Of a stretch of DNA of 64,000 bases, positions 1-64,000 are shown in pieces. Every line of letters begins with the position of its first letter. The stretch's first letter is position 1. Source of the stretch: an uncultured Flavobacteriales bacterium (lineage in GTDB: Bacteria > Bacteroidota > Bacteroidia > Palsa-965); NCBI GenBank assembly GCA_903873905.1, contig CAIQQJ010000006.1, positions 1 to 64,000 on the forward strand. Reading direction: 5' to 3'. The notes beneath the pieces are model-generated. The model was not told where the DNA came from and made no database searches. It saw nothing but the letters and a program-made list of their open reading frames with translations. Position numbers and translations under genes: made by a program.

Positions 1-1131
1 GAAGTTCATATTCTTCTCGGTTGTGCTGATGCACGCGATCTTTCACAAATTCAAATCGATGCAATCCGTCATATTTCTGCTGAGTGGCGACAAAAAGGAA
101 TTGATGTGGATTACCACACGATTCGTGCTGCAGGAACTTTCGTAACGCCTGATGTGGTCATGGATATCAAACGTACCATCGAACAGGAATTGCGTGCTAG
201 TCATGATGTGAATCGTCCTGTGAAATTCTTTGTGCATGTACAAAGTCATGGTCACCTTACGGAAGATTCAAGCAAGGATTATATTTCCCACGTTCACAAT
301 TTGCATTTGGTGGAAGGCTCACCTCTGAATTGTGGTATGCTCGGCGCTGCCGCATTGGGAATTGAATTGGAACAACTTTTATTGGAAACAAAGCCTGAAG
401 TCTTTTTCAAAGGCGAAAAACATATTATTGACAGTGACGTCATGATTCGCCGTATGCTTCGTAATATTTATAATCATGATGGCTACTTGGCAGGCGATTG
501 GATAAAAAGTATTGATCTGCTGCGCACGCATCCTCGCAATCAACGTACACAACTTGAACGCGCAATTAAAAATGATCCAGATTTAAAAACGCTCGACATA
601 AAAATCACAGCCGGAATTCAGGATTATTCCATTCATGCATTGATTCGCGTTGATGGAGGCGAACCTTTAGCACCATGGTGGGATGAGGTTCAAGAATATG
701 TTCGCAACCACGGATCAAATGAGCGTTTGAAAAGAGAAACTTTGCTCGCACAAGCTGAAGAACAAAAACCACTCGCGGGTTTATTGTGTATGTCCGATCC
801 AAGAATGTCTTCCAGAATTGCAGCAGCACAATATTATTTGGCAATGAAAGATCTCCAAACGGGAACAGCTTACATGCCGAATACTGTATTTAATATTTCC
901 GGAAGTAATTTCGATATTCCGCTTACTCCATTCGGCCCCTATGTCATCGCTGGTTTTTATTATAGCGTGCATTATTTAAAACTGACCGATCAAATGGTAA
1001 TGGGTTATGATCCGCAACAAACCGATCGCATCATGGCAAAAATTGAAAATGATCCTTTGATGAACCTGATTGTGAAAAAATACAACGTGAATTTGATTCC
1101 GGTAAATCAAGTCGATGTAATTCCTCAGTAG
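1..1131 (+). CDS. Carbonic-anhydrase-like conserved protein, 5' end outside window
   Basis: The frame is open from base 1, so the gene begins upstream; 376 codons are visible. I do not know a named family for it. What can be seen is a beta-carbonic-anhydrase-like motif near the visible N-terminus (GCADAR, Cys-x-Asp-x-Arg), then RAAGTFVT where that family has RNAGG, then HVQSHGH where it has HTDCG. In the second half CMSDPR, FNISGS and MVMGYDP repeat the same order in weaker form. This suggests two degenerate carbonic-anhydrase-like halves. The second zinc Cys of the classical enzyme is absent at the expected place, so activity is doubtful. No signal peptide can be judged. The stop is followed two bases later by a dispersed hairpin element. 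The motif reading is inference. Confidence 0.6.
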   Translation, partial: EVHILLGCADARDLSQIQIDAIRHISAEWRQKGIDVDYHTIRAAGTFVTPDVVMDIKRTIEQELRASHDVNRPVKFFVHVQSHGHLTEDSSKDYISHVHNLHLVEGSPLNCGMLGAAALGIELEQLLLETKPEVFFKGEKHIIDSDVMIRRMLRNIYNHDGYLAGDWIKSIDLLRTHPRNQRTQLERAIKNDPDLKTLDIKITAGIQDYSIHALIRVDGGEPLAPWWDEVQEYVRNHGSNERLKRETLLAQAEEQKPLAGLLCMSDPRMSSRIAAAQYYLAMKDLQTGTAYMPNTVFNISGSNFDIPLTPFGPYVIAGFYYSVHYLKLTDQMVMGYDPQQTDRIMAKIENDPLMNLIVKKYNVNLIPVNQVDVIPQ

Positions 1132-1132
1132 A

Positions 1133-1208
1133 CTTCTATACATGTTGTCAAACCACTGCTTTTGTGAATATGAAATGTTTATGTTGACAAAAACACTCCG
1201 CCTGACAA
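1133..1208 (+). repeat. 3'-end hairpin element, copy 1 (family I)
   Basis: Begins with CTTCTATAC one base after the upstream stop codon and ends with ACTCCGCCTGACAA. The interior holds an imperfect inverted repeat (TTGTCAAAC against GTTTATGTTGACAA). It matches copy 5 at 61107 over most of its length, including a shared TTGACAAAAACACTCCG. Confidence 0.7.
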
Positions 1209-1246
1209 ATTAAAAATTCAAAACTTAGAATTCGAAATTATTTTAT

Positions 1247-1328
1247 GGGCGTGCCCCCAATCCCAACAATGCTGTTGGGAGGGTCGGGCTTTCCGCGCTA
1301 CATGGTAGCTTGCTGCAATCCCTCACGC
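1247..1328 (+). repeat. Modular palindromic repeat, copy A (family II)
   Basis: Starts GGGCGTGCCCC, ends TGCAATCCCTCACGC, with GGTCGGGCTTTCCG in between. A perfect 8-bp stem (TCCCAACA/TGTTGGGA, 1261-1280) lies between the first and second block and a 5-bp stem (GCTAC/GTAGC) between the second and third. The blocks recur at 12000-12095 (reverse) and 37228-37359. Confidence 0.75.
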
Positions 1329-1398
1329 AAAAAACAAAATAGGCTTCCCAATTCAAATAAAATTGGAAATTGGAAATCAACAAATTGAAAATCCTTTT

Positions 1399-1887
1399 TT
1401 ATCCCACCAACATTCTTGCATGCCACGATTTTTTCATTGGAACTTCCCACTTCGTCGACATTTCCTCTTTCGTTCCCATCAGGTTATTAAAAACAATTGT
1501 ATCTCCACTCAAAACGCCCTTCTCAACGAGCTTTTCAAAATCCTGAAGTTTAGTTCCGCGGATAATGTTGTTTTCATCACGGAAAGTAACAAGCATACGA
1601 TCCAATAGATTCACCAGATAGTCTTGCTCCAACATCTGAATGAATTTCACCGATTTGTCGATGCCACATCCTCCAGGCATTGCAGCTTTTTCATCCACCA
1701 ACACAACAACAAACCGATTGTATAAAACATCAATAGTCGCAACCATCATATTCCCATGCGATGACCAATCCAATAAAAACACGACTGCCTTTTTTCTGAT
1801 CTCGGAAATCTCAGCATCAGTAAAATTTCTATCCGCTTGGTAAATCCAAACTTTAGAAGTATTCGGCATTTCATTGAATGATAACAT
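1399..1887 (-). CDS. Small conserved Bacteroidota protein (often labelled 'ABC transporter ATPase')
   Basis: A 162-residue cytoplasmic-looking protein whose N-terminal region contains the phrase SKVWIYQADRNFTDAE, which I recall from short proteins of this phylum named 'ABC transporter ATPase'. No Walker A, signature or Walker B motif can be seen, so that name should not be read as a function. It has no signal peptide or membrane segment. It is the last gene of a four-gene minus-strand run behind the MCE and two Fe-S genes, 117 bases after the CCG-domain gene. Function unknown. Confidence 0.75.
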   Translation of the reverse strand: MLSFNEMPNTSKVWIYQADRNFTDAEISEIRKKAVVFLLDWSSHGNMMVATIDVLYNRFVVVLVDEKAAMPGGCGIDKSVKFIQMLEQDYLVNLLDRMLVTFRDENNIIRGTKLQDFEKLVEKGVLSGDTIVFNNLMGTKEEMSTKWEVPMKKSWHARMLVG

Positions 1888-2004
1888 GGGAAATAATTTT
1901 GAATTATGAATTCTATATTTTGAATTGATTGTAATAATAATTTGTGAATTCGGAATTACTGAGCTTTTTTAAATTTTTGAATTCAAAACTCAAAATTCAA
2001 AATT
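1888..2004. repeat. AT-rich degenerate short repeats
   Basis: The 117-bp gap is made of loosely repeated GAATT/AATTC words (for example AATTCAAAACTCAAAATTC). The same kind of sequence is found at 1209-1246. No promoter or hairpin was recognised. Confidence 0.45.
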
Positions 2005-2799
2005 TCATTTGTGTATTTGGCTTGCAATTAATTCCGCAACATCAAGCACCTTTGTTTTTTCTTCTTTGTTGAAATGTTTTACGCCATCTGTCATCATAGT
2101 CATACAAAACGGGCAACCTGTAGCAATCACATCGGGATTCAATTCCAATGCTTGCTCGGTGCGTTCCACATTCACTTCCTTTTCGCCTTTCTCTGCTTCC
2201 TTGAACATTTGTGCACCACCTGCTCCACAACAGAATCCATTTTCTCTGCTGCGTTCCATTTCGGCTAATTCAGCATTCAGTTTTTCCAAAACAGAACGAG
2301 GCGCATCATATTCCTCATTCGCACGACCCAAATAGCAAGGATCATGGAAAGTGATTTTCTTTCCTTTGTTGGCTCCGTCTTGTAATTTTATTTTTCCCGC
2401 ATCCAACAAACCTTGAATTAATTGTGTGTGATGGACAACTTCATAATTTCCACCAAGTGCAGGGTATTCATTCTTTAATGTATTAAAACAATGCGGACAA
2501 CCGGTTACGATTTTTTTCACTTCATAACCATTCAGCACAGTAATATTATTCATTGCCTGCATTTGAAAAAGAAATTCATTTCCCGCACGCTTCGCAGCAT
2601 CACCTGTACAACCTTCTTCAGCCCCAAGCACGGCGAATTTCATTCCAACATGATCCAGTATTCTCACAATAGCTTTGGTGATTTTTTTTGCACGATCATC
2701 AAAACTTCCAGCACAGCCTACCCAAAAAAGAATTTCAGGCACTTCACCTTTAGCTGTCAACTCAGCCATTGTCGGTACGTGAATCGGTTCGTTACTCAT
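2005..2799 (-). CDS. (Fe-S)-binding protein with two CCG domains (HdrB/LutA/GlpC-like)
   Basis: 264 residues with two cysteine-rich (CCG) domains as in heterodisulfide reductase subunit B and the iron-sulfur subunits of lactate/glycolate oxidases. Visible motifs are GCAGSFDD near residue 29, GCTGD near 63, CPHC near 101, DPCYLGR near 154, FCCGAGG near 190 and CPFC near 229. Such proteins pass electrons between flavin or Fe-S partners and the quinone pool or thiols. It lies 44 bases behind the membrane-anchored dicluster protein, which is the expected HdrC-like partner. The substrate cannot be told from sequence. Confidence 0.85.
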   Translation of the reverse strand: MSNEPIHVPTMAELTAKGEVPEILFWVGCAGSFDDRAKKITKAIVRILDHVGMKFAVLGAEEGCTGDAAKRAGNEFLFQMQAMNNITVLNGYEVKKIVTGCPHCFNTLKNEYPALGGNYEVVHHTQLIQGLLDAGKIKLQDGANKGKKITFHDPCYLGRANEEYDAPRSVLEKLNAELAEMERSRENGFCCGAGGAQMFKEAEKGEKEVNVERTEQALELNPDVIATGCPFCMTMMTDGVKHFNKEEKTKVLDVAELIASQIHK

Positions 2800-2843
2800 T
2801 TTATTTTTTTAATCTGCGTAATTCTATTTGCAAAATAACTTCA

Positions 2844-4163
2844 CTAATTTTCTATTGCCCAATTCAATCGGTCAGATGGAGAAAACTGCCAAGGCGCTCC
2901 ATTGTTTTCAATATTCGTCATCATCATGTTCAATTCATTCGACGCAGCAGACTGTTCCATCACCTGATAACGACGAAGATCCATAATGATTGAAAGTGGA
3001 TCAATGTTCACTGGACATTCTTGCACACATGCATTACACATATTGCATGCCCAAATTTCTTCACCCGAAATATAATCTCCGAAAAGTGATTTCCCATCCT
3101 CCACAAATTTTCCTGCATTCTTGTCCATGTTTTTTCCAACTTCTTCCAAACGATCACGTGTTGCCATCATAATTTTTCTTGGAGAAAGTTTTTTACCAGT
3201 GATATTTGCAGGACAAGAAGAAGTGCATCTCCCACACTCGGTACAAGAATAGGAATCCATCAATTGTTTCCAAGTGAGATCATGAACATCTTTTGCACCA
3301 AAACGATGAGGCTCTGCTGCAGCTGGAGGAATGAAAGTAGGATCCAACATGGCTTTCACTTCATTCGTAACGGAAGAAAGATTAGTGAATTCTCCCTTTG
3401 CATTTAAATTGGAATAATATGTATTGGGAAATGCAAGTAGAACGTGAAAATGTTTCGAGTACGGCAAATAATTCATGAAGGCAAGAATTCCAAGAATGTG
3501 AAACCACCAAGTGGAACGTTCTGCCATTACCAAAGATGGAATAGAAGCATTGCCATAAAGTGACGCAAGATGGGAACTGATCGGAAATGCGTTTGGTGAA
3601 AGTCCAAGATTGTAATGAGAGAATTGTAATGTTTGTAAACGAAAATCAGCAGCATTCATAAATAAAAATGCGGCCATCAAAGACATTTCCAACATTAGAA
3701 TATAATTCGCATCTGATCTTGGCCAGCCATCGAGATCTTTACTTCGCAAGCGATTAATATGCGCAACATTTCTTCGAAGGAAAAACACCAAACATCCAAG
3801 AAAAACCAGCGCACCAAGAATTTCAAAACTCGCAATCAAGATGGTGTAAAGTGGTCCGAGAAATGAAAGAACACGATGTGTTTTAAAAATTCCATCAATG
3901 ATAATTTCAATCACTTCAATATTGATGATGATAAAGCCAACGTAAACGAAAATGTGCAAAATGGCAGGCAAAGGACGTGTCACCATTTTCGATTGGCCAA
4001 TGGCAACACGAAACATTGTTTTCCAACGTTCAGATTTATTATCGTTGCGATCAACTGGTTTTCCGATTAAAATATTGCGTCGGATTTTCTTGACATTCAA
4101 CGTGAAGAGTACGATTCCTGCTATGAGGAGAACGAAGAAAACGATATTCGGAATGTATTCCAT
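2844..4163 (-). CDS. Membrane (Fe-S)-binding protein with 4Fe-4S dicluster (HdrE/NarI-HdrC-like)
   Basis: 439 residues. The N-terminal half has several hydrophobic segments starting with FFVLLIAGIVLFTLNV, resembling the membrane b-type subunit of nitrate or heterodisulfide reductases. The C-terminal part carries two 4Fe-4S motifs, CTECGRCTSSCP near residue 306 and CNMCNACVQECP near residue 373. It probably forms a membrane-bound electron-transfer complex with the CCG protein encoded directly downstream. It lies 20 bases behind the MCE gene. The electron donor and acceptor are unknown. Confidence 0.85.
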   Translation of the reverse strand: MEYIPNIVFFVLLIAGIVLFTLNVKKIRRNILIGKPVDRNDNKSERWKTMFRVAIGQSKMVTRPLPAILHIFVYVGFIIINIEVIEIIIDGIFKTHRVLSFLGPLYTILIASFEILGALVFLGCLVFFLRRNVAHINRLRSKDLDGWPRSDANYILMLEMSLMAAFLFMNAADFRLQTLQFSHYNLGLSPNAFPISSHLASLYGNASIPSLVMAERSTWWFHILGILAFMNYLPYSKHFHVLLAFPNTYYSNLNAKGEFTNLSSVTNEVKAMLDPTFIPPAAAEPHRFGAKDVHDLTWKQLMDSYSCTECGRCTSSCPANITGKKLSPRKIMMATRDRLEEVGKNMDKNAGKFVEDGKSLFGDYISGEEIWACNMCNACVQECPVNIDPLSIIMDLRRYQVMEQSAASNELNMMMTNIENNGAPWQFSPSDRLNWAIEN

Positions 4164-4183
4164 AACAGATGGAAATTTAAATA

Positions 4184-5164
4184 CTATGGTCCAGGAGGTG
4201 GATTCTTCGGTTTTTTATCTCGGCCGAAAACTGAGAAATAACGTTTTGGATGTGCTTTCAAGTCAACAATGAGTGCATCCAAATCTGCATTTGATTTTGT
4301 AAGGCCTTCATATAATTTTTTATCGTTAACAAGCATTCCGAGTGAGCCTTGACCTGTATTGATTTTGTCCATGATGACCGCAGTGCGAGCCATTACAGAA
4401 CTTGCGCTATCAATAACTGTTTTCAATTTTGATTTTGCAATACTATCAGAAATATTTGCGAAATTATTTATGGCCTTTGTGAGTGGCTCGTTATTATTCG
4501 CAAGATTGGTTGAGATGGATTGAATTTTCACCAATATATCAGAGAAGCGAGCAGATTGCGCAGCAACCATTGTATCTAAACGAATGGAAGTTTTTTCGAA
4601 AGTAGCAAGTGAATTTCTAATGCTTGCAAAGCTATTGGTGAGATCAGTTCGAGCATTTTCATTCAATACCGCTTGAAAAATCTGAACAACGGAATCAACT
4701 GAAGCAACCAATCCTTCCAATTTCTTTTTCAATGGAAGCACCATTTCGCTCACCTGATCCTTCAATCCGGATTCATTAGTACCAGTTAGTGTGTCTTTAT
4801 CCTTAACAGGTTTTCCGCCAGGATGAGCAATAATTTTAATTGCCTTATAACCCAATAATCCATCACTGAAAATCTGACATTCGGAACTATCCGTGATAAT
4901 CGCGTTATCATCGGTAACCATAAAATGCACGATCAATTTATTTGTCTTTGGGTCGAGTTTCACATCGCGAACGGTTCCCACTTTGAAACCATTAATCTGA
5001 ACAGTATTATTCGCTGTAATTCCGTCAACCTGATCGTACACTACATACAAATCCATGTTGGTGGAGAAAATATCACGCCCTTTAAGGAAGTTAAATCCGT
5101 AGATGAACAAAGACACAGCCACTACGACAACAATTCCTGTCCTTATTTCTTTTTTGTATTTCAA
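4184..5164 (-). CDS. MCE/MlaD family lipid-transport protein
   Basis: 326 residues. An N-terminal membrane anchor (TGIVVVVAVSLFIYGFNFLKG) is followed by an MCE domain with VYDQVDGITANNTVQINGFKVG at its start (residues about 40-130) and then a long region rich in heptad-like Leu/Ile/Ser, as in MlaD-type proteins that bridge the periplasm. These proteins shuttle phospholipids between membranes. No permease (MlaE) or ATPase (MlaF) is adjacent; the downstream genes are Fe-S proteins. The start is a TTG because no in-frame ATG lies between the promoter-like TAATTTTG at 5190-5197 and the anchor. Confidence 0.85.
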   Translation of the reverse strand: MKYKKEIRTGIVVVVAVSLFIYGFNFLKGRDIFSTNMDLYVVYDQVDGITANNTVQINGFKVGTVRDVKLDPKTNKLIVHFMVTDDNAIITDSSECQIFSDGLLGYKAIKIIAHPGGKPVKDKDTLTGTNESGLKDQVSEMVLPLKKKLEGLVASVDSVVQIFQAVLNENARTDLTNSFASIRNSLATFEKTSIRLDTMVAAQSARFSDILVKIQSISTNLANNNEPLTKAINNFANISDSIAKSKLKTVIDSASSVMARTAVIMDKINTGQGSLGMLVNDKKLYEGLTKSNADLDALIVDLKAHPKRYFSVFGRDKKPKNPPPGP

Positions 5165-5189
5165 AGCTGATTGGGTTTCTTTTGAGATG

Positions 5190-5197
5190 CAAAATTA
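5190..5197 (-). promoter_or_regulatory. TAnnTTTG -7 box before the MCE operon
   Basis: TAATTTTG on the minus strand matches the Bacteroidota -7 consensus TAnnTTTG, about 25 bases before the TTG start. A clear -33 TTG was not found at normal spacing. Confidence 0.45.
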
Positions 5198-5298
5198 CGA
5201 AAAATTTGTAGGCGGTAGTAGATTCATTTTCAATGGTAAGCGATTGAATAATTAATGATTGTCATTGTTATTAAATCGTAATCAAACTCACTCCACTC

Positions 5299-6984
5299 CT
5301 ATTCCCCTTTCACCAATTGATAACTAAAATAATTTCCACTCTCCGTGTTCACTCGTAAAAAATAAATTCCAGAACTAATTGTACTTAATTCTTTCAAGGA
5401 ATAATGATTTTCAGAATTGCCTGATGCAAATATGGTTTGATTCAAAACTTGTTTTCCTTGCACGTCAAAAAGTATCACACTTAACTTCTGATCCTTCATG
5501 GAATAAAAAGAAAAATTCAAATTATCCATAAACGGATTAGGACTCAAACCATATAATTGATCAACACTTCCCAATTGTAATGGATTGCCTGATAAATACA
5601 AATTCGCTGCGCAGAAATCCGGAATACCATAACCCAACAATGAATCGGGTGCTGCATATTGACTTGCGCTTTGTCTGATAATTTGAAGAATTTGCATATT
5701 AGTAAAGCTTGGATGCGCTTGCCACAAACAAGCAACGAGTCCACAAGTTATTGGTGAAGAGAAGGATGTTCCATTACCGGTAATTGTTCCCACGCTGTAA
5801 GGATCTGCGATTACAGCGTTTTGACCTTGTGCACCAACATCTGGTTTTTGATGATGAAATAAAGACATTGAGCCACGTGAACTGAAATTTGTCACTGCTC
5901 CACTTGCATCTGTTGCGGCAATGGTCAATGCAGAATCAGCATCGGCAGGACAGCCAATATAAAACCAAGGACTTGTCCCCGAGTTACCAGCTGATACAAC
6001 CACAGCAATTCCTTTATTCGCCGCAAAATTTACAGCACGAGAGCAAGGTGTTTTGTGTCCATTCATATCAGCATAAACATGATTATTGGATGCATCATCG
6101 AATTGGTTATAACCCAGAGAAGAATTGATTACATCAGCACCAACACTATCTGCAAATTCCGCAGCGGAGGCCCAATAATATTCTTCCACCAAATTTTCTG
6201 TTGGGGCATCTTCGCTTCGTAACAACCAAAAACTTGCATCAGGAGCAGTTCCAACTAATTGTCCTGGAAGGTTTCCGCCCATTGTAGAAAGGACCATTGA
6301 ACCATGCTGATTGTCATCGTAAACATTCGCATCACCAGCAACAAAATCCCATGTGCCAAGAATTCTGTTATTCAAAAACAAGGTGTCGAAAATTGGAAGA
6401 TTGTTTGCATTATAAAATCCAGCATCAATTACAGCAATTTGCATTCCTTGGCCACGGTATCCATCATTGTGCAAACAAACACCACCAAGCATATTGATCT
6501 GATTATAGGAAGGACCGTAATTCAAAGTAGCGGAAGAAATAATTCCTGAGCGTTGCGCATTTAAATCAACAGCAGAAAATGATTCATCAAGAAATTTATT
6601 GTTTGTTGTATCAGCCAAACGCAAACCGATATTTCCTACGGTTGTAACATAAGGCAACGCGGCAACTGCAATTAATGCAGCGGGAGAACTTGTAAAAATC
6701 ACCACACCATTCAACCATTTCGAATGCGAATGAACGGTAACTCCAGGAATGGCAGCAACACCTGCAACATAAAGTGGCGTAACGGGCAAATCCAATGAAT
6801 CAATTGCAATACCATGCGCCGCACGATGAGCAAGTGCGCGTGGCGACAAATAGGCAGAAGGATTGCTCAATGAAAATGGAGTGTTTGCCTTGTTGCGAAA
6901 TTGCACCCAATATTTCGTTGGCGTCTGCGCAAATAAACTCAGGGAGAGAAAAGAAATTAATAATGCCGTGTATATTTTTTTCAT
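5299..6984 (-). CDS. S8 subtilisin-like peptidase with T9SS C-terminal sorting domain
   Basis: 561 residues from the ATG that begins MKKIYTALLISF, a typical signal peptide ending SLFAQ; the frame extends 27 codons further upstream but adds no sensible sequence. The catalytic triad of family S8 is visible: Asp in AVIDAGF (about residue 185), His in DNQHGSM (about 225), Ser in GTSFSSP (about 405), with the oxyanion Asn in SAGNSGT. The last 75 or so residues (GLSPNPFMDNLNFSFYS to FLRVNTESGNYFSYQLVKG) form a type A T9SS sorting domain. The product is therefore an extracellular or surface-attached serine protease. The substrate is unknown. Confidence 0.9.
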   Translation of the reverse strand: MKKIYTALLISFLSLSLFAQTPTKYWVQFRNKANTPFSLSNPSAYLSPRALAHRAAHGIAIDSLDLPVTPLYVAGVAAIPGVTVHSHSKWLNGVVIFTSSPAALIAVAALPYVTTVGNIGLRLADTTNNKFLDESFSAVDLNAQRSGIISSATLNYGPSYNQINMLGGVCLHNDGYRGQGMQIAVIDAGFYNANNLPIFDTLFLNNRILGTWDFVAGDANVYDDNQHGSMVLSTMGGNLPGQLVGTAPDASFWLLRSEDAPTENLVEEYYWASAAEFADSVGADVINSSLGYNQFDDASNNHVYADMNGHKTPCSRAVNFAANKGIAVVVSAGNSGTSPWFYIGCPADADSALTIAATDASGAVTNFSSRGSMSLFHHQKPDVGAQGQNAVIADPYSVGTITGNGTSFSSPITCGLVACLWQAHPSFTNMQILQIIRQSASQYAAPDSLLGYGIPDFCAANLYLSGNPLQLGSVDQLYGLSPNPFMDNLNFSFYSMKDQKLSVILFDVQGKQVLNQTIFASGNSENHYSLKELSTISSGIYFLRVNTESGNYFSYQLVKGE

Positions 6985-7079
6985 CTTGTATTTTTCATCT
7001 AAAAAATTAAAAAAACTTACTAAAGAAAACTGATTTAAGAGAATTGAAAACTTTTTCTGAAGCATCCTGCCGCCTGTTT

Positions 7080-7838
7080 TTACCTCGGACCCCAGTCAAC
7101 TAATTTGATATTATAAATAACACCTACATTAATTCGATTTAAAACGGGCACACCAATTACAAGGCTGTCATCAGCCACATCAATTACATTTTTCTCAATC
7201 AAGCCCACGTGACGTGCATATCGTTCCACGTAATAACGTTTGTTCAATAAATTCTCTTCATCTTTTTGTACAACAGTCAAAGTGGAATCAAAACTCATTG
7301 CATTGATCAAATAAGGTTCATCCACCTGTGTGTATTTGTAATCCCATTCTCCAATCGTATTGAATTCATTTCCATTCCATTTTTTTCCAATGCGCGGAAC
7401 AAATGCCAATCGCACAAATCGCTGATTCTCTTCCAATTTTTCCGCAACAGAATTGGTTCGCGTGAACGCCCAAACACGTGATAGTGTCCAAGGTAAATTG
7501 GCATAAGCAATCGTATCAATGTAAGGACGCTTGTAACGCTCAACACGCATGGCTGTCCTGCCCATGTTATCTGTGAAATACGATTCAATCACTTCTTTTA
7601 TTTGATATCGATATAAAACTGTGTCGTGATTGAAATTATCATAAATCGTTGAATCGACTTCGTAAATGCAATAATGTCCGATCGCATTCGGGAAATAGGA
7701 ATAACCACCGTCAATAGTTGTGGCTTCATCTTTTTTGCAGGAGGAAATGCACAAAAATGCAAGCAGCATCACAAACAAGGTTTGTGGAAAATTTGAAAGC
7801 ACTTTCTTGAATGTATTTTCTTTCATTCGCATTTTCAA
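7080..7838 (-). CDS. Putative lipoprotein, function unknown
   Basis: 252 residues with a lipoprotein signal (hydrophobic LFVMLLAFLCISSC, lipid Cys near residue 34) followed by KKDE, and then a beta-rich, Tyr-rich region with no motif I recognise. Bacteroidota often carry such single-domain outer-membrane lipoproteins. It starts 9 bases behind the mnmA stop and ends 95 bases before the S8 protease start, so it may be co-transcribed with mnmA. Confidence 0.75.
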   Translation of the reverse strand: MKMRMKENTFKKVLSNFPQTLFVMLLAFLCISSCKKDEATTIDGGYSYFPNAIGHYCIYEVDSTIYDNFNHDTVLYRYQIKEVIESYFTDNMGRTAMRVERYKRPYIDTIAYANLPWTLSRVWAFTRTNSVAEKLEENQRFVRLAFVPRIGKKWNGNEFNTIGEWDYKYTQVDEPYLINAMSFDSTLTVVQKDEENLLNKRYYVERYARHVGLIEKNVIDVADDSLVIGVPVLNRINVGVIYNIKLVDWGPR

Positions 7839-7847
7839 TTTCTGAAA

Positions 7848-8987
7848 TTAATTTTCCACTTCCAGTTTCACAAAATTATTCGATGCAGCGGAAAATTCTT
7901 GTCTTGCAATGAATCCTCCTCCTACCAAATCATCACCTTCAAAAAACACTGCCGATTGTCCTGGTGCCACTCCTGCAACTGGACGATGAAACAATGCTTT
8001 CACTCTGCCATTTTCAACCGTAAGCGTTGCAGGCGTGCCTGGATCGTGATAACGTATTTTTGTTTGCGCAACGAAATTCTCAGGAAGCGTTTCATACTTC
8101 ACGAAATTATAATCGCGGATATACACTTCTTGCTGGTCCAATTCATTTTTTGTTCCGATAACAACGGTATTCGTTTCCGGAATAATTTGCGTCACAAACA
8201 TGGGTTCTCCCAATGCAATTTCTAAACCCTTGCGTTGTCCGATTGTATAAAACGGATAACCACGATGGGTTCCAACAACTTTTCCATTCGTCAAAACAAA
8301 ATTTCCGCCTTCCACTTTTTCTTCAAGTCCGGGAACTTTAAATTTCAAAAAAGCACGATAATCATTATCAGGAATAAAACAGATTTCATAACTCTCGCTT
8401 TTTTGCGCTAGTTCAGCATAACCTGCTTTCATGGCCCTATCACGAATTTCACTTTTGCGATATTTTCCCAATGGAAACATGGTTCGCTTCAAACTTTCCT
8501 GCGAAAGTCCCCACAAAACATACGATTGATCTTTCGTTTCATCAAGACCTTTTGAAATGACGTAACGGTCATTTTCAAATCGCACTTGTGCATAATGTCC
8601 TGTCGCAATAAAATCACATTCCAATTGATCGGCACGTTTCAACAAAGCCTCCCATTTGATATGTGTATTGCACAACACACAAGGATTTGGAGTGCGGCCT
8701 GCCAAATATTCTTCCACAAAATTATTAATGATGTGTTCACCGAATTCCGCTCTAATATCCAAAATGTAATGTGGAAATCCGAGATTCACTGCAAGTGTTC
8801 GTGCATCATTAATGGAATCCAAACTACAGCAACCCGTCTCTTTTTTCGATCCGCCCGCCGCTGCATAATCCCACGTTTTCATGGTAATGCCAATTACTTC
8901 ATATCCTTCTTCATGCAACATGAGCGCCGCTACCGAACTATCGATACCACCGCTCATTGCCACAAGTACTTTTCCTTTTTTGCTCAC
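7848..8987 (-). CDS. mnmA: tRNA-specific 2-thiouridylase MnmA
   Basis: MnmA puts sulfur on C2 of the wobble uridine of tRNA Lys, Glu and Gln. The ATP-pyrophosphatase loop VAMSGGIDSS is near the N-terminus. The catalytic cysteines are in PNPCVLCN (about residue 100) and YEICFIPD (about 199), and the family phrase GQRKGLEIALGEP follows. I chose a GTG start at 8987, which gives SKKGKVLVAMSGG directly after it, a GGAGG 8 bases upstream, and a junction one base after the previous stop. An ATG at 9041 in the same frame would add 18 residues inside the upstream gene. 379 residues is normal for the family. Confidence 0.93.
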   Translation of the reverse strand: MSKKGKVLVAMSGGIDSSVAALMLHEEGYEVIGITMKTWDYAAAGGSKKETGCCSLDSINDARTLAVNLGFPHYILDIRAEFGEHIINNFVEEYLAGRTPNPCVLCNTHIKWEALLKRADQLECDFIATGHYAQVRFENDRYVISKGLDETKDQSYVLWGLSQESLKRTMFPLGKYRKSEIRDRAMKAGYAELAQKSESYEICFIPDNDYRAFLKFKVPGLEEKVEGGNFVLTNGKVVGTHRGYPFYTIGQRKGLEIALGEPMFVTQIIPETNTVVIGTKNELDQQEVYIRDYNFVKYETLPENFVAQTKIRYHDPGTPATLTVENGRVKALFHRPVAGVAPGQSAVFFEGDDLVGGGFIARQEFSAASNNFVKLEVEN

Positions 8988-8988
8988 G

Positions 8989-9810
8989 TCATTGTCCTCC
9001 GGGCTCTTGGCCTCCGTTTTGACCCGGGTCTTGTGGGTCATCCGGATGCTTATCCATATCCTCTTTTTTGATAACCTGTGCTTGAGAAGTTAGTCGTCCT
9101 TCTTTCCAGGTTTCTTTTCCTTTTACCGTTCCATCAGAATTATAATATACCCAATTCCCGTCTTTCACGCCGTGCATATAATTACCTATAATATTCACTT
9201 TCCCATCGGAGAAATACCATACTGCTTTTCCTTCTGAGTTTCCTTTTTTATATTTTCCTTCCGCCTCCTTTTTTCCATCATTATAATATTGTGTCCATGT
9301 GGAATCCTGCAAACCATTTTTATAAAAACTTATTTCCGAAACACTTTTTGTACCCGGATAATACGTCACCGATTTTCCATCCTTCTTCCCATTCTTATAC
9401 GATTCCTGAGAAAGCAATAATCCATCTTCGGTAAAAAATGTCCAAAGCGAATCTTTTTCATGATTGACATATTTTCCTTGCGCTTGCAATTTTCCCGTCA
9501 CACTAAACATTTTCCCATAAGCGACCGGCCCACCTTTCAAAAAATTAACCTCACTCATCTTGCGCGCATCCGTATCGAAATAAATAAAAACACCAATCGG
9601 ATTATTGTCCTTGAACTGCCCCACGTAAATACAAGTTCCCAAAGAATCCACTTTTTTCCAAGCCCCTTGTTTGAGACCTTTTGCATCCATCAAATTTGGA
9701 TAATCACCTTTCGGAACATCACCTTGGGAAAATAGCGAGGCTGGCAAAACAAACAGCAACACTAACGTAGTGATAATGAGATGGGCAACGTTGATTTTCA
9801 GATTTTTCAT
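8989..9810 (-). CDS. Exported YwqK/MORN-variant repeat protein
   Basis: 273 residues with a signal peptide (hydrophobic IITTLVLLFVLPASLFSQ) and then about seven repeats of roughly 22 residues built around G-x-x-x-Y-G and W-x-x-Y-x-x-D-G-x-x-x-x-G, for example NGLQDSTWTQYYNDGKKEAE. This is the MORN-variant repeat of the family that databases call 'YwqK family antitoxin'. The C-terminus is Gly/Asp/Pro-rich and low in complexity. The stop overlaps the ribosome-binding region of mnmA, so the two are probably translationally linked. There is no toxin next to it, so a toxin-antitoxin role is not supported. Confidence 0.8.
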   Translation of the reverse strand: MKNLKINVAHLIITTLVLLFVLPASLFSQGDVPKGDYPNLMDAKGLKQGAWKKVDSLGTCIYVGQFKDNNPIGVFIYFDTDARKMSEVNFLKGGPVAYGKMFSVTGKLQAQGKYVNHEKDSLWTFFTEDGLLLSQESYKNGKKDGKSVTYYPGTKSVSEISFYKNGLQDSTWTQYYNDGKKEAEGKYKKGNSEGKAVWYFSDGKVNIIGNYMHGVKDGNWVYYNSDGTVKGKETWKEGRLTSQAQVIKKEDMDKHPDDPQDPGQNGGQEPGGQ

Positions 9811-10049
9811 GAGTTACGAAGTTACGAAGATTAAGGCTTAAATAAAACAGGCAAAAAGCAGACCAATTCTATAAGACCTTGCTACCCTTAAAGTAACGCA
9901 CAGATGATGAAAAAAATGTGCTGATGAAATTGAGAAATACGACTGTGACAACAAATCGCTAACACTAAACGCTACAGCTTTCTTTTTTTTACCGAGCGTC
10001 TGAAGGAGTCACTTGGACCTCACACAGAAAAACATAAAGCTCTCGTGTA

Positions 10050-11525
10050 TCACTCAATTTCTGCCATGGCAACCAAAATTTTCTCCAACTTCTTCTTCAT
10101 TTCCGTTGGAGTGCAGGTGTAATTATTTGCCAGCAGGGAAAAGCACAACAATTTCCCTGATTTTGTTTTTACATAACCTACATATCCACGAGCGCGATTG
10201 ATGTATCCAGTTTTTGCTTGCAAATTATTTTCTGCCAAAGTTCCCTTACAAAGTGAAGTCATGGAACCGCTTTTTCCTGCAACGGGAAGAGAATTTAGAA
10301 AACTGGAATACCATTTCTGATTGGAAATCTTCTGCAAAATACTTGCCTGAATTAAAGTCGTAATTCCATTTGACCTTGACAAGCCACAACCATCAGTCAT
10401 GTAAAGTCCATCTAGTTTTACACCAAGTGATTTCCAATAATTCTTAACAACATCAATTCCCGCTTCAGTAGTTCCTCCATCGCCTTTCAGAAATCCAAGT
10501 GTCCGAAGCAATTGTTCTGCATAGGTATTGTCGCTGTGAATATTTGTTTGTTCAACAATGGCTGAGAGTTTTGGGGAATAAATAATTGAAAGTACTTTTC
10601 GTTTTACACTTATTTTTTCATTGACAATTTGCATTCTACGAACCGTTGTGGGTTTTCCTGAAATAGAAATTCCATTCGTAATCACCTCATCATAAAAATC
10701 CTTTGCACATTGATAGGCAGGATCAGGATTAGAGGCTTTCACTTCAAAATCCTTTTTGGCTGCAGGAATACTTCCATGAACATAATAGGTATTTCCAAAA
10801 GGAGCACCATACACAAGCGCCTCATCTTTCTTGCTATCAGAAGTTACATCGGATCGATAAATTACATTTTCTAAAACAGGAATGGTGTGCGTTAAAATGC
10901 AAGAGTCGCCCTTATTGGAATCGAAATACAAACTGACTGAATTGTCGCTGTAAGTAAGACCACAGGTACCTGCGCCGTAATATTGTCCGATATCACTCCA
11001 AGTCCAACCATCGGGAATTGGATTGTCGGAAAAGCAAGATGCATCGCCAATGATATTTCCCTCTATTTTTTTAATTCCTTTTTTTCTCAGACGAAAAGGC
11101 AAACTTTGAAAAAGTGAAATGGTATCATCCCTATTAAAACGTTCAGAATTAAATGTTGGATCGCCAGAACCGTGAATGTATAAGTTGCCTTTTAATACAC
11201 CGCTCAAACTATCAAAAACGCCATCGTATTCCAGCTTCGTTTCATATTTATAATCGGGACCGAGCAAACCCAATGCGGCACCGGTAGTGAGAATTTTCAA
11301 GGTGCTAGCGGGAATCAAACTTTTCTGCATGTTGTGCAAAGCAATTAATTTCCCACTGTCCGCTGTCATGACACAAAATCCCCAATCGCCGTGTGCAAGA
11401 ACGGTGTCGGCATTTAGCTTGTCAATTTCTTTTTGAAGATTTGGTGGAATGGTGCCGGAAAGAAAAAATCCCGCGATCAGAAAAAGTCCGAATAGTTTAG
11501 CGGGAATACTGCGCATAAATTTCAT
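10050..11525 (-). CDS. dacB: D-alanyl-D-alanine carboxypeptidase/endopeptidase (PBP4, family S13)
   Basis: About 491 residues. A signal anchor ([16 protein letters not shown]) leads into a class C penicillin-binding protein. The three active-site motifs are visible: SxxK as ASTLK, SxN as HSDN, and KTG as [12 protein letters not shown]. It trims peptide side chains of peptidoglycan in the periplasm. The frame is open to a GTG at 11546, but the ATG at 11525 or 11516 is a better start. Either overlaps the end of the carbinolamine dehydratase gene by 20-29 bases, so the two genes are probably translationally coupled. Confidence 0.92.
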
Positions 11526-11742
11526 CGATTTTTTTTGCGAGTTCACGATCTTTGTCCGTCACGACATTTCCTGCATCGTGTGTACTCAAATTAATTTCAA
11601 CCGTGTTCCAAACATTCGTCCATTCTGGATGGTGATTCATTTTTTCACATACAAACGCAACGCGTGTCATGAAAGCAAATGCTTCGGTAAAATCCTTGAA
11701 CGTAAAAAGGTGATTGAGATTATTTGGTGTTTCGTTCCACAT
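11497..11742 (-). CDS. phhB: Pterin-4a-carbinolamine dehydratase (4a-hydroxytetrahydrobiopterin dehydratase)
   Basis: 81 residues, a short member of the family. The hallmark [16 protein letters not shown] is present with the two His and Trp of the active site, followed by LSTHDAG and a final helix. It dehydrates 4a-hydroxy-tetrahydropterin during aromatic amino acid hydroxylation and may also act as a folding partner. No aromatic amino acid hydroxylase is adjacent in the window. The normal N-terminal helix is somewhat short. Confidence 0.88.
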
Positions 11743-11905
11743 GGCGGTTGATTGCTATTTGAAAATTCGAGTATTCGAAAATTCATTTCAGAAATTTACG
11801 AATAAAGAAGGTATGAAATTCAGAACAGTTTTTTGAAAATCTTGATTTCAGAAATACCTTATGATTTTGTCAGGGCTAAAGCCCATATTTTGTTTTGATG
11901 TTGAT

Positions 11906-11939
11906 ACCCCAAGATAAATCTTGGGGTCATTTTTTTTTG
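11906..11939 (+). terminator. Plus-strand terminator-like hairpin without an upstream plus-strand gene
   Basis: ACCCCAAGAT, a two-base loop, ATCTTGGGGT, then CATTTTTTTTTG. The form is that of an intrinsic terminator on the plus strand, yet both flanking genes are on the minus strand. The same palindrome occurs at 37367-37386. Confidence 0.5.
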
Positions 11940-11995
11940 TCAGACTGAGTGGCCGATGCTGTTCAGGAGGACTCCTTCAGATAGGCGTATTGAAG
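11937..11995 (-). repeat. 3'-end hairpin element, copy 2 (family I)
   Basis: Read on the minus strand it runs CTTCAATAC ... CACTCAGTCTGACAA, with AGGAG/CTCCT as the internal stem. It lies behind repeat copy B rather than directly behind a stop codon. Sense to porQ. Confidence 0.65.
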
Positions 11996-11999
11996 TATT

Positions 12000-12095
12000 G
12001 CGTGAGGGATAGAAGTGCCACATAGTGGTCCCTTCGGGAGAAAGCCCGCACGCAGGAGGACTTGTAACGGATAGCCCGACCCTTGGGGCACGCCC
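12000..12095 (-). repeat. Modular palindromic repeat, copy B (family II)
   Basis: On the minus strand: GGGCGTGCCCC, AAGGGTCGGGCTATCCG, TTACAAGTCCTCC, CGGGCTTTCTCCCG, then TTCTATCCCTCACGC. The first variable hairpin present in copies A and C is missing here, so this copy shows the uninterrupted first two blocks. Confidence 0.75.
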
Positions 12096-12121
12096 ACCTA
12101 CGCGTAAATATTTTCGTTTGA

Positions 12122-12151
12122 AAAGTAAAAATCACTGAGATGACTCCAGTG
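12122..12151 (-). terminator. Probable intrinsic terminator of porQ
   Basis: On the minus strand CACTGGAG, TCAT, CTCAGTG (one bulge) is followed by ATTTTTACTTTTC, 9 bases behind the porQ stop. Confidence 0.5.
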
Positions 12152-12159
12152 GGCAAGCC

Positions 12160-13215
12160 CTACTTCTTCGTATAAAAATCTGAAAGGCATGTCGTCAATG
12201 TAAACGTATTAGTTCCACCAGAGAGGTGATAAGACGCGTGTGCATAACTGATATTGAATTTGTAAACATGAATTCCACAACCGAAAGTGAAACCAACTGC
12301 ACCGTGTTTACCATCAACCATCAATTCTTTTCTACGCATGTAGTTGTAACCGAAACGCAAGGAAACCGCTTTGCCAATCAACAATTCACCACCGACAACA
12401 AGATGTCTTGCAAATTTATCGTTGAACGTTTTGAATTTGCTTATGTGAATGGAATCGCCTGTCAAAGGATCTACCAACTGCGGTGGATTATTCGGATCAA
12501 TGTAAGTCAAATCCCATTTCTGCAAATTGGTGAATGCGAATGAAAAACGGAAAGGCATGTGTTTTGGTTTGAACGACATTCCCGCTTCCACTTCAAAAGG
12601 AAGTTTTTCTTTATTTCCTGCAGTATAAGTCGACATCACAGTTCCAATATTTCGAATTAAAAATGCAGCTGTGAAATCTCTATGAGGAATTTTATAACGA
12701 GCGGCAAGATCGACTGCGAATGCGTTTGATTTCCATAAATACAAATTGGACTGAACAAATTTTGCTGTTGCCCCAACAGAAAAACTACTGTCAATCATTC
12801 TGCTGTAACTTCCATTTAATCCGAATTCCCCAGCGGAAAATTCGCCAATGATTGCACCGGTATTATCCGTTTCCTGAAACTTTCCGTAATTGATATGTGT
12901 CGCGGTAAATGCAAACGTTCCAACTTTATCGACATGATAAGCGAAGCCTGCGTAACCATATTTTATATCAGAAAAATAATCGGCGAAACTGAAAGCGAGT
13001 TGTTTACTCATTCTCGAACTCAACATGGCAGGGTTCCAAGTTGCAAGATTGATATCATTATCATTGATGGCCATGCAATTTCCACCAATAGCAGCAGAAC
13101 GAGCTGAGAGTGGCAAATCGAGCGTAGAAAAAGTTGTGCTTCCACCCATTTGCGCTTGCAGGTTGACGAGCGAAAAAAGGCTGATGATAAAGAAAAATTT
13201 CGTGGTGATTTTCAT
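12160..13215 (-). CDS. porQ: Type IX secretion system protein PorQ
   Basis: 351 residues with a signal peptide (FFFIISLFSLVNLQAQ) and the PorV/PorQ-type opening FSTLDLPLSARSAAIGGN, then alternating beta-strands typical of an FadL-like outer-membrane barrel. The internal phrases NLATWNPAML, THINYGKFQETD and MPFRFSFAFTNLQKWDL are those of PorQ rather than PorV. PorQ works with PorU/PorZ in the attachment complex that processes T9SS cargo and links it to A-LPS. The TATCTTAG box 8 bases before the ATG suggests a very short leader. Confidence 0.88.
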   Translation of the reverse strand: MKITTKFFFIISLFSLVNLQAQMGGSTTFSTLDLPLSARSAAIGGNCMAINDNDINLATWNPAMLSSRMSKQLAFSFADYFSDIKYGYAGFAYHVDKVGTFAFTATHINYGKFQETDNTGAIIGEFSAGEFGLNGSYSRMIDSSFSVGATAKFVQSNLYLWKSNAFAVDLAARYKIPHRDFTAAFLIRNIGTVMSTYTAGNKEKLPFEVEAGMSFKPKHMPFRFSFAFTNLQKWDLTYIDPNNPPQLVDPLTGDSIHISKFKTFNDKFARHLVVGGELLIGKAVSLRFGYNYMRRKELMVDGKHGAVGFTFGCGIHVYKFNISYAHASYHLSGGTNTFTLTTCLSDFYTKK

Positions 13216-13407
13216 TGGTGGTGCTAAGATAGGAAATTGGTCAGCGTTAGAACGTCAATAATCTTGGAATATTGCCCATTCGGCAAAATTATGAATTCAT
13301 TTATATAGATAATTATGGGCTTAGAATTCAAATCAATACCTTGGAGATGATTTGAATGTAAAAATAGGTTGCGTATTACTGGTTTTGTGTTTATCAACGC
13401 TAGAATT

Positions 13408-14340
13408 ATGACGAGAAGCAAAATAATTCCCATATCACCTGGCTTAACAAGCGAAGACCGTTTAAAAACGCTGGTTGAAAACAGAACCATATACAATCTC
13501 GAAAATTGTGAGTTGAATTTATTCGAAACCTATAAAAAGTCCGAATTGGTTTCACTTCAATTCAACGATCTTGTGGTAACGAGTATGCTCAAAGGGAAAA
13601 AGGTGATGCATCTTTTTGATGACGCAGGGTTTGATTATTTGCCCGGAGAATCTGTCATTATACCGGCAAATGTTGAAATGAAAATTGATTTTCCAGAAGC
13701 ATCAATGGAAAATCCGACACAATGTCTTGCACTTGCAATTGACAATAAGAAAATCCTAAGTACACTTGATTTTCTAAATGAGAGATACCCTAAAGAAGGA
13801 AAGGATAATTTTTGGCAACTTGATGAACGCACTTTTTTCTTTTACAACAATGCTGAATTAGCCATAACAATAAATAAGCTTATTAATATTTGTCAGAGCC
13901 CCTCAATTACTAAAGATGTATTGGCGGATTTGACTTTACAGGAATTGCTGATAAGAATAACACAATGTCAAACCGCAAAAAATATTGAAGATGGCTTTTT
14001 GAGAGAAACAAATTCCGGTCTTGCTGAAATTGTCACTTACATCAGAAAAAATCTAACCGATAAATTATCTCTTAAAGCAATTGCAAATGTTGCTAGCTTG
14101 AGTCCTGCTTCGCTTTACCGCGTGTTCAAGCGAGAACTGGGAATTAGTCCCGTGGAATTTATTATCCTGGAACGTATCAAATTGGCCAAGCGGCTTTTGA
14201 AAGACCAAAATCAATATGTCAAAACCGTTTCTTTTGAAGCTGGATTTGATGATTGCAATTACTTCATTCGAACCTTTAAACACCACGAAGGAATCACACC
14301 AAAAAAATATCAGCAACTGAATAACAAGAGTATTAGCTGA
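13408..14340 (+). CDS. AraC family transcriptional regulator
   Basis: 310 residues from the ATG at 13408 (the frame is open 13 codons further up, but only to a TTG). The N-terminal two thirds resemble the AraC-type N-terminal cupin domain found in regulators of aldehyde and alcohol genes. The C-terminal 95 residues carry the double helix-turn-helix: LSLKAIANVASLSPASLYRV and then TVSFEAGFDDCNYFIRTFK with GITPKKY. It converges with the DUF779 gene, the stops being only two bases apart. That AraC-DUF779-ALDH neighbourhood suggests it activates the aldehyde dehydrogenase; this is inference. Confidence 0.88.
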   Translation: MTRSKIIPISPGLTSEDRLKTLVENRTIYNLENCELNLFETYKKSELVSLQFNDLVVTSMLKGKKVMHLFDDAGFDYLPGESVIIPANVEMKIDFPEASMENPTQCLALAIDNKKILSTLDFLNERYPKEGKDNFWQLDERTFFFYNNAELAITINKLINICQSPSITKDVLADLTLQELLIRITQCQTAKNIEDGFLRETNSGLAEIVTYIRKNLTDKLSLKAIANVASLSPASLYRVFKRELGISPVEFIILERIKLAKRLLKDQNQYVKTVSFEAGFDDCNYFIRTFKHHEGITPKKYQQLNNKSIS

Positions 14341-14342
14341 TT

Positions 14343-14714
14343 TTATTCTGCAAATTTTACGGCCTGCAGATTTTTCAACTCCTCCTCTGTAAATAATCTG
14401 GAATGTGTCATGAAGCGAAGGCCCATTGGAATCTCCAACGAGAAACTCGATCCTCTCCCACTTGACACATGAATATTTAGTTGTGTAAATTTCCAATATT
14501 CAAATTGATCCTTGCTCATCCAGAATTCACAACCCTCTATTTCTCCAAGACAAACATCACTACTTCCTACTTTGAAATCGCCCTTCTCAAAACACATGGG
14601 CTGTGAGCCATCGCAACATCCTCCACTTTGATGAAACATCAATTCACCAAATTTAGCTTTCAATGTCGAAATAACATCGGAAGCTTCACGACTGACTGTA
14701 ACACGAGGAATCAT
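14343..14714 (-). CDS. DUF779 domain protein
   Basis: 123 residues. The diagnostic motif HQSGGCCDGSQPMC (residues about 28-41) identifies DUF779, a small cysteine-rich family that repeatedly sits beside ExaC-type acetaldehyde dehydrogenases. The Cys pair and further Cys residues could bind a metal, but the function is not known. It follows the aldehyde dehydrogenase gene, separated by a strong terminator hairpin, and converges with the AraC gene with no space between the stops. Confidence 0.88.
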   Translation of the reverse strand: MIPRVTVSREASDVISTLKAKFGELMFHQSGGCCDGSQPMCFEKGDFKVGSSDVCLGEIEGCEFWMSKDQFEYWKFTQLNIHVSSGRGSSFSLEIPMGLRFMTHSRLFTEEELKNLQAVKFAE

Positions 14715-14725
14715 ATTATGCTTGA

Positions 14726-14762
14726 TTAAAAAAATACCGGCAAGGTAATTTCTTGCCGGTAT
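14726..14762 (-). terminator. Intrinsic terminator between ALDH and DUF779
   Basis: On the minus strand ATACCGGCAAG, a 7-base loop, CTTGCCGGTAT (11-bp perfect stem), then TTTTTTTAATC. It lies right behind the ALDH stop and before the DUF779 start, and would reduce read-through. Confidence 0.85.
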
Positions 14763-14780
14763 CCAAATTATAAAACAAGA

Positions 14781-16280
14781 CTAGAAAAATCCTAATTTCT
14801 TTTTGTCATAAGAGATCAACATGTTTTTGGTTTGACGGTAATAACCCAACATCATCTTGTGATTTTCTCTTCCGAAACCTGATTTTTTATAACCACCAAA
14901 TGGAGCATGCGCTGGATAAGCATGATAACAATTCACCCAAACTCTTCCTGCTTGAATTGCTCGAGGCACTTGATATAATTCATGCGCATCTCTCGTCCAA
15001 ACACCAGCACCTAATCCATACATGGTATCGTTTGCAATTGCAATCGCTTCTTCTGTTGTTTTGAAAGTGGTTACACAAACAACTGGTCCAAAAATCTCTT
15101 CTTGGAAAATTCTCATTTTGTTATGCCCTTTGAACAAGGTTGGTTGAATGTAATAACCACCTGCCATTTCACCATCCAATTTCTGAACATCACCACCACA
15201 TAATAATTCAGCACCTTCCTCTTTTCCAAGTTTCAAATACATTTGAATTTTTTCATATTGATCGTTGGATGATTGTGCGCCCATCATAGTTGTCGCATCA
15301 AGAGGATTTCCCATTTTGATGGCTTTGGTTCGTTCAATTACCTTGCTCATGAATTTATCATAGATGCTTTCGTGAACAAGAATACGCGATGGGCATGTAC
15401 AAACTTCCCCTTGATTCACGGCAAACAAAACTGCACCTTCAATTGCTTTGTCAAAGAAGTCATCATCTGCATCTGCCACAGAAGGGAAGAAAATATTTGG
15501 CGATTTTCCTCCTAATTCCATAGTTACAGGAATAAGATTTTCAGAAGCATATTGCATGATCAAACGACCTGTTGTTGTTTCACCCGTGAACGAAACTTTT
15601 GAAATACGAGGAGATTGTGCCAATGGTTTTCCTGCTTCAGGGCCAAATCCAGTTACAATATTCAAAACACCAGCAGGCACTATATCTTTTATTAATTCCA
15701 TCAAACACATAATAGATGTCGGAGTTTGCTCTGCAGGTTTTACAACAGTGCAACAACCTGAAGCCAATGCTGGAGCGATTTTCCAAACTGCCATTAGCAA
15801 TGGGAAGTTCCAAGGAATAATTTGTGCAACAACACCGAGCGGTTCGTGTAGACAAATACTAACTGTATTTTCATCGTGCTCAGCAATTGAACCTTCTTCT
15901 GCACGAATAACTCCTGCGAAATAACGGAAGTGGTCAATGCACAATGGCAAATCGACATTAACTGTCTCTCGAATTGGTTTTCCGTTGTCAATGGTTTCAA
16001 TGGTTGCAAGTAGTTGAAGATTCGCTTCCATTACATCTGCAATCTTATTCAAAATTCCTGCGCGATAAGCAGCAGAGGTTTTGCTCCAGGTTAAAAATGC
16101 GAGATGAGCTGCATCAAGAGCCAATTCGATATCCTCTTTACCTGAACGAGCTGCTTTTGTAAATACTTTTCCATCGATAGGACTTAAATTTTCAAAATAT
16201 TCTCCTTTAACTGGAGGAACAAATTTTCCGCCTATGAAATTATCATAATGCGCTTTAAATGTTGGTCGTTTCTGTGTCAT
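14781..16280 (-). CDS. NAD-dependent aldehyde dehydrogenase, ExaC/AldB (acetaldehyde) type
   Basis: 499 residues of the ALDH superfamily. The catalytic Glu is in MELGGKSPN and the catalytic Cys in [11 protein letters not shown]; the latter phrase is that of AldB/ExaC enzymes, which oxidise acetaldehyde and other short aldehydes. WNFPLLM (cofactor loop) and [12 protein letters not shown] near the C-terminus are also in place. The neighbouring DUF779 and AraC genes agree with the ExaC type. Soluble and cytoplasmic. About 190 bases of divergent promoter region separate it from the SUKH gene; no clear -7 box was seen. Confidence 0.92.
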
Positions 16281-16473
16281 AATAAAATAGGTTTAAGATT
16301 TATATAACAAGGTTAATTAAGATAAAATCGATGAAGTAGCATTATCTGATCAATCCATAGCATTTTAAAATCAGGGGAAGTGTTGGATTTTGATTGAAAT
16401 AGAAAGGAGAATTAATACATTGCAGTTATTCTACGATTAATAAAACCAAGGAATCCATTTGTAAATTCTCAGC

Positions 16474-17097
16474 ATGTCCAATTACGCACTCGTTCATCTT
16501 CCCAAACCTGTTCCAACTGTCGAATATTTCGAAAAAATAAAAACTTTAAGTGAAAAATATTGGAATGAAATCAAACTCGACAAATTACTATTCGGGTATC
16601 AGGTTCAGCCAAAATCAAAGTGGAAAAAAGGATTAAGCGAAGAACAATTACAGGAATTTGAAAAAGTGATGGGATTTGAATTCCCACTTCCTCTCCGTAA
16701 TTTTTATTTGACGATGAATGGCTTGGACAAACCCTGCATAAATGTGTATGGCAACAGTGGAGAAGATGCGGCCTTTCAACCGATATTTTATTCCTTTCCC
16801 GATGACTTGGATTTGATCAAGGAAAATATCGATTGGATTTACAAGAAAAACAAAACCGATCTGAACAAGTTGAAAAAAGCGAAAGCTTCAAGAATTTTCC
16901 CAGTTCATGGACATCGTTTCATGCTCATTGATGAACCAGGTTTCCCGATTCTTTCCATGCACGCAGGAGACATCATTTACTGGAAAGACAATTTGAGTAA
17001 AGTGCTTGCCGTAGAAATTTTCCCTGACATTGAGAATGAACATGATTTTCTGAATATTTCGGAGAAGAAAAGATGGGTGAAGTTTTGGCTGGAATAG
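16474..17097 (+). CDS. SMI1/KNR4 (SUKH superfamily) protein
   Basis: 207 residues. The SUKH signature is seen in LSEEQLQEFEKVMGFEFPLP and LRNFYLTMNGLD, followed by a strand-rich core with FPVHGHRFMLIDE and a Trp-rich end. SUKH proteins include immunity proteins for polymorphic toxins as well as general regulatory scaffolds. No toxin gene is adjacent, so an immunity role is only a possibility. It has no signal peptide, so the product is cytoplasmic. Confidence 0.75.
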   Translation: MSNYALVHLPKPVPTVEYFEKIKTLSEKYWNEIKLDKLLFGYQVQPKSKWKKGLSEEQLQEFEKVMGFEFPLPLRNFYLTMNGLDKPCINVYGNSGEDAAFQPIFYSFPDDLDLIKENIDWIYKKNKTDLNKLKKAKASRIFPVHGHRFMLIDEPGFPILSMHAGDIIYWKDNLSKVLAVEIFPDIENEHDFLNISEKKRWVKFWLE

Positions 17098-17113
17098 AAA
17101 ATCCAGATTTAAT

Positions 17114-17454
17114 ATGATTCATTTTCAAACCACCCATTGGAAAACATTCCATCCACAGAACACAAAGGCGAATCAGGTACTGCCATTTGGAAAACCTTGC
17201 AATACAATAAAATCAGGGTTCGCTTGATAGAATATTCCGAGAATTACAAAGCGGATCATTGGTGCAGTGTCGGACACATTATTTTTTGCGTGGAAGGAGA
17301 ATTCATTTCTCACTTGAAAGATGGAACGGATTATCTGTTGACAATAGGAATGAGTTACCAGACAACAGACGACAAGGAAAATCCTTATATGTCAACTTCA
17401 AAATACGGTTGTAAATTATTTGTGGTGGATGGGGACTTTTTGAAACTTACTTAG
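17114..17454 (+). CDS. DHCW-motif cupin protein with a frameshift near its start
   Basis: A small single-domain cupin with the family motif ADHWCSVGHI. Its expected N-terminus (FQTT-x-W) is present from the ATG at 17114 as MIHFQTTHW, but in a different frame from the rest, which continues ENIPSTEHKGESG. Adding one base around 17138-17144 (TTGGAAAAC) would join them. Without that, only a TTG at 17137 could start the longer frame and the first strand of the cupin would be lost. It is either a real one-base deletion or a sequencing error. No catalytic function is known for this family. Its stop overlaps the end of the decayed nucleotidyltransferase on the other strand. Confidence 0.7.
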
Positions 17455-17790
17455 TAAGATTCTCAACATCGTCAATGTCTTTATTTCTCCCAGCCCTTTT
17501 TTTTGCTTTCAGCAGATCGTCATAACTGATCAAACGAATAAATTGAATAAAGGATTTCTAAGAAAATTTCCCTCCGTCATGTCAAAAACCGGCATCCTGA
17601 ATTTTTCAAATGCCTTAACAAGTTTATTATAATTCTCTAGAGTCTTTCCCACCCAAATATCCATATCTCCAGTGGTTCTATTATGACCATGAAGAATTAC
17701 TGAATAACCTCCAACCAACATATATTCCACTTCGCAATCATTCAGTGCTTGAATAAATTCTCTGAAGTCAGTATTGAAAATATTACCCAT
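17447..17790 (-). pseudogene. Decayed MNT-type nucleotidyltransferase (internal deletion with frameshift)
   Basis: The first 75 or so codons give a good nucleotidyltransferase N-terminus: YMLVGGYSVILHG followed by TGDMDIWV (the G-[GS] and D-x-D metal site). The open frame then ends at 17530. The expected C-terminus (RLISYDDLLKAKKRAGRNKD then DIDDVENLTK) is intact in another frame and ends at 17447. About 35-40 codons of the middle are missing against what I recall of the family. The fold cannot be complete. Such enzymes often act with a HEPN toxin or small partner. Confidence 0.75.
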
Positions 17791-17993
17791 TAAGCATTTG
17801 TGTTTCCTATCCTAAAAATGGTTTTATCCATTCTAGGTGGATTATTGATATCAAAATTGTAAGCGACACTATTCAAATAAAAAGCTGCTGCCAATTTCTC
17901 TGCATCGGATTTGGTTTTCCAATATTCAAAATCATTTCCCTTTTTTTCATGAGAGGTTGCTCTGAAAGAGGTTCTGTCTAACTTAAAATCCAT
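17790..17993 (-). CDS. Small partner protein of the nucleotidyltransferase
   Basis: 67 residues: DFKLDRTSFRATS, then YWKTKSDAEKLAAAFYLNSV and FDINNPPRMDKTIF. I recall proteins of this form directly upstream of MNT nucleotidyltransferases in Bacteroidota. The stop and the next start overlap as TAATG, so the pair was translationally coupled. Here the nucleotidyltransferase is broken while this gene is intact. Biochemical role unknown. Confidence 0.65.
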   Translation of the reverse strand: MDFKLDRTSFRATSHEKKGNDFEYWKTKSDAEKLAAAFYLNSVAYNFDINNPPRMDKTIFRIGNTNA

Positions 17994-18036
17994 AGTTAAA
18001 GTTAAGAAATCGTTTTACCATAAATACACCATGGCA

Positions 18037-18074
18037 CAAAGAAAAATCCCAGAACCATTTCGGGATCTGGGATT
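18037..18074 (-). terminator. Intrinsic terminator of lon
   Basis: On the minus strand AATCCCAGA, a 12-base loop, TCTGGGATT, then TTTCTTTG, about 65 bases behind the lon stop and beyond the family I element. Confidence 0.75.
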
Positions 18075-18089
18075 AATCTTTCATCAAAA

Positions 18090-18140
18090 TTGTCAGACTG
18101 AGTTTTCCTTACCGAAACTTCGGTAAGGAAAGTATCGAAG
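18090..18140 (-). repeat. 3'-end hairpin element, copy 3 (family I)
   Basis: On the minus strand CTTCGATAC starts at the base after the lon TGA; a stem TTTCCTTACCGAA/TTCGGTAAGGAAA follows, then ACTCAGTCTGACAA. There is no T-run behind the stem, so it is not itself an intrinsic terminator. Confidence 0.75.
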
Positions 18141-20621
18141 TCAGTTCATCTTCTCCAATCTCGGTTCTTTCGGAACGGTAAGTATGATTGGATTTTTAAC
18201 TTTCTCTTTCAGCAGAGAATATTCCAATACATCACCCATTCGTTCGACGTAATGGAAAGTAATTCCCTTCAAATAATTCTGATTGATTTCATCAACGTCT
18301 TTCTTATTTTCTGCACAAAGCACCACTTCTTTTATTCCCGCACGTTTTGCTGCAAGAATTTTTTCGCGTATGCCCCCCACAGCGAGCACGCGTCCACGTA
18401 AAGTGATTTCTCCTGTCATTGCCAGATTCTTTTTCACTTTGCGTTGTGTGAATGCGGATGCCAATGCGGTGAGAATTGCAACGCCTGCTGATGGACCATC
18501 TTTTGGTGTTGCTCCTTCTGGAACGTGAATGTGAACATTGTAATGATCAAACAATTCAGGATTGATTCCGAAAGAATCTCCATGACCACGCAAATATTCC
18601 ATTGCAATGATTGCCGATTCTTTCATCACTTCACCGAGATTTCCAGTGAGTGTCAATTTCCCTTTTCCCTTGCTGATGCTCGTTTCGATGAATAAAATAT
18701 CGCCACCAACTTGTGTCCATGCAAGTCCAGTTACAACACCGGCAACATCATTTCCCTGGTAACGATCTTTCTCGTGTGCAGGTCCAAGAATTTTTACTAG
18801 ATCCGTCGTAGTAGGTTTGTCTTTATACTTTTTCTTCATGGCGATATTTTTCGCCGCGTAACGCACTACTCTACCAATTTGTTTTTCAATATTTCTCACA
18901 CCCGATTCGCGCGTATAATTTTCAATCATGAATTCCAAAACAGCATCGGAAATCGCCAATTGATTTTTCTTCACGCCATGATCTTCCAATTGTTTAGGAA
19001 TCAAATGGCGACGTGCAATTTCCAATTTCTCTTCTGTTGTATAACCTGGCACTTCAATAATCTCAAGACGATCGCGCAAAGCAGGCTGAATGGAATTCAA
19101 AGTGTTTGCCGTTGCGATGAATAAAACTTTTGACAGATCATAATCGTGCTCCACGAAATTATCGTAGAACGTACTATTCTGTTCTGGATCCAAAACTTCC
19201 AACAATGCGGAAGAAGGATCGCCATGCCAATCGTTTCCAACCTTATCAATTTCATCTAGAATAAAAACAGGATTTGATGTTCCCGCTTTTTTGATGTTCT
19301 GTAAAATTCTTCCCGGCATCGCACCGATATATGTTTTGCGATGTCCTCGAACTTCAGATTCATCTTTCAATCCGCCCAATGACATGCGTACATATTTTCT
19401 TCCCAATGCTTCAGCAACGGATTTCCCCAATGAAGTTTTTCCAACTCCGGGAGGTCCGTACAAACAAAGAATCGGTGCTTTCATATTGCCTTTCAATTTC
19501 AAAACGGCAAGATGTTCCAGAATTCTTTCTTTCACTTTTTCCAAACCGAAATGATCACGATCGAGAATTTTTTGCGCTTTATTCAAATCGAAAAGATCTT
19601 TCGAATATTCATTCCAAGGCAAATCAAGCAACAATTCCAAATAATTTGTTTGAACGGAATGTTCTGCCGCATTCGGATTCATGCGCTCCAACTTCGCCAT
19701 GTCTTTTGCAAATGAAGCCGCGAGTTCCTTGCTCCACTTTTTACTTTTCGCACGCTCCTTCATCTCGATTACTTCCTGCTCCATCGGATTGCCACCCAAT
19801 TCTTCCTGGATGGTTTTCATTTGCTGATGAAGGAAATATTCGCGTTGTTGTTTGTCAATATCCACTTTCACTTTCGACTGAATCTGATTTTTCAGTTCGA
19901 GCATTTGAAATTCTTTTGAAAGCAAAGTCAACACACGTGTCGCGCGCTCTTTTACATCAGCACATTCGAGAATGGATTGCTTCTCTCCCACTTCCGCATT
20001 CATGTTCGAAGAAATGAAATTCAGCAAAAAAGAATTGCTCTCAATATTTTTAATTGCAATCTGTGCTTCCGTAGGAACTTGTGGATTATTCTGAATGATT
20101 TTCAGAGCGGTATCTTTTACAGAACCAATAATCGCTTTGAATTCCTGATCACCTTTTTTTGGAAAAATTTCCACGAAAGGTGTAACGTTCGCAATCATGT
20201 AAGGTTCATTCTGCACTTCCTCACCCAAAACAAAACGGCGTTTACCTTGAAGAATCACAGTTGTATTTCCGTCAGGCATGCGCAACATTTTGATGATATA
20301 GGCGACAGTTCCTATTTTGTTCAAATCTGCAATTTGTGGATCTTCAACGTGATCATTTTTTTGTGAAACAACTCCGATAGTTTTATTTCCCTTGTGCGCA
20401 TCACGAATCAACTTGATCGATTTATCGCGACCAACGGTAATTGGAATTACAACTCCTGGAAATAAAACGGTATTTCTTAATGGAAGAATCGGCAGAATTG
20501 GAGCCAAGGCCTCATTATTCATCTGTTCTTCATCTTCCGAACTCATCAATGGTATGAATTCCGTTTCATCATCATTAATGTTGCTAAGGTTCAATCCCTC
20601 AAATATATTTTGCATATTCAT
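18141..20621 (-). CDS. lon: ATP-dependent protease Lon (endopeptidase La)
   Basis: 826 residues, full length. The N-terminal substrate domain begins [17 protein letters not shown]. The AAA+ module carries Walker [10 protein letters not shown] (about residue 389) and Walker [10 protein letters not shown]. The proteolytic domain has the catalytic Ser in DGPSAGVA (about 708) and the Lys in RAGIKEVVL after [11 protein letters not shown] (about 751). It degrades damaged and regulatory proteins in the cytoplasm. The Asp/Glu-rich N-terminal extension is common in this phylum. A good sigma-54 match lies about 110 bases upstream. Its stop touches a dispersed hairpin element, and a terminator follows. 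Confidence 0.97.
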
Positions 20622-20729
20622 TTTTTAGTCAATTTGTCAGTGCCGCTGCTAATCGGCGTTTTCCACATCCCAAACAATTCGGCAATTGCGGTCAATTCCT
20701 TTGCTGGTGTGGTTTCTATTAATGATAAG

Positions 20730-20746
20730 GGCAATGAGCGTGCCAA
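20730..20746 (-). promoter_or_regulatory. Sigma-54 (-24/-12) promoter candidate for lon
   Basis: On the minus strand TTGGCACGCTCATTGCC fits the consensus YTGGCACGrNNNTTGCW at the invariant GG and GC with correct spacing. It would start transcription about 100 bases before the lon ATG. No rpoN or enhancer-binding protein is in the window. Confidence 0.6.
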
Positions 20747-20786
20747 TGAAAATTTGCTGACTTATTGGCAAAAAATCAGCGAGTAC

Positions 20787-21995
20787 TTATTTTCTGTGTT
20801 TTTCTGTTTTTTTAAAAACAGTCTTCAGCATCGCAATTTCTTTCGCATCCAATTTTATTTTTCTTCGCTCGTAAACTCTTTGAATGGTTTCAACCGCTTT
20901 TTCAAATTGGTATTCGGATAATCCATCTCCTCCGCCCCATGAAAAATCAGGAATGAATTTCGCTGGAAATCCTCCGCCAAAAATATTCGCCGCCACACCA
21001 ATTACAGTTCCAGTATTGAACATGGTATTGATGCCGCATTTAGAATGATCGCCCATGATAATTCCATGAAATTGCATGCCAGTATTTTCACTTCCTCCAA
21101 TGGAATAATTCCAAACAGCAATCTCACCATAATTATTTTTCAGATTGGAACAATTGGTGTCGGCACCAAGATTGCACCATTCACCAATTACAGAATTACC
21201 AATAAAACCATCGTGCGCTTTATTAGAATTTCCGAAAATGACACAATTGGAAACCTCTCCTCCGATTTTACTTCCAGGTCCAATTGTCGTATCGCCATAA
21301 ATTTTTGCACCCATTTTCAAAACCGCATTTTCGCAAATGGCAAGTGGTCCACGTAAATGGCAACCTTCCATGATTTCCACATTATCCCCAATGTAAATTG
21401 GACCTTTTGTTGTGTTAAACGTACTCGCTTCCGCAATTACATTCTTACCAACAAAAACAGGATGTGTTCCAATAACAATATTACTAGAACTCAATTTTGC
21501 ACTGATGTGATTTTTTAATAATTCAAAATCTTCAACAATCGCTTTTCCATTGTGCGTGAAAATATCATTGATGCGATGAAGATTGATTGCGGGAACATTG
21601 GATTGCTTCACTGAAAAATCTCCATTCAAATGCTCATGCGTGGTTAAAGGCATTTTCTCAATATCATTTCCACGATTGACTGCAAGTAGAAATTCTCCTT
21701 TGATCAAAGCTTCTCCAGGTTGCAAGGCAAGCACTTCAAATGCAAGTTCTCCTGTTGGAACAACGCGCGAATTGATCCAGAGATTTTGTTTTGTTGCATC
21801 GGGCAAATATGGGAATGCAAAATCCTGTAAATAATCCGCGGTTGCAGTTGTGCTCTCCGATTTCAAACGTTGTTCCCATTTTTCGCGAATGGTAAAAATT
21901 CCAATGCGGAAATCGGCAATCGGTTTTGTCCAAGCCAAAGGCAAGAATTGACTGCGGGAATCATCATCAAATAATACTAATCGGAAATTGGACAT
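20787..21995 (-). CDS. Alternative bacteroidete GlmU-like nucleotidyltransferase/acyltransferase
   Basis: 402 residues. The N-terminus VLFDDDSRSQFLPLAWTKPIADFRIGIFT is that of the bacteroidete GlmU replacement (a divergent sugar-nucleotidyltransferase), and the C-terminal half is a left-handed beta-helix of hexapeptides (GTHPVFVGKNVIAEAST, IYIGDNVEIMEG, GPLAICENAVLKMGAKIYGD). It most likely acetylates glucosamine-1-phosphate and/or makes UDP-GlcNAc for peptidoglycan and LPS. The canonical GlmU loop G-x-G-T-R-M is absent. The 165-bp gap to lon contains the lon promoter region. Confidence 0.88.
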   Translation of the reverse strand: MSNFRLVLFDDDSRSQFLPLAWTKPIADFRIGIFTIREKWEQRLKSESTTATADYLQDFAFPYLPDATKQNLWINSRVVPTGELAFEVLALQPGEALIKGEFLLAVNRGNDIEKMPLTTHEHLNGDFSVKQSNVPAINLHRINDIFTHNGKAIVEDFELLKNHISAKLSSSNIVIGTHPVFVGKNVIAEASTFNTTKGPIYIGDNVEIMEGCHLRGPLAICENAVLKMGAKIYGDTTIGPGSKIGGEVSNCVIFGNSNKAHDGFIGNSVIGEWCNLGADTNCSNLKNNYGEIAVWNYSIGGSENTGMQFHGIIMGDHSKCGINTMFNTGTVIGVAANIFGGGFPAKFIPDFSWGGGDGLSEYQFEKAVETIQRVYERRKIKLDAKEIAMLKTVFKKTEKHRK

Positions 21996-22048
21996 AAAAG
22001 TGGCTTAAACTGTTAGTCGGAGGAACTTAAGAGTAATGACAAAGTTCA

Positions 22049-22088
22049 GAAAAAACAAATCCCCTCCCAACATATTTGTTGGGAAGGG
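22049..22088 (-). terminator. Intrinsic terminator of rpmE2
   Basis: On the minus strand CCCTTCCCAACA, loop AATA, TGTTGGGAGGGG (12-bp stem with one G-U pair), then ATTTGTTTTTTC. Confidence 0.8.
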
Positions 22089-22122
22089 ACATAATATTTG
22101 AATTTCCGCCTCAGCGGAGGAA

Positions 22123-22374
22123 TTACTTCTTCTTTTCGTAACGTGTACGGAATTTGTCGATACGACCTGCAGTATCCACAAGCTTCATTTTGCCTGTGTA
22201 ATAAGGGTGGGAAGTATTTGAAATCTCCATTTTCACAAGTGGATATTCGTTTCCATCTTCATATTTGATGGTCTCTTTTGTATCCGCACAAGACTTGGTA
22301 ATGAAGGTGATGTCATTAGACATGTCCTTAAACACAACGAGGCGGTAATTTTCTGGGTGAATTCCTTTTTTCAT
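22123..22374 (-). CDS. rpmE2: 50S ribosomal protein L31, type B
   Basis: 83 residues beginning [17 protein letters not shown], with [13 protein letters not shown] and [13 protein letters not shown], all typical of L31. It lacks the zinc-binding cysteines of the type A form, which makes it type B. It is part of the large ribosomal subunit at the central protuberance bridge. It has its own promoter box (22409-22416) and its own terminator, so it is probably monocistronic. Confidence 0.95.
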
Positions 22375-22408
22375 GATTTTATGTATTGCCGTATTTCCTA
22401 CGGGGACG

Positions 22409-22416
22409 CAAAGATA
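22409..22416 (-). promoter_or_regulatory. TAnnTTTG -7 box of rpmE2
   Basis: TATCTTTG on the minus strand, about 35 bases before the ATG, implying a leader of roughly 28 bases. Confidence 0.6.
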
Positions 22417-22812
22417 GGAAATTATCAGAAAATAAAGCTAATTCCTTAAAAATTGGCTGTTTCGGGGGGTAATTGTAAGAATTTAAAGTTAGCAGAGGTG
22501 AAAATAAAAAGCCACCTACGTTCCCGCTATTGATTAAATCCATAAGTATTCTACCCGTTTTCATTGACAAATTAGCAACTAGGCAGATGAAATAAATGCA
22601 ATTATTGAGACTGTAAGTTAGACCAATACCTATTCTACTATTTGATCCTTAACCTTTTATATAATTATTTTGCACTTACATCAGCGTGACTCTGAAAGTT
22701 TGAATATCCGTCAAATGAGACCTAATAGAAAAATGTGGAAGACAATATTTTTGCCTTTCCATCGTATTACCCCTGAAAACCGACTACCACCTACCAACAA
22801 CCGACTACTGAC

Positions 22813-22820
22813 TATATTTG
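22813..22820 (+). promoter_or_regulatory. TAnnTTTG -7 box almost touching a start codon
   Basis: TATATTTG ends 5 bases before the ATG at 22826; transcription would begin at or next to the start codon, giving a leaderless or nearly leaderless message. Confidence 0.5.
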
Positions 22821-22825
22821 CACCG

Positions 22826-24241
22826 ATGCGCCAAATTTCATTTTTAATTATTTCCATCGCAATTATTTTTTCCATGCAAACCGGTTGCAGGAAAGATCCG
22901 ATTACTACTGACTCTTCAGCACGACTTCGTTTTTCAATAGACACAATTGTATTCGATACTGTTTTTACAACAGTAGGATCTTCCACTCGACAATTTAAAG
23001 TCTATAACGATGGAAATAAATCTGTAAACATTGCATCCATCAAACTTGCAGGTGGGAATGTTTCTAATTTCCATTTAAATATTGATGGCTCTCCTGTTGT
23101 TGGCACTGGCAATATTCTTTTGCGTGGCGGTGATAGCATGTATGTTTTTGTTGATGTTACCGTTGATCCCAACAACAGCAATTCACCATTGATGATTGAA
23201 GATTCCGTTCAGTTTGAAACGAATGGAAATCATCAGCATGTTATTTTGAATGCGGTTGGACAAGACGCTTATTTTTATCACAACGAATATTTGAATTGTA
23301 ATGAAGTTTGGAATAATGATAAGCCACATGTGATTTACGGATACGCTGTTGTTCCACAGTGTTGCACATTGACAATTAATGCGGGCGCAAGAGTTTATCT
23401 GCATCATAATGGGGTTTTAGCTGTTGATTCCTGCGCGACATTAAAAGTTTTGGGAGCATTTGGAAATCCTGTAAAATTTCAAGGCGATCGATTGGAAGCG
23501 GATTATGCAGAAGAGCCAGGACAGTGGGGATATATCTGGTGTTCTTCATTGAGTAAAAACAACGTTATTGATTGGGCAGAAATAAAAAATGGCACAATTG
23601 GAATTTTGAGTGATAGCCTTGGAGGTTCAGCAAACCCTACAGTGAAAATTACGAATACAAAAATTCGTAACATGAGCCTTGCAGGAATTTTTGGTCAGGG
23701 TTCCTGGATTGAAGGTGAAAATATTGCTGTTCAGAATTGCGCACAATATTGTTTGGCGATGGCGTATGGTGGAAAATGCACCTTCCGACATTGTACGTTT
23801 GGCGATTATTACGATATCGCTACTCGCACAACTCCTTGCGTGTTGTTGAACAATTGGTACAAGGTGAATGATTTGGTAAACAGTTATCGCGATCTTTCAC
23901 AAGCTGATTTTTACAATTGTATTATTTATGGAAATCTCGACAACGAAATTGGCTTGGATTCCAATAGTGCTTCTACCACACAATTCCATTATTACTTTTC
24001 ACATTCTCTGATAAAAACAAATGTGAATGTTTCTAGCATTTCACATTTCCTAAGCAACGTTTATAATCAGGAACCTTATTTCCATGATATTTCAACTTAT
24101 GATTTACACCTTAATGCCAGTTCTCATGCAATTGACATTGGTGATAATACAATAGGACTTTTAGTTCCTTTGGATTTGGATAATATCTCGCGCTTCAACA
24201 ATGGAATTCCTGATGCAGGCGCTTATGAAAATGTGCCGTAG
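22826..24241 (+). CDS. Lipoprotein with parallel beta-helix-like region
   Basis: 471 residues. The start is the ATG of MRQISFLIISIAIIFSMQTGC, a lipoprotein signal with the lipid Cys at residue 21. A beta-sandwich stretch follows (SIDTIVFDTVFTTVGSSTRQFKVYN), resembling an abnormal-spindle/HYDIN-type Ig domain. The rest shows the short strand repeats of right-handed beta-helix proteins (GTIGILSDS, KITNTKIRNMSLAGIFG, CTFRHCTFGDYYD) and ends DAGAYE, as in many such surface proteins. Probably attached to the outer membrane and binding or cleaving a polysaccharide, but no catalytic residues could be assigned. Confidence 0.8.
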   Translation: MRQISFLIISIAIIFSMQTGCRKDPITTDSSARLRFSIDTIVFDTVFTTVGSSTRQFKVYNDGNKSVNIASIKLAGGNVSNFHLNIDGSPVVGTGNILLRGGDSMYVFVDVTVDPNNSNSPLMIEDSVQFETNGNHQHVILNAVGQDAYFYHNEYLNCNEVWNNDKPHVIYGYAVVPQCCTLTINAGARVYLHHNGVLAVDSCATLKVLGAFGNPVKFQGDRLEADYAEEPGQWGYIWCSSLSKNNVIDWAEIKNGTIGILSDSLGGSANPTVKITNTKIRNMSLAGIFGQGSWIEGENIAVQNCAQYCLAMAYGGKCTFRHCTFGDYYDIATRTTPCVLLNNWYKVNDLVNSYRDLSQADFYNCIIYGNLDNEIGLDSNSASTTQFHYYFSHSLIKTNVNVSSISHFLSNVYNQEPYFHDISTYDLHLNASSHAIDIGDNTIGLLVPLDLDNISRFNNGIPDAGAYENVP

Positions 24242-24319
24242 ATTTTTCTGAATTCACATTTTCTCCATCTTTAGTCGTTTACAAACACTTGACAACCGAA
24301 TAATTCATTCCGACTTGGA

Positions 24320-24327
24320 TAGGTTTG
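24320..24327 (+). promoter_or_regulatory. TAnnTTTG -7 box
   Basis: TAGGTTTG, 22 bases before the ATG of the small lipoprotein at 24350. Confidence 0.45.
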
Positions 24328-24349
24328 CATTCCAAATAATATTTAGGAC

Positions 24350-24823
24350 ATGCAATCAAAATTCAGTCTTCCGATTTTCATCCTCACTATTTTTTCGTTG
24401 CTATTTTTTTCTTGCTCAACATCTGTTGCTACACCACCTCCACTCGATCCAGCAACAGAAAAATTCAGCATGTATTTGAAATTGAATTTCGAAGACAGTA
24501 TTCCAAACTCGCGACATCTTTATGTTTTAATTTCTAAAAAAGATTCTCGGGAAAATGTTTCAAAAATTTTATCTCGATTGAATGTTGAAATGGGAAATAA
24601 AAAACCAGAGACCTATTCTTCCATCGTCAGTGTCAATATGCCGATTGATGATTCAATGATGCTTCCCGGTAAAATTCATACCGACTGGAATGGGGCGATA
24701 GATAAATTGAATTTGAATTTATCAAGTGTCACATTGATTCAAACAGAAAACAATAAAATCGCTGATATCCTTCCACTTTCAGTGGACAGTTCAGGAATGG
24801 AAAAACAATTTCTGAAATGGTGA
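24350..24823 (+). CDS. Small putative lipoprotein, function unknown
   Basis: 157 residues with a lipoprotein signal ending LLFFSC (lipid Cys at residue 22), then a Thr/Pro-rich linker and an alpha/beta domain without known motifs. It converges with the PorP/SprF gene with only 13 bases between the stops. I recognise no family. Confidence 0.7.
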   Translation: MQSKFSLPIFILTIFSLLFFSCSTSVATPPPLDPATEKFSMYLKLNFEDSIPNSRHLYVLISKKDSRENVSKILSRLNVEMGNKKPETYSSIVSVNMPIDDSMMLPGKIHTDWNGAIDKLNLNLSSVTLIQTENNKIADILPLSVDSSGMEKQFLKW

Positions 24824-24836
24824 GATTTGAAATTTC

Positions 24837-25889
24837 CTAAAAAAAGCTTGGCTTGGAAAGTCTTGTGTTCTGAGAACTGTATAATCCTGTATAAATCAGC
24901 ATAAATTCCATTGCCCCCCTTCCATTGCTCGCCGCTGTCAATTTCGAAACATTGAGGTCGTAATTAATTGCGGCACCAATCGCTCCGATGTCCACGCGCA
25001 CATAAGCGGAAACGGCATCACCTAATCGATACATTCCACCAAGTGTAAATGAACGATCATTTTGATAACCCGTGTAATGAGATCTGTCTTGCATTTTGAA
25101 TTTTACCCCAGCTCCTGCGTTTATCATTTTTGCAGGTCCTTGCTGAACATATTCGAACTGTGGAATCAATGTCGTATTTGCATTTTCTCCCAATGCAATT
25201 TGTGCAGAATAATGTGCACACAATTTCATGTAGAGTTTATCTGTGCCGCCAAGAAATTGTACCTCTGGTCGACTCAAATGACTTACCGCAGCACCTCCAT
25301 TCATTTTGAATCGATCATTTCTCACTGTTGTAATGGCAATTCCAGCAGCATAATCTCCAAATAGATAATGATCATTTGGCAATGCAGTTTCTCCTGATCC
25401 CAATGTCGGATCATAGTTCAACCCATCAAATTGTTGATTCCAAGTCGAACTGCCAAGATTAATACTTCGTTGATCCATACCAGCCATGAATCCCATAGAA
25501 AAAAATGTTGCCCCCGCACCATCGAGTGATTTGTTGTAAGAAAAACTTCCACTGAACTGATTGTTTTTCAAACTTGTGCTTCCCGCTTTATCCACATTCA
25601 CATTCAATCCAACGGCAAAAAAATCAGGACTCGATTTCTTTTTATCTTTTTTCGGCAATGGCATATCCCCACCAAATGAATAAGTGGTGTAAGGTTTGGA
25701 AATATTCGACCATTGTGTTCTGTAATTATTTACAATACGCAAATCGCCAGTGAAATTTCCAGTCAATGCAGGATTTAAAGTCAAAGGTGCCATGGTAAAC
25801 ATGGAATAATGAAAATCCTGTGCTTCGGAAAAAAGCGGTAGCAGTAATATAACGCAAAGCATTTTAAAAAAAAGTTTCATCCGTTTCAT
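24837..25889 (-). CDS. PorP/SprF family type IX secretion membrane protein
   Basis: 350 residues. After the signal peptide (LFFKMLCVILLLPLFSEAQ) comes the PorP/SprF opening FHYSMFTMAPLTLNPALTGNF, then an outer-membrane barrel with YRTQWSNISKPYTTYSFGGD and NDRSFTLGGMYRLGDAV. SprF-like proteins are needed for export or anchoring of the large CHU_C-type adhesin encoded next to them. Here that partner lies directly upstream in the same operon, 18 bases away. Confidence 0.92.
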   Translation of the reverse strand: MKRMKLFFKMLCVILLLPLFSEAQDFHYSMFTMAPLTLNPALTGNFTGDLRIVNNYRTQWSNISKPYTTYSFGGDMPLPKKDKKKSSPDFFAVGLNVNVDKAGSTSLKNNQFSGSFSYNKSLDGAGATFFSMGFMAGMDQRSINLGSSTWNQQFDGLNYDPTLGSGETALPNDHYLFGDYAAGIAITTVRNDRFKMNGGAAVSHLSRPEVQFLGGTDKLYMKLCAHYSAQIALGENANTTLIPQFEYVQQGPAKMINAGAGVKFKMQDRSHYTGYQNDRSFTLGGMYRLGDAVSAYVRVDIGAIGAAINYDLNVSKLTAASNGRGAMEFMLIYTGLYSSQNTRLSKPSFF

Positions 25890-25907
25890 AGTTTTGCCTC
25901 CTGAATA

Positions 25908-28900
25908 TTATCGCACAAGTGAAACATCACCTTTTAAAGTTTGCGTTGTCCCATCATAAAAATCAGCATTGACATACCAAACATAAATTCCTGTATTCAT
26001 ATCCTTACCATGAAAAGTCCCATCCCAACCATCATTGATATTTGAACTTTCAAAAACCTTTTCGCCGAATCGATCATAAACAACAAAATTCAATGTTTTT
26101 ATTCCCGCACCTCGAACCCACAAAATATCATTTACATTATCTCCATTAGGAGAAAACGCACTCGGAATAAAAATTGAATAGGCAATGATAACATCCACTG
26201 TCACTGTGTCTGTTGACATACAACCAAAAGCATTGGTATAAGAGACAGTATAAGTTGTCGTCACCGTTGGACTTGCTAGCGGACTCTGACAACTCGTGCA
26301 ACTCAATCCAGTTGCGGGCGACCAAGAATAAGTTCCCACTCCTCCACTCGCATTTAAAGTGGTGCTGTTTCCAATTGCAATGGTAACGTAAGCACCAGCG
26401 TCCACATTATTTTGAGCGCCAACAACCATGTAATTATTCATGACAATTGTATCTGAACCAAATGCATTTGTAGAAATTAAAGTCACAGAATAATTTCCTG
26501 GAGTGTTGTAACAAATGTTTGTCGGATTTTGTAGCGTTGAAGTTGCTGGCGTTGCTCCTGGGAAACTCCACGACCAACCCGTTGGTGTTCCTGTGCTCAT
26601 GTCTGTGAAATTCACGCATGATGATTCACAAATCATATTGTCACTTACATTCAAAGCTGCTGTTGGCAACGAACAAACTGAAACCGTAATGGTTACCATT
26701 GAAGTCGCAGTACAACCATTTGCATCAGTAACTGTAAGTGTATAAGTTGTCGTTGTTGTTGGTGTAACAATTACGCTATTACCAGAAAGATTTCCAGGCA
26801 TCCAATTATACGTTAAACCACCTGTGCCATTCAATGTTGTTTGTTGACCTGAACAAATCGATGCATTCGGTCCTGCGTTTGCTGTTGGAGGAGGATTAAC
26901 AACGATGTAACCTGTTTTTGTCAACGTCCCATTTCCATTTGCATTTGTTGCTACAAGTGTAACCGCATAAGTCCCTGCTGCAGGATAACAAATGTTTGTT
27001 GGATTTTGTTGTGTAGATGATCCAGTTGAAGCACCAGCAAAAGTCCAAGTCCAACTTGTTGGAGAATTATTACTTTGATCGGTGAAATTGATACAATCAC
27101 CAACACATAAGGTTGAATCGGTTGCTAGAAAAGATACTTGCGGCACATTGCAAGCCTGAACGACAACTGTAACCTGTGCAGTATTGGTACAACCTGCGGC
27201 ACTCGTTCCCACGATTGTATAAGTTGTAGTTACTATTGGCGTTACACTTACAGCGGAACCCGTTAGATTTCCCGGATTCCAAACATAAGTAGCTGCACCA
27301 GCTGCACTCAAATTCGAAAATTGCCCAATACAAATTGTTGTTGGGCTTGCAGTAACAATCACATTCGGTGCAGGATTTACAGTTATGACTTGTGTGGCAC
27401 TTGTACTTCCATTAACATTTGTCACAGTTAATGTAACCGTATAAGTTCCTGCGGTAGCCCATGTCACTCCGGTGACATTTGGTGTTGTTGCTGTCGCTGG
27501 TGTGCCACTAGGAAAAGTCCAACTCCAACTTGTTGGTGCGCCTGTGGAATTATCCGTAAAATCCACAGGATCTCCAATACAAACCGATGTTGAACTTGGT
27601 GTAAATGCGGCAATAGGGCCCGCACAAATATTTACTGTAACGGAAACAGTTTGTGTATTAATACAACCTGCTGCACTTGTTCCCGTGACCGTATAAGTTG
27701 TTGTAGTTGCAGGAGAAACACTAACTGAAGTTCCTGATAAACTTCCAGGCATCCATGCATAGGTGGAGGCACCTGCTCCTGTCAAGGTGGTATTCTGTCC
27801 CACACAGATTACCGTTGGACTTGCAGTTACCGTGACGCTTGGTAATGAATTTACCGTAACGGAAACAGTTTGTGTATTAATACAACCTGCTGCACTTGTT
27901 CCTGTAACAGTATAAGTTGTTGTTGTTGCAGGGGAAACGCTAACTGAGGTTCCAGTTAAACTTCCTGGCATCCATGCATAAGTTGAAGCGCCTGCTCCTG
28001 TCAAGGTGGAATTTTGCCCTACACAAATGGAGGTTGGACTTGCAGTTACAGTAACTGTTGGCAATGGATTTACAGTAACGCTTACCGTATGAGTACCAAC
28101 ACAACCTAAAGCACTTGTTCCCGTGACCGTATAAGTTGTTGTAGTTGCAGGAGAAACACTAACTGAAGTTCCTGATAAACTTCCAGGCATCCATGCATAG
28201 GTGGAGGCACCCGCTCCTGTTAATATAGAACTCTGTCCAACACAAATTGTAGTTGGACTTGCTGTTGCTGTAACTGTTGGCACTGGATTTACTATGACGG
28301 AAACAGTTTGTGTATTAATACAACCTGCAGCACTTGTTCCTGTTACCGTATAAGTTGTTGTTGTGGCTGGAGAAACGCTAACAGAAGTTCCCGACAAACT
28401 TCCAGGCATCCATGCATAAGTTGAAGCGCCTCCTGCAGTGAGGGTGGAAGACTGTCCATTACAAATTGGTGATGGAGATGCAGTAGCAGTAACAGTTGGT
28501 GTTGGATTTACAGTAATTACAACAGTCGAATTACTGCTGCCATTTACATTGGTTGCAGTTAAGGTAACTGTATAAGTTCCTGCTGCCGCCCAAGTAACTC
28601 CGCTTGGATTTTGCACTGTTGAAGTTGGAGGTGTTCCACTTGGAAAGGTCCATGCCCAACTTGTTGGTGCCCCTGTGGAATTGTCAGTGAAATTCACCAA
28701 TGTCCCAATGCAAACACTTGTTGCACTCGCAGTAAACGCGGCAACTGGAGGACCAGCTGAAACGGTGCTCAGCTTAATGTCATCCACAGCAAAAGATGGA
28801 TCAGTTCCTACGTTATCATCATTATTAGTCCAATTAAAACCAATTTTAACATTGGCATTATTATTTGCACTTGCTGGAAGTAAAATTGAAAATGCTGTCC

Positions 28901-29462
28901 ATTTACCTTGAGGATTGCATGTTAATGCTGTTTTTGCAAGCGGATCAATTTGTGCCCAAATGGTTCCATTAAAATACCAAAGTGTTGCATCATCAACAGT
29001 AGCTTGACCATTTTCTATATAATTAAAAGCTAAAGTGATATTGGTATGACCTGTACAATTAATTGTTGGAGATTGGCATCTCATATTTGTTTCTGGAAAC
29101 CAAAAACCCAATCCTCCAGCTAAATAAGATGCACCTTGATCTCCCAAAACGGTTGCATTTGAACCAATGTGCAAAGACGGATCGGTCGCGCCACAAACGG
29201 ATCCACATGCTGGAGGAAGATTTCCACATTCTGAACCCGCAACATACCAAACATTGGGATCAGCGCCGTTTACTCCTGTAGTTGTTGTTGTCCATGCCCC
29301 ATTGGGACCGACATAGGCGCTGGCATTGCAATCAGAAACACAACCATTTTGGAATGCTTCAGTCCAAAATACTTGTGATTGGCCAGTATTACAAATGAAA
29401 AGGCAAAGCAATAAAAAAATGACGGCTGGCCTTAAATGAGAAGTATAGTATCGGTGTTCCAT
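25908..29462 (-). CDS. Large PKD/Ig-repeat surface protein with gliding-motility C-terminal (CHU_C) domain
   Basis: 1184 residues from the ATG of MEHRYYTSHL (upstream codons lead only to a TTG). After the signal peptide comes a jelly-roll-like domain (FWTEAFQNGC to FAVDDIKLS), then a PKD domain (SVCIGTLVNFTDNSTGAPTSW), four near-identical Ig-like repeats of 73 residues, two more PKD domains with a further Ig-like unit, a PKD/Ig pair, and the CHU_C type B T9SS sorting domain (IPSAFSPNGDNVNDILWV to GDVSLVR). It is a T9SS-exported, surface-attached adhesin-like protein of the SprB type, paired with the SprF-like gene downstream. Confidence 0.92.
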   Translation of the reverse strand: MEHRYYTSHLRPAVIFLLLCLFICNTGQSQVFWTEAFQNGCVSDCNASAYVGPNGAWTTTTTGVNGADPNVWYVAGSECGNLPPACGSVCGATDPSLHIGSNATVLGDQGASYLAGGLGFWFPETNMRCQSPTINCTGHTNITLAFNYIENGQATVDDATLWYFNGTIWAQIDPLAKTALTCNPQGKWTAFSILLPASANNNANVKIGFNWTNNDDNVGTDPSFAVDDIKLSTVSAGPPVAAFTASATSVCIGTLVNFTDNSTGAPTSWAWTFPSGTPPTSTVQNPSGVTWAAAGTYTVTLTATNVNGSSNSTVVITVNPTPTVTATASPSPICNGQSSTLTAGGASTYAWMPGSLSGTSVSVSPATTTTYTVTGTSAAGCINTQTVSVIVNPVPTVTATASPTTICVGQSSILTGAGASTYAWMPGSLSGTSVSVSPATTTTYTVTGTSALGCVGTHTVSVTVNPLPTVTVTASPTSICVGQNSTLTGAGASTYAWMPGSLTGTSVSVSPATTTTYTVTGTSAAGCINTQTVSVTVNSLPSVTVTASPTVICVGQNTTLTGAGASTYAWMPGSLSGTSVSVSPATTTTYTVTGTSAAGCINTQTVSVTVNICAGPIAAFTPSSTSVCIGDPVDFTDNSTGAPTSWSWTFPSGTPATATTPNVTGVTWATAGTYTVTLTVTNVNGSTSATQVITVNPAPNVIVTASPTTICIGQFSNLSAAGAATYVWNPGNLTGSAVSVTPIVTTTYTIVGTSAAGCTNTAQVTVVVQACNVPQVSFLATDSTLCVGDCINFTDQSNNSPTSWTWTFAGASTGSSTQQNPTNICYPAAGTYAVTLVATNANGNGTLTKTGYIVVNPPPTANAGPNASICSGQQTTLNGTGGLTYNWMPGNLSGNSVIVTPTTTTTYTLTVTDANGCTATSMVTITVSVCSLPTAALNVSDNMICESSCVNFTDMSTGTPTGWSWSFPGATPATSTLQNPTNICYNTPGNYSVTLISTNAFGSDTIVMNNYMVVGAQNNVDAGAYVTIAIGNSTTLNASGGVGTYSWSPATGLSCTSCQSPLASPTVTTTYTVSYTNAFGCMSTDTVTVDVIIAYSIFIPSAFSPNGDNVNDILWVRGAGIKTLNFVVYDRFGEKVFESSNINDGWDGTFHGKDMNTGIYVWYVNADFYDGTTQTLKGDVSLVR
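27632..28507. repeat. Four tandem 219-bp repeats inside the adhesin gene
   Basis: Unit starts at 27632, 27851, 28070 and 28289 are spaced exactly 219 bp (73 codons). Each encodes one Ig-like domain with CVGQ, GASTYAWMPGSL and TTTTYTVTGTSA. The DNA of the units is also highly similar. Confidence 0.9.
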
Positions 29463-29518
29463 TCTAGAAGTATTGACCACTACCAAAATACGAATAAAAA
29501 CACAGGAAGTTTCGAAAC

Positions 29519-30565
29519 TTAATTCAGATTTATCAAAAACGCCAATACATCTACCCCGTCAGCATAATCGGATGGAAGTGTTAATTGGGAATGACCGAAT
29601 GGAATGACAGATTTAACAATATCCGAATTCCCAATTATGCACTGAATCAGTTCTGAATCAGTTTCCAACTTTTTTGAGATTTCAAGCGTCGAAGAATAGT
29701 TATCATAAAACACAACTCCAGGAGGAGAAGAGATTCCTGCATCTTGCTTTAGCAACAAAAAATTATTATCAAGCAAGGGTATGGATGAAAGCAAATAAAG
29801 TGTTTTGTGGTAATCGTAATTGTTCATGTATTTATTATTGTGCAGCATTTCCTCTCCCCAATAATAAATCGCTTCGAAAAAAAGATTGAAGTTGTAATTT
29901 TCCGGAACAAATAATTTTGTAACGCTTCTACAACCCAATCCGAAATAGCGAAAAATATCATCACCCAAGGCAGCAAGTTCGTCCTTCGTTTCATTGCCTG
30001 TCAATATTGCAATTCCATTCCTATTTTTGCGAATGATATGTGGATATTTTGAAAAATAATGTTCAAAATAACGGGAGGAATTATTACTACCAGTTGCAAT
30101 AATTGCATTCATTCCCCGCAATTGGTTTTCCTCGAAAATAATTCTGTCTGAAAAGCGTGGTTCAATTTCAATGAGTATTTCTCCTATGAGCGGCAGCAAA
30201 ACTTTATCGTCTGAAGGGATTTTTCCAAAAAACTTATTTCCTGAAACCAACACACAACGGAAATCATCGAAGCCAACCAGTGGTATGTTTCCAGCTAGAA
30301 TAACTCCAATGTTTTTGGGTAATGCATTTTCAGGAATGGAATAATTGCCCGTCCATTTTTCAAGCACATCCCTTTTTAATCCCATTGCAAGTGTTTCCAA
30401 ACGGTGACGGACATTTCTCTCAGTATACCATCCATTTCTGTGAATAAGTTCGGAAAACATAGAAAAAAGTTTTTTTCCTGAATTGGTTTTTGAATTGCCT
30501 TCGATAACAAATTCAAATTCCTCACCCAATTTCACAAAAGCATTAATTCGTTCTGAAAGATTCAT
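29519..30565 (-). CDS. LuxC-like acyl-CoA reductase
   Basis: 348 residues of the acyl-CoA reductase (LuxC) family, an ALDH-fold enzyme that makes fatty aldehyde from acyl-CoA. Visible are IGVILAGNIPLVGFDDF near the start of the cofactor domain, AIIATGSNNSSRYF, and the catalytic Cys in YFGLGCRSVTKLFVP. No LuxE-type acyl-protein synthetase is adjacent. It is divergent from a ferredoxin gene, 69 bases away, an arrangement I recall in this phylum. The substrate is unknown. Confidence 0.88.
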   Translation of the reverse strand: MNLSERINAFVKLGEEFEFVIEGNSKTNSGKKLFSMFSELIHRNGWYTERNVRHRLETLAMGLKRDVLEKWTGNYSIPENALPKNIGVILAGNIPLVGFDDFRCVLVSGNKFFGKIPSDDKVLLPLIGEILIEIEPRFSDRIIFEENQLRGMNAIIATGSNNSSRYFEHYFSKYPHIIRKNRNGIAILTGNETKDELAALGDDIFRYFGLGCRSVTKLFVPENYNFNLFFEAIYYWGEEMLHNNKYMNNYDYHKTLYLLSSIPLLDNNFLLLKQDAGISSPPGVVFYDNYSSTLEISKKLETDSELIQCIIGNSDIVKSVIPFGHSQLTLPSDYADGVDVLAFLINLN

Positions 30566-30595
30566 TTTGAAACTATTTCGATTTTATTTTTTTGA

Positions 30596-30603
30596 TAATT
30601 TTG
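30596..30603 (+). promoter_or_regulatory. TAnnTTTG -7 box of the ferredoxin gene
   Basis: TAATTTTG about 31 bases before the ATG. Confidence 0.5.
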
Positions 30604-30634
30604 CCGCAACAAAACTACCAATAAGCAGAAAACT

Positions 30635-30982
30635 ATGGCAATCAAAATCACGGACGAATGCATTAACTGCGGAGCTTGCGAGCCCGAGTGTCCAAATAAT
30701 GCTATTTATGAAGGTGGAAACGAATGGCGTTTCTCCGATGGAACAACCATCAAAGGGCAATTTACTTCCAAAAGCGGAATTAGCGCTGATGCCGATGCTG
30801 CGCAAAATGCGGTAAGCATGGATTTCTATTATATCGTTTCTGACAAATGCACCGAATGTGTAGGATTTCACGATGAACCTCAATGCGCTGCTGTTTGTCC
30901 TGTGGATTGTTGCGTGGATGATGAGAATTGGCGTGAGTCAAAAGAAGAGTTGGCTTCAAAGAAAGCTGCACTTCATGGGTAA
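30635..30982 (+). CDS. 4Fe-4S dicluster ferredoxin
   Basis: 115 residues. The first cluster motif CINCGACEPECP is at residues 9-20; the second half has CTECVGFHDEPQCAAVCP, with the long loop before the third and fourth cysteines seen in YfhL/Alvin-type ferredoxins. A 40-residue insert separates the motifs. A cytoplasmic low-potential electron carrier. It may supply electrons to the divergent acyl-CoA reductase, but that is only an inference from position. A terminator follows. Confidence 0.92.
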   Translation: MAIKITDECINCGACEPECPNNAIYEGGNEWRFSDGTTIKGQFTSKSGISADADAAQNAVSMDFYYIVSDKCTECVGFHDEPQCAAVCPVDCCVDDENWRESKEELASKKAALHG

Positions 30983-31002
30983 TAATTTCACATTAATTAT
31001 GG

Positions 31003-31036
31003 AAATGCCATCTCAGAAATGAAGGTGGCATTTTTC
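31003..31036 (+). terminator. Intrinsic terminator of the ferredoxin gene
   Basis: AAATGCCATCT, 9-base loop, AGGTGGCATTT, then TTCG; the stem includes one T-G pair and the arm runs into a T stretch. Confidence 0.7.
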
Positions 31037-31102
31037 GTCATTGTGAGTATCTTTAGACACTAAAACTTAAAATCCGGCGTTTTTCTTATAGCCACACCGC
31101 CA

Positions 31103-32107
31103 ATGAATCGTCGTTTCCTTTTCCTGCTGTTGCTGCTTCCCTTTGCCGGATTTGGAAAACCCGTTGTCACGAACGAAAAACAATTCATCACATTCGAAGA
31201 TTCATTGAAGAAAGTTGGCCCCACGATGTTCATGGGAACCGATCAGGATAAAATTGCAGCAAATAAAAAATTCACCGATTTATTCAGAAAAGCTCTGAGT
31301 ATAGAAGGCGCTTTTGATTATCCATTCGACTCACTAAAATTCCTGGCTAACCTTTCTTCACCAGATAAAGCAATTCGCATTTTCAATTGGGATATTCCCA
31401 GAAATGATGGATCGTACGTGTATTACGGATTTTTGGTTGTGGATGAATCGAAAAATGCCACCAAGAAAAAAACGGATAAAAATAAAATCACGATTTATGA
31501 TCTTACTGACAAATCGGATGAAATAAAAAACCCTGAATTGTCCATTCTTTCTCCCGACAAATGGTACGGCGCATTGTACTATAAAATCATCTTGACAAAC
31601 GACAAGGATAAAAAATATTACACGCTTCTCGGTTGGGACGGTAATACAAATCAGACTTGGAAAAAAATCATTGATGTAATTTCATTCGGGAAAGATGGCA
31701 AACCTATTTTTGGAGAGAAGCGTTTATTTGTCCGAGGCAAGAGAAGTTCCAACCGTGTCATTTTTGAATTTCGTGCAGAACTTGTGATGGCTTTACGATA
31801 TGAGGACGATAAAAAACGAATTGTTTTTGACCATCTCGCTCCTGAAGTTGGTGGTGCGGAAGGCATGTATCAATTCTACAGCCAGACTTTTGTTTACGAT
31901 TGTTTCAATTGGAAAAAAGGAAAATGGATGATTGAAGAAGACATTGATGCAAGAAACAACAAGACCAAAAAAGATAATGAGTACATCAATCCTCAAGGCG
32001 ATCAAAATCCGGGAGGCAATACTGCGGGAAATGGAAATAAGGATCCAAATGGGCCGCCACCAGGTGCGAAGAAGAAACATCATTTGTTTAAGAGAAGAAA
32101 TCATTAA
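31103..32107 (+). CDS. Conserved exported protein, function unknown
   Basis: 334 residues. The signal peptide (FLFLLLLLPFAGFGKP) is followed by a domain with ITFEDSLKKVG, FNWDIPRNDGSYVYYGFLV and YYTLLGWDGN, a combination I recall from uncharacterised Bacteroidota proteins. The C-terminal 50 residues are Asn/Gly/Pro-rich and end in a Lys/His/Arg-rich tail, so they are probably disordered. No catalytic motif was found. It may be periplasmic. Confidence 0.7.
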   Translation: MNRRFLFLLLLLPFAGFGKPVVTNEKQFITFEDSLKKVGPTMFMGTDQDKIAANKKFTDLFRKALSIEGAFDYPFDSLKFLANLSSPDKAIRIFNWDIPRNDGSYVYYGFLVVDESKNATKKKTDKNKITIYDLTDKSDEIKNPELSILSPDKWYGALYYKIILTNDKDKKYYTLLGWDGNTNQTWKKIIDVISFGKDGKPIFGEKRLFVRGKRSSNRVIFEFRAELVMALRYEDDKKRIVFDHLAPEVGGAEGMYQFYSQTFVYDCFNWKKGKWMIEEDIDARNNKTKKDNEYINPQGDQNPGGNTAGNGNKDPNGPPPGAKKKHHLFKRRNH

Positions 32108-32111
32108 CATT

Positions 32112-32155
32112 GGTGATGAAGTGATGAAGGAATTAAGTGATGAAGTGATTGGGTT
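32112..32155 (+). repeat. Degenerate GTGATNNN octamer repeats
   Basis: GGTGATGAA, GTGATGAAG, AAGTGATGAA and GTGATTGGG follow each other behind the stop codon. The same octamers are found at 33369-33522 and 62517-62540. Confidence 0.55.
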
Positions 32156-32282
32156 ACTCTATAAAAATTCCATTTTATAATTTATTCACATTTCATTTTT
32201 ATGGAAAGTAGCTTGCTTGTTAATCTTTCAGAAAACAAGCATAAACTGCCAATGATGGCGTTTGTGTAAAAAAGCTACTCGT

Positions 32283-33368
32283 ATGAAAAACATGAAAACC
32301 ATCCTGCCGGTCATTGCGATCGCAGGCTTTTTTATTTACAGTTGTGCCTCTTCCGATAAAAATTACACTCAGGAAGCTCCAAAAGCAAATGGCAATTCGG
32401 ATTACACAAGACATGCCGATTCCACTTCGGTTTCCTCTTCATCGCTTTATGCAGATCAAGAAACGGGTGGCAATAAAAATGCAGCGCCAAGCTCATCTTC
32501 CAATGAGGGTTCTGCAAAAGACAATACTGCGGTTGCGCAAACCGAACAAAACAATAATGCCTATCAGAGTTTTTTATACTTGATGAATTCAACTGCCGCC
32601 CGCCCTACTCGACTCGACAGCACGCATCGCTTCGTTAGAACTGCAGCCATAAAATTTCGCGCAAAAAATGTAGCCACATGCTCTTATCGAATTGAGGATT
32701 TAGCAGTGAAATTCGGTGGTTATGTTGCCGATACAAAACTGGAAAGTCAGTTACAAAGTTCATACGAAAAACCCGTAAGCGTGGATTCTTCCTTGCAAAC
32801 GATGCGCTTTATTGTAACCAACACCATCGTACTTCGTGTGCCCGTTGAAAACCTCGACACCACCTTGAAATCGTTGGTGCCAATGGTGGATTATTTGGAT
32901 TATAGAAATGTAAATACAAATGACATTACACTCGATTTGCTTGCAAACAAACTCGCACAAATAAGAATTTTCAATTACAATCACCGCCTTGCACTTGACA
33001 TTGACAACAAGGGAAAACATTTGGATGATGTACAAACGGCAGAACAAAGTATGTTGAATCAACAGGAAAATTCTGACAATGCCCTGATTGAAAATTTGCG
33101 CAAGGATGATCAGGTAAAATACAGCACTGTGACAATTTATCTTTATCAAAAAGAAACCATTCGCCAAGAATTAATTGCTCGAGAAAAAGATGTGGATGAA
33201 TATGAGCCAGGACTTGGCACAAAAATTTGGCAAGCTTTAGGAAGTGGTTGGCATGGATTGCAAGCTATCATTCTTGGAATAACAATTCTATGGCCGCTTT
33301 GGTTGGTTGCTTTGGGAACTTGGTTTTTTGTCCGTTGGTTGGTGAAAAGAAGTAAGAAGGTGAAGTGA
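32283..33368 (+). CDS. DUF4349 domain lipoprotein
   Basis: 361 residues. The ATG at 32283 starts a lipoprotein signal with IAGFFIYSC (lipid Cys 21). A Ser/Asn-rich linker of about 85 residues leads to the DUF4349 domain (FVRTAAIKFRAKNVATCSYRIED, LRVPVENLDTTLKSLVPM, LANKLAQIRIF) with a coiled-coil-like stretch. A C-terminal membrane helix (IILGITILWPLWLVALGTWF) and a basic tail follow. A similar plan is seen in other DUF4349 lipoproteins. Envelope protein; function unknown. Confidence 0.85.
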   Translation: MKNMKTILPVIAIAGFFIYSCASSDKNYTQEAPKANGNSDYTRHADSTSVSSSSLYADQETGGNKNAAPSSSSNEGSAKDNTAVAQTEQNNNAYQSFLYLMNSTAARPTRLDSTHRFVRTAAIKFRAKNVATCSYRIEDLAVKFGGYVADTKLESQLQSSYEKPVSVDSSLQTMRFIVTNTIVLRVPVENLDTTLKSLVPMVDYLDYRNVNTNDITLDLLANKLAQIRIFNYNHRLALDIDNKGKHLDDVQTAEQSMLNQQENSDNALIENLRKDDQVKYSTVTIYLYQKETIRQELIAREKDVDEYEPGLGTKIWQALGSGWHGLQAIILGITILWPLWLVALGTWFFVRWLVKRSKKVK

Positions 33369-33522
33369 GGAAATGATTAGGTGACGGAGTGATTGGGTAA
33401 TTGAGGTAAAACTTGATTACCCTTTTTTTCTGAAAAGATAATTGGTATCCAAGATCCTTAGTTGCCCCTTTTCCCCAATCACTCCATCACTTAATCACCT
33501 AATCACTCAAATTACCCAATTA
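33369..33522. repeat. Inverted pair of GTGATNNN octamer arrays
   Basis: The left arm (about 33371-33406) runs GATTAGGTGACGGAGTGATT; the right arm (about 33472-33522) is its inverse with CCAATCACTCCATCACTTAA. Between them is the terminator of the upstream gene. The arms could fold into one long hairpin. Confidence 0.6.
33395..33429 (+). terminator. Intrinsic terminator of the DUF4349 gene
   Basis: GGGTAAT, a 14-base loop, ATTACCC, then seven T residues. Confidence 0.7.
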
Positions 33523-33619
33523 ACAAAAATTCCAATTTTCTTTACTACAAGTCCTCCATATCACATACAATGATTAATTTCGTCCTCCGAAAATTCTAAC
33601 ACCAAATCCGCAAATAAAA

Positions 33620-34699
33620 ATGACAAACAAGGTTCACAATTTCGCAGCAGGTCCTGGAATTCTTCCTGCTGAAGTTTTGAAACAAGCTTCAGAAGCTTGC
33701 ATCAATTTCGACAATCTCAATCTTTCCCTTCTTGAGATTTCTCATCGCAGCAAAAATTTTGAAGCGGTGATGGATGAATCACGTGCATTGGTGAAAGAAC
33801 TTTTAGGTGTTGGTGATGGTTGGCAAGTATTATTTCTTGGTGGTGGAGCAAGCATGCAATTCGCAATGGTTCCAATGAACTTATTGCGCACAGATGGAAC
33901 TGCTGCTTACGTCAGCACAGGTGTTTGGGCGAATAAGGCGATCAAGGAGGCGAAGATGATTGGCAATACAAAAGTGATTGCAACATCTGAAGACAAGAAT
34001 TACGCATACCTGCCGAAAGGTTATGAAATTCCAACTGACGTTGATTATTTACACGTTACTTCCAACAATACCATCTTCGGAACACAAATGAAATCGTTTC
34101 CGAAAACTTCTGTTCCACTCGTGTGCGACATGTCATCCGATATTTTCAGCAAACCTGTTGATGGAAATCAATTCTCCCTCATTTACGCAGGTGCACAAAA
34201 AAATATGGGACCAGCAGGTTCCACAATGGTGGCTATGCGTGAAGATGCACTTGGGAAGACAGGAAGAAAAATCCTTTCTATGCTCGATTATCAAGTTCAT
34301 ATCAAGGGTGGTTCAATGTACAATACACCTCCTGTATTTCCGATTTACGTTTGTTTGCTTACACTTCGTTGGTTGAAACAAAATGGCGGATTGCAATGGA
34401 TTGAAAAAGTCAACAACGAAAAAGCAGCGATGATGTATGGTGAAATCGATCGCAACTCCTTGTTTGCAGGAACAGTAATTGCCAAGGCAGACCGTTCCAA
34501 TATGAACGCCTGTTTTGTAATGACAAAACCTGAACTCGAACCTGAATTTGACAAGATGTGGAAAGAAGCAAACATCAGCGGTATTCGCGGACACAGAGAT
34601 GTAGGCGGTTATCGCGCATCGATGTATAATGCGCTTCCGCTTTCAAGTGTGCAAGCACTCGTGGAAGTGATGCAAGCGTTTGAGAAAAAGTTTGCGTAG
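33620..34699 (+). CDS. serC: Phosphoserine aminotransferase SerC
   Basis: 359 residues of the class V aminotransferase fold. The start VHNFAAGPGILPAEVLKQA, the substrate-binding EISHRS, and the PLP lysine in YAGAQKNMGPAG (about residue 195) are all in place, with GHRDVGGYRASMYNA near the end. It makes phosphoserine from 3-phosphohydroxypyruvate and glutamate. It is followed by serA and a DUF1015 gene in the same direction, so this is the serine biosynthesis cluster; serB is not in the window. Confidence 0.97.
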   Translation: MTNKVHNFAAGPGILPAEVLKQASEACINFDNLNLSLLEISHRSKNFEAVMDESRALVKELLGVGDGWQVLFLGGGASMQFAMVPMNLLRTDGTAAYVSTGVWANKAIKEAKMIGNTKVIATSEDKNYAYLPKGYEIPTDVDYLHVTSNNTIFGTQMKSFPKTSVPLVCDMSSDIFSKPVDGNQFSLIYAGAQKNMGPAGSTMVAMREDALGKTGRKILSMLDYQVHIKGGSMYNTPPVFPIYVCLLTLRWLKQNGGLQWIEKVNNEKAAMMYGEIDRNSLFAGTVIAKADRSNMNACFVMTKPELEPEFDKMWKEANISGIRGHRDVGGYRASMYNALPLSSVQALVEVMQAFEKKFA

Positions 34700-34803
34700 A
34701 GTTTAAATTTCGAAAAGAGTGTGGTGTGTGCCTTATGCACCAGCTCAGTTTTATTCACAGTGCACAATACACCGAGCACGGAACACATTAAACAAAAAAT
34801 AAA

Positions 34804-35754
34804 ATGTCTAAAAAAATATTAGCCAACGATGGCATCGATGCCAAAGGAAAAGAGTTATTGGAAAAAGCAGGTTACACTGTTGTTACTGATAAAGTGGCTC
34901 AAGATAAATTGGCAATTGAAATCAACGCGCATCACTATGTTGCATTGACAGTTCGTTCTGCAACAAAAGTTCGCAAGGATATCATTGATGCTTGTCCTGG
35001 ATTGAAAGTGATTGGCCGTGGCGGTGTTGGAATGGACAATATCGACGTAGATTATGCAAGGGAAAAAGGTTTGCATGTGATCAATACGCCTGCGGCTTCA
35101 TCACATTCCGTTGCTGAATTGGTCTTCGCACATTTTTTCGGAATGGTTCGTTTTCTTGATGATTCCAATCGCATGATGCCAACAAAAGGTGCTACCGAAT
35201 TTGATACACTCAAGAAAAAATATGCAAAAGGAATTGAGTTGAAAGGAAAAACACTTGGCATTATCGGTTTCGGTCGCATCGGACAGGAAGTTGCAAAAAT
35301 TGGTTTGGGAATCGGAATGAAAATTGCCGCACACGATCCGTTTCTTGCTGAAGCATTAATCGAAATTGATATTCATGGCGTTTCTCCCGTTCGTGTGAAA
35401 ATTGAAACGTTGCCAATGGATAAAGTCCTTGAAGTTTCCGATTTTATTACGCTACACGTACCAGGTGGAAAAGTAATTACCGCTGATCAATTCGCAATCA
35501 TGAAAAATGGTGTTTGTATTGTGAATGCCGCACGTGGTGGCGTTATAGAAGAACACGATTTGATTGAAGCATTGAACTCAGGAAAAGTGGCACATGCAGC
35601 TTTAGATGTTTTTGTCAACGAGCCAACACCAATGAAAGATTTGCTAACCCATGAAAAAATCTCGCTTACGCCACACATCGGAGCTGCAACAGATGAAGCA
35701 CAGGAAAGAATCGGAATTGAATTGGCAGAAAAAATGATCGCAGCACTTTCTTAA
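34804..35754 (+). CDS. serA: D-3-phosphoglycerate dehydrogenase, short form
   Basis: 316 residues, a D-2-hydroxyacid dehydrogenase. The NAD-binding motif GIIGFGRIGQEVAK and the catalytic Arg (NAARGG), Glu (NEPTP) and His (LTPHIGAAT) are visible. There is no C-terminal ACT domain, so serine feedback through ACT is not expected. Its position directly behind serC supports phosphoglycerate as substrate. Confidence 0.92.
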   Translation: MSKKILANDGIDAKGKELLEKAGYTVVTDKVAQDKLAIEINAHHYVALTVRSATKVRKDIIDACPGLKVIGRGGVGMDNIDVDYAREKGLHVINTPAASSHSVAELVFAHFFGMVRFLDDSNRMMPTKGATEFDTLKKKYAKGIELKGKTLGIIGFGRIGQEVAKIGLGIGMKIAAHDPFLAEALIEIDIHGVSPVRVKIETLPMDKVLEVSDFITLHVPGGKVITADQFAIMKNGVCIVNAARGGVIEEHDLIEALNSGKVAHAALDVFVNEPTPMKDLLTHEKISLTPHIGAATDEAQERIGIELAEKMIAALS

Positions 35755-35878
35755 TAGTTGTAAGTTCTGAGTTTTTAGTTCGGAGAATAGAACTGATGAT
35801 TCTGAATTAAATTTCTAATGATCATAACAACAGATTTTAAATTTTTACCATACTAAAAACTATAAACTAAACACTAAA

Positions 35879-37126
35879 ATGGCAATTTTAAAACCTTTTA
35901 AAGGAATACGTCCAAAGCAAGATTTAGTGAAAAACATCGCTTGTCGTCCGTACGATGTGTTGAACGAACAGGAAGCAAGAATCGAAACTAAAGGCGATCC
36001 AAATTCTTTTTATCACGTCATCAAACCCGAAATCGATTTTCCGGACGATCATGATCATTACGCTCCTGAAATTTATGAGAACGGAAAGAACAGCATGATG
36101 CGCATGATCAAGGAAGGAATCTTTTCACAGGATGCAAAAGAGTGCTATTACATTTACGCGCAAACCATGAACGGCAGAAAACAATATGGAATTGTTGGCG
36201 CCGCTTCAGTGGATGATTACACCAACAACGTCATCAAGAAACACGAATTAACACGTCCTGATAAGGAAGAAGATCGCAAGAAACATGTTCGCATCAGCAA
36301 TATGAATTACGAACCGGTATTTTTCGCTTATCCAAATGTTCCTGCACTCGATGCGATTGTGAATGAAGTGGTGAAAGCAACGCCGGAATACGATTTTGTT
36401 TCCGACGACGGAATTGGACATACTTTTTGGGTTGTAAAAGAAGACAACCTCATCAATGGTATTACAAAGGAATTTGCAGGACTGAAATCCACTTACGTTG
36501 CCGACGGTCATCACCGTACTGCAGCAGCGGCTTTGGTTGGAAAAGAACAGAAAGAAAACAATCCGAATCACACAGGAAAAGAGGAATACAATTATTTCTT
36601 AGCCGTACATTTTCCAGACAATCAATTGCAGATCATGGACTACAACCGTGTGATCAAGGATTTGAATGGCAATTCTCCTGAGCAATTGATGGAAAAATTG
36701 AAAACAAATTTCATCATTGAGGAAAAAGGAACTGAAATTTACAAGCCGAATCAATTGCACAATTTCGGAATGTATTTCGATGGAAAATGGTATTCGCTCA
36801 CGTCAAAACCTGGAACTTACAATGATAATGACCCGATCGGAATTTTGGATGTAACCATTCTTTCAGAAAAAATCCTCGCTCCTGTTTTCAATATTGTTGA
36901 TTTGAGAACAGATAAAAGAATTGATTTTGTAGGAGGACTTCGCGGATTAGGTGAATTGAAAAAGCGTGTTGACAGTGGAGAAATGAAAGTTGCCTTTGCA
37001 ATTTATCCAGTAACCATGAAACAATTAATCGACATCGCTGATTCCGGAAAAATCATGCCGCCAAAAACAACTTGGTTCGAACCAAAATTGAGGAGTGGTT
37101 TGGTCGTTCATTCATTGGCAGATTAG
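35879..37126 (+). CDS. DUF1015 family protein
   Basis: 415 residues. The family marks are AILKPFKGIRPKQDLVKNIA, ACRPYDVLNEQEA and the conserved ADGHHRTAAA near residue 207. DUF1015 proteins often sit beside serA and serC in anaerobes and Bacteroidota; the ADGHHR motif suggests an enzyme, and the family has been related to serine metabolism. It is cytoplasmic. One base behind the stop begins a dispersed hairpin element. Confidence 0.92.
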   Translation: MAILKPFKGIRPKQDLVKNIACRPYDVLNEQEARIETKGDPNSFYHVIKPEIDFPDDHDHYAPEIYENGKNSMMRMIKEGIFSQDAKECYYIYAQTMNGRKQYGIVGAASVDDYTNNVIKKHELTRPDKEEDRKKHVRISNMNYEPVFFAYPNVPALDAIVNEVVKATPEYDFVSDDGIGHTFWVVKEDNLINGITKEFAGLKSTYVADGHHRTAAAALVGKEQKENNPNHTGKEEYNYFLAVHFPDNQLQIMDYNRVIKDLNGNSPEQLMEKLKTNFIIEEKGTEIYKPNQLHNFGMYFDGKWYSLTSKPGTYNDNDPIGILDVTILSEKILAPVFNIVDLRTDKRIDFVGGLRGLGELKKRVDSGEMKVAFAIYPVTMKQLIDIADSGKIMPPKTTWFEPKLRSGLVVHSLAD

Positions 37127-37127
37127 G

Positions 37128-37172
37128 CTTCGATACATCCCCACAATTCTGTGGGGAAACTCAGCCTGACAA
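37128..37172 (+). repeat. 3'-end hairpin element, copy 4 (family I)
   Basis: CTTCGATAC, stem TCCCCACA/TGTGGGGA with loop ATTC, then ACTCAGCCTGACAA. It starts one base behind the DUF1015 stop and is the shortest, cleanest copy. Confidence 0.8.
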
Positions 37173-37175
37173 GGA

Positions 37176-37219
37176 ATGAATTCGATATTCAATATTCGGT
37201 GTTCGATATTCGGTGTTCC
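37176..37219. repeat. Short degenerate TTCGATATTC repeats
   Basis: Loosely tandem 9-10-bp words (ATTCGATATTC, AATATTCGGTG, TTCGATATTCGGTG) between family I copy 4 and family II copy C. Confidence 0.5.
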
Positions 37220-37227
37220 TTTTTTGA

Positions 37228-37359
37228 GGGCGTGTCCCCCAACAGTACTGTTGGGGGTCGGGCTTTCCACTTCAAGTCCTCAGCCCATTGGCAAAGTGTT
37301 GTCGGTTCTTCAGAACCGACATAATGGGCTTCCGGGCTTTCCGCTGCAATCCCTCACGC
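37228..37359 (+). repeat. Modular palindromic repeat, copy C (family II)
   Basis: GGGCGTGTCCC, then the perfect palindrome CCCCCAACAG/CTGTTGGGGG (37236-37257), GGTCGGGCTTTCC, CTTCAAGTCCTC, a nested double hairpin (outer GCCCATT/AATGGGC, inner GTCGGTTCT/AGAACCGAC), CGGGCTTTCCG and CTGCAATCCCTCACGC. It is the longest of the three copies. Confidence 0.8.
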
Positions 37360-37366
37360 GAACAAA

Positions 37367-37386
37367 CCCCAAGATTTATCTTGGGG
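37367..37386. repeat. Palindrome CCCCAAGAT/ATCTTGGGG next to copy C
   Basis: A 9-bp perfect stem with a TT loop, 7 bases behind copy C. The same stem lies near copy B at 11907-11926. Confidence 0.7.
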
Positions 37387-37401
37387 GCAATATGATACAA
37401 A

Positions 37402-38052
37402 ATGTCAATACAGGATAACATACTTCATATAAAAAAATCTCTTCCCAAAGAAGTAACACTTATCGCTGTATCTAAAACAAAAACAAACGAACAAATCATA
37501 GAGGCATACAAGGCAGGCCAACGCGACTTCGGTGAAAATCGTGTGCAGGAAATCGTTCCGAAGCATGAAGCACTTCCAAAAGACATTCGCTGGCATTTGA
37601 TTGGACATTTGCAAACGAACAAAGTAAAATACATCGCTTCATTTGTTCACCTAATTCATTCTGTCGACAGTGAAAGTTTATTGGCAGAAATAAACAAGCA
37701 AGCCGCAAAATCCAATCGCGTTATTCCAATTCTCCTTCAAGTGTTTATCGCACAAGAAGAAACCAAATTCGGTTTTTCATTCGAGGAAATTGAAAAGTTG
37801 ATGGCAGAAAATCCGGAAATAAAATATCCGAATGTCCGCATCGAAGGATTAATGGGAATGGCAACAAACACAGAAAACCAAACTCAAATAAGAAATGAAT
37901 TTCATTCACTGAAGAATTTCTTTGTCAGTCTCAATACTCAACACTCAATACTCAATACTATTTCCATGGGCATGAGTTCCGACTGGAAAATTGCCGTTGA
38001 AGAAGGAAGCACAATGATCAGAGTTGGAAGTTCCATTTTCGGAGAACGCTAA
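37402..38052 (+). CDS. YggS family PLP-binding protein (PLP homeostasis)
   Basis: 216 residues of the alanine-racemase-like barrel. The PLP lysine is in LIAVSKTKTNEQ, followed by DFGENRVQEIVPK, WHLIGHLQTNKVK and the phosphate loop SMGMSSDWKIAVEEGSTMIRVG. It controls the level of free PLP in the cytoplasm. A stretch around residues 177-187 is encoded by a short tandem repeat (ACTCAATACTCAATACT at 37942) that looks like intergenic repeat DNA. Confidence 0.95.
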   Translation: MSIQDNILHIKKSLPKEVTLIAVSKTKTNEQIIEAYKAGQRDFGENRVQEIVPKHEALPKDIRWHLIGHLQTNKVKYIASFVHLIHSVDSESLLAEINKQAAKSNRVIPILLQVFIAQEETKFGFSFEEIEKLMAENPEIKYPNVRIEGLMGMATNTENQTQIRNEFHSLKNFFVSLNTQHSILNTISMGMSSDWKIAVEEGSTMIRVGSSIFGER

Positions 38053-38094
38053 TTTTCATATGTTGAAATTCAATTACTTTTATAAAAAATCACA

Positions 38095-38646
38095 ATGAAT
38101 TCAGAAGATCAAAATCCTACAGACGAAGAAAATATAGAACCTTTCATTCATGAAGATGCTGAATTTCGCACAGCATTCTTCGGACCAGTTCCAGACAAAA
38201 TTATTGAAGCTGTTCCACAAAAATTCGACAGAAAACTCATCTCAACATTAATCACTCAACTCACCGATCAAAATGCGCGCGAGTTAAAAGATGAAGTGCT
38301 GCACACACTTAAGACTGGAGAAGCGCAAAAATTACTTGTTGAAGTAATTGCAATGAAAGAATATGTAAAGCACCGTCAGGTGCTTCTTGCCGCATGCTGG
38401 GAAAGCGGATTGGATTTTTCAAATCACCTTGATTTTTTCATTGCACTTTTGAGTGACAAAGACACAAATGATTTATGTTTCGTTGAAATCGCAACAATTA
38501 TTGAAGAAATTCCGGGCCCGATTGATCCAAAAATTCTGGCACAAGCACAAGAAATTTTTCAAAAAACAACTTTTGAAGAGCCGTTGAAAAGGGAATTTAT
38601 GACCTCAATTTCTATGATCCTTATCAGTTTTTCTGCGCCCAAATAA
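38095..38646 (+). CDS. Conserved helical protein, function unknown
   Basis: 183 residues, acidic at the N-terminus (EDQNPTDEENIEPFIHEDAE), then a series of amphipathic helices such as DRKLISTLITQLTDQN, LLVEVIAMKEYVKHRQVLLAA and LDFSNHLDFFIALLSDKD, which look like HEAT-type repeats. No signal peptide. I recall similar uncharacterised proteins in Bacteroidota. It is 42 bases behind yggS and probably co-transcribed. Confidence 0.65.
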   Translation: MNSEDQNPTDEENIEPFIHEDAEFRTAFFGPVPDKIIEAVPQKFDRKLISTLITQLTDQNARELKDEVLHTLKTGEAQKLLVEVIAMKEYVKHRQVLLAACWESGLDFSNHLDFFIALLSDKDTNDLCFVEIATIIEEIPGPIDPKILAQAQEIFQKTTFEEPLKREFMTSISMILISFSAPK

Positions 38647-38852
38647 CCTTCACATTTCCAACAAACAGACAATTCTTGTAATTGGTCGAATATTTTAGGA
38701 CACTGATATAAATTTCAACGCTTTTTCCAATTAATAAATCAATCTTTGAACAACACTATGTTAACATCGTTGGCCACGGCATGAAAAAAAAACCGACTTT
38801 TGTCGCTGGCAAATAAAAAGCACACAATTAACACACATATAATCTGAGCTCA

Positions 38853-41800
38853 ATGAAACACACATTCAGAATTTTAAGTTTATCCGCAATCATTCTGTTC
38901 TTTACAGGAACAAGTGTATTTGCGCAATTGACTGGGACAAAAAATATACCTGGTGATTATGCAACAGTGGCATTAGCCATAACTGACCTCAACGCCCAAG
39001 GTATTGGTGCAGGCGGTGTTACATTTAACGTAGCCGCTGGTTATACAGAAACGATTGCTGCTCGTTTGAATATCACAGCAACTGGAACATCTGGAAACCC
39101 AATCATTTTCCAAAAATCAGGTGTTGGTGCAAATCCTTTAATCACAGCTTATGCTGGAACAGCAACACCAACTTCTGCAGCACCAGATGGAATCTGGAGT
39201 TTGCAAGGTTCGGATTATGTTACCATCGATGGTATCGATTTGATAGATCCAAACGCTGCCAACCCTGCTACCATGGAATATGGTTATGGTCTTTTCAAGA
39301 ATTCCGTAACGGATGGAGCGCAACACAACCTCATTAAGAATTGCGTTGTTACATTGAATCGAATCAATTTTGCTTCAGGTACGGCACCAATGGTGGAAGG
39401 ATCTGTTGGTATTCTCATGATCAACTCCATTCCTACTGCAGCAACAACTGCTCTTGTTCCTACAGCCGCTTCTGGATCAAATTCATTCAACTCTTTTTAC
39501 TCAAATACTGTAAAAAACCTCAACTATGGAATTGTGCTGATTGGTTATGTAGACATTAGCCCATATACAAATGCAGATCAAAGCAATGATATCGGTGGAG
39601 TTTCACTTGCAACAGGAAATAGTGTATTGAACTATGGTGGTGGTGCCCTTGCAACTAACGCATCTGCAGGTATTCGTACACTTGCTCAATATGCACTTAA
39701 CATTTCCTACAACACGGTAAATAACAATAATGGATCTGGTGTCAATCACGTTAGTACGCTTCGTGGTATTTATACCAATACAGCTGTTGGAGCAAGTGAA
39801 ACCATTAGCAACAACACAGTAACCGTTACTTCAGGTGCAACTACTTCACAATTAGGTGGTATTGAAAATGTGGCTGGTAGTACTGCGAATAGTAATACCA
39901 TTAACATTACAAATAACACAGTTACCACTGCCTATCCTACAGCTACATCTGGTGTTACATATGGAATTTATAATAATGGTACTACACCATCCAATTTGAA
40001 TATCAATAGTAATACGCTTAGTTTAACAACAGCGGCAACATCTGGTTCGCTATATGCAATTTATTCTACTGGTGCAATCGTTACTGCACTCAATATTAAT
40101 TCCAACACTATTAGTGGCATGACACTTTCAGCTGCTACTACTACAGCTACTGTGCGTGGCGTTTATTGTACAGGTGGTTCTGCAACATGTACTACAAGTA
40201 TTTCAACCAACAGTTTTGCAGGATATAATTATTCTGGTGCTACTGGTGGTTCGGGTGAAACAGATTGCATCTACCACAGCGGAACACCACTTACTGAAAC
40301 AATCAATGGAAATACTTTCAACAACCTTTCCTTGAAAACTACAGGTACAATCTATCTCATTTATAATAACTTTTCTGCACCTGCAAATGGAACAAAAACC
40401 ATAACAAACAATACAACGCTAACTGGAGTTTCAAGAACAGCAGCAGCAACAACAGCTGGCTTCTATTGTTACTATGATTTTGGTTCTTCCCCAAGTACAG
40501 TTTCACATACCATTTCTGGAAATACATTCTCCAATATTTCCACCAACGTTACCACAACGGGTTCATTTTATGGTATTTATTCCCGAGATTATTCAGGAAA
40601 TCCTAACCTGAATGTCTTCAACAATACTATAAGCAATATTACCCACAACGGAACAACAGGAAATTTCCTTCCATTTTATTTGGGAGGATTCGCTGGTACT
40701 GCAGGATCACCAAACTTAGTCTATGGAAATGTTGTTTCTGGTGTGAATAATGGTTCTATCAGTACTGCACAATATGGAATTTATCTGGATGCGACCGCCT
40801 TATATGTGAATTTGTATAACAATACAATTCAAAACAACACTTTTAATGGTGCAGCTTCACAGTTCGTTGCGATGTATAGTGGTGGTTCTACCAACAATAA
40901 ATTCTACAATAATACAATCACCAACATTACCGGAACAGCAGTAGTTGCCATTGCTGGTATTATGATTAATGGTGGTACCCAAGTGGATGTATACCAAAAC
41001 AAGATTAATACGATTACATCTGTTGGAAATATTTGGGGAATATATGCAAATGCTGGAACATTGGTAAATGTTTATGAGCACAAAGTAATCGGTCCTAACA
41101 ACTACAGCATTTTTGGTTTGAGTTCATCAGGCTTAGCAACAGCTGTAGAAGGCTTGAGAGCTGCGGGTGGAACTACAGTTAACTTCTACAAGAATAACGT
41201 TTATAATCTCAGCAATACAAGTAGCTCCACCACTGCCACCTTCTCAATGGTCAATGGTATTTCTATCTCTGCTGGAACAACTGTAAATGCAAATAATAAT
41301 ACAATTGGTGATTTGAGAGCTCCATTAGTCAGCTATTCAGATGCTGTTCGAGGAATTTCAGTTACCTCAACTACTTTATTATCAAATTACAACTTGTATT
41401 ATAATACAATTAATCTAAGTGCAACTTCTACAGGTGCAAACTTCGGAACATCTGGTATTTATCATATTCCAAGTGCAACAGCAACAACATCTGCCCTTGA
41501 CTTGAGAAATAACCTTGTAGTAAATAATTCAGTCCCAATGGGAACAGGATTAACGGTTGCATACCGCCTTTCCACAATTGCATTGGATGATTACGCCAAC
41601 ACTTCAAATAACAATTCATTCTATGCAGGAACACCAAGTCCAGCCAATTTGATTTTCACAGATGGAACGAATAGTGATCAAACCCTAGCAACTTATCAAC
41701 CACGTGTTTCTCCTAGAGACGGTGCTTCAATTTCTCAAAACCCTAGCTATTCAAGTACAACAGGTTCTTCAGTGGTTTTCTTGCATATCCCTGCTGCTAC

Positions 41801-44800
41801 TTCAACTTTACTTGAAAGTGGTGGATCAGTTATTCCAACCATCACTGTAGATATTGACAATGATGCTCGTCCAGGTCCAGTTGGTTCTATTAATGGCGGC
41901 GGAACAGCCCCTGACATTGGAGCTGACGAATTTGATGGTGCTCTTGTGATGTGTTCAGGTGCTGTGGGTGGAACAATTACCCCTGCAACACTTACAACTT
42001 GTGCTGGTTTTACCATAAACATGAGTTCTGTAGGTGCCACAACCGGCCCAGGAATCACATACCAATGGAAGATTTCTACAACATCTGGCGGTCCTTACGC
42101 TAACGTTGTGGGAGGTTCAGGTGCAACAACTGTATCTTATACCAGTGCTGCCCTTTTAGCAGGTACTTATTATTATGTTTTACAGACTACTTGTTCTACT
42201 GGTCCAGTGACAGGTTTGTCGAATGAAGTATTTGTAACTGTGAATCCAAGTCCTGCAGTAGCAGTCACACCAACTTCAGGATCAATTTGTTTACCTGGTG
42301 GTTTGCCAATAACAATTACAGCATCAGGAGCATCTACTTATGCTTGGCTACCAATAACAGGATTGACTCCATCCTCAGGAGCTGTTGTTTCTGCAAATCC
42401 TGCTGCAACTACAACTTATACTGTAACTGGAACAGGTGGAAATGGATGTACAGCAACAGCAACTGTAACCATTTCAGTTGGTAATACTCCAACTGTTTCA
42501 GCCTTGGCAAGTCCTGCTTCTGTGTGCTCTGGTGGAAGCTCCGTTTTGACTGGCGCAGGTAGCATTCCATTTACGGGTACTTACTGCACTGGTGCATACA
42601 CAACAGGATCTGGTGCAGGTGATTATTTGACCAATGTAACGTTGGGGACAATCAACAATACTACAGGAGCTTCTGCTTCACCTTACAATACCTATTATAA
42701 TTTGTTGAATACCAATTTGACTGCTGGAAGTCCTTACACCATTACAGGTACAATTGCAAATGGTGGAACAGAAGATGTAGCCGTTTGGATTGACTATAAC
42801 CAGGATGGATCTTTTGATCCATCAGAAAAATTAGGAGAGCAGCAAACACTAACATTCTCTATTCCATTTACTGTTCCTTTAGGAGCTTTCAATGGTGTAA
42901 CAAGAATGCGCGTTCGTAACGTTTATTCTACAACTGGAATTTTGCCTTGTAGCTCCTATACTTACGGAGAAATTGAAGACTATAATGTCATCATTTCCGG
43001 TGGTGCAAGCCAAGTGAGTTTATTCACATGGGCGCCTCCAACATTCTTGAGTGCAACAACAGGAAGTCCAGTTAACGCTACTGGTATTACATCAACTACA
43101 ACCTATACAGTAACTGGAACTACTCCTGCTGGATGTGCATCAACAAGTACAGTTACAATTACATCTGGATCAGCATTGTCGAGTTCTTCAACAATAGCTC
43201 CTTCAGGAACTGTTTGTGCAGGAACAAACGTAACCTTGAACTCAATCCCAGTTGGTGGCGGATCACCATACACCTACGCTTGGACTGGTCCAAACGGTTT
43301 CACTTCATCGGCACAAAACCCAGTAATTAATGGAGTTACTCCTGCAGCAACAGGCACCTACACAGTAACAGTTACTGATGCTTGTCTTGCAACTTCAGTA
43401 TCTAACGTTTCATTGGTTGTGAATCCAGCACCACCTGTGGTGGTGAATCCTACCTCTGCAACCTATTGTGTACCTGGTGCACCAATCACAATTACGGCAA
43501 CAGGTGCTGCAACTTATACATGGGGACCTGCAACAGGCCTTTCTGCAACAACAGGCGGAACTGTAGATGCTTCTCCTCTAGCTCCAACAACCTATACAGT
43601 AACAGGTACTGATGGTATCGGTTGTACTGCTACAGCAACTGTTTCAATTGCCGTTTCTGAAATGCCAATAGTTTCTTCTGTTACAGCAACACCTCCAAGT
43701 GTATGTTTGGGAGGAAATTCTCAATTGGCAGTTTCTACAGGTTTAACAGGATTGGCTGGTTACAATTTGACCAACATTACTTTCGCACCAGTACCGACAC
43801 CAGGAAGTGGTGTTACTACACTTTGCAGTGGTGGTGTTGCAGTGACCCCACTTTCCTCTGGTTCATTGGATGACGGAGGTTGGATGGCACAAACAATTCC
43901 ATTTAACTTCTCTTTCTTTGGAACTTCTTATTCTTCATTTGCAGTTTCTACAAATGGATTCGTATTCCTTGGTGCAGGTCCTCCATCAACCTATACAGGT
44001 TATTCAAATACTTTCCCTAGTGTATGGGCAGCAATGCCATGCGTTGGTGCAGTTTATTCTGATTTGAATTTGAGTACAGGAAGCATTACCTATTTCACAA
44101 CTGGTACTGCACCAAATAGAAAACTTGTTATCAATTGGACAGGAGCTGTGTATTATTATAGTTCTGGATCACTCACAACACAAGTTATTCTTTATGAATC
44201 CAGCAATTTTGTTGAAGTACATACAACTAATGCAACAGGTTACAACTCAGCTGTAGAAAGTATCCAGAACGCAACTGGAACTGTAGCATATCCAGTAAGT
44301 GGAAGAAACAATACTATTTGGACTGTTTCAACACCTGATGCCTATCGTTGGGCTCCAGCAGGAGGACCTATCACTTTTGCTTGGTCACCTGCAACATTCT
44401 TGAACAATACTACAATCTATAACCCACTTGCTTCTTCCATCACATCAAGCACTACTTATACTGTAACTGCAACAAATGCTGGTTGTTCTGCAACTGGTAC
44501 AGTATCTGTAACTGCAGGAACTCCATTGACAAGTACTGCCTCTGCATCACCTGCAAATACAGTTTGTGAAGGATCAAGCCTAACGCTTAATGCTACACCT
44601 ATTGGTGGTGGTGCTCCATTCACTTATGATTGGGCTGGTCCTAATGGTTACCTATCAGCTGTTCAAAATCCCGTTATCAATGGAATAACAATGGCTGCAG
44701 CTGGAACATATACACTCACCATTTCTGATGGCTGTCTTTCAACATCAGTGTCGCAAGTTACCATCACTGTAAATCCTGCTCCCGTAGTAGCTGTTACACC

Positions 44801-47711
44801 TACAACTGCAAGTTACTGTATACCAGGACCTGCTGTTGCACTCACTGCATCAGGTGCTACAACTTATGCATGGGGACCATCAGCGGGACTTTCTGCAACT
44901 ACAGGAGCTAGCGTAAATGCAACACCAAGTTCAAGTACAACTTATACCGTTACTGGTACAGATGCTCTTGGATGTACTGCAACAGCAACTACAGTTATTT
45001 CTTCAGGATTAGTTGCGACAGTTACAGCAACAGCAGCTCCAGCATCAATTTGTTCTGGCGGCAACTCTGTTTTGGCAGCAACTGCTTCATTCGCTTCAAA
45101 TTATTGTCAGCCAACCTACTCATATGGAACAGGTGCTGGTGATTACTGCAGTTTGGTTCAGTTAGGTACAATTAACAACTCAACTGTTGGGGCTTTATCG
45201 CCATTTTACACGCTATATCCAGCTATTGCAAATACAACTACTTCCTTGGTTGCTGGAAACACTTACACCATCACTTTGAGTCCAGGAACTTGGATTGACA
45301 ATGACATGGCAGCATGGATCGATTTCGACCAAAATGGCTCATTAGGTGACCCTAATGAAAAACTAGGAGAAACGGATGATATGTCTTCTTCACCTGCAAA
45401 TACAACCTTCACCTTTACTGTTCCAATTGGTGCATTTAATGGACCAACTAGATTACGTGTTCGTGAAATGGATCATAGCACCTACGGTGACATAGACCCA
45501 TGTGCGGTTCAATCTTCCTATGGTGAAACTGAGGATTACGTTGTCACCATTACAGGAGGTGTAAATGCTGTTGCTTTCGCATGGAGCCCTGCAACATTCC
45601 TAAGTTCTACAATAGGTTCACCAGTAAACGCAGTTGCAGCTACTACAACCACCACTTATACTGTTACTGCAACCACATCAATTGGATGTACATCAACTGC
45701 GAGTGCAACTTTAACTGTTAACCCACTTCCAACAGTTGCCGCAACTCCAGCAAGTAGCTCGATTTGTACTGGAAACAGCACAACTATCACTGCTACTGGT
45801 GCTGTTACATACGCATGGATGCCAGGCTCATTGACTGGAGCGACAGTTACTGTTAATCCAACAACAACAACAACTTATACTGTAACTGGAACAAATGCTA
45901 ATGGCTGTATTAATACTACAACTGTTACCATTACAGTAAACCCACTTCCTACAGTAACAGCAAGTTCAACTGCTGCTACGGTTTGTTCTGGTAGCCCAGT
46001 AACAGTTACAGGTGGTGGTGCTGTTTCTTACACATGGACAGGTGGTGTTACAAATGCAGTTCCATTCAATCCAACCTCAACTGTTACTTATACAGTTACT
46101 GGAACAGATGCAAATGGTTGCACAAATACAGCTAACACAACTGTTACTGTGAATCCTCTTCCTACTGTTACAGCAAATGCTACTGCAACTACAGTTTGTG
46201 CAGGTACAAGCGTAACACTTACAGGCGGCGGTGCAACAAGCTATACCTGGTCAGGTGGCGTTACAGATGCTGTAGCGTTTGTTGCTAGTACAACAACAAC
46301 TTATACTGTTACAGGTACAGATGGAAATACATGTTCCAATACTGCAACAATAACAATTACAGTTAATCCACTTCCAGTTGTTGTTATCACTGGACCAACA
46401 AGTGTTTGTACAGGATCATCAATTACATTGACAGGATCGGGCGCTTCAACTTATGTATGGAGTTCTGGTGGAGTACTTCCTGCTGAAACTGTGAGTCCGA
46501 TTATTACAACAACCTATTCCGTTACTGGAACAGATGCAAATGGTTGTATTGGAAATGCAAATACATCCATTACTGTTAATCCTATTCCAATAGTCGTTGC
46601 AAGTTCTAGCGCTGCTACTATTTGTGCAGGATCCGATGTAACACTTACAGGAAGTGGAGCATCTACTTATTCTTGGTCTGGTGGTGTTACAGATGGTGTT
46701 CCTTTCGTTGCGGTAACAACAACAACCTATACAGTTACAGGAACGGATGCAAATAGTTGTTCAAATACTGCAACTACAACGGTTACTGTCAATTCTGTTC
46801 CTGTAGTTAACCTTGGACCAGATGTGGCACAATGCACAGGAACAGCAACACTAGATGCTGGAAATGCTGGATTAACCTATTTGTGGAACGACAACAGCAC
46901 TGCCCAAACACTAATTGCTGCAACAACAGGCATTTATTGGGTGGATGTAACAAATGCTTCAGGATGCACAACTCGTGATAGCATTACAGTTACCATAAAC
47001 AGTAATCCAGTTGTAACACTCGGTGCAGATTCAACACAGTGCGGTGGAACAATTACACTTGATGCTGGAAATATTGGTGCTTCCTATTTGTGGAGCGATC
47101 TAAGCACATCACAAACATTGGTTGTTTCTGCAAGTGGAACTTACTTTGTTACTGCAACACTAATTGGTGGATGTACAGCTTCTGATACAATCAACATCAC
47201 CATCAATACACCACCAACCGTTACCTTCACTACTCAATTAACTGCTTGTACAACTGATCCTGCAATTACGCTTTCAGGTTCACCAACAGGTGGAACATTC
47301 AGTGGTCCTGGTGTAACAGGAAGTAATTTCACTCCATTAACTGCTGGTATTGGTGCGCAAACAATCACTTACAACTACACAGATGTAAATGGCTGTACAG
47401 GAACTGCTACTTCAGTAATTACAGTTAATGCTTGTACTGGAGTTATCGATCCGACGCTTATTGCTGGTATAAATATTTATCCAAACCCGAACAACGGTGG
47501 ATTTACCCTCACAATCACAAATGCAAATAGTGAAGGTGTTATGGAAATCACAGATGCATTGGGACAAATTATCATGAGTGAGAATATCGCTCCGGTAAAT
47601 GGAACGTATACCAAAGCGCTTGATCTTAGCACACATGCAAATGGAATTTACTTCTTAAAGGTTACGACCGCTGGTCAAACCTTCACACAGAAAATCATTT
47701 TACAGAAATAA
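38853..47711 (+). CDS. Giant T9SS cargo protein with beta-helix, GEVED and Ig-like repeats
   Basis: 2952 residues. Signal peptide ending GTSVFAQ. Residues about 25-1000 form a parallel beta-helix-like region rich in N-N-T repeats. First GEVED domain about 1237-1386 (VWIDYNQDGSFDPSEKLGE). A NIDO-like beta domain about 1636-1845 (FNFSFFGTSYSSFAVSTNGF). Second GEVED domain about 2078-2237. Ig-like units separate these and continue to about 2860 (TTTTYTVTGTDANGC pattern). The last 85 residues (NIYPNPNNGGFTLTI to FTQKIILQK) form a type A T9SS sorting domain. It is an extracellular, probably surface-attached adhesin. No catalytic site was found. Codon usage looks like its neighbours; the Thr/Ala/Ser content is extreme. 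A terminator follows. Confidence 0.92.
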   Translation: MKHTFRILSLSAIILFFTGTSVFAQLTGTKNIPGDYATVALAITDLNAQGIGAGGVTFNVAAGYTETIAARLNITATGTSGNPIIFQKSGVGANPLITAYAGTATPTSAAPDGIWSLQGSDYVTIDGIDLIDPNAANPATMEYGYGLFKNSVTDGAQHNLIKNCVVTLNRINFASGTAPMVEGSVGILMINSIPTAATTALVPTAASGSNSFNSFYSNTVKNLNYGIVLIGYVDISPYTNADQSNDIGGVSLATGNSVLNYGGGALATNASAGIRTLAQYALNISYNTVNNNNGSGVNHVSTLRGIYTNTAVGASETISNNTVTVTSGATTSQLGGIENVAGSTANSNTINITNNTVTTAYPTATSGVTYGIYNNGTTPSNLNINSNTLSLTTAATSGSLYAIYSTGAIVTALNINSNTISGMTLSAATTTATVRGVYCTGGSATCTTSISTNSFAGYNYSGATGGSGETDCIYHSGTPLTETINGNTFNNLSLKTTGTIYLIYNNFSAPANGTKTITNNTTLTGVSRTAAATTAGFYCYYDFGSSPSTVSHTISGNTFSNISTNVTTTGSFYGIYSRDYSGNPNLNVFNNTISNITHNGTTGNFLPFYLGGFAGTAGSPNLVYGNVVSGVNNGSISTAQYGIYLDATALYVNLYNNTIQNNTFNGAASQFVAMYSGGSTNNKFYNNTITNITGTAVVAIAGIMINGGTQVDVYQNKINTITSVGNIWGIYANAGTLVNVYEHKVIGPNNYSIFGLSSSGLATAVEGLRAAGGTTVNFYKNNVYNLSNTSSSTTATFSMVNGISISAGTTVNANNNTIGDLRAPLVSYSDAVRGISVTSTTLLSNYNLYYNTINLSATSTGANFGTSGIYHIPSATATTSALDLRNNLVVNNSVPMGTGLTVAYRLSTIALDDYANTSNNNSFYAGTPSPANLIFTDGTNSDQTLATYQPRVSPRDGASISQNPSYSSTTGSSVVFLHIPAATSTLLESGGSVIPTITVDIDNDARPGPVGSINGGGTAPDIGADEFDGALVMCSGAVGGTITPATLTTCAGFTINMSSVGATTGPGITYQWKISTTSGGPYANVVGGSGATTVSYTSAALLAGTYYYVLQTTCSTGPVTGLSNEVFVTVNPSPAVAVTPTSGSICLPGGLPITITASGASTYAWLPITGLTPSSGAVVSANPAATTTYTVTGTGGNGCTATATVTISVGNTPTVSALASPASVCSGGSSVLTGAGSIPFTGTYCTGAYTTGSGAGDYLTNVTLGTINNTTGASASPYNTYYNLLNTNLTAGSPYTITGTIANGGTEDVAVWIDYNQDGSFDPSEKLGEQQTLTFSIPFTVPLGAFNGVTRMRVRNVYSTTGILPCSSYTYGEIEDYNVIISGGASQVSLFTWAPPTFLSATTGSPVNATGITSTTTYTVTGTTPAGCASTSTVTITSGSALSSSSTIAPSGTVCAGTNVTLNSIPVGGGSPYTYAWTGPNGFTSSAQNPVINGVTPAATGTYTVTVTDACLATSVSNVSLVVNPAPPVVVNPTSATYCVPGAPITITATGAATYTWGPATGLSATTGGTVDASPLAPTTYTVTGTDGIGCTATATVSIAVSEMPIVSSVTATPPSVCLGGNSQLAVSTGLTGLAGYNLTNITFAPVPTPGSGVTTLCSGGVAVTPLSSGSLDDGGWMAQTIPFNFSFFGTSYSSFAVSTNGFVFLGAGPPSTYTGYSNTFPSVWAAMPCVGAVYSDLNLSTGSITYFTTGTAPNRKLVINWTGAVYYYSSGSLTTQVILYESSNFVEVHTTNATGYNSAVESIQNATGTVAYPVSGRNNTIWTVSTPDAYRWAPAGGPITFAWSPATFLNNTTIYNPLASSITSSTTYTVTATNAGCSATGTVSVTAGTPLTSTASASPANTVCEGSSLTLNATPIGGGAPFTYDWAGPNGYLSAVQNPVINGITMAAAGTYTLTISDGCLSTSVSQVTITVNPAPVVAVTPTTASYCIPGPAVALTASGATTYAWGPSAGLSATTGASVNATPSSSTTYTVTGTDALGCTATATTVISSGLVATVTATAAPASICSGGNSVLAATASFASNYCQPTYSYGTGAGDYCSLVQLGTINNSTVGALSPFYTLYPAIANTTTSLVAGNTYTITLSPGTWIDNDMAAWIDFDQNGSLGDPNEKLGETDDMSSSPANTTFTFTVPIGAFNGPTRLRVREMDHSTYGDIDPCAVQSSYGETEDYVVTITGGVNAVAFAWSPATFLSSTIGSPVNAVAATTTTTYTVTATTSIGCTSTASATLTVNPLPTVAATPASSSICTGNSTTITATGAVTYAWMPGSLTGATVTVNPTTTTTYTVTGTNANGCINTTTVTITVNPLPTVTASSTAATVCSGSPVTVTGGGAVSYTWTGGVTNAVPFNPTSTVTYTVTGTDANGCTNTANTTVTVNPLPTVTANATATTVCAGTSVTLTGGGATSYTWSGGVTDAVAFVASTTTTYTVTGTDGNTCSNTATITITVNPLPVVVITGPTSVCTGSSITLTGSGASTYVWSSGGVLPAETVSPIITTTYSVTGTDANGCIGNANTSITVNPIPIVVASSSAATICAGSDVTLTGSGASTYSWSGGVTDGVPFVAVTTTTYTVTGTDANSCSNTATTTVTVNSVPVVNLGPDVAQCTGTATLDAGNAGLTYLWNDNSTAQTLIAATTGIYWVDVTNASGCTTRDSITVTINSNPVVTLGADSTQCGGTITLDAGNIGASYLWSDLSTSQTLVVSASGTYFVTATLIGGCTASDTINITINTPPTVTFTTQLTACTTDPAITLSGSPTGGTFSGPGVTGSNFTPLTAGIGAQTITYNYTDVNGCTGTATSVITVNACTGVIDPTLIAGINIYPNPNNGGFTLTITNANSEGVMEITDALGQIIMSENIAPVNGTYTKALDLSTHANGIYFLKVTTAGQTFTQKIILQK

Positions 47712-47731
47712 ATTTTCAGCATAATTTTTGC

Positions 47732-47768
47732 AACAAGCCCGACAATTAATTGTCGGGCTTGTTCGTTT
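47732..47768 (+). terminator. Intrinsic terminator of the giant cargo gene
   Basis: Perfect 16-bp inverted repeat AACAAGCCCGACAATT/AATTGTCGGGCTTGTT, followed by CGTTTTA. Confidence 0.75.
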
Positions 47769-47793
47769 TATGACCTATTCGAGTTCTGCTTCC

Positions 47794-47801
47794 TATCTTT
47801 A
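47794..47801 (+). promoter_or_regulatory. TAnnTTTG-like -7 box before the permease gene
   Basis: TATCTTTA, 6 bases before a TTG start codon at 47808; it would give a leaderless or nearly leaderless message. Confidence 0.4.
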
Positions 47802-47807
47802 CGAACC

Positions 47808-49304
47808 TTGAAAACATTAACACGTTTCATTCTTCGGTCCTACATCCCACCCTTCGCGATGACTTTCGTGATTTCGGTGTTTATTCTTTTCATGCAGTTT
47901 CTTTGGAAATATGTGGATGAATTGGTGGGAAAAGATTTGGATTGGAATGTATTGAGTGAACTGTTTTTATTCGCGGCTTTGACATTTGTCCCGCTTGCTT
48001 TACCAATGGCGGTGCTGCTTTCATCGCTCATGACTTTTGGAAATCTCGCGGAGAATTATGAACTCGCAGCATTAAAATCAGCGGGAAGATCATTGACAGT
48101 GATAATGCGCCCACTTATTTTTCTGATGATTTTCATTACCATTGGAGCATTCTATTTTTCGGATTACCTCCTGCCCTACACCAATCTGAAATTTCTTTCC
48201 ACACTTTACGATATTGAACAGCAAAAACCCGCTTTGAATATAAAAGAAGGCGTTTTTTATAATGAAATTGACGGTTACAGTATTCGCATTAATAAAATTG
48301 ATAAGGATGGACAAACCTTGCATGATATTATGATTTATGATCATCATGACCAGGCCGGAAATACACAATTGACTGTTGCGGAATATGGGAAAATGTTTCT
48401 TACACCAGATAAAAGTTTCTTTATAATTGAACTGCACAATGGGGAAACATTTAGGGAAATGTGGAGCCAACAAAATGCATATATCACAAAACCATTCTCC
48501 AGAATCAAATTCAAGGATCAGCTTGCTCGACTTGATTTTTCCAGTTTCAAAATGGTACGAACAGACCAAAATTTATTCAAGGATGGTCATCAAATGTTGA
48601 ATGGAACACAATTGCTAGAAGCAATTGATACAATGAAATGGCAACTCGACAAAGACAAGAATACTTTTTACTCTGGATTAAAAATGGCCTATTTTCCAAA
48701 ATCAAATTCGTACTGGAAAATGCTTGACACTTCATCCACAAAACCAAAATCTGAAAATCTAATTCTTGAATTAGCCGCATCAGAACGCAACCGAATTTAT
48801 GATATCGCATTGAACAATGCCCGAAATTGTAAAAGTGCTGCCGATTCAAAAGTAAATGAAATCGAAGCGCAGGAAAGTTCCATCCTCCGATACAAAATTG
48901 AATATTGGAGAAAATACAGTTTGTCGTTCGCTTGTTTCATTATGTTTTTCATTGGAGCACCTCTTGGTGCCTTGATACGAAAAGGTGGGCTAGGTATGCC
49001 CGTTGTCATTTCTGTATTTTTCTTTTTGCTCTTTTGGGTACTCAGTATTGTTGGCGAAAAACTAGCGAAAGAAGGAACTATTCCACCTGAAATTGGAATG
49101 TGGTTTGGCTGCGCATTTTTTCTTCCACTTGGAATTTGGTTGACAAAAAAGGCAACAGCGGATTCTGGAATGTTTGACAGTGTAGGATTATTCAACAGAG
49201 TAATTGGATTTTTCACAAGAAATAAAAAAACAAAAGATCGGCAAACTCCGAATGATTCCGACTCTCCCATTTTAGATATCAGCGAAATAAAAGAACAGGA
49301 TTAA
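47808..49304 (+). CDS. LptF/LptG family LPS-export permease
   Basis: 498 residues. Six membrane helices in the usual 3+3 plan flank a large periplasmic beta-jellyroll (residues about 120-330). The start LTRFILRSYIPPFAMTFVISV, the phrase LALPMAVLLSSLMTFGNLAENYELAALKSAG and the late FFIGAPLGALIRKGGLGMPV are typical. It is a membrane subunit that lifts LPS out of the inner membrane with LptB2. The start codon is TTG; the first ATG would cut off conserved residues. It is longer than E. coli LptF because of the periplasmic part and a polar tail. Confidence 0.92.
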   Translation: MKTLTRFILRSYIPPFAMTFVISVFILFMQFLWKYVDELVGKDLDWNVLSELFLFAALTFVPLALPMAVLLSSLMTFGNLAENYELAALKSAGRSLTVIMRPLIFLMIFITIGAFYFSDYLLPYTNLKFLSTLYDIEQQKPALNIKEGVFYNEIDGYSIRINKIDKDGQTLHDIMIYDHHDQAGNTQLTVAEYGKMFLTPDKSFFIIELHNGETFREMWSQQNAYITKPFSRIKFKDQLARLDFSSFKMVRTDQNLFKDGHQMLNGTQLLEAIDTMKWQLDKDKNTFYSGLKMAYFPKSNSYWKMLDTSSTKPKSENLILELAASERNRIYDIALNNARNCKSAADSKVNEIEAQESSILRYKIEYWRKYSLSFACFIMFFIGAPLGALIRKGGLGMPVVISVFFFLLFWVLSIVGEKLAKEGTIPPEIGMWFGCAFFLPLGIWLTKKATADSGMFDSVGLFNRVIGFFTRNKKTKDRQTPNDSDSPILDISEIKEQD

Positions 49305-49312
49305 TTTCAAAA

Positions 49313-50515
49313 ATGCGCATCCTTCAAATTTGTCCAAAACCCCCAGTTCCTTCTGTCGATGGAGGAACACTCGCGATGAATAGCGTTACTGAAGCAATTC
49401 AACTTTCAGGAAATTCCATTCAGGTTTTGGCCATTGAAACGGAAAAGCACCGCTATCATCCAAAATTAATTTCTGAAGAATATAAATCCGCCACAAAAAT
49501 TGAAACGTTTTTTGTGCATACAGGTATAAATATTTTTTCTGCTTTTTTTAATTTATTTTCTTCCTCCTCCTACAATGTCAATCGGTTTTATTCAATTGAT
49601 TTTGAAAACAAATTGATTTCCATTCTTGAAAAAGAAAATTTTGACATCATCCAACTTGAAAGTTTATACACCGCTCCCTATATCGGGGCTATTCGTAAAT
49701 ACAGCAAGGCGAAAATAATTCTTCGTGCACATAATATTGAAAGTGAATTATGGAAAAGAAGAACCTTGCTGGAAACAAATCCACTTAAAAAAACTTGGTT
49801 CAACCATTTGACCAAAAATATTTTTAAATGCGAAACAGAAACATTTCAAAAAGTGGATGGAATTATTCCGATTACAAATGAAGATGCTGGTTCCATTCAC
49901 AAAATGTTGTCAGGAATTAATAAACCAATTTTTGTATTGCCTTTCGCCATGAATTTGCCCAAAGAAAATATTTCTATCAGCGCAAAACCTGGAACTGTTT
50001 TCCATATTGGAGCAATGGATTGGGAGGAGAATGTGGAAGGCGTGCTATGGCTCGTGAAAGAAGTCTGGCCGAAAGTAGTTTCAAAAATCCCATTCGCTGA
50101 ACTTCATCTTGCTGGAAGAAATCTGAAGGTCGATGATGCACGTTTTTCAGGGCAAAATATTTTTGTTCATGGCGAAGTGGAAAATGCATTCGATTTTATG
50201 AATGAATTTTTGGTAATGACCATTCCCCTTTTAAGCGGCGGAGGAATGCGCGTGAAACTTGTAGAAGGAATGGCACTTGGGAAAGCAATTGTGACCACTT
50301 CAATTGGTGCAGAAGGTTCTGCGAGTGAAAACGAAAACCAAGTGCTCATTAAAAATTCACCTGAAGATTTTGCTGGAGCTATTTGCAATTTGTTAAATAA
50401 TGAAATATTCGCACGAGAATTGGGACAACGTTCAAAAGAATTTGCAAAAACCCATTTCGATTTGTATTCATCTTCGAAAAAATTGAACGACTTTTACATC
50501 AGCTTCGTCAAGTGA
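49313..50515 (+). CDS. Glycosyltransferase, GT4-like
   Basis: 400 residues, GT-B fold. The N-terminal domain begins ILQICPKPPVPSVDGGTLAM; the acceptor side has RAHNIESELWKRR. The C-terminal donor-binding domain has VFHIGAMDWEENVEGVLWL and PLLSGGGMRVKLVEGMALGK, which fits GT4 with the second conserved Glu. It lies 8 bases behind the permease gene and overlaps the next glycosyltransferase by GTGA. It likely adds a sugar to a surface polysaccharide or LPS; donor and acceptor are not known. Confidence 0.9.
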   Translation: MRILQICPKPPVPSVDGGTLAMNSVTEAIQLSGNSIQVLAIETEKHRYHPKLISEEYKSATKIETFFVHTGINIFSAFFNLFSSSSYNVNRFYSIDFENKLISILEKENFDIIQLESLYTAPYIGAIRKYSKAKIILRAHNIESELWKRRTLLETNPLKKTWFNHLTKNIFKCETETFQKVDGIIPITNEDAGSIHKMLSGINKPIFVLPFAMNLPKENISISAKPGTVFHIGAMDWEENVEGVLWLVKEVWPKVVSKIPFAELHLAGRNLKVDDARFSGQNIFVHGEVENAFDFMNEFLVMTIPLLSGGGMRVKLVEGMALGKAIVTTSIGAEGSASENENQVLIKNSPEDFAGAICNLLNNEIFARELGQRSKEFAKTHFDLYSSSKKLNDFYISFVK

Positions 50516-51690
50516 AAATACTTTGTATCACATCTCGTGTTCCATGGCCGCTCGAAAAGGGCGACAAACTCCGTGCGTACCATCAGCTGAAAAACCTTTC
50601 CAACAATCACGAAATAATTCTTTGTGCAATAAACGACACAACACTTCATCCTGATGCAGAAAAAGAATTGAAAAAATTCTGCAAGGAAATTCACGTTTAT
50701 AACATTTCCAAAATCGGAATATTCTTCAATTTACTTTCCGGATTATTCAGCGGAATTCCTTTGCAAGTAGCGTATTTCACAAGTTCTTCTGTCAAAAGAA
50801 AAATAGCCACGCTCATTTCAGAAAAAAAACCTGATCGTATTTTCGCACAACTTATTCGCAGTGCAGAATATGCGCGTGAGCATAAAGAAATTCCCCGCAC
50901 GCTTGATTACATGGATATTTTTTCAAAAGGAATTGAGCGGCGCATTGGCAAAGTAAATATTTTATGGCGATGGGTTTTTAAGATGGAATGGAAACGCTTG
51001 CTAAATTATGAAGCTGCCGTTTCAACTGACTTTGATGCGCTCACTATTATTTCACAACAAGACCGCGATCTTTTACCGGTAAAAAACCCTTCCTTAATCC
51101 ATGTCATTCCGAATGGCGTGGATACCACTTTCTTCACACCAATGAAATCAGAGAAAGATTATGAATTACTTTTTAATGGGAATATGAATTATCCACCCAA
51201 TATAGAAAGTGCCATTTATCTTGTTAAAAAAATTCTTCCAATCATTCGTAAAAAGAAACCTTCCATTCGTGTCTTGATTTCGGGAGCAAGTCCTGCTTCT
51301 GAAGTGCTGGCTTTACAATCCGAAAACGTAACGGTTACCGGTTGGGTGGATGATGTCAGAAAAAGTTTTGAGCGTTCCAAAATTCTTGTTGCTCCAATGC
51401 AATCAAGTATTGGGTTACAAAATAAATTATTGGAAGCGATGGCAATGAAACTTCCTTGCATTACCACCACCCTATCCAACAATGCTTTAAAAGCGATTCC
51501 TGATTCTCAAATTTTAGTTGCTGATACGCCAGAACAATTCGCAACACACATTAATTTATTGCTTGATCATCCTGAAAAAGCGGAACGCCTTGCGGAAAAT
51601 GGATTTAAAATGGTGCATGCTCGTTTCAATTGGGAAAATACTTGTGCGGAACTTGAAACCGTTATCCTTCATGCTGGTGAAAAAAAGTAA
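50512..51690 (+). CDS. Glycosyltransferase, GT4-like (TIGR03087-like)
   Basis: 392 residues. It begins with a GTG in a four-base overlap (GTGA) with the previous stop. The N-terminus ILCITSRVPWPLEKGDKLRAYHQL is that of the sugar transferases related to the exosortase-associated family; later LLFNGNMNYPPNIESAIYL and VAPMQSSIGLQNKLLEAMAMK are the donor-site motifs. The translational coupling to its neighbour suggests both act on the same glycan. Confidence 0.9.
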   Translation: MKILCITSRVPWPLEKGDKLRAYHQLKNLSNNHEIILCAINDTTLHPDAEKELKKFCKEIHVYNISKIGIFFNLLSGLFSGIPLQVAYFTSSSVKRKIATLISEKKPDRIFAQLIRSAEYAREHKEIPRTLDYMDIFSKGIERRIGKVNILWRWVFKMEWKRLLNYEAAVSTDFDALTIISQQDRDLLPVKNPSLIHVIPNGVDTTFFTPMKSEKDYELLFNGNMNYPPNIESAIYLVKKILPIIRKKKPSIRVLISGASPASEVLALQSENVTVTGWVDDVRKSFERSKILVAPMQSSIGLQNKLLEAMAMKLPCITTTLSNNALKAIPDSQILVADTPEQFATHINLLLDHPEKAERLAENGFKMVHARFNWENTCAELETVILHAGEKK

Positions 51691-52429
51691 ATTCCTATTA
51701 ATTTTCCTTCTTCCATTTTTTTCCTGCATCCAAATCAATAAGGACGGATCTAAAATCAATTCTGATAAGTCAGACACAACTCCCATTTTCTCTTCCGGAA
51801 AATGGTTTTCTGAAGATGAGTTTTATTCCATTTATTATCTCAGGAATTTAAAAATTAAGCTCACCAACATTCGTCCGAATCAATCGGATACTTCCATTAA
51901 ACTTTGCATACCTGTTGCTTTCACACAGCTTGATGATGGCAGCATTGATGGACTATTTATTATTGATGGAAAACCTGTTGATGCGAAAAAAGTTAATCAT
52001 CGACTTGGTGGAGGATTCCTAATGATCAAGGATAGTGTTTCTATTATCAAAACCAATGATGGAAAATTTCTTTCCTCATCGTGCATCGATAGTCTTTCCA
52101 AATTGAATGCTTCTTTTTTTCAACAGATTCAATTGGTAAGAGAAGGCGAAAATCTTGGTTTTCATAAGGACGAAAAACTTTTTCAACGTAGGGCTATCGC
52201 TGTTTTTCCAAATGGAAATATTGCCATCATAGAAACAAAATCGCCTGTAACACTTCAGGAATTTGCAGACGATCTCGTTAAAATGAAAATACAAAACGCA
52301 ATTTACACTGACATGGGAAGCTATGATGAAGGATGGGCAAGAATCCATGAGAGTGGATCTTTAAAGGTCCTTGGAAATATCCGTTCAGAAACACAAAGGC
52401 AGAGTAATTGGTTGATTTTTAAAAATTGA
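51671..52429 (+). CDS. Lipoprotein with phosphodiester-glycosidase (NAGPA)-like region
   Basis: 252 residues. The ATG at 51671, inside the end of the previous gene, starts a lipoprotein signal with FLLPFFSC (lipid Cys 19); the frame is open further up but without a sensible start. The C-terminal part runs RRAIAVFPNGNIAIIETKSP, TLQEFADDLVKMKIQNAIYT, DMGSYDEGWAR, which resembles the end of the NAGPA/phosphodiester glycosidase domain (where D-G-G is normal; here D-M-G). The family link is inference. It closes the LptF-like/glycosyltransferase operon. Confidence 0.7.
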   Translation: MLVKKSKFLLIFLLPFFSCIQINKDGSKINSDKSDTTPIFSSGKWFSEDEFYSIYYLRNLKIKLTNIRPNQSDTSIKLCIPVAFTQLDDGSIDGLFIIDGKPVDAKKVNHRLGGGFLMIKDSVSIIKTNDGKFLSSSCIDSLSKLNASFFQQIQLVREGENLGFHKDEKLFQRRAIAVFPNGNIAIIETKSPVTLQEFADDLVKMKIQNAIYTDMGSYDEGWARIHESGSLKVLGNIRSETQRQSNWLIFKN

Positions 52430-52516
52430 CCGCTGAAAATTCTGTCCTTCACCCTATTTTTTATTCCTAAAATTGGCTATCTTTCGCAGTGAATTGATGT
52501 TTATAACCCATTGCAC

Positions 52517-52870
52517 ATGAAACGCTTCCTCTTTTTTTTACTGATCAGTTTACCGCTACTTTCTTTGACTGATGCGCGTAGTTATGTATATGTCAATCCC
52601 AACGCAGTTACTGAAATTGCTCCTTATACAGAGGCCCTGTCACATTCGGATCTTGATAAGTACAGATATTTTGATAAACGAAACACACTTCATTTCGAAA
52701 ATGGCTTGGATGTGGAATTGCTTTCTGCAAATGAACTAACTGCAGCTGGAATCCCTTTCAACAGAGATCATGTGCGTACAGAAGTTCCTGCATTTGACAC
52801 CAAACCAATTTTCAAATTGACTTCATCAGGAATTCTTGTTGAAATACAAACACGCTCCAAAATAAAATAA
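52517..52870 (+). CDS. Small exported protein, function unknown
   Basis: 117 residues with a signal peptide (FLFFLLISLPLLSLTDA) and a short alpha/beta region without known motifs. The ATG at 52517 follows a TTG in the same frame by two codons. It ends 4 bases before the next start, so it is co-transcribed with the adhesin gene. No family recognised. Confidence 0.65.
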   Translation: MKRFLFFLLISLPLLSLTDARSYVYVNPNAVTEIAPYTEALSHSDLDKYRYFDKRNTLHFENGLDVELLSANELTAAGIPFNRDHVRTEVPAFDTKPIFKLTSSGILVEIQTRSKIK

Positions 52871-52874
52871 GCAA

Positions 52875-55800
52875 ATGAAAAAAATCTACATTTTCCTTTT
52901 CAGCTTAAGTTTATTTGTGTCATTGAATCCAATTCATGCTCAGCTAATAAATGATGATTGTTTTGGAGCAACACCATTAGGAACATTAGGAGCACCTGCA
53001 CCTTGCCCATCGGGACTTGGCACGGTTTCAACTTTCAACAATCTTACCAATGTAAATTCAGTAACAGAACAACCTTATACAACTTTAATAAACTGCCAAC
53101 CTTCATTGAATACACCAATGGCTTCCCCAGCTACTGATGTATGGTATTCGTTTGTGAATAATGGGAATGCTGTTACAATTACCATTAATGGAAATATTGT
53201 AAATCCAAATATTGCAATTTACCAAGGAAATTGTTCGGGACTTATCGGACGTGGTTGCGCAATTGGTTCAGGAAATTCTTTGACTGCCACTTTTGATCAA
53301 ATGGTAATTGGTCAGACTTATTACATTCAAATTAGCGGAGGAAGTCCTGCAGACCAAGGCACTTTCAACATGACACTTCAGAATTCAAATTCATGTTCCG
53401 ATTGTTTGCTTTCATCTAACCTAACAGTTAATCCACTTCCTGTAAATGGGACTTATCAAGGGGGAACAACTGTTACTTTTTGTTACACCGTTACGCAATG
53501 GGATCAACAAAACACAAATTGGTTTCAGGCTTTAGTTCCTATTTTCGGATCAGGTTGGAATTTGGCAACGCTTACAAACTTACAAGGTGCTTCAACATGC
53601 GATGGTGGTCCTGGTGTTTGGTCGTGGTTTAATAATGTGAATTGTCCTAATGGAAATGGAATTCTAAGTGGATTTTTCTTTGATGGAGATATGGTACAGG
53701 GCGGGCCTGATGGAAATCCAACAAATAATTTCGGAGACAATTGCACTGGTAATGTAAACTGGACTTTTTGTTGGACAATCACATCGAATACTTGTCCTCC
53801 AGGACAAACAGGTGATAATCTCGGAATTAATATTAACACATTTGGTGATGGAGAAACAGGCAATTGGATAAACCCCGCTTGTATTGCCGATCCAATTTAT
53901 CAATTCAATGCATCGCTCGTATGTTGCGCGCCGCCGCAAATGTCGCAGGTAAACGTATTGTGTTTTGGTGGAAATAATGGATCCATTACTGCCAATGCTG
54001 TTGGTGTTGGCGCGTTTGATTACACGTGGTACAATGCCGCTAACACAGTCATACAAACTGCGGTTGGACAAACAGTTCCAAATACAATCAATAATTTGGT
54101 GGCAGGAACGTATCACGTTACAATTACGGATAGCAACAGCGGATGCACAACAACAACATCTGTTACAATTACTCAACCAACACAATTAGTACTTCAAACA
54201 ACTTCAACAAATGCTAGTTGTAACCAAACAAATGGTTCTGCAACTGTCACTCCATCTGGCGGAACATCACCTTACGATTTTGTTTGGACCGATGCACTGA
54301 ATAATGTTTTACAAACCGCTAATAATATAACTGGACCAAATACATTAAACAATCTTGCTGCGGGAACTTATAATGTTCTTGTAACAGATGCCAATAATTG
54401 CCTTGCAAACGTTTCTGTAATTGTAACTGGTGTCCCAGGAAACCTTGCAAACGTAATGTCGAGTGTAGCTGCTAGTTGTTTCGGAATTTGTGATGGCACT
54501 GCAACCTGCACATTGAATGGAGGAACTGCTCCATACACCTATGCATGGAGTGCGAATGCCGCGAATCAAACCACCCAGACAGCTACCAATTTATGCGTAG
54601 GCACATACACAGTAAATTATCATGATGTAAATAACTGTTCGGGTACTGCAACAGTTGCTGTTACGGGGCCTCCTGCGGTTACTTCAACAGTTGTAGCAGC
54701 GCCAACAACAATTTGCATTGGTCAATCATCTACACTCACAGCAACTCCTGCTGGAGGAACTGGCTCAGGTTATACTTACGTTTGGACTCCTGTTGGAACA
54801 GGCACTACACAAAACGTAACTGTTTCTCCAATTGTAACAACAACCTACACTGTGGTTGTATCAGATGGCAACGGCTGCGCTGCTCCTCCTGCTACTGTAA
54901 CTGTAACTGTAAATCCTGTATTGAACGTTACGCTCACAGCTTTTCCACCTGCCATTTGTCTCGGATCATCATCTACACTAACAGCTGTTGCCAATGGCGG
55001 AAATGGTGGACCTTACACCTACACCTGGTTGCCAGTGGGTACAGCGGGAAATACAATTACAGCAAACGTCACTCCAACTGTTACTACAACTTACACGGTA
55101 ATACTTTCTGATGGATGCACTTCACCAAATGATTCTGCAACGGTTACTGTTACTGTCAATCAACCTCCAGCCTTCTTTCATTGGAAATCCATTGACCGGT
55201 TGCGCTCCAGTTTGCGTCACCTTTACAACGCCGAATAATCCAACATGGACAACCTGTGCATGGGATTTTGGTGACAACGCAACTGTTTCAGGAAATTGTA
55301 ATCCGTTGCATTGTTATACAACTCCAGGTTGTTATAACGTAATGTTAACTGTCACCGATGCTAATGGTTGTATTGGAACAGTCACGATGCCCAATTATGT
55401 TTGTGTTTCTGCAACTGTGAATGCCCAGTTTTCTGCGAGTCCGCAACCGACAGATATTTTCAATACAAATCTGACATTCACAGATCAGTCAACAGGAAGT
55501 CCAACATCTTGGAATTGGTATTTTGGTGGATTGGATAGTTCTAACATGCAGAATCCAACTTATATTTTTCCAAATGAATCTGCAGGATGTTATGACGTAA
55601 TTCTTGTCGCTAATAATACAGCGAATTGTCCTGACGTTGATACTGTGCGAGTTTGCATTGATCCTGATTATGTGATTTATTTTCCAAATGCTTTCACGCC
55701 AAATGCTGATGGAATAAATGATTTCTTCATTGGAGTTGGTGAAGGAATTGACAAATATGAAATGTGGATTTTTGACCGTTGGGGAAATTTGATTTACTAC

Positions 55801-55950
55801 ACCGACGATATTAGCCATCCATGGGATGGAAAAGTTCAAGGAAAGAGCGACAATCTCGTTCAACAAGATGTTTATGTTTGGAAAGCCAAAGTCACTGACG
55901 TTTTTGGAAAGAAACATAAATTCATTGGACACGTTTCCGTGATTCGATAA
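52875..55950 (+). CDS. SprB-repeat/PKD/CHU_C surface protein, split by a frameshift
   Basis: One gene of about 1024 codons in two frames. The first frame (52875-55238) has a signal peptide (IFLFSLSLFVSLNPIHAQ), a beta-sandwich domain, and SprB-type repeats (VLCFGGNNGSITANA). It goes wrong after QPP at 55170 and stops 22 codons later. The second frame, from 55171, continues PSFIGNPLTGCAPVC, a PKD domain and the CHU_C domain (FPNAFTPNADGINDFF to HVSVIR). The paralogue at 56287 reads straight through the same place (APPVPTFTGTPLTGCAP), so two bases are missing, or one extra, here. As written, the product would lack its T9SS signal. Confidence 0.85.
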
Positions 55951-55965
55951 TTTGATTGAAGCTTG

Positions 55966-56008
55966 CAAAATCCAGATTTCGGAATCCTGAAATCTGGATT
56001 TTGTTTTT
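55966..56008 (+). terminator. Intrinsic terminator of the frameshifted adhesin gene
   Basis: CAAAATCCAGATTTC, an 8-base loop, GAAATCTGGATTTTG (15-bp perfect stem), then TTTTT. Confidence 0.88.
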
Positions 56009-56189
56009 GGAAAAGGAAATTGTCATAAATCAATTTTCACAACAATTTGCCCAGTACAACTTCACCAAAACCCCATCCATTTCTCATTTTTCGCCACTGA
56101 CTGTCGATTTTAGAGTCCATTTTTGTTTTCTGTAACTCCATTTTATAAGCAAAACAATGAATGTTAGCCACTTATAAAGAAAAATGTTC

Positions 56190-56197
56190 TATATTTG
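56190..56197 (+). promoter_or_regulatory. TAnnTTTG -7 box of the second adhesin gene
   Basis: TATATTTG, about 90 bases before the ATG at 56287; a long leader for this genome segment. Confidence 0.5.
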
Positions 56198-56286
56198 AAA
56201 GAACGTTAATCACCCGTTAAAAATTACGATTTCATTTTTAATGGTATGTCTCTTTGGCCTTTGAAAACGAAAATAAACACACCTCT

Positions 56287-59200
56287 ATGAGAATTAAAAT
56301 TACTTTGTTTTTTATATTGGCTTTGGGTTTTGCATCCATTTCTGCAACAGCTCAAACAAGCAAATCCAATTTTGATTTTCTGAACAAATTAGGAGATCAA
56401 AGCCGTGTGGCTTTTGTTGAAAATGTTGGTCAGCTGAGTCCCATAAAAGAACTTCAAGGGAAAAAAGTATTGTTCAGTTTTGAAGATGATAAAGGATTGA
56501 CTGCCTATTTCACAAGCACAGGCGTAATTTACAGAGTCTCCAAGCAACAAAAAGTTTCTGAAGCGGAATATGAAGAAGCGATGAGAGAAAATGGATCTTC
56601 TGAAAGAGAGGAAAATGATTTGGCAGAAAAAAACAAAGCAAAATTTCTGACCAAGACAGAATTTGTTGAAATGAATTGGGAGGGTGCAAATAGCAATACC
56701 AAAGTTATCGGGAAAAATCAGACCAGTGCTTACTTCAATTTTTACATGCCTTCAATTAACAAAGACAAAGTAATTGGAAATGTAAAAGGATATACCAAGA
56801 TCGTGTATGAAAACATTTATCCTTTTATCGACATTGAGTATACAATCCACCCTGAAAAGGGAATGAAATATTCTTACATACTGCATCCTGGGGCAAACCC
56901 TTCTGACATACGAATGGATTATTATGGTGCCAACTTGAAAATGGATGGTGAAGGAAATATGATTATTTCAACCGACTGTGGTGACATTACAGATTATGCA
57001 CCATTAACTTTCAAAGCAGCTCAAGTGGATGGAAAAATAATTAGTTCTCAATTTGAATTGGTTAAGAAAAATACGGTTGGTTTCACTCTCGCAAATGGAA
57101 TGAAAACGATTACAGAAACAATCATCATTGATCCTTGGCAAGTTGGACCTAATTTTCCTGCAAGTGGATTTACACCAAACGATTTGTCGGTAGATGGAGC
57201 AGGAAACGTTCTGGTTTATTCTTACAATACTACTCCTAGTTCAAGAATTGACAAATACAGTCCTTTGGGTGTTTTTATGTGGACTTTTAATTTGACAACC
57301 AGTGCAGGATATTCAGGTTTCCAAGGTGATGTAGCTTCTGATGCTGCAGGTAACGTTTATGTATCTATTGGATTAGGTCCGAATAACAATACTGGATTTT
57401 ACAATACAATTAAAATAAATCCTACAGGCACTGCATTGATATGGGGAAACACTACTGCAGGAACTGGCACGAATAACATGATGGAAACATGGACCATCAC
57501 CTTTAATTGCAATCACACACAATTCTATCAATCAGGAGGAGGACGAATTGTTTCGGGTACTACTTACTTCAACATGAGCGTGGAAGAACCAGTGAATGCC
57601 GCTACTGGAGTGGAAGGTACATTGATTGAAAATGATTCGATGGGTGATATTTATTGTACCTATTATGCTGCCAATAATTTGGTTTATCACATGACTGGTG
57701 ACAGTAATGTGACTCCAGATTTGGCAGGTGGCCTTTTAGCCGCAACTTCTGGTGCGGATAATAATTTAATTTGTTTTAATGCTGCATCTGGAGTTCGATT
57801 GTTCAGGGTGCATACAGGATATGCTTATATCGATGGAGATGTAAAAGCTCCTGGTTCAGTTGGAATGGATGCGATTACATCGTCTTGCCAGTATTTATAT
57901 ACCACGAATGGTGCTAGTATTGATCGATGGGATCCATTAACAGGAGCTCATTTCAATCAGGTAACAATTCCAGGAGGAAGTACTACCCCTGGTGCGGTGA
58001 ATGCTGGTATTACAACTGATAAATGTGGTAATGTCTTTGTAGGCTCCAATAATAATATCTACGAATACGATGCCACTTTAAATTTGATAAATACCATAGG
58101 AGGACTCCCAGGCGTTGTATTTGATTTAGCGTGGGGAAATGTTGCGAACACGAATCTTATGGTCTGCGGTGGAACTACCAATGGAACAACTTTCCTTGCA
58201 TCAGTTGCAGTTACCCCTTGCGTCTTGCCAAACTTTGTGACCGTTACTGCGGTACAACCATCCTGTGCATCTCCGACTGGATCAGCTACAGCAACGGCAA
58301 CATTTTGTGGAGGACCCTATACGTATTTATGGAGCAATGGACAAACCACTCAAACCATAACAAATCTTGCTCCAGGAACCTATACTGTTACAGTTTCCTC
58401 AACTGTTTCTTGCCCTTATTCTTACGTTCAAACGCAAACAATAGTAATTGCTCCTGGATCTGGAACATTAAGTACAACTCAAGTCGCCAATAACGTTACC
58501 TGTTTTGGTGGATGCAATGGATCAGCTACAGTGACTCCTTCAGGAGGGACAGGACCTTATACCTATAATTGGACACCAAGTGGAGGGAATTTGGCTACTG
58601 CTTCTGCGCTCTGTCAAGGAAGTTATTCATGTACGGTAACAGACGCTACTGGTTGTTCGGCAATAGTGCCGTTTACAATTACTCAACCAGCACAAATTGT
58701 TCTTACTACAACATCTACACCAGCTGGATGCAACATGACAAATGGCTCGGCAACCGTTACTCCAAGTGGTGGAGTTGGACCGTATGATTTTGTTTGGACA
58801 GATGCATTGAATAATGTTTTGCAAACTGCAAATAACCAACCTGGCTCCAACGTCTTAAATAATCTTGGTACTGGCACGTATAATGTATTGGTTACAGACG
58901 CCAACAACTGCCTTTCCAATATTTCAGTAATCGTAACTGGAGCACCTGGAAGTGTTGCAAGTGTTATGACAAATTCTCCAGTCACCTGTTTTGGAAATTG
59001 TAATGGAACTGCAACTGCTACCTTGAATGGAGGAACTGCCCCTTATACTTATCAGTGGAGTGCTAATGCAGCAAATCAAACAACGTTGACTGCAACAGGA
59101 CTTTGCGTTGGAACATACACTGTGAATTTTGCGGATGCAAACGGTTGTTCTGGTACTTCGACTGTATCAGTTACCGGACCAACACAAGTAACTGCAACTG

Positions 59201-60462
59201 TAGCTGCTGTTCCTCCAACCATTTGTATTGGTCAATCATCGAATCTCACAGCAACTCCTGCTGGTGGATTAGGATCTGGTTATACTTACGCATGGACTCC
59301 AGTCGGTACAGGTTCAACACAAACTGTTACTGTTTCCCCAATTGTAACAACCACTTATACTGTTGTCGTTACTGATGGAAATGGATGTGTTTCTGCACCT
59401 GCTTCAATTACTGTAACTGTCAATCCTCCTCTGAATGTAACGCTTCTTGCTAACCCAAGTCCAGTTTGCATTGGATCACCTTCAACACTAACTGCAACTC
59501 CTAACGGAGGAAATGGTGGACCTTATACTTATACTTGGTTGCCAGTAGGAACAGGTGGAAATTCAATCACCGTAAGTGTGACGCCAACTGTAACAACAAC
59601 TTACACGGTTATTTTATCCGATGGTTGTACTACACCAAACGATTCTGCAGTAGTTACAATTACTGTAAGTGCACCTCCGGTTCCTACATTCACTGGAACA
59701 CCATTAACAGGTTGCGCTCCATTATGCGTGAATTTCACTACACCAAATAATCCAACATGGATAAGTTGTGCCTGGAATTTTGGAGATGGGTCTCCAGTAT
59801 CAACTAACTTCAATCCAAATCATTGTTACACCATAACAGGTTGCTATAATGTGACATTGTCAATTACCGATGCAAGTGGATGTGTTGGTACCGTCACAAT
59901 GCCTAATTATGTTTGCGTTTCTCCAAATGTGGTTGCTCAGTTTACTGCAAGTCCCCAACCAACTGATATTTTCAATAGCACAGTTTTCTTTACAGATCAA
60001 TCAACAGGGGCACCAACAAGTTGGACTTGGTATTTTGGAGGATTGGATAGCTCAAACGCTCAAAATCCAAACTACCATTTCCCAAGTGATGTTGCCGGAT
60101 GCTATGACGTTGTTCTCATTGCGAATAATGCCGCGAATTGTCCTGGAGTGGATACAATGAGAATCTGTATAGATCCTGATTATGTCATTTATTTTCCAAA
60201 TGCATTTACTCCAAATGGTGATGGAGTAAATGATAATTTCATTGGCGTCGGAGAAGGAATTGACAAGTATGAAATGTGGATCTTTGACCGATGGGGAAAT
60301 CTGATTTTTTATACAGATAACATGGGTCACCCTTGGGATGGAAAAGTTCAGAACAAGAGCGACAACCTCGTACAAGAAGATGTTTATGTTTGGAAAGCAA
60401 AAGTCACAGATGTTTTTGGAAAGAAACATAAATTCATCGGACACGTTTCAGTGATCAGATAA
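56287..60462 (+). CDS. SprB-repeat/PKD/CHU_C surface protein with DUF7948-like N-terminus
   Basis: 1391 residues from the ATG of MRIKITLFFILALGF (signal peptide ending SATAQ). Residues about 35-290 match a domain common before beta-propeller repeats in Bacteroidota (FVENVGQLSPIKELQGKKVL, YPFIDIEYTIHPEKGMKYSY, IIIDPWQVG). A beta-propeller-like region follows to about 640. Then come SprB-type repeats (VTCFGGCNGSATVTPSGG), Ig-like units, a PKD domain (CAWNFGDGSPVST) and the CHU_C type B sorting domain. Its last 560 or so residues are close to those of the upstream paralogue, while the N-terminal halves differ. T9SS-exported surface protein. Confidence 0.92.
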   Translation: MRIKITLFFILALGFASISATAQTSKSNFDFLNKLGDQSRVAFVENVGQLSPIKELQGKKVLFSFEDDKGLTAYFTSTGVIYRVSKQQKVSEAEYEEAMRENGSSEREENDLAEKNKAKFLTKTEFVEMNWEGANSNTKVIGKNQTSAYFNFYMPSINKDKVIGNVKGYTKIVYENIYPFIDIEYTIHPEKGMKYSYILHPGANPSDIRMDYYGANLKMDGEGNMIISTDCGDITDYAPLTFKAAQVDGKIISSQFELVKKNTVGFTLANGMKTITETIIIDPWQVGPNFPASGFTPNDLSVDGAGNVLVYSYNTTPSSRIDKYSPLGVFMWTFNLTTSAGYSGFQGDVASDAAGNVYVSIGLGPNNNTGFYNTIKINPTGTALIWGNTTAGTGTNNMMETWTITFNCNHTQFYQSGGGRIVSGTTYFNMSVEEPVNAATGVEGTLIENDSMGDIYCTYYAANNLVYHMTGDSNVTPDLAGGLLAATSGADNNLICFNAASGVRLFRVHTGYAYIDGDVKAPGSVGMDAITSSCQYLYTTNGASIDRWDPLTGAHFNQVTIPGGSTTPGAVNAGITTDKCGNVFVGSNNNIYEYDATLNLINTIGGLPGVVFDLAWGNVANTNLMVCGGTTNGTTFLASVAVTPCVLPNFVTVTAVQPSCASPTGSATATATFCGGPYTYLWSNGQTTQTITNLAPGTYTVTVSSTVSCPYSYVQTQTIVIAPGSGTLSTTQVANNVTCFGGCNGSATVTPSGGTGPYTYNWTPSGGNLATASALCQGSYSCTVTDATGCSAIVPFTITQPAQIVLTTTSTPAGCNMTNGSATVTPSGGVGPYDFVWTDALNNVLQTANNQPGSNVLNNLGTGTYNVLVTDANNCLSNISVIVTGAPGSVASVMTNSPVTCFGNCNGTATATLNGGTAPYTYQWSANAANQTTLTATGLCVGTYTVNFADANGCSGTSTVSVTGPTQVTATVAAVPPTICIGQSSNLTATPAGGLGSGYTYAWTPVGTGSTQTVTVSPIVTTTYTVVVTDGNGCVSAPASITVTVNPPLNVTLLANPSPVCIGSPSTLTATPNGGNGGPYTYTWLPVGTGGNSITVSVTPTVTTTYTVILSDGCTTPNDSAVVTITVSAPPVPTFTGTPLTGCAPLCVNFTTPNNPTWISCAWNFGDGSPVSTNFNPNHCYTITGCYNVTLSITDASGCVGTVTMPNYVCVSPNVVAQFTASPQPTDIFNSTVFFTDQSTGAPTSWTWYFGGLDSSNAQNPNYHFPSDVAGCYDVVLIANNAANCPGVDTMRICIDPDYVIYFPNAFTPNGDGVNDNFIGVGEGIDKYEMWIFDRWGNLIFYTDNMGHPWDGKVQNKSDNLVQEDVYVWKAKVTDVFGKKHKFIGHVSVIR

Positions 60463-60496
60463 AAATTAGGGATTAAAGATTAATAATTATCGGAGA

Positions 60497-60546
60497 ACAG
60501 ATTTCAAATTTCAATTACGGAATTTTGGAGTCTGTTTTTTGTTTTC
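60497..60546 (+). terminator. Intrinsic terminator of the second adhesin gene
   Basis: ACAGA-t-TTCAAA paired with TTTGGA-g-TCTGT across a 14-base loop, then TTTTTTG. Confidence 0.65.
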
Positions 60547-60585
60547 ATCAATTGCACCATTCGTATTTTTTTAGAACTTTACACA

Positions 60586-61095
60586 ATGACAGATACACGC
60601 ACACTCGTTTTGAATCCGAAACAGATAGCACAACGATTGAATCGTTTGGCTTGGCAGGTTTACGAACAGTGCTATGATGAACAGGAAATTGTTGTTGCAG
60701 GAATTGCAGGAAATGGATTTCGCCTAGCGACCCGCATTTCCAAAATACTCAGTGAAATTTCTCCAATCAAAGTGAAACTTTGTGAAGTAACCATTTCCAA
60801 AGACAGTCCGCTTGACGGAAAATCTTCCGTGCAAATAGACGCGAAAGAATTGGAAGGAAAAACAGTTGTACTTGTTGATGACGTTTCCAATTCAGGTCGT
60901 ACGCTTATGTATAGTGTGAAATTATTTTTAGAATCACATGTAAAATCAATTAAGACCTTGGTTCTTGTAGATCGTGATCACAATCGTTTTCCGGTAAAAA
61001 CAAATTTTGTTGGCTTATCCCTTGCAACAACTATGCAAGAGCATATTTCAGTTGTTGTTGGAGAAAATGGTGAGGATGCAGTTTATTTAGATTAG
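60586..61095 (+). CDS. Phosphoribosyltransferase-fold protein (PyrR-like)
   Basis: 169 residues, type I PRTase. The PRPP-binding loop is VVLVDDVSNSGRTLMYSV (about residues 99-116), and the N-terminal part has ARRLNR-like and VVAGIAGNGFRLATRI stretches as in PyrR-type proteins. It could be a pyrimidine regulator or a salvage uracil PRTase; no pyr gene is adjacent, so this stays open. Cytoplasmic. Confidence 0.85.
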   Translation: MTDTRTLVLNPKQIAQRLNRLAWQVYEQCYDEQEIVVAGIAGNGFRLATRISKILSEISPIKVKLCEVTISKDSPLDGKSSVQIDAKELEGKTVVLVDDVSNSGRTLMYSVKLFLESHVKSIKTLVLVDRDHNRFPVKTNFVGLSLATTMQEHISVVVGENGEDAVYLD

Positions 61096-61106
61096 ATATT
61101 GTCAGC

Positions 61107-61181
61107 CTTCAATACATTTTTGTCAAAAGCATTTTCAAGCGGTTTACTTTTTTCCATTGACAAAAACACTCCGTCTTACAA
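61107..61181 (+). repeat. 3'-end hairpin element, copy 5 (family I)
   Basis: CTTCAATAC 11 bases behind the stop, an interior with TTTGTCAA against TTGACAAA, and ACTCCGTCTTACAA. Closest to copy 1. Confidence 0.6.
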
Positions 61182-61190
61182 ATCATAATT

Positions 61191-62513
61191 ATGGAAAATA
61201 AATTACAACAAATGAATTGGAAATTTTTCAGTTTACTGTTTTTATTCTTTCTATTCGGACTATTTCCAAGACTTAACGCAGCAGATTTTCCCACAAACAA
61301 AAATCTTAAAGTTTTAATAGATAGCGGAGAATATTTTCAGTTCAAGGAAGATTTTCAAAAACAATTGCATGCTTCACCGCATGGGAAAAAAGTGAGTAAT
61401 GACGATTTCTATTATTATTCCTGGTATTATTTTCTTTTCAATAAATCTCCAGAATCAAACCTAGCCATTGAAACACTATTGGCAAAAAAAGAAATTAACT
61501 TATCCGATTCCATTGTTGCCGAATTATTGGAATTGCATTTTCAAAATGATTTTCGTTTGTTCGATTACAAGAAGGCAGATTCCATTTGCACAATTTTGCT
61601 TTTTCGTTATTCTTCTGCAATGGAAAAAGAAACATTGGATGGAATTAGGAATACCGGTGCAATTACAGCTGCATTAAAAAACACCCCTGCGCAAACCGTG
61701 GAAAGAAAAGAAGCCTTGGACATTTCATTTAAACGCGACATGGCTTCGTTAATACGTATCCCAGTAAACATAAATGCCCAAAACGGAAATTTTATTCTTG
61801 ACACGGGCGCAAATCTTTCAACGCTTTCAGAATCGGAAGCAAAAAAAATGGGAGTGAAAATCTTAGATGTCAATTTTGCAGTAGCTTCCTCTTCTCGATC
61901 TTCTGTTCCATCTAAACTAGGTGTGGCCAACATTTTGAAAATCGGGAATGTAACTTTCAGAAATGTAGTTTTTATTATACTTCCCGACAAATCACTTTCT
62001 TTCATTGGCGGAGCATATAAAATAAAAGGAATTATCGGTTTGCCAGTTATTGCGCAATTGGGAGAAATTCAAATTCACAAAAACAAACATCTTATTTCTC
62101 CAATTCAACAAACAGAATCGGATTTGCAAAATTTGGGATTGAACGGAAATACACCATTTGCCAATGTGAATTATTTTGGTTCATATCATCCGTACATTTT
62201 CGACACAGGTGCAGCAACTGGAATTCTTGGGAATAAATTTTATTACACCTATCAAGATAGTTTGAAAAAAAACAAAAATGGAACAAGTCATATTGGTGGT
62301 GCGGGAGGTTCAGAGAAGATTTCAATTATTAAAATCAAGCAGCTTCATTATGAATTTGCAAATCAAAAAGGACATTTGAAAAATGCGAGTATACAAGTCT
62401 CCGGAAGTTCAAAGGCCGTTGCAAATTATTACGGAATTGTAGGAGAGGATATTTTTATGCAATGGAACACGATGACAATAAATTTTGATCAGATGTTTGT
62501 GCTGCTGAAGTGA
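61191..62513 (+). CDS. Exported aspartic protease-like protein with two DTGA motifs
   Basis: 440 residues. An N-terminal hydrophobic segment (WKFFSLLFLFFLFGLFPRLNA) is followed by a helical region of about 150 residues and then two retropepsin-type lobes: FILDTGANLSTLSESEAKKMG (Asp near residue 204) and YIFDTGAATGILGNKF (Asp near 338). Retropepsins are usually dimers with one D-T-G per chain; here both lie in a single chain, as in pepsin-like proteins. GVVGEDIF-like GIVGEDIFMQW ends the second lobe. Probably periplasmic or surface. The substrate is unknown. Confidence 0.85.
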   Translation: MENKLQQMNWKFFSLLFLFFLFGLFPRLNAADFPTNKNLKVLIDSGEYFQFKEDFQKQLHASPHGKKVSNDDFYYYSWYYFLFNKSPESNLAIETLLAKKEINLSDSIVAELLELHFQNDFRLFDYKKADSICTILLFRYSSAMEKETLDGIRNTGAITAALKNTPAQTVERKEALDISFKRDMASLIRIPVNINAQNGNFILDTGANLSTLSESEAKKMGVKILDVNFAVASSSRSSVPSKLGVANILKIGNVTFRNVVFIILPDKSLSFIGGAYKIKGIIGLPVIAQLGEIQIHKNKHLISPIQQTESDLQNLGLNGNTPFANVNYFGSYHPYIFDTGAATGILGNKFYYTYQDSLKKNKNGTSHIGGAGGSEKISIIKIKQLHYEFANQKGHLKNASIQVSGSSKAVANYYGIVGEDIFMQWNTMTINFDQMFVLLK

Positions 62514-62516
62514 AAC

Positions 62517-62540
62517 GGTGATGAAGTGATGAGGTGGCGG
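62517..62540 (+). repeat. GTGATNNN octamers behind the protease gene
   Basis: GGTGATGAAGTGATGAGGTG directly behind the stop codon; related to the octamers at 32112 and 33369. Confidence 0.4.
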
Positions 62541-62587
62541 CAGATTTACAAAAAAAAAGTTGTCGGTGGTGATAAAAATTATCTCCA

Positions 62588-63106
62588 TTAAACATTACTA
62601 ATCTCTTTCAGAATTTTTTTTCCTCTTGCTCTTATTCCTCCACCATTTTCCTTTACCAAATCCTCGACTACCATTTTCAATTCACGTTTCAGTTCAGGTT
62701 CTTTCATTGAAATATTTTTCAATACAGTCATAGCGAAAACCTTAACTGCAATAGGAGAATCGCTTTTCATCAATAAGTAAAAACTGGAATTGGTAAGCGT
62801 ACCCAAATATTTTTTCGGCACATCGATAAATTGCAGCAGACGCAAAATATTTCTGTAAACAGCGGGATGCAAATTCGGATTTGAAAGCAAGCCGATGAAT
62901 TTTCCAAAATAGGGCTTCACCAAGTCAGGATGATTGATGGCGCAGCAACTTATTACCCACGCGATGCGATGTACAATTCGAACCTCATCAGAAAAAAGTA
63001 AATCCACAATTTCGGCAAAACGTTTTTCATCATCCCCTACCCACTTCGTCACTTTCAAGGTTTGCGATTTGGAATGTTCAGTCAGAATGGTTTTTCGTAA
63101 ATTCAT
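62588..63106 (-). CDS. HEAT-like helical protein, function unknown
   Basis: 172 residues made of paired helices: RFAEIVDLLFSDEVRIVHRI, AWVISCCAINHPDLVKPYF, YRNILRLLQFIDVPKKYL, VKVFAMTVLKNISMKEPELK. This is the pattern of HEAT/ARM repeats as in AlkD-type proteins, but no DNA-glycosylase residues can be pointed to. Cytoplasmic. It is convergent with the protease gene and divergent from the last gene. Confidence 0.7.
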   Translation of the reverse strand: MNLRKTILTEHSKSQTLKVTKWVGDDEKRFAEIVDLLFSDEVRIVHRIAWVISCCAINHPDLVKPYFGKFIGLLSNPNLHPAVYRNILRLLQFIDVPKKYLGTLTNSSFYLLMKSDSPIAVKVFAMTVLKNISMKEPELKRELKMVVEDLVKENGGGIRARGKKILKEISNV

Positions 63107-63156
63107 ACCAGAATTAATAGCACGAAGATATCATTCAATAAAACCAATTCAAATAA

Positions 63157-63906
63157 TTGAAACGTTTCCTATTTCTGATTCTCATCACACCTGGAATTCT
63201 TTCAGCCCAAAAAAACTGGACATTTCCGAAACGATTAACTATTGGTGGACTTGAAGCATCGATTCCAAATCAGGAAAGAAATATGGAATTGGATCCAGCT
63301 GGTTATTTTTCCGCTTATGTAGAAAATTTCCATCCAATTGGTTGGTCTCTCGATGGAAAAGCGGCCTACCTCACTTGGGATGAGGGTGAATTTTATTGTC
63401 ATATGGGCCTAGTGATTTATGATGCGGTTCACGATTCAATTGCTGCAAAATGGTTTGACAATTTTGGAGAAACGAATGCAATTACTTCGGAACAGATTTT
63501 TGCACTTTGGAAACGCGACAAGGATAGCCTGCAACCTTTATTAAAACACTACAAAATAGTAGCAGATACAAATGCATTGTATTCCGATTTCCCTTTCAGT
63601 TATGAAGAGGGGAAAATAAAAAAAGATTTCAATCTGGAATATTCCTTGCACACATCAACAATAGACAATCGATATTATGATAGTATCTCGCTTATTTGTG
63701 AAATTAGTCAAGCAACGAAAACTGATTCTGTGCAATTGTATTTCGGAAACTTTTATGATGTAGATCTTCATCCCGCAGGAATTTGGATGAGTCCAGAGAG
63801 AAAGTATGCTTTGCTGGTTTTGGTAATTGAAACTGGAGGTCAGCATGGAACTGAAGCGCCGCATAATATAGAATATGTATTTAAGACCATGCGATTGCCA
63901 GAATAA
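63157..63906 (+). CDS. Short exported protein, function unknown
   Basis: 249 residues. The start appears to be TTG (63157), since the signal peptide KRFLFLILITPGILSAQ follows at once and no in-frame ATG lies nearby. The mature part has GWSLDGKAAYLTWDEG and DLHPAGIWMSPERKYALLVL, which look like one or two beta-propeller-like (WD40/PD40-like) blades. No catalytic motif recognised. 50 bases separate it from the divergent HEAT-like gene. Confidence 0.65.
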   Translation: MKRFLFLILITPGILSAQKNWTFPKRLTIGGLEASIPNQERNMELDPAGYFSAYVENFHPIGWSLDGKAAYLTWDEGEFYCHMGLVIYDAVHDSIAAKWFDNFGETNAITSEQIFALWKRDKDSLQPLLKHYKIVADTNALYSDFPFSYEEGKIKKDFNLEYSLHTSTIDNRYYDSISLICEISQATKTDSVQLYFGNFYDVDLHPAGIWMSPERKYALLVLVIETGGQHGTEAPHNIEYVFKTMRLPE

Positions 63907-64000
63907 ATAATACCACAAATTTTGAAAATCAAGTAATAATCAAGAAGAGAACAACAATTTTGCACCATTACAAATGAACGTTTATCTTTAAAAGTGAATA

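Follow-up and report, generated by a model that had tools for sequence, protein, structure and literature searches.

Gene 52875, a long, repeat-rich surface-protein gene in the window (the 64,000-nucleotide stretch of DNA analysed here), is split near position 55170 by a frame break that leaves its signal-peptide-like start in one frame and its T9SS sorting domain in another. The break is confined to this gene, its homologues are intact at the site, and selection past it is unrelaxed. We read it as a private two-base break with no evolved role, and slightly favour a genuine indel of very recent origin (probability about 0.5) over an artefact; that the break is real and its product mislocalised we infer from the comparisons and literature below. 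By itself the break means little, being one more private frame break.

Anatomy of the frame break and the neighbouring paralogue

The features on which the argument rests are as follows.

52875..55238, + strand: surface-protein gene, N-terminal fragment; ORF of 787 aa, its last 22 codons outside the ancestral frame
52875..52943, + strand: signal-peptide-like N-terminus, the first 23 residues, judged by eye
54198..54296, + strand: best SprB repeat (the fragment has three stretches); Pfam PF13573, 9.8e-21, residues 442-474
55102..55238, + strand: region in which both frames are open, the limits for any frame transition (stops 55099-55101 and 55236-55238)
55168..55172, + strand: frame break, two bases (net) short of the paralogue; a single frame crosses the site in the orthologues
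55111..55950, + strand: severed C-terminal ORF, second frame, 279 aa; two PKD domains and the sorting domain, homology beginning at the break
55678..55947, + strand: type B T9SS sorting domain (CHU_C / TIGR04131), 52.5 bits against a cut-off of 35, in a 282-aa open frame
56287..60462, + strand: intact paralogue; N-terminal part DUF7948, C-terminal part probably duplicated from 52875; sister to the 52875 C-terminal part, support 100/99

The ORF starting at 52875 changes frame at about 55170, after ...VTVNQPP, and runs for 22 codons to the stop at 55236-55238; the first 765 residues of its product align with the paralogue and the orthologues, and the final 22 do not. The second frame is open from 55102 to a stop at 55948-55950, with no further stop between. 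The preliminary description had placed the loss of frame at 55170, right after QPP, with the sorting domain in the other frame, and both the ORF limits and the paralogue alignment bear this out. It had also described a complete PKD and CHU_C domain in the second frame, which holds for the C-terminal sorting domain (CHU_C, PF13585, 2.5e-13 in Pfam; the TIGR04131 match in NCBIfam spans positions 2-85 of 85) and not for the first PKD domain. Pfam finds two PKD_4 stretches in the severed frame; the break falls right where the penultimate PKD domain begins, and the best PKD_4 match begins at profile position 24, so that by the profile this domain is not quite complete (in 56287 the best match starts from residue 1130, ~59674, at profile position 3). 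The short product keeps, as described, a signal-peptide-like start (read by eye) without a sorting domain: Pfam and NCBIfam profile searches find neither TIGR04131 nor CHU_C in that frame. Signal peptide and sorting domain thus share one frame in 56287 and are divided between two in 52875.

In the DNA alignment of 53900-55950 with 58300-60462, the last ~1.8 kb (beyond 54131) contains a single gap, two columns wide, at 55170/59681. From ~54160 onward the two sequences are identical at 63-86 per 100 columns on either side of the break; such homologous identity on both sides marks a broken homologous gene and not a chance reading. The alignment, together with the single frame that joins signal peptide and sorting domain in 56287, agrees with the earlier statement that the paralogue is intact at the corresponding point. 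A mix-up of repeats with 56287 as the cause of the break is unsupported, there being no jump in identity at 55170.

A tree of the C-terminal part joins 52875 and 56287 (support 100/99). In five relatives (G001, G002, G003, G005 and G007) the orthologue of gene 60586 follows that of 52875 with no 56287-like gene between; the remaining five loci show no 60586 match within the stretch examined. For the N-terminal part of 56287, the 11 relatives searched yield distant matches only, the best-scoring 36% identical. Most likely, to judge from these sequence comparisons, 56287 arose within the lineage when a DUF7948-type N-terminal part became fused to a duplicate of the C-terminal half of 52875, which would be one route by which sorting modules spread among surface proteins.

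Distribution and age of the break

The first 352 residues of 52875 were searched against 59 genomes (its own and 58 relatives, one genome per species). Matches were found in 24 of the 59, its own included, and eight other genomes match at 63-81% identity. A scan of genome contigs added to the protein search, giving seven loci, five of them already met. Together these make ten distinct outside orthologous loci (G001, G002, G003, G005, G006, G007, G024, G035, L045 and L047). All ten read through the site of the break in one frame; nine were aligned residue by residue across it, and G035 is a single 1281-aa frame with both ends. Every locus has a signal-peptide-like N-terminus by eye, and eight are unbroken from the N-terminal part to the sorting domain. 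The frame break at 55170 is private to gene 52875 in this genome.

The two remaining orthologues are broken elsewhere. The one in G001 (L049 2158-2215) has a frame break in its SprB-repeat region with ~90 residues gone, through either collapse or real deletion. That in L047 (6287-6934; CP096135, a MAG titled complete genome) has two breaks, near residues 98 and 308. Since these lie at other places, breaks in 52875 orthologues are scattered and have no common site.

Because synonymous sites are mostly saturated in comparisons with other genomes, selection was assessed from the paralogue comparison alone. Between 52875 and 56287, dN/dS is 0.104 after the break (257 codons) and 0.122 before it (256 codons), with dS of 1.22 and 1.30, respectively. 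With G003 as outgroup, 52875 carries 12 amino-acid changes against 24 in the paralogue after the break and 11 against 25 before. The severed segment has evolved like the unsevered part, with no sign of relaxed selection or of long neglect, which fits misassembly or a break of very recent date. Given the duplication that led to 56287, this likeness means that the break came much later than the duplication or is not real. Neither relaxed selection nor further lesions past the break, as expected of a decayed pseudogene, are seen in 52875; if it is a pseudogene, the substitution pattern suggests a very young one. Purifying selection on the severed frame would be seen alike if the break were recent, if it were an artefact and if the frame were still expressed; it is the privacy of the break that makes the first two far likelier.

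The main rival is an artefact of the draft genome, with the gene intact in the living organism, whether through sequencing error, misassembly or a consensus drawn from mixed strains; it is a serious contender, somewhat short of an even chance. The assembly is a 181-contig draft, the severed frame is under the normal constraint expected of an intact gene, and singleton breaks occur in relatives as well. The contig was compared with proteins from 80 kb of each of four relatives (ORFs with hits of at least 100 bits: 25 for G007, 21 for G003, 32 for G006 and 30 for G002). All four flagged the break at 55170, the only one in the contig flagged by every relative compared. Two other flags, each from one relative, were judged on inspection not to be frameshifts: at 30577-30801 a stop lies inside the matched upstream stretch, opposite a + strand ORF at 30635-30982, and 37962-38137 falls on the tail of the preceding ORF. 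In the reverse comparison, neighbouring glycosyltransferase genes show one break each in G007 (matching 50512) and G002 (matching 49313), while G003 and G006 show no break. With such singletons in the relatives too, including the differently placed breaks in the G001 and L047 orthologues of 52875, they appear ordinary in these drafts.

The published background points the same way. In the excerpts of PMC3711429 and PMC11017572 used here, artefacts of this kind are called common; the former surveyed frame transitions and expects a singleton break validated by BLASTp to be a sequencing error and not a real indel, and the latter finds that pseudogene counts depend on assembler, platform and coverage. 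As a private, homology-confirmed break in one genome with no conserved site, 52875 resembles the singleton frameshifted genes and candidate pseudogenes of these excerpts and differs from them in nothing of note; the break happens to sever a secretion signal. Against an artefact stands the lack of longer base runs at the site. Within 55101-55238 identical bases occur in runs of three at most, in line with the preliminary description, which had reported no homopolymer at the break. Its use of this as an argument against an artefact proved weak, given the expectation in PMC3711429 for BLASTp-validated singletons. Even where no homopolymer is present, an isolated frameshift in a draft assembly calls for comparison with orthologues before any mechanism is proposed. 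Further against an artefact, the nearest genomic copy is ~75% identical around the break, too divergent for a simple repeat mix-up, and the break at 55170 is the only one confirmed, both when the contig is set against the four relatives and among the 38 sorting-domain ORFs surveyed below. This scarcity fits real mutation and assembly error alike.

For the survey, each of the 42 TIGR04131 domains over cut-off in the genome was extended to its open frame (46,035 codons read), a design that detects solely those breaks by which a sorting domain loses its signal peptide. Four ORFs run off contig ends. A signal-peptide-like N-terminus is present in 37 of the 38 that remain, the sole exception being the severed ORF of 52875. 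By a crude hydropathy scan, whose line (best 10-residue mean of at least 2.0) was chosen after the values had been seen, 33 of the 38 are signal-peptide-like; four more (C98, C174:14363, C145:64305 and C115:172) were recognised by eye, and the severed ORF scores 1.92, just below the line. Three other short open frames, in C102 (264 aa), C145 (368 aa) and a C57 PKD protein outside the 42, each proved to encode a complete small protein that begins with a signal-like N-terminus of its own.

Recoding, phase variation and separate translation

Programmed ribosomal frameshifting or phase variation would yield two forms, a short one in the periplasm and a long one exposed at the surface, and an intact, constrained second frame is what continued expression would likewise predict. 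This account is highly improbable, as none of the ten orthologous loci shares the transition at the site, whereas a programmed frameshift should be conserved among homologues. Nor does the site have the homopolymer or short tandem repeat of a phase-variable gene: besides the missing base runs, no tandem repeats were found in 54900-55450. The in-frame codons at the break are ordinary sense codons, with no stop; shift-site motifs other than base runs were checked by eye only. RNA near the break folds slightly better than shuffled sequence (z -1.68, pseudoknot-free folding), but 15 of 200 shuffles do equally well, which is within chance. Searching viral contigs for the break-site pattern gave no match, a tRNA scan of the window found none, and none of the papers found on programmed frameshifting in Bacteroidetes concerns T9SS by its title. 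The preliminary view that slippage is disfavoured is upheld by the lack of runs of at least four bases, of tandem repeats and of conservation at the site.

The severed ORF might instead be translated separately, from an ATG at 55111 or 55129. This 279-aa ORF begins with ATG, its opening 30 residues show weak hydrophobicity (the best 10-residue mean of 1.92 given above), and the second ATG places one Arg ahead of the hydrophobic stretch. We consider this very unlikely, since the N-terminus so produced is old coding sequence in the wrong frame, and the first ATG gives no K/R in residues 2-8, where 32 of the 33 family members scoring at least 2.0 have one. Equally hard to credit is a two-product gene established after the duplication, which would make a periplasm-retained adhesin-like protein together with a PKD-CHU_C module that is recoded or re-initiated at 55111/55129.

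Predicted fate of the shortened product

The genome encodes a T9SS, as indicated by sprA (TIGR04189, 2655.7 bits) and 21 PorP-family matches. Gene 52875 has in common with T9SS type B substrates of the SprB-like adhesin type, as they appear in excerpts of PMC9143113 and PMC12618676, a signal-peptide-like start, SprB repeats, PKD domains and a type B sorting domain. It differs from them in that these features are split over two frames, with the sorting domain out of frame, and in having no PorP/SprF-family neighbour. According to the same excerpts, type B CTDs require PorP/SprF-type shuttles. The sole PorP-family hit on the contig is at 24888-25874, with none beside 52875 or 56287. That gene adjoins another type B sorting-domain ORF on the same contig (24888-26168).

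If the indel is real, the two-base change would have shifted the frame within a long gene for a repeat-rich type B T9SS surface protein, and translation would stop 22 codons past the break. The 787-aa product would probably cross the inner membrane by way of its signal peptide; with no sorting domain, it would not be taken across the outer membrane through the T9SS. The excerpted results of PMC12618676 offer a precedent, in that periplasmic sfGFP with a signal peptide and no CTD was, in F. johnsoniae, in the cell extract only. It is a fair inference from this precedent that the predicted 787-aa product would lose surface export and stop in the periplasm. The neighbouring, lineage-specific 56287 carries that C-terminal part in unbroken form.

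Directly upstream of 52875, at 52511-52870, lies a gene for a small protein that is signal-peptide-like and matches no Pfam or NCBIfam family. In nine of the ten loci, all except G035, its homologue immediately precedes the 52875 orthologue, which makes this small protein a possible partner.
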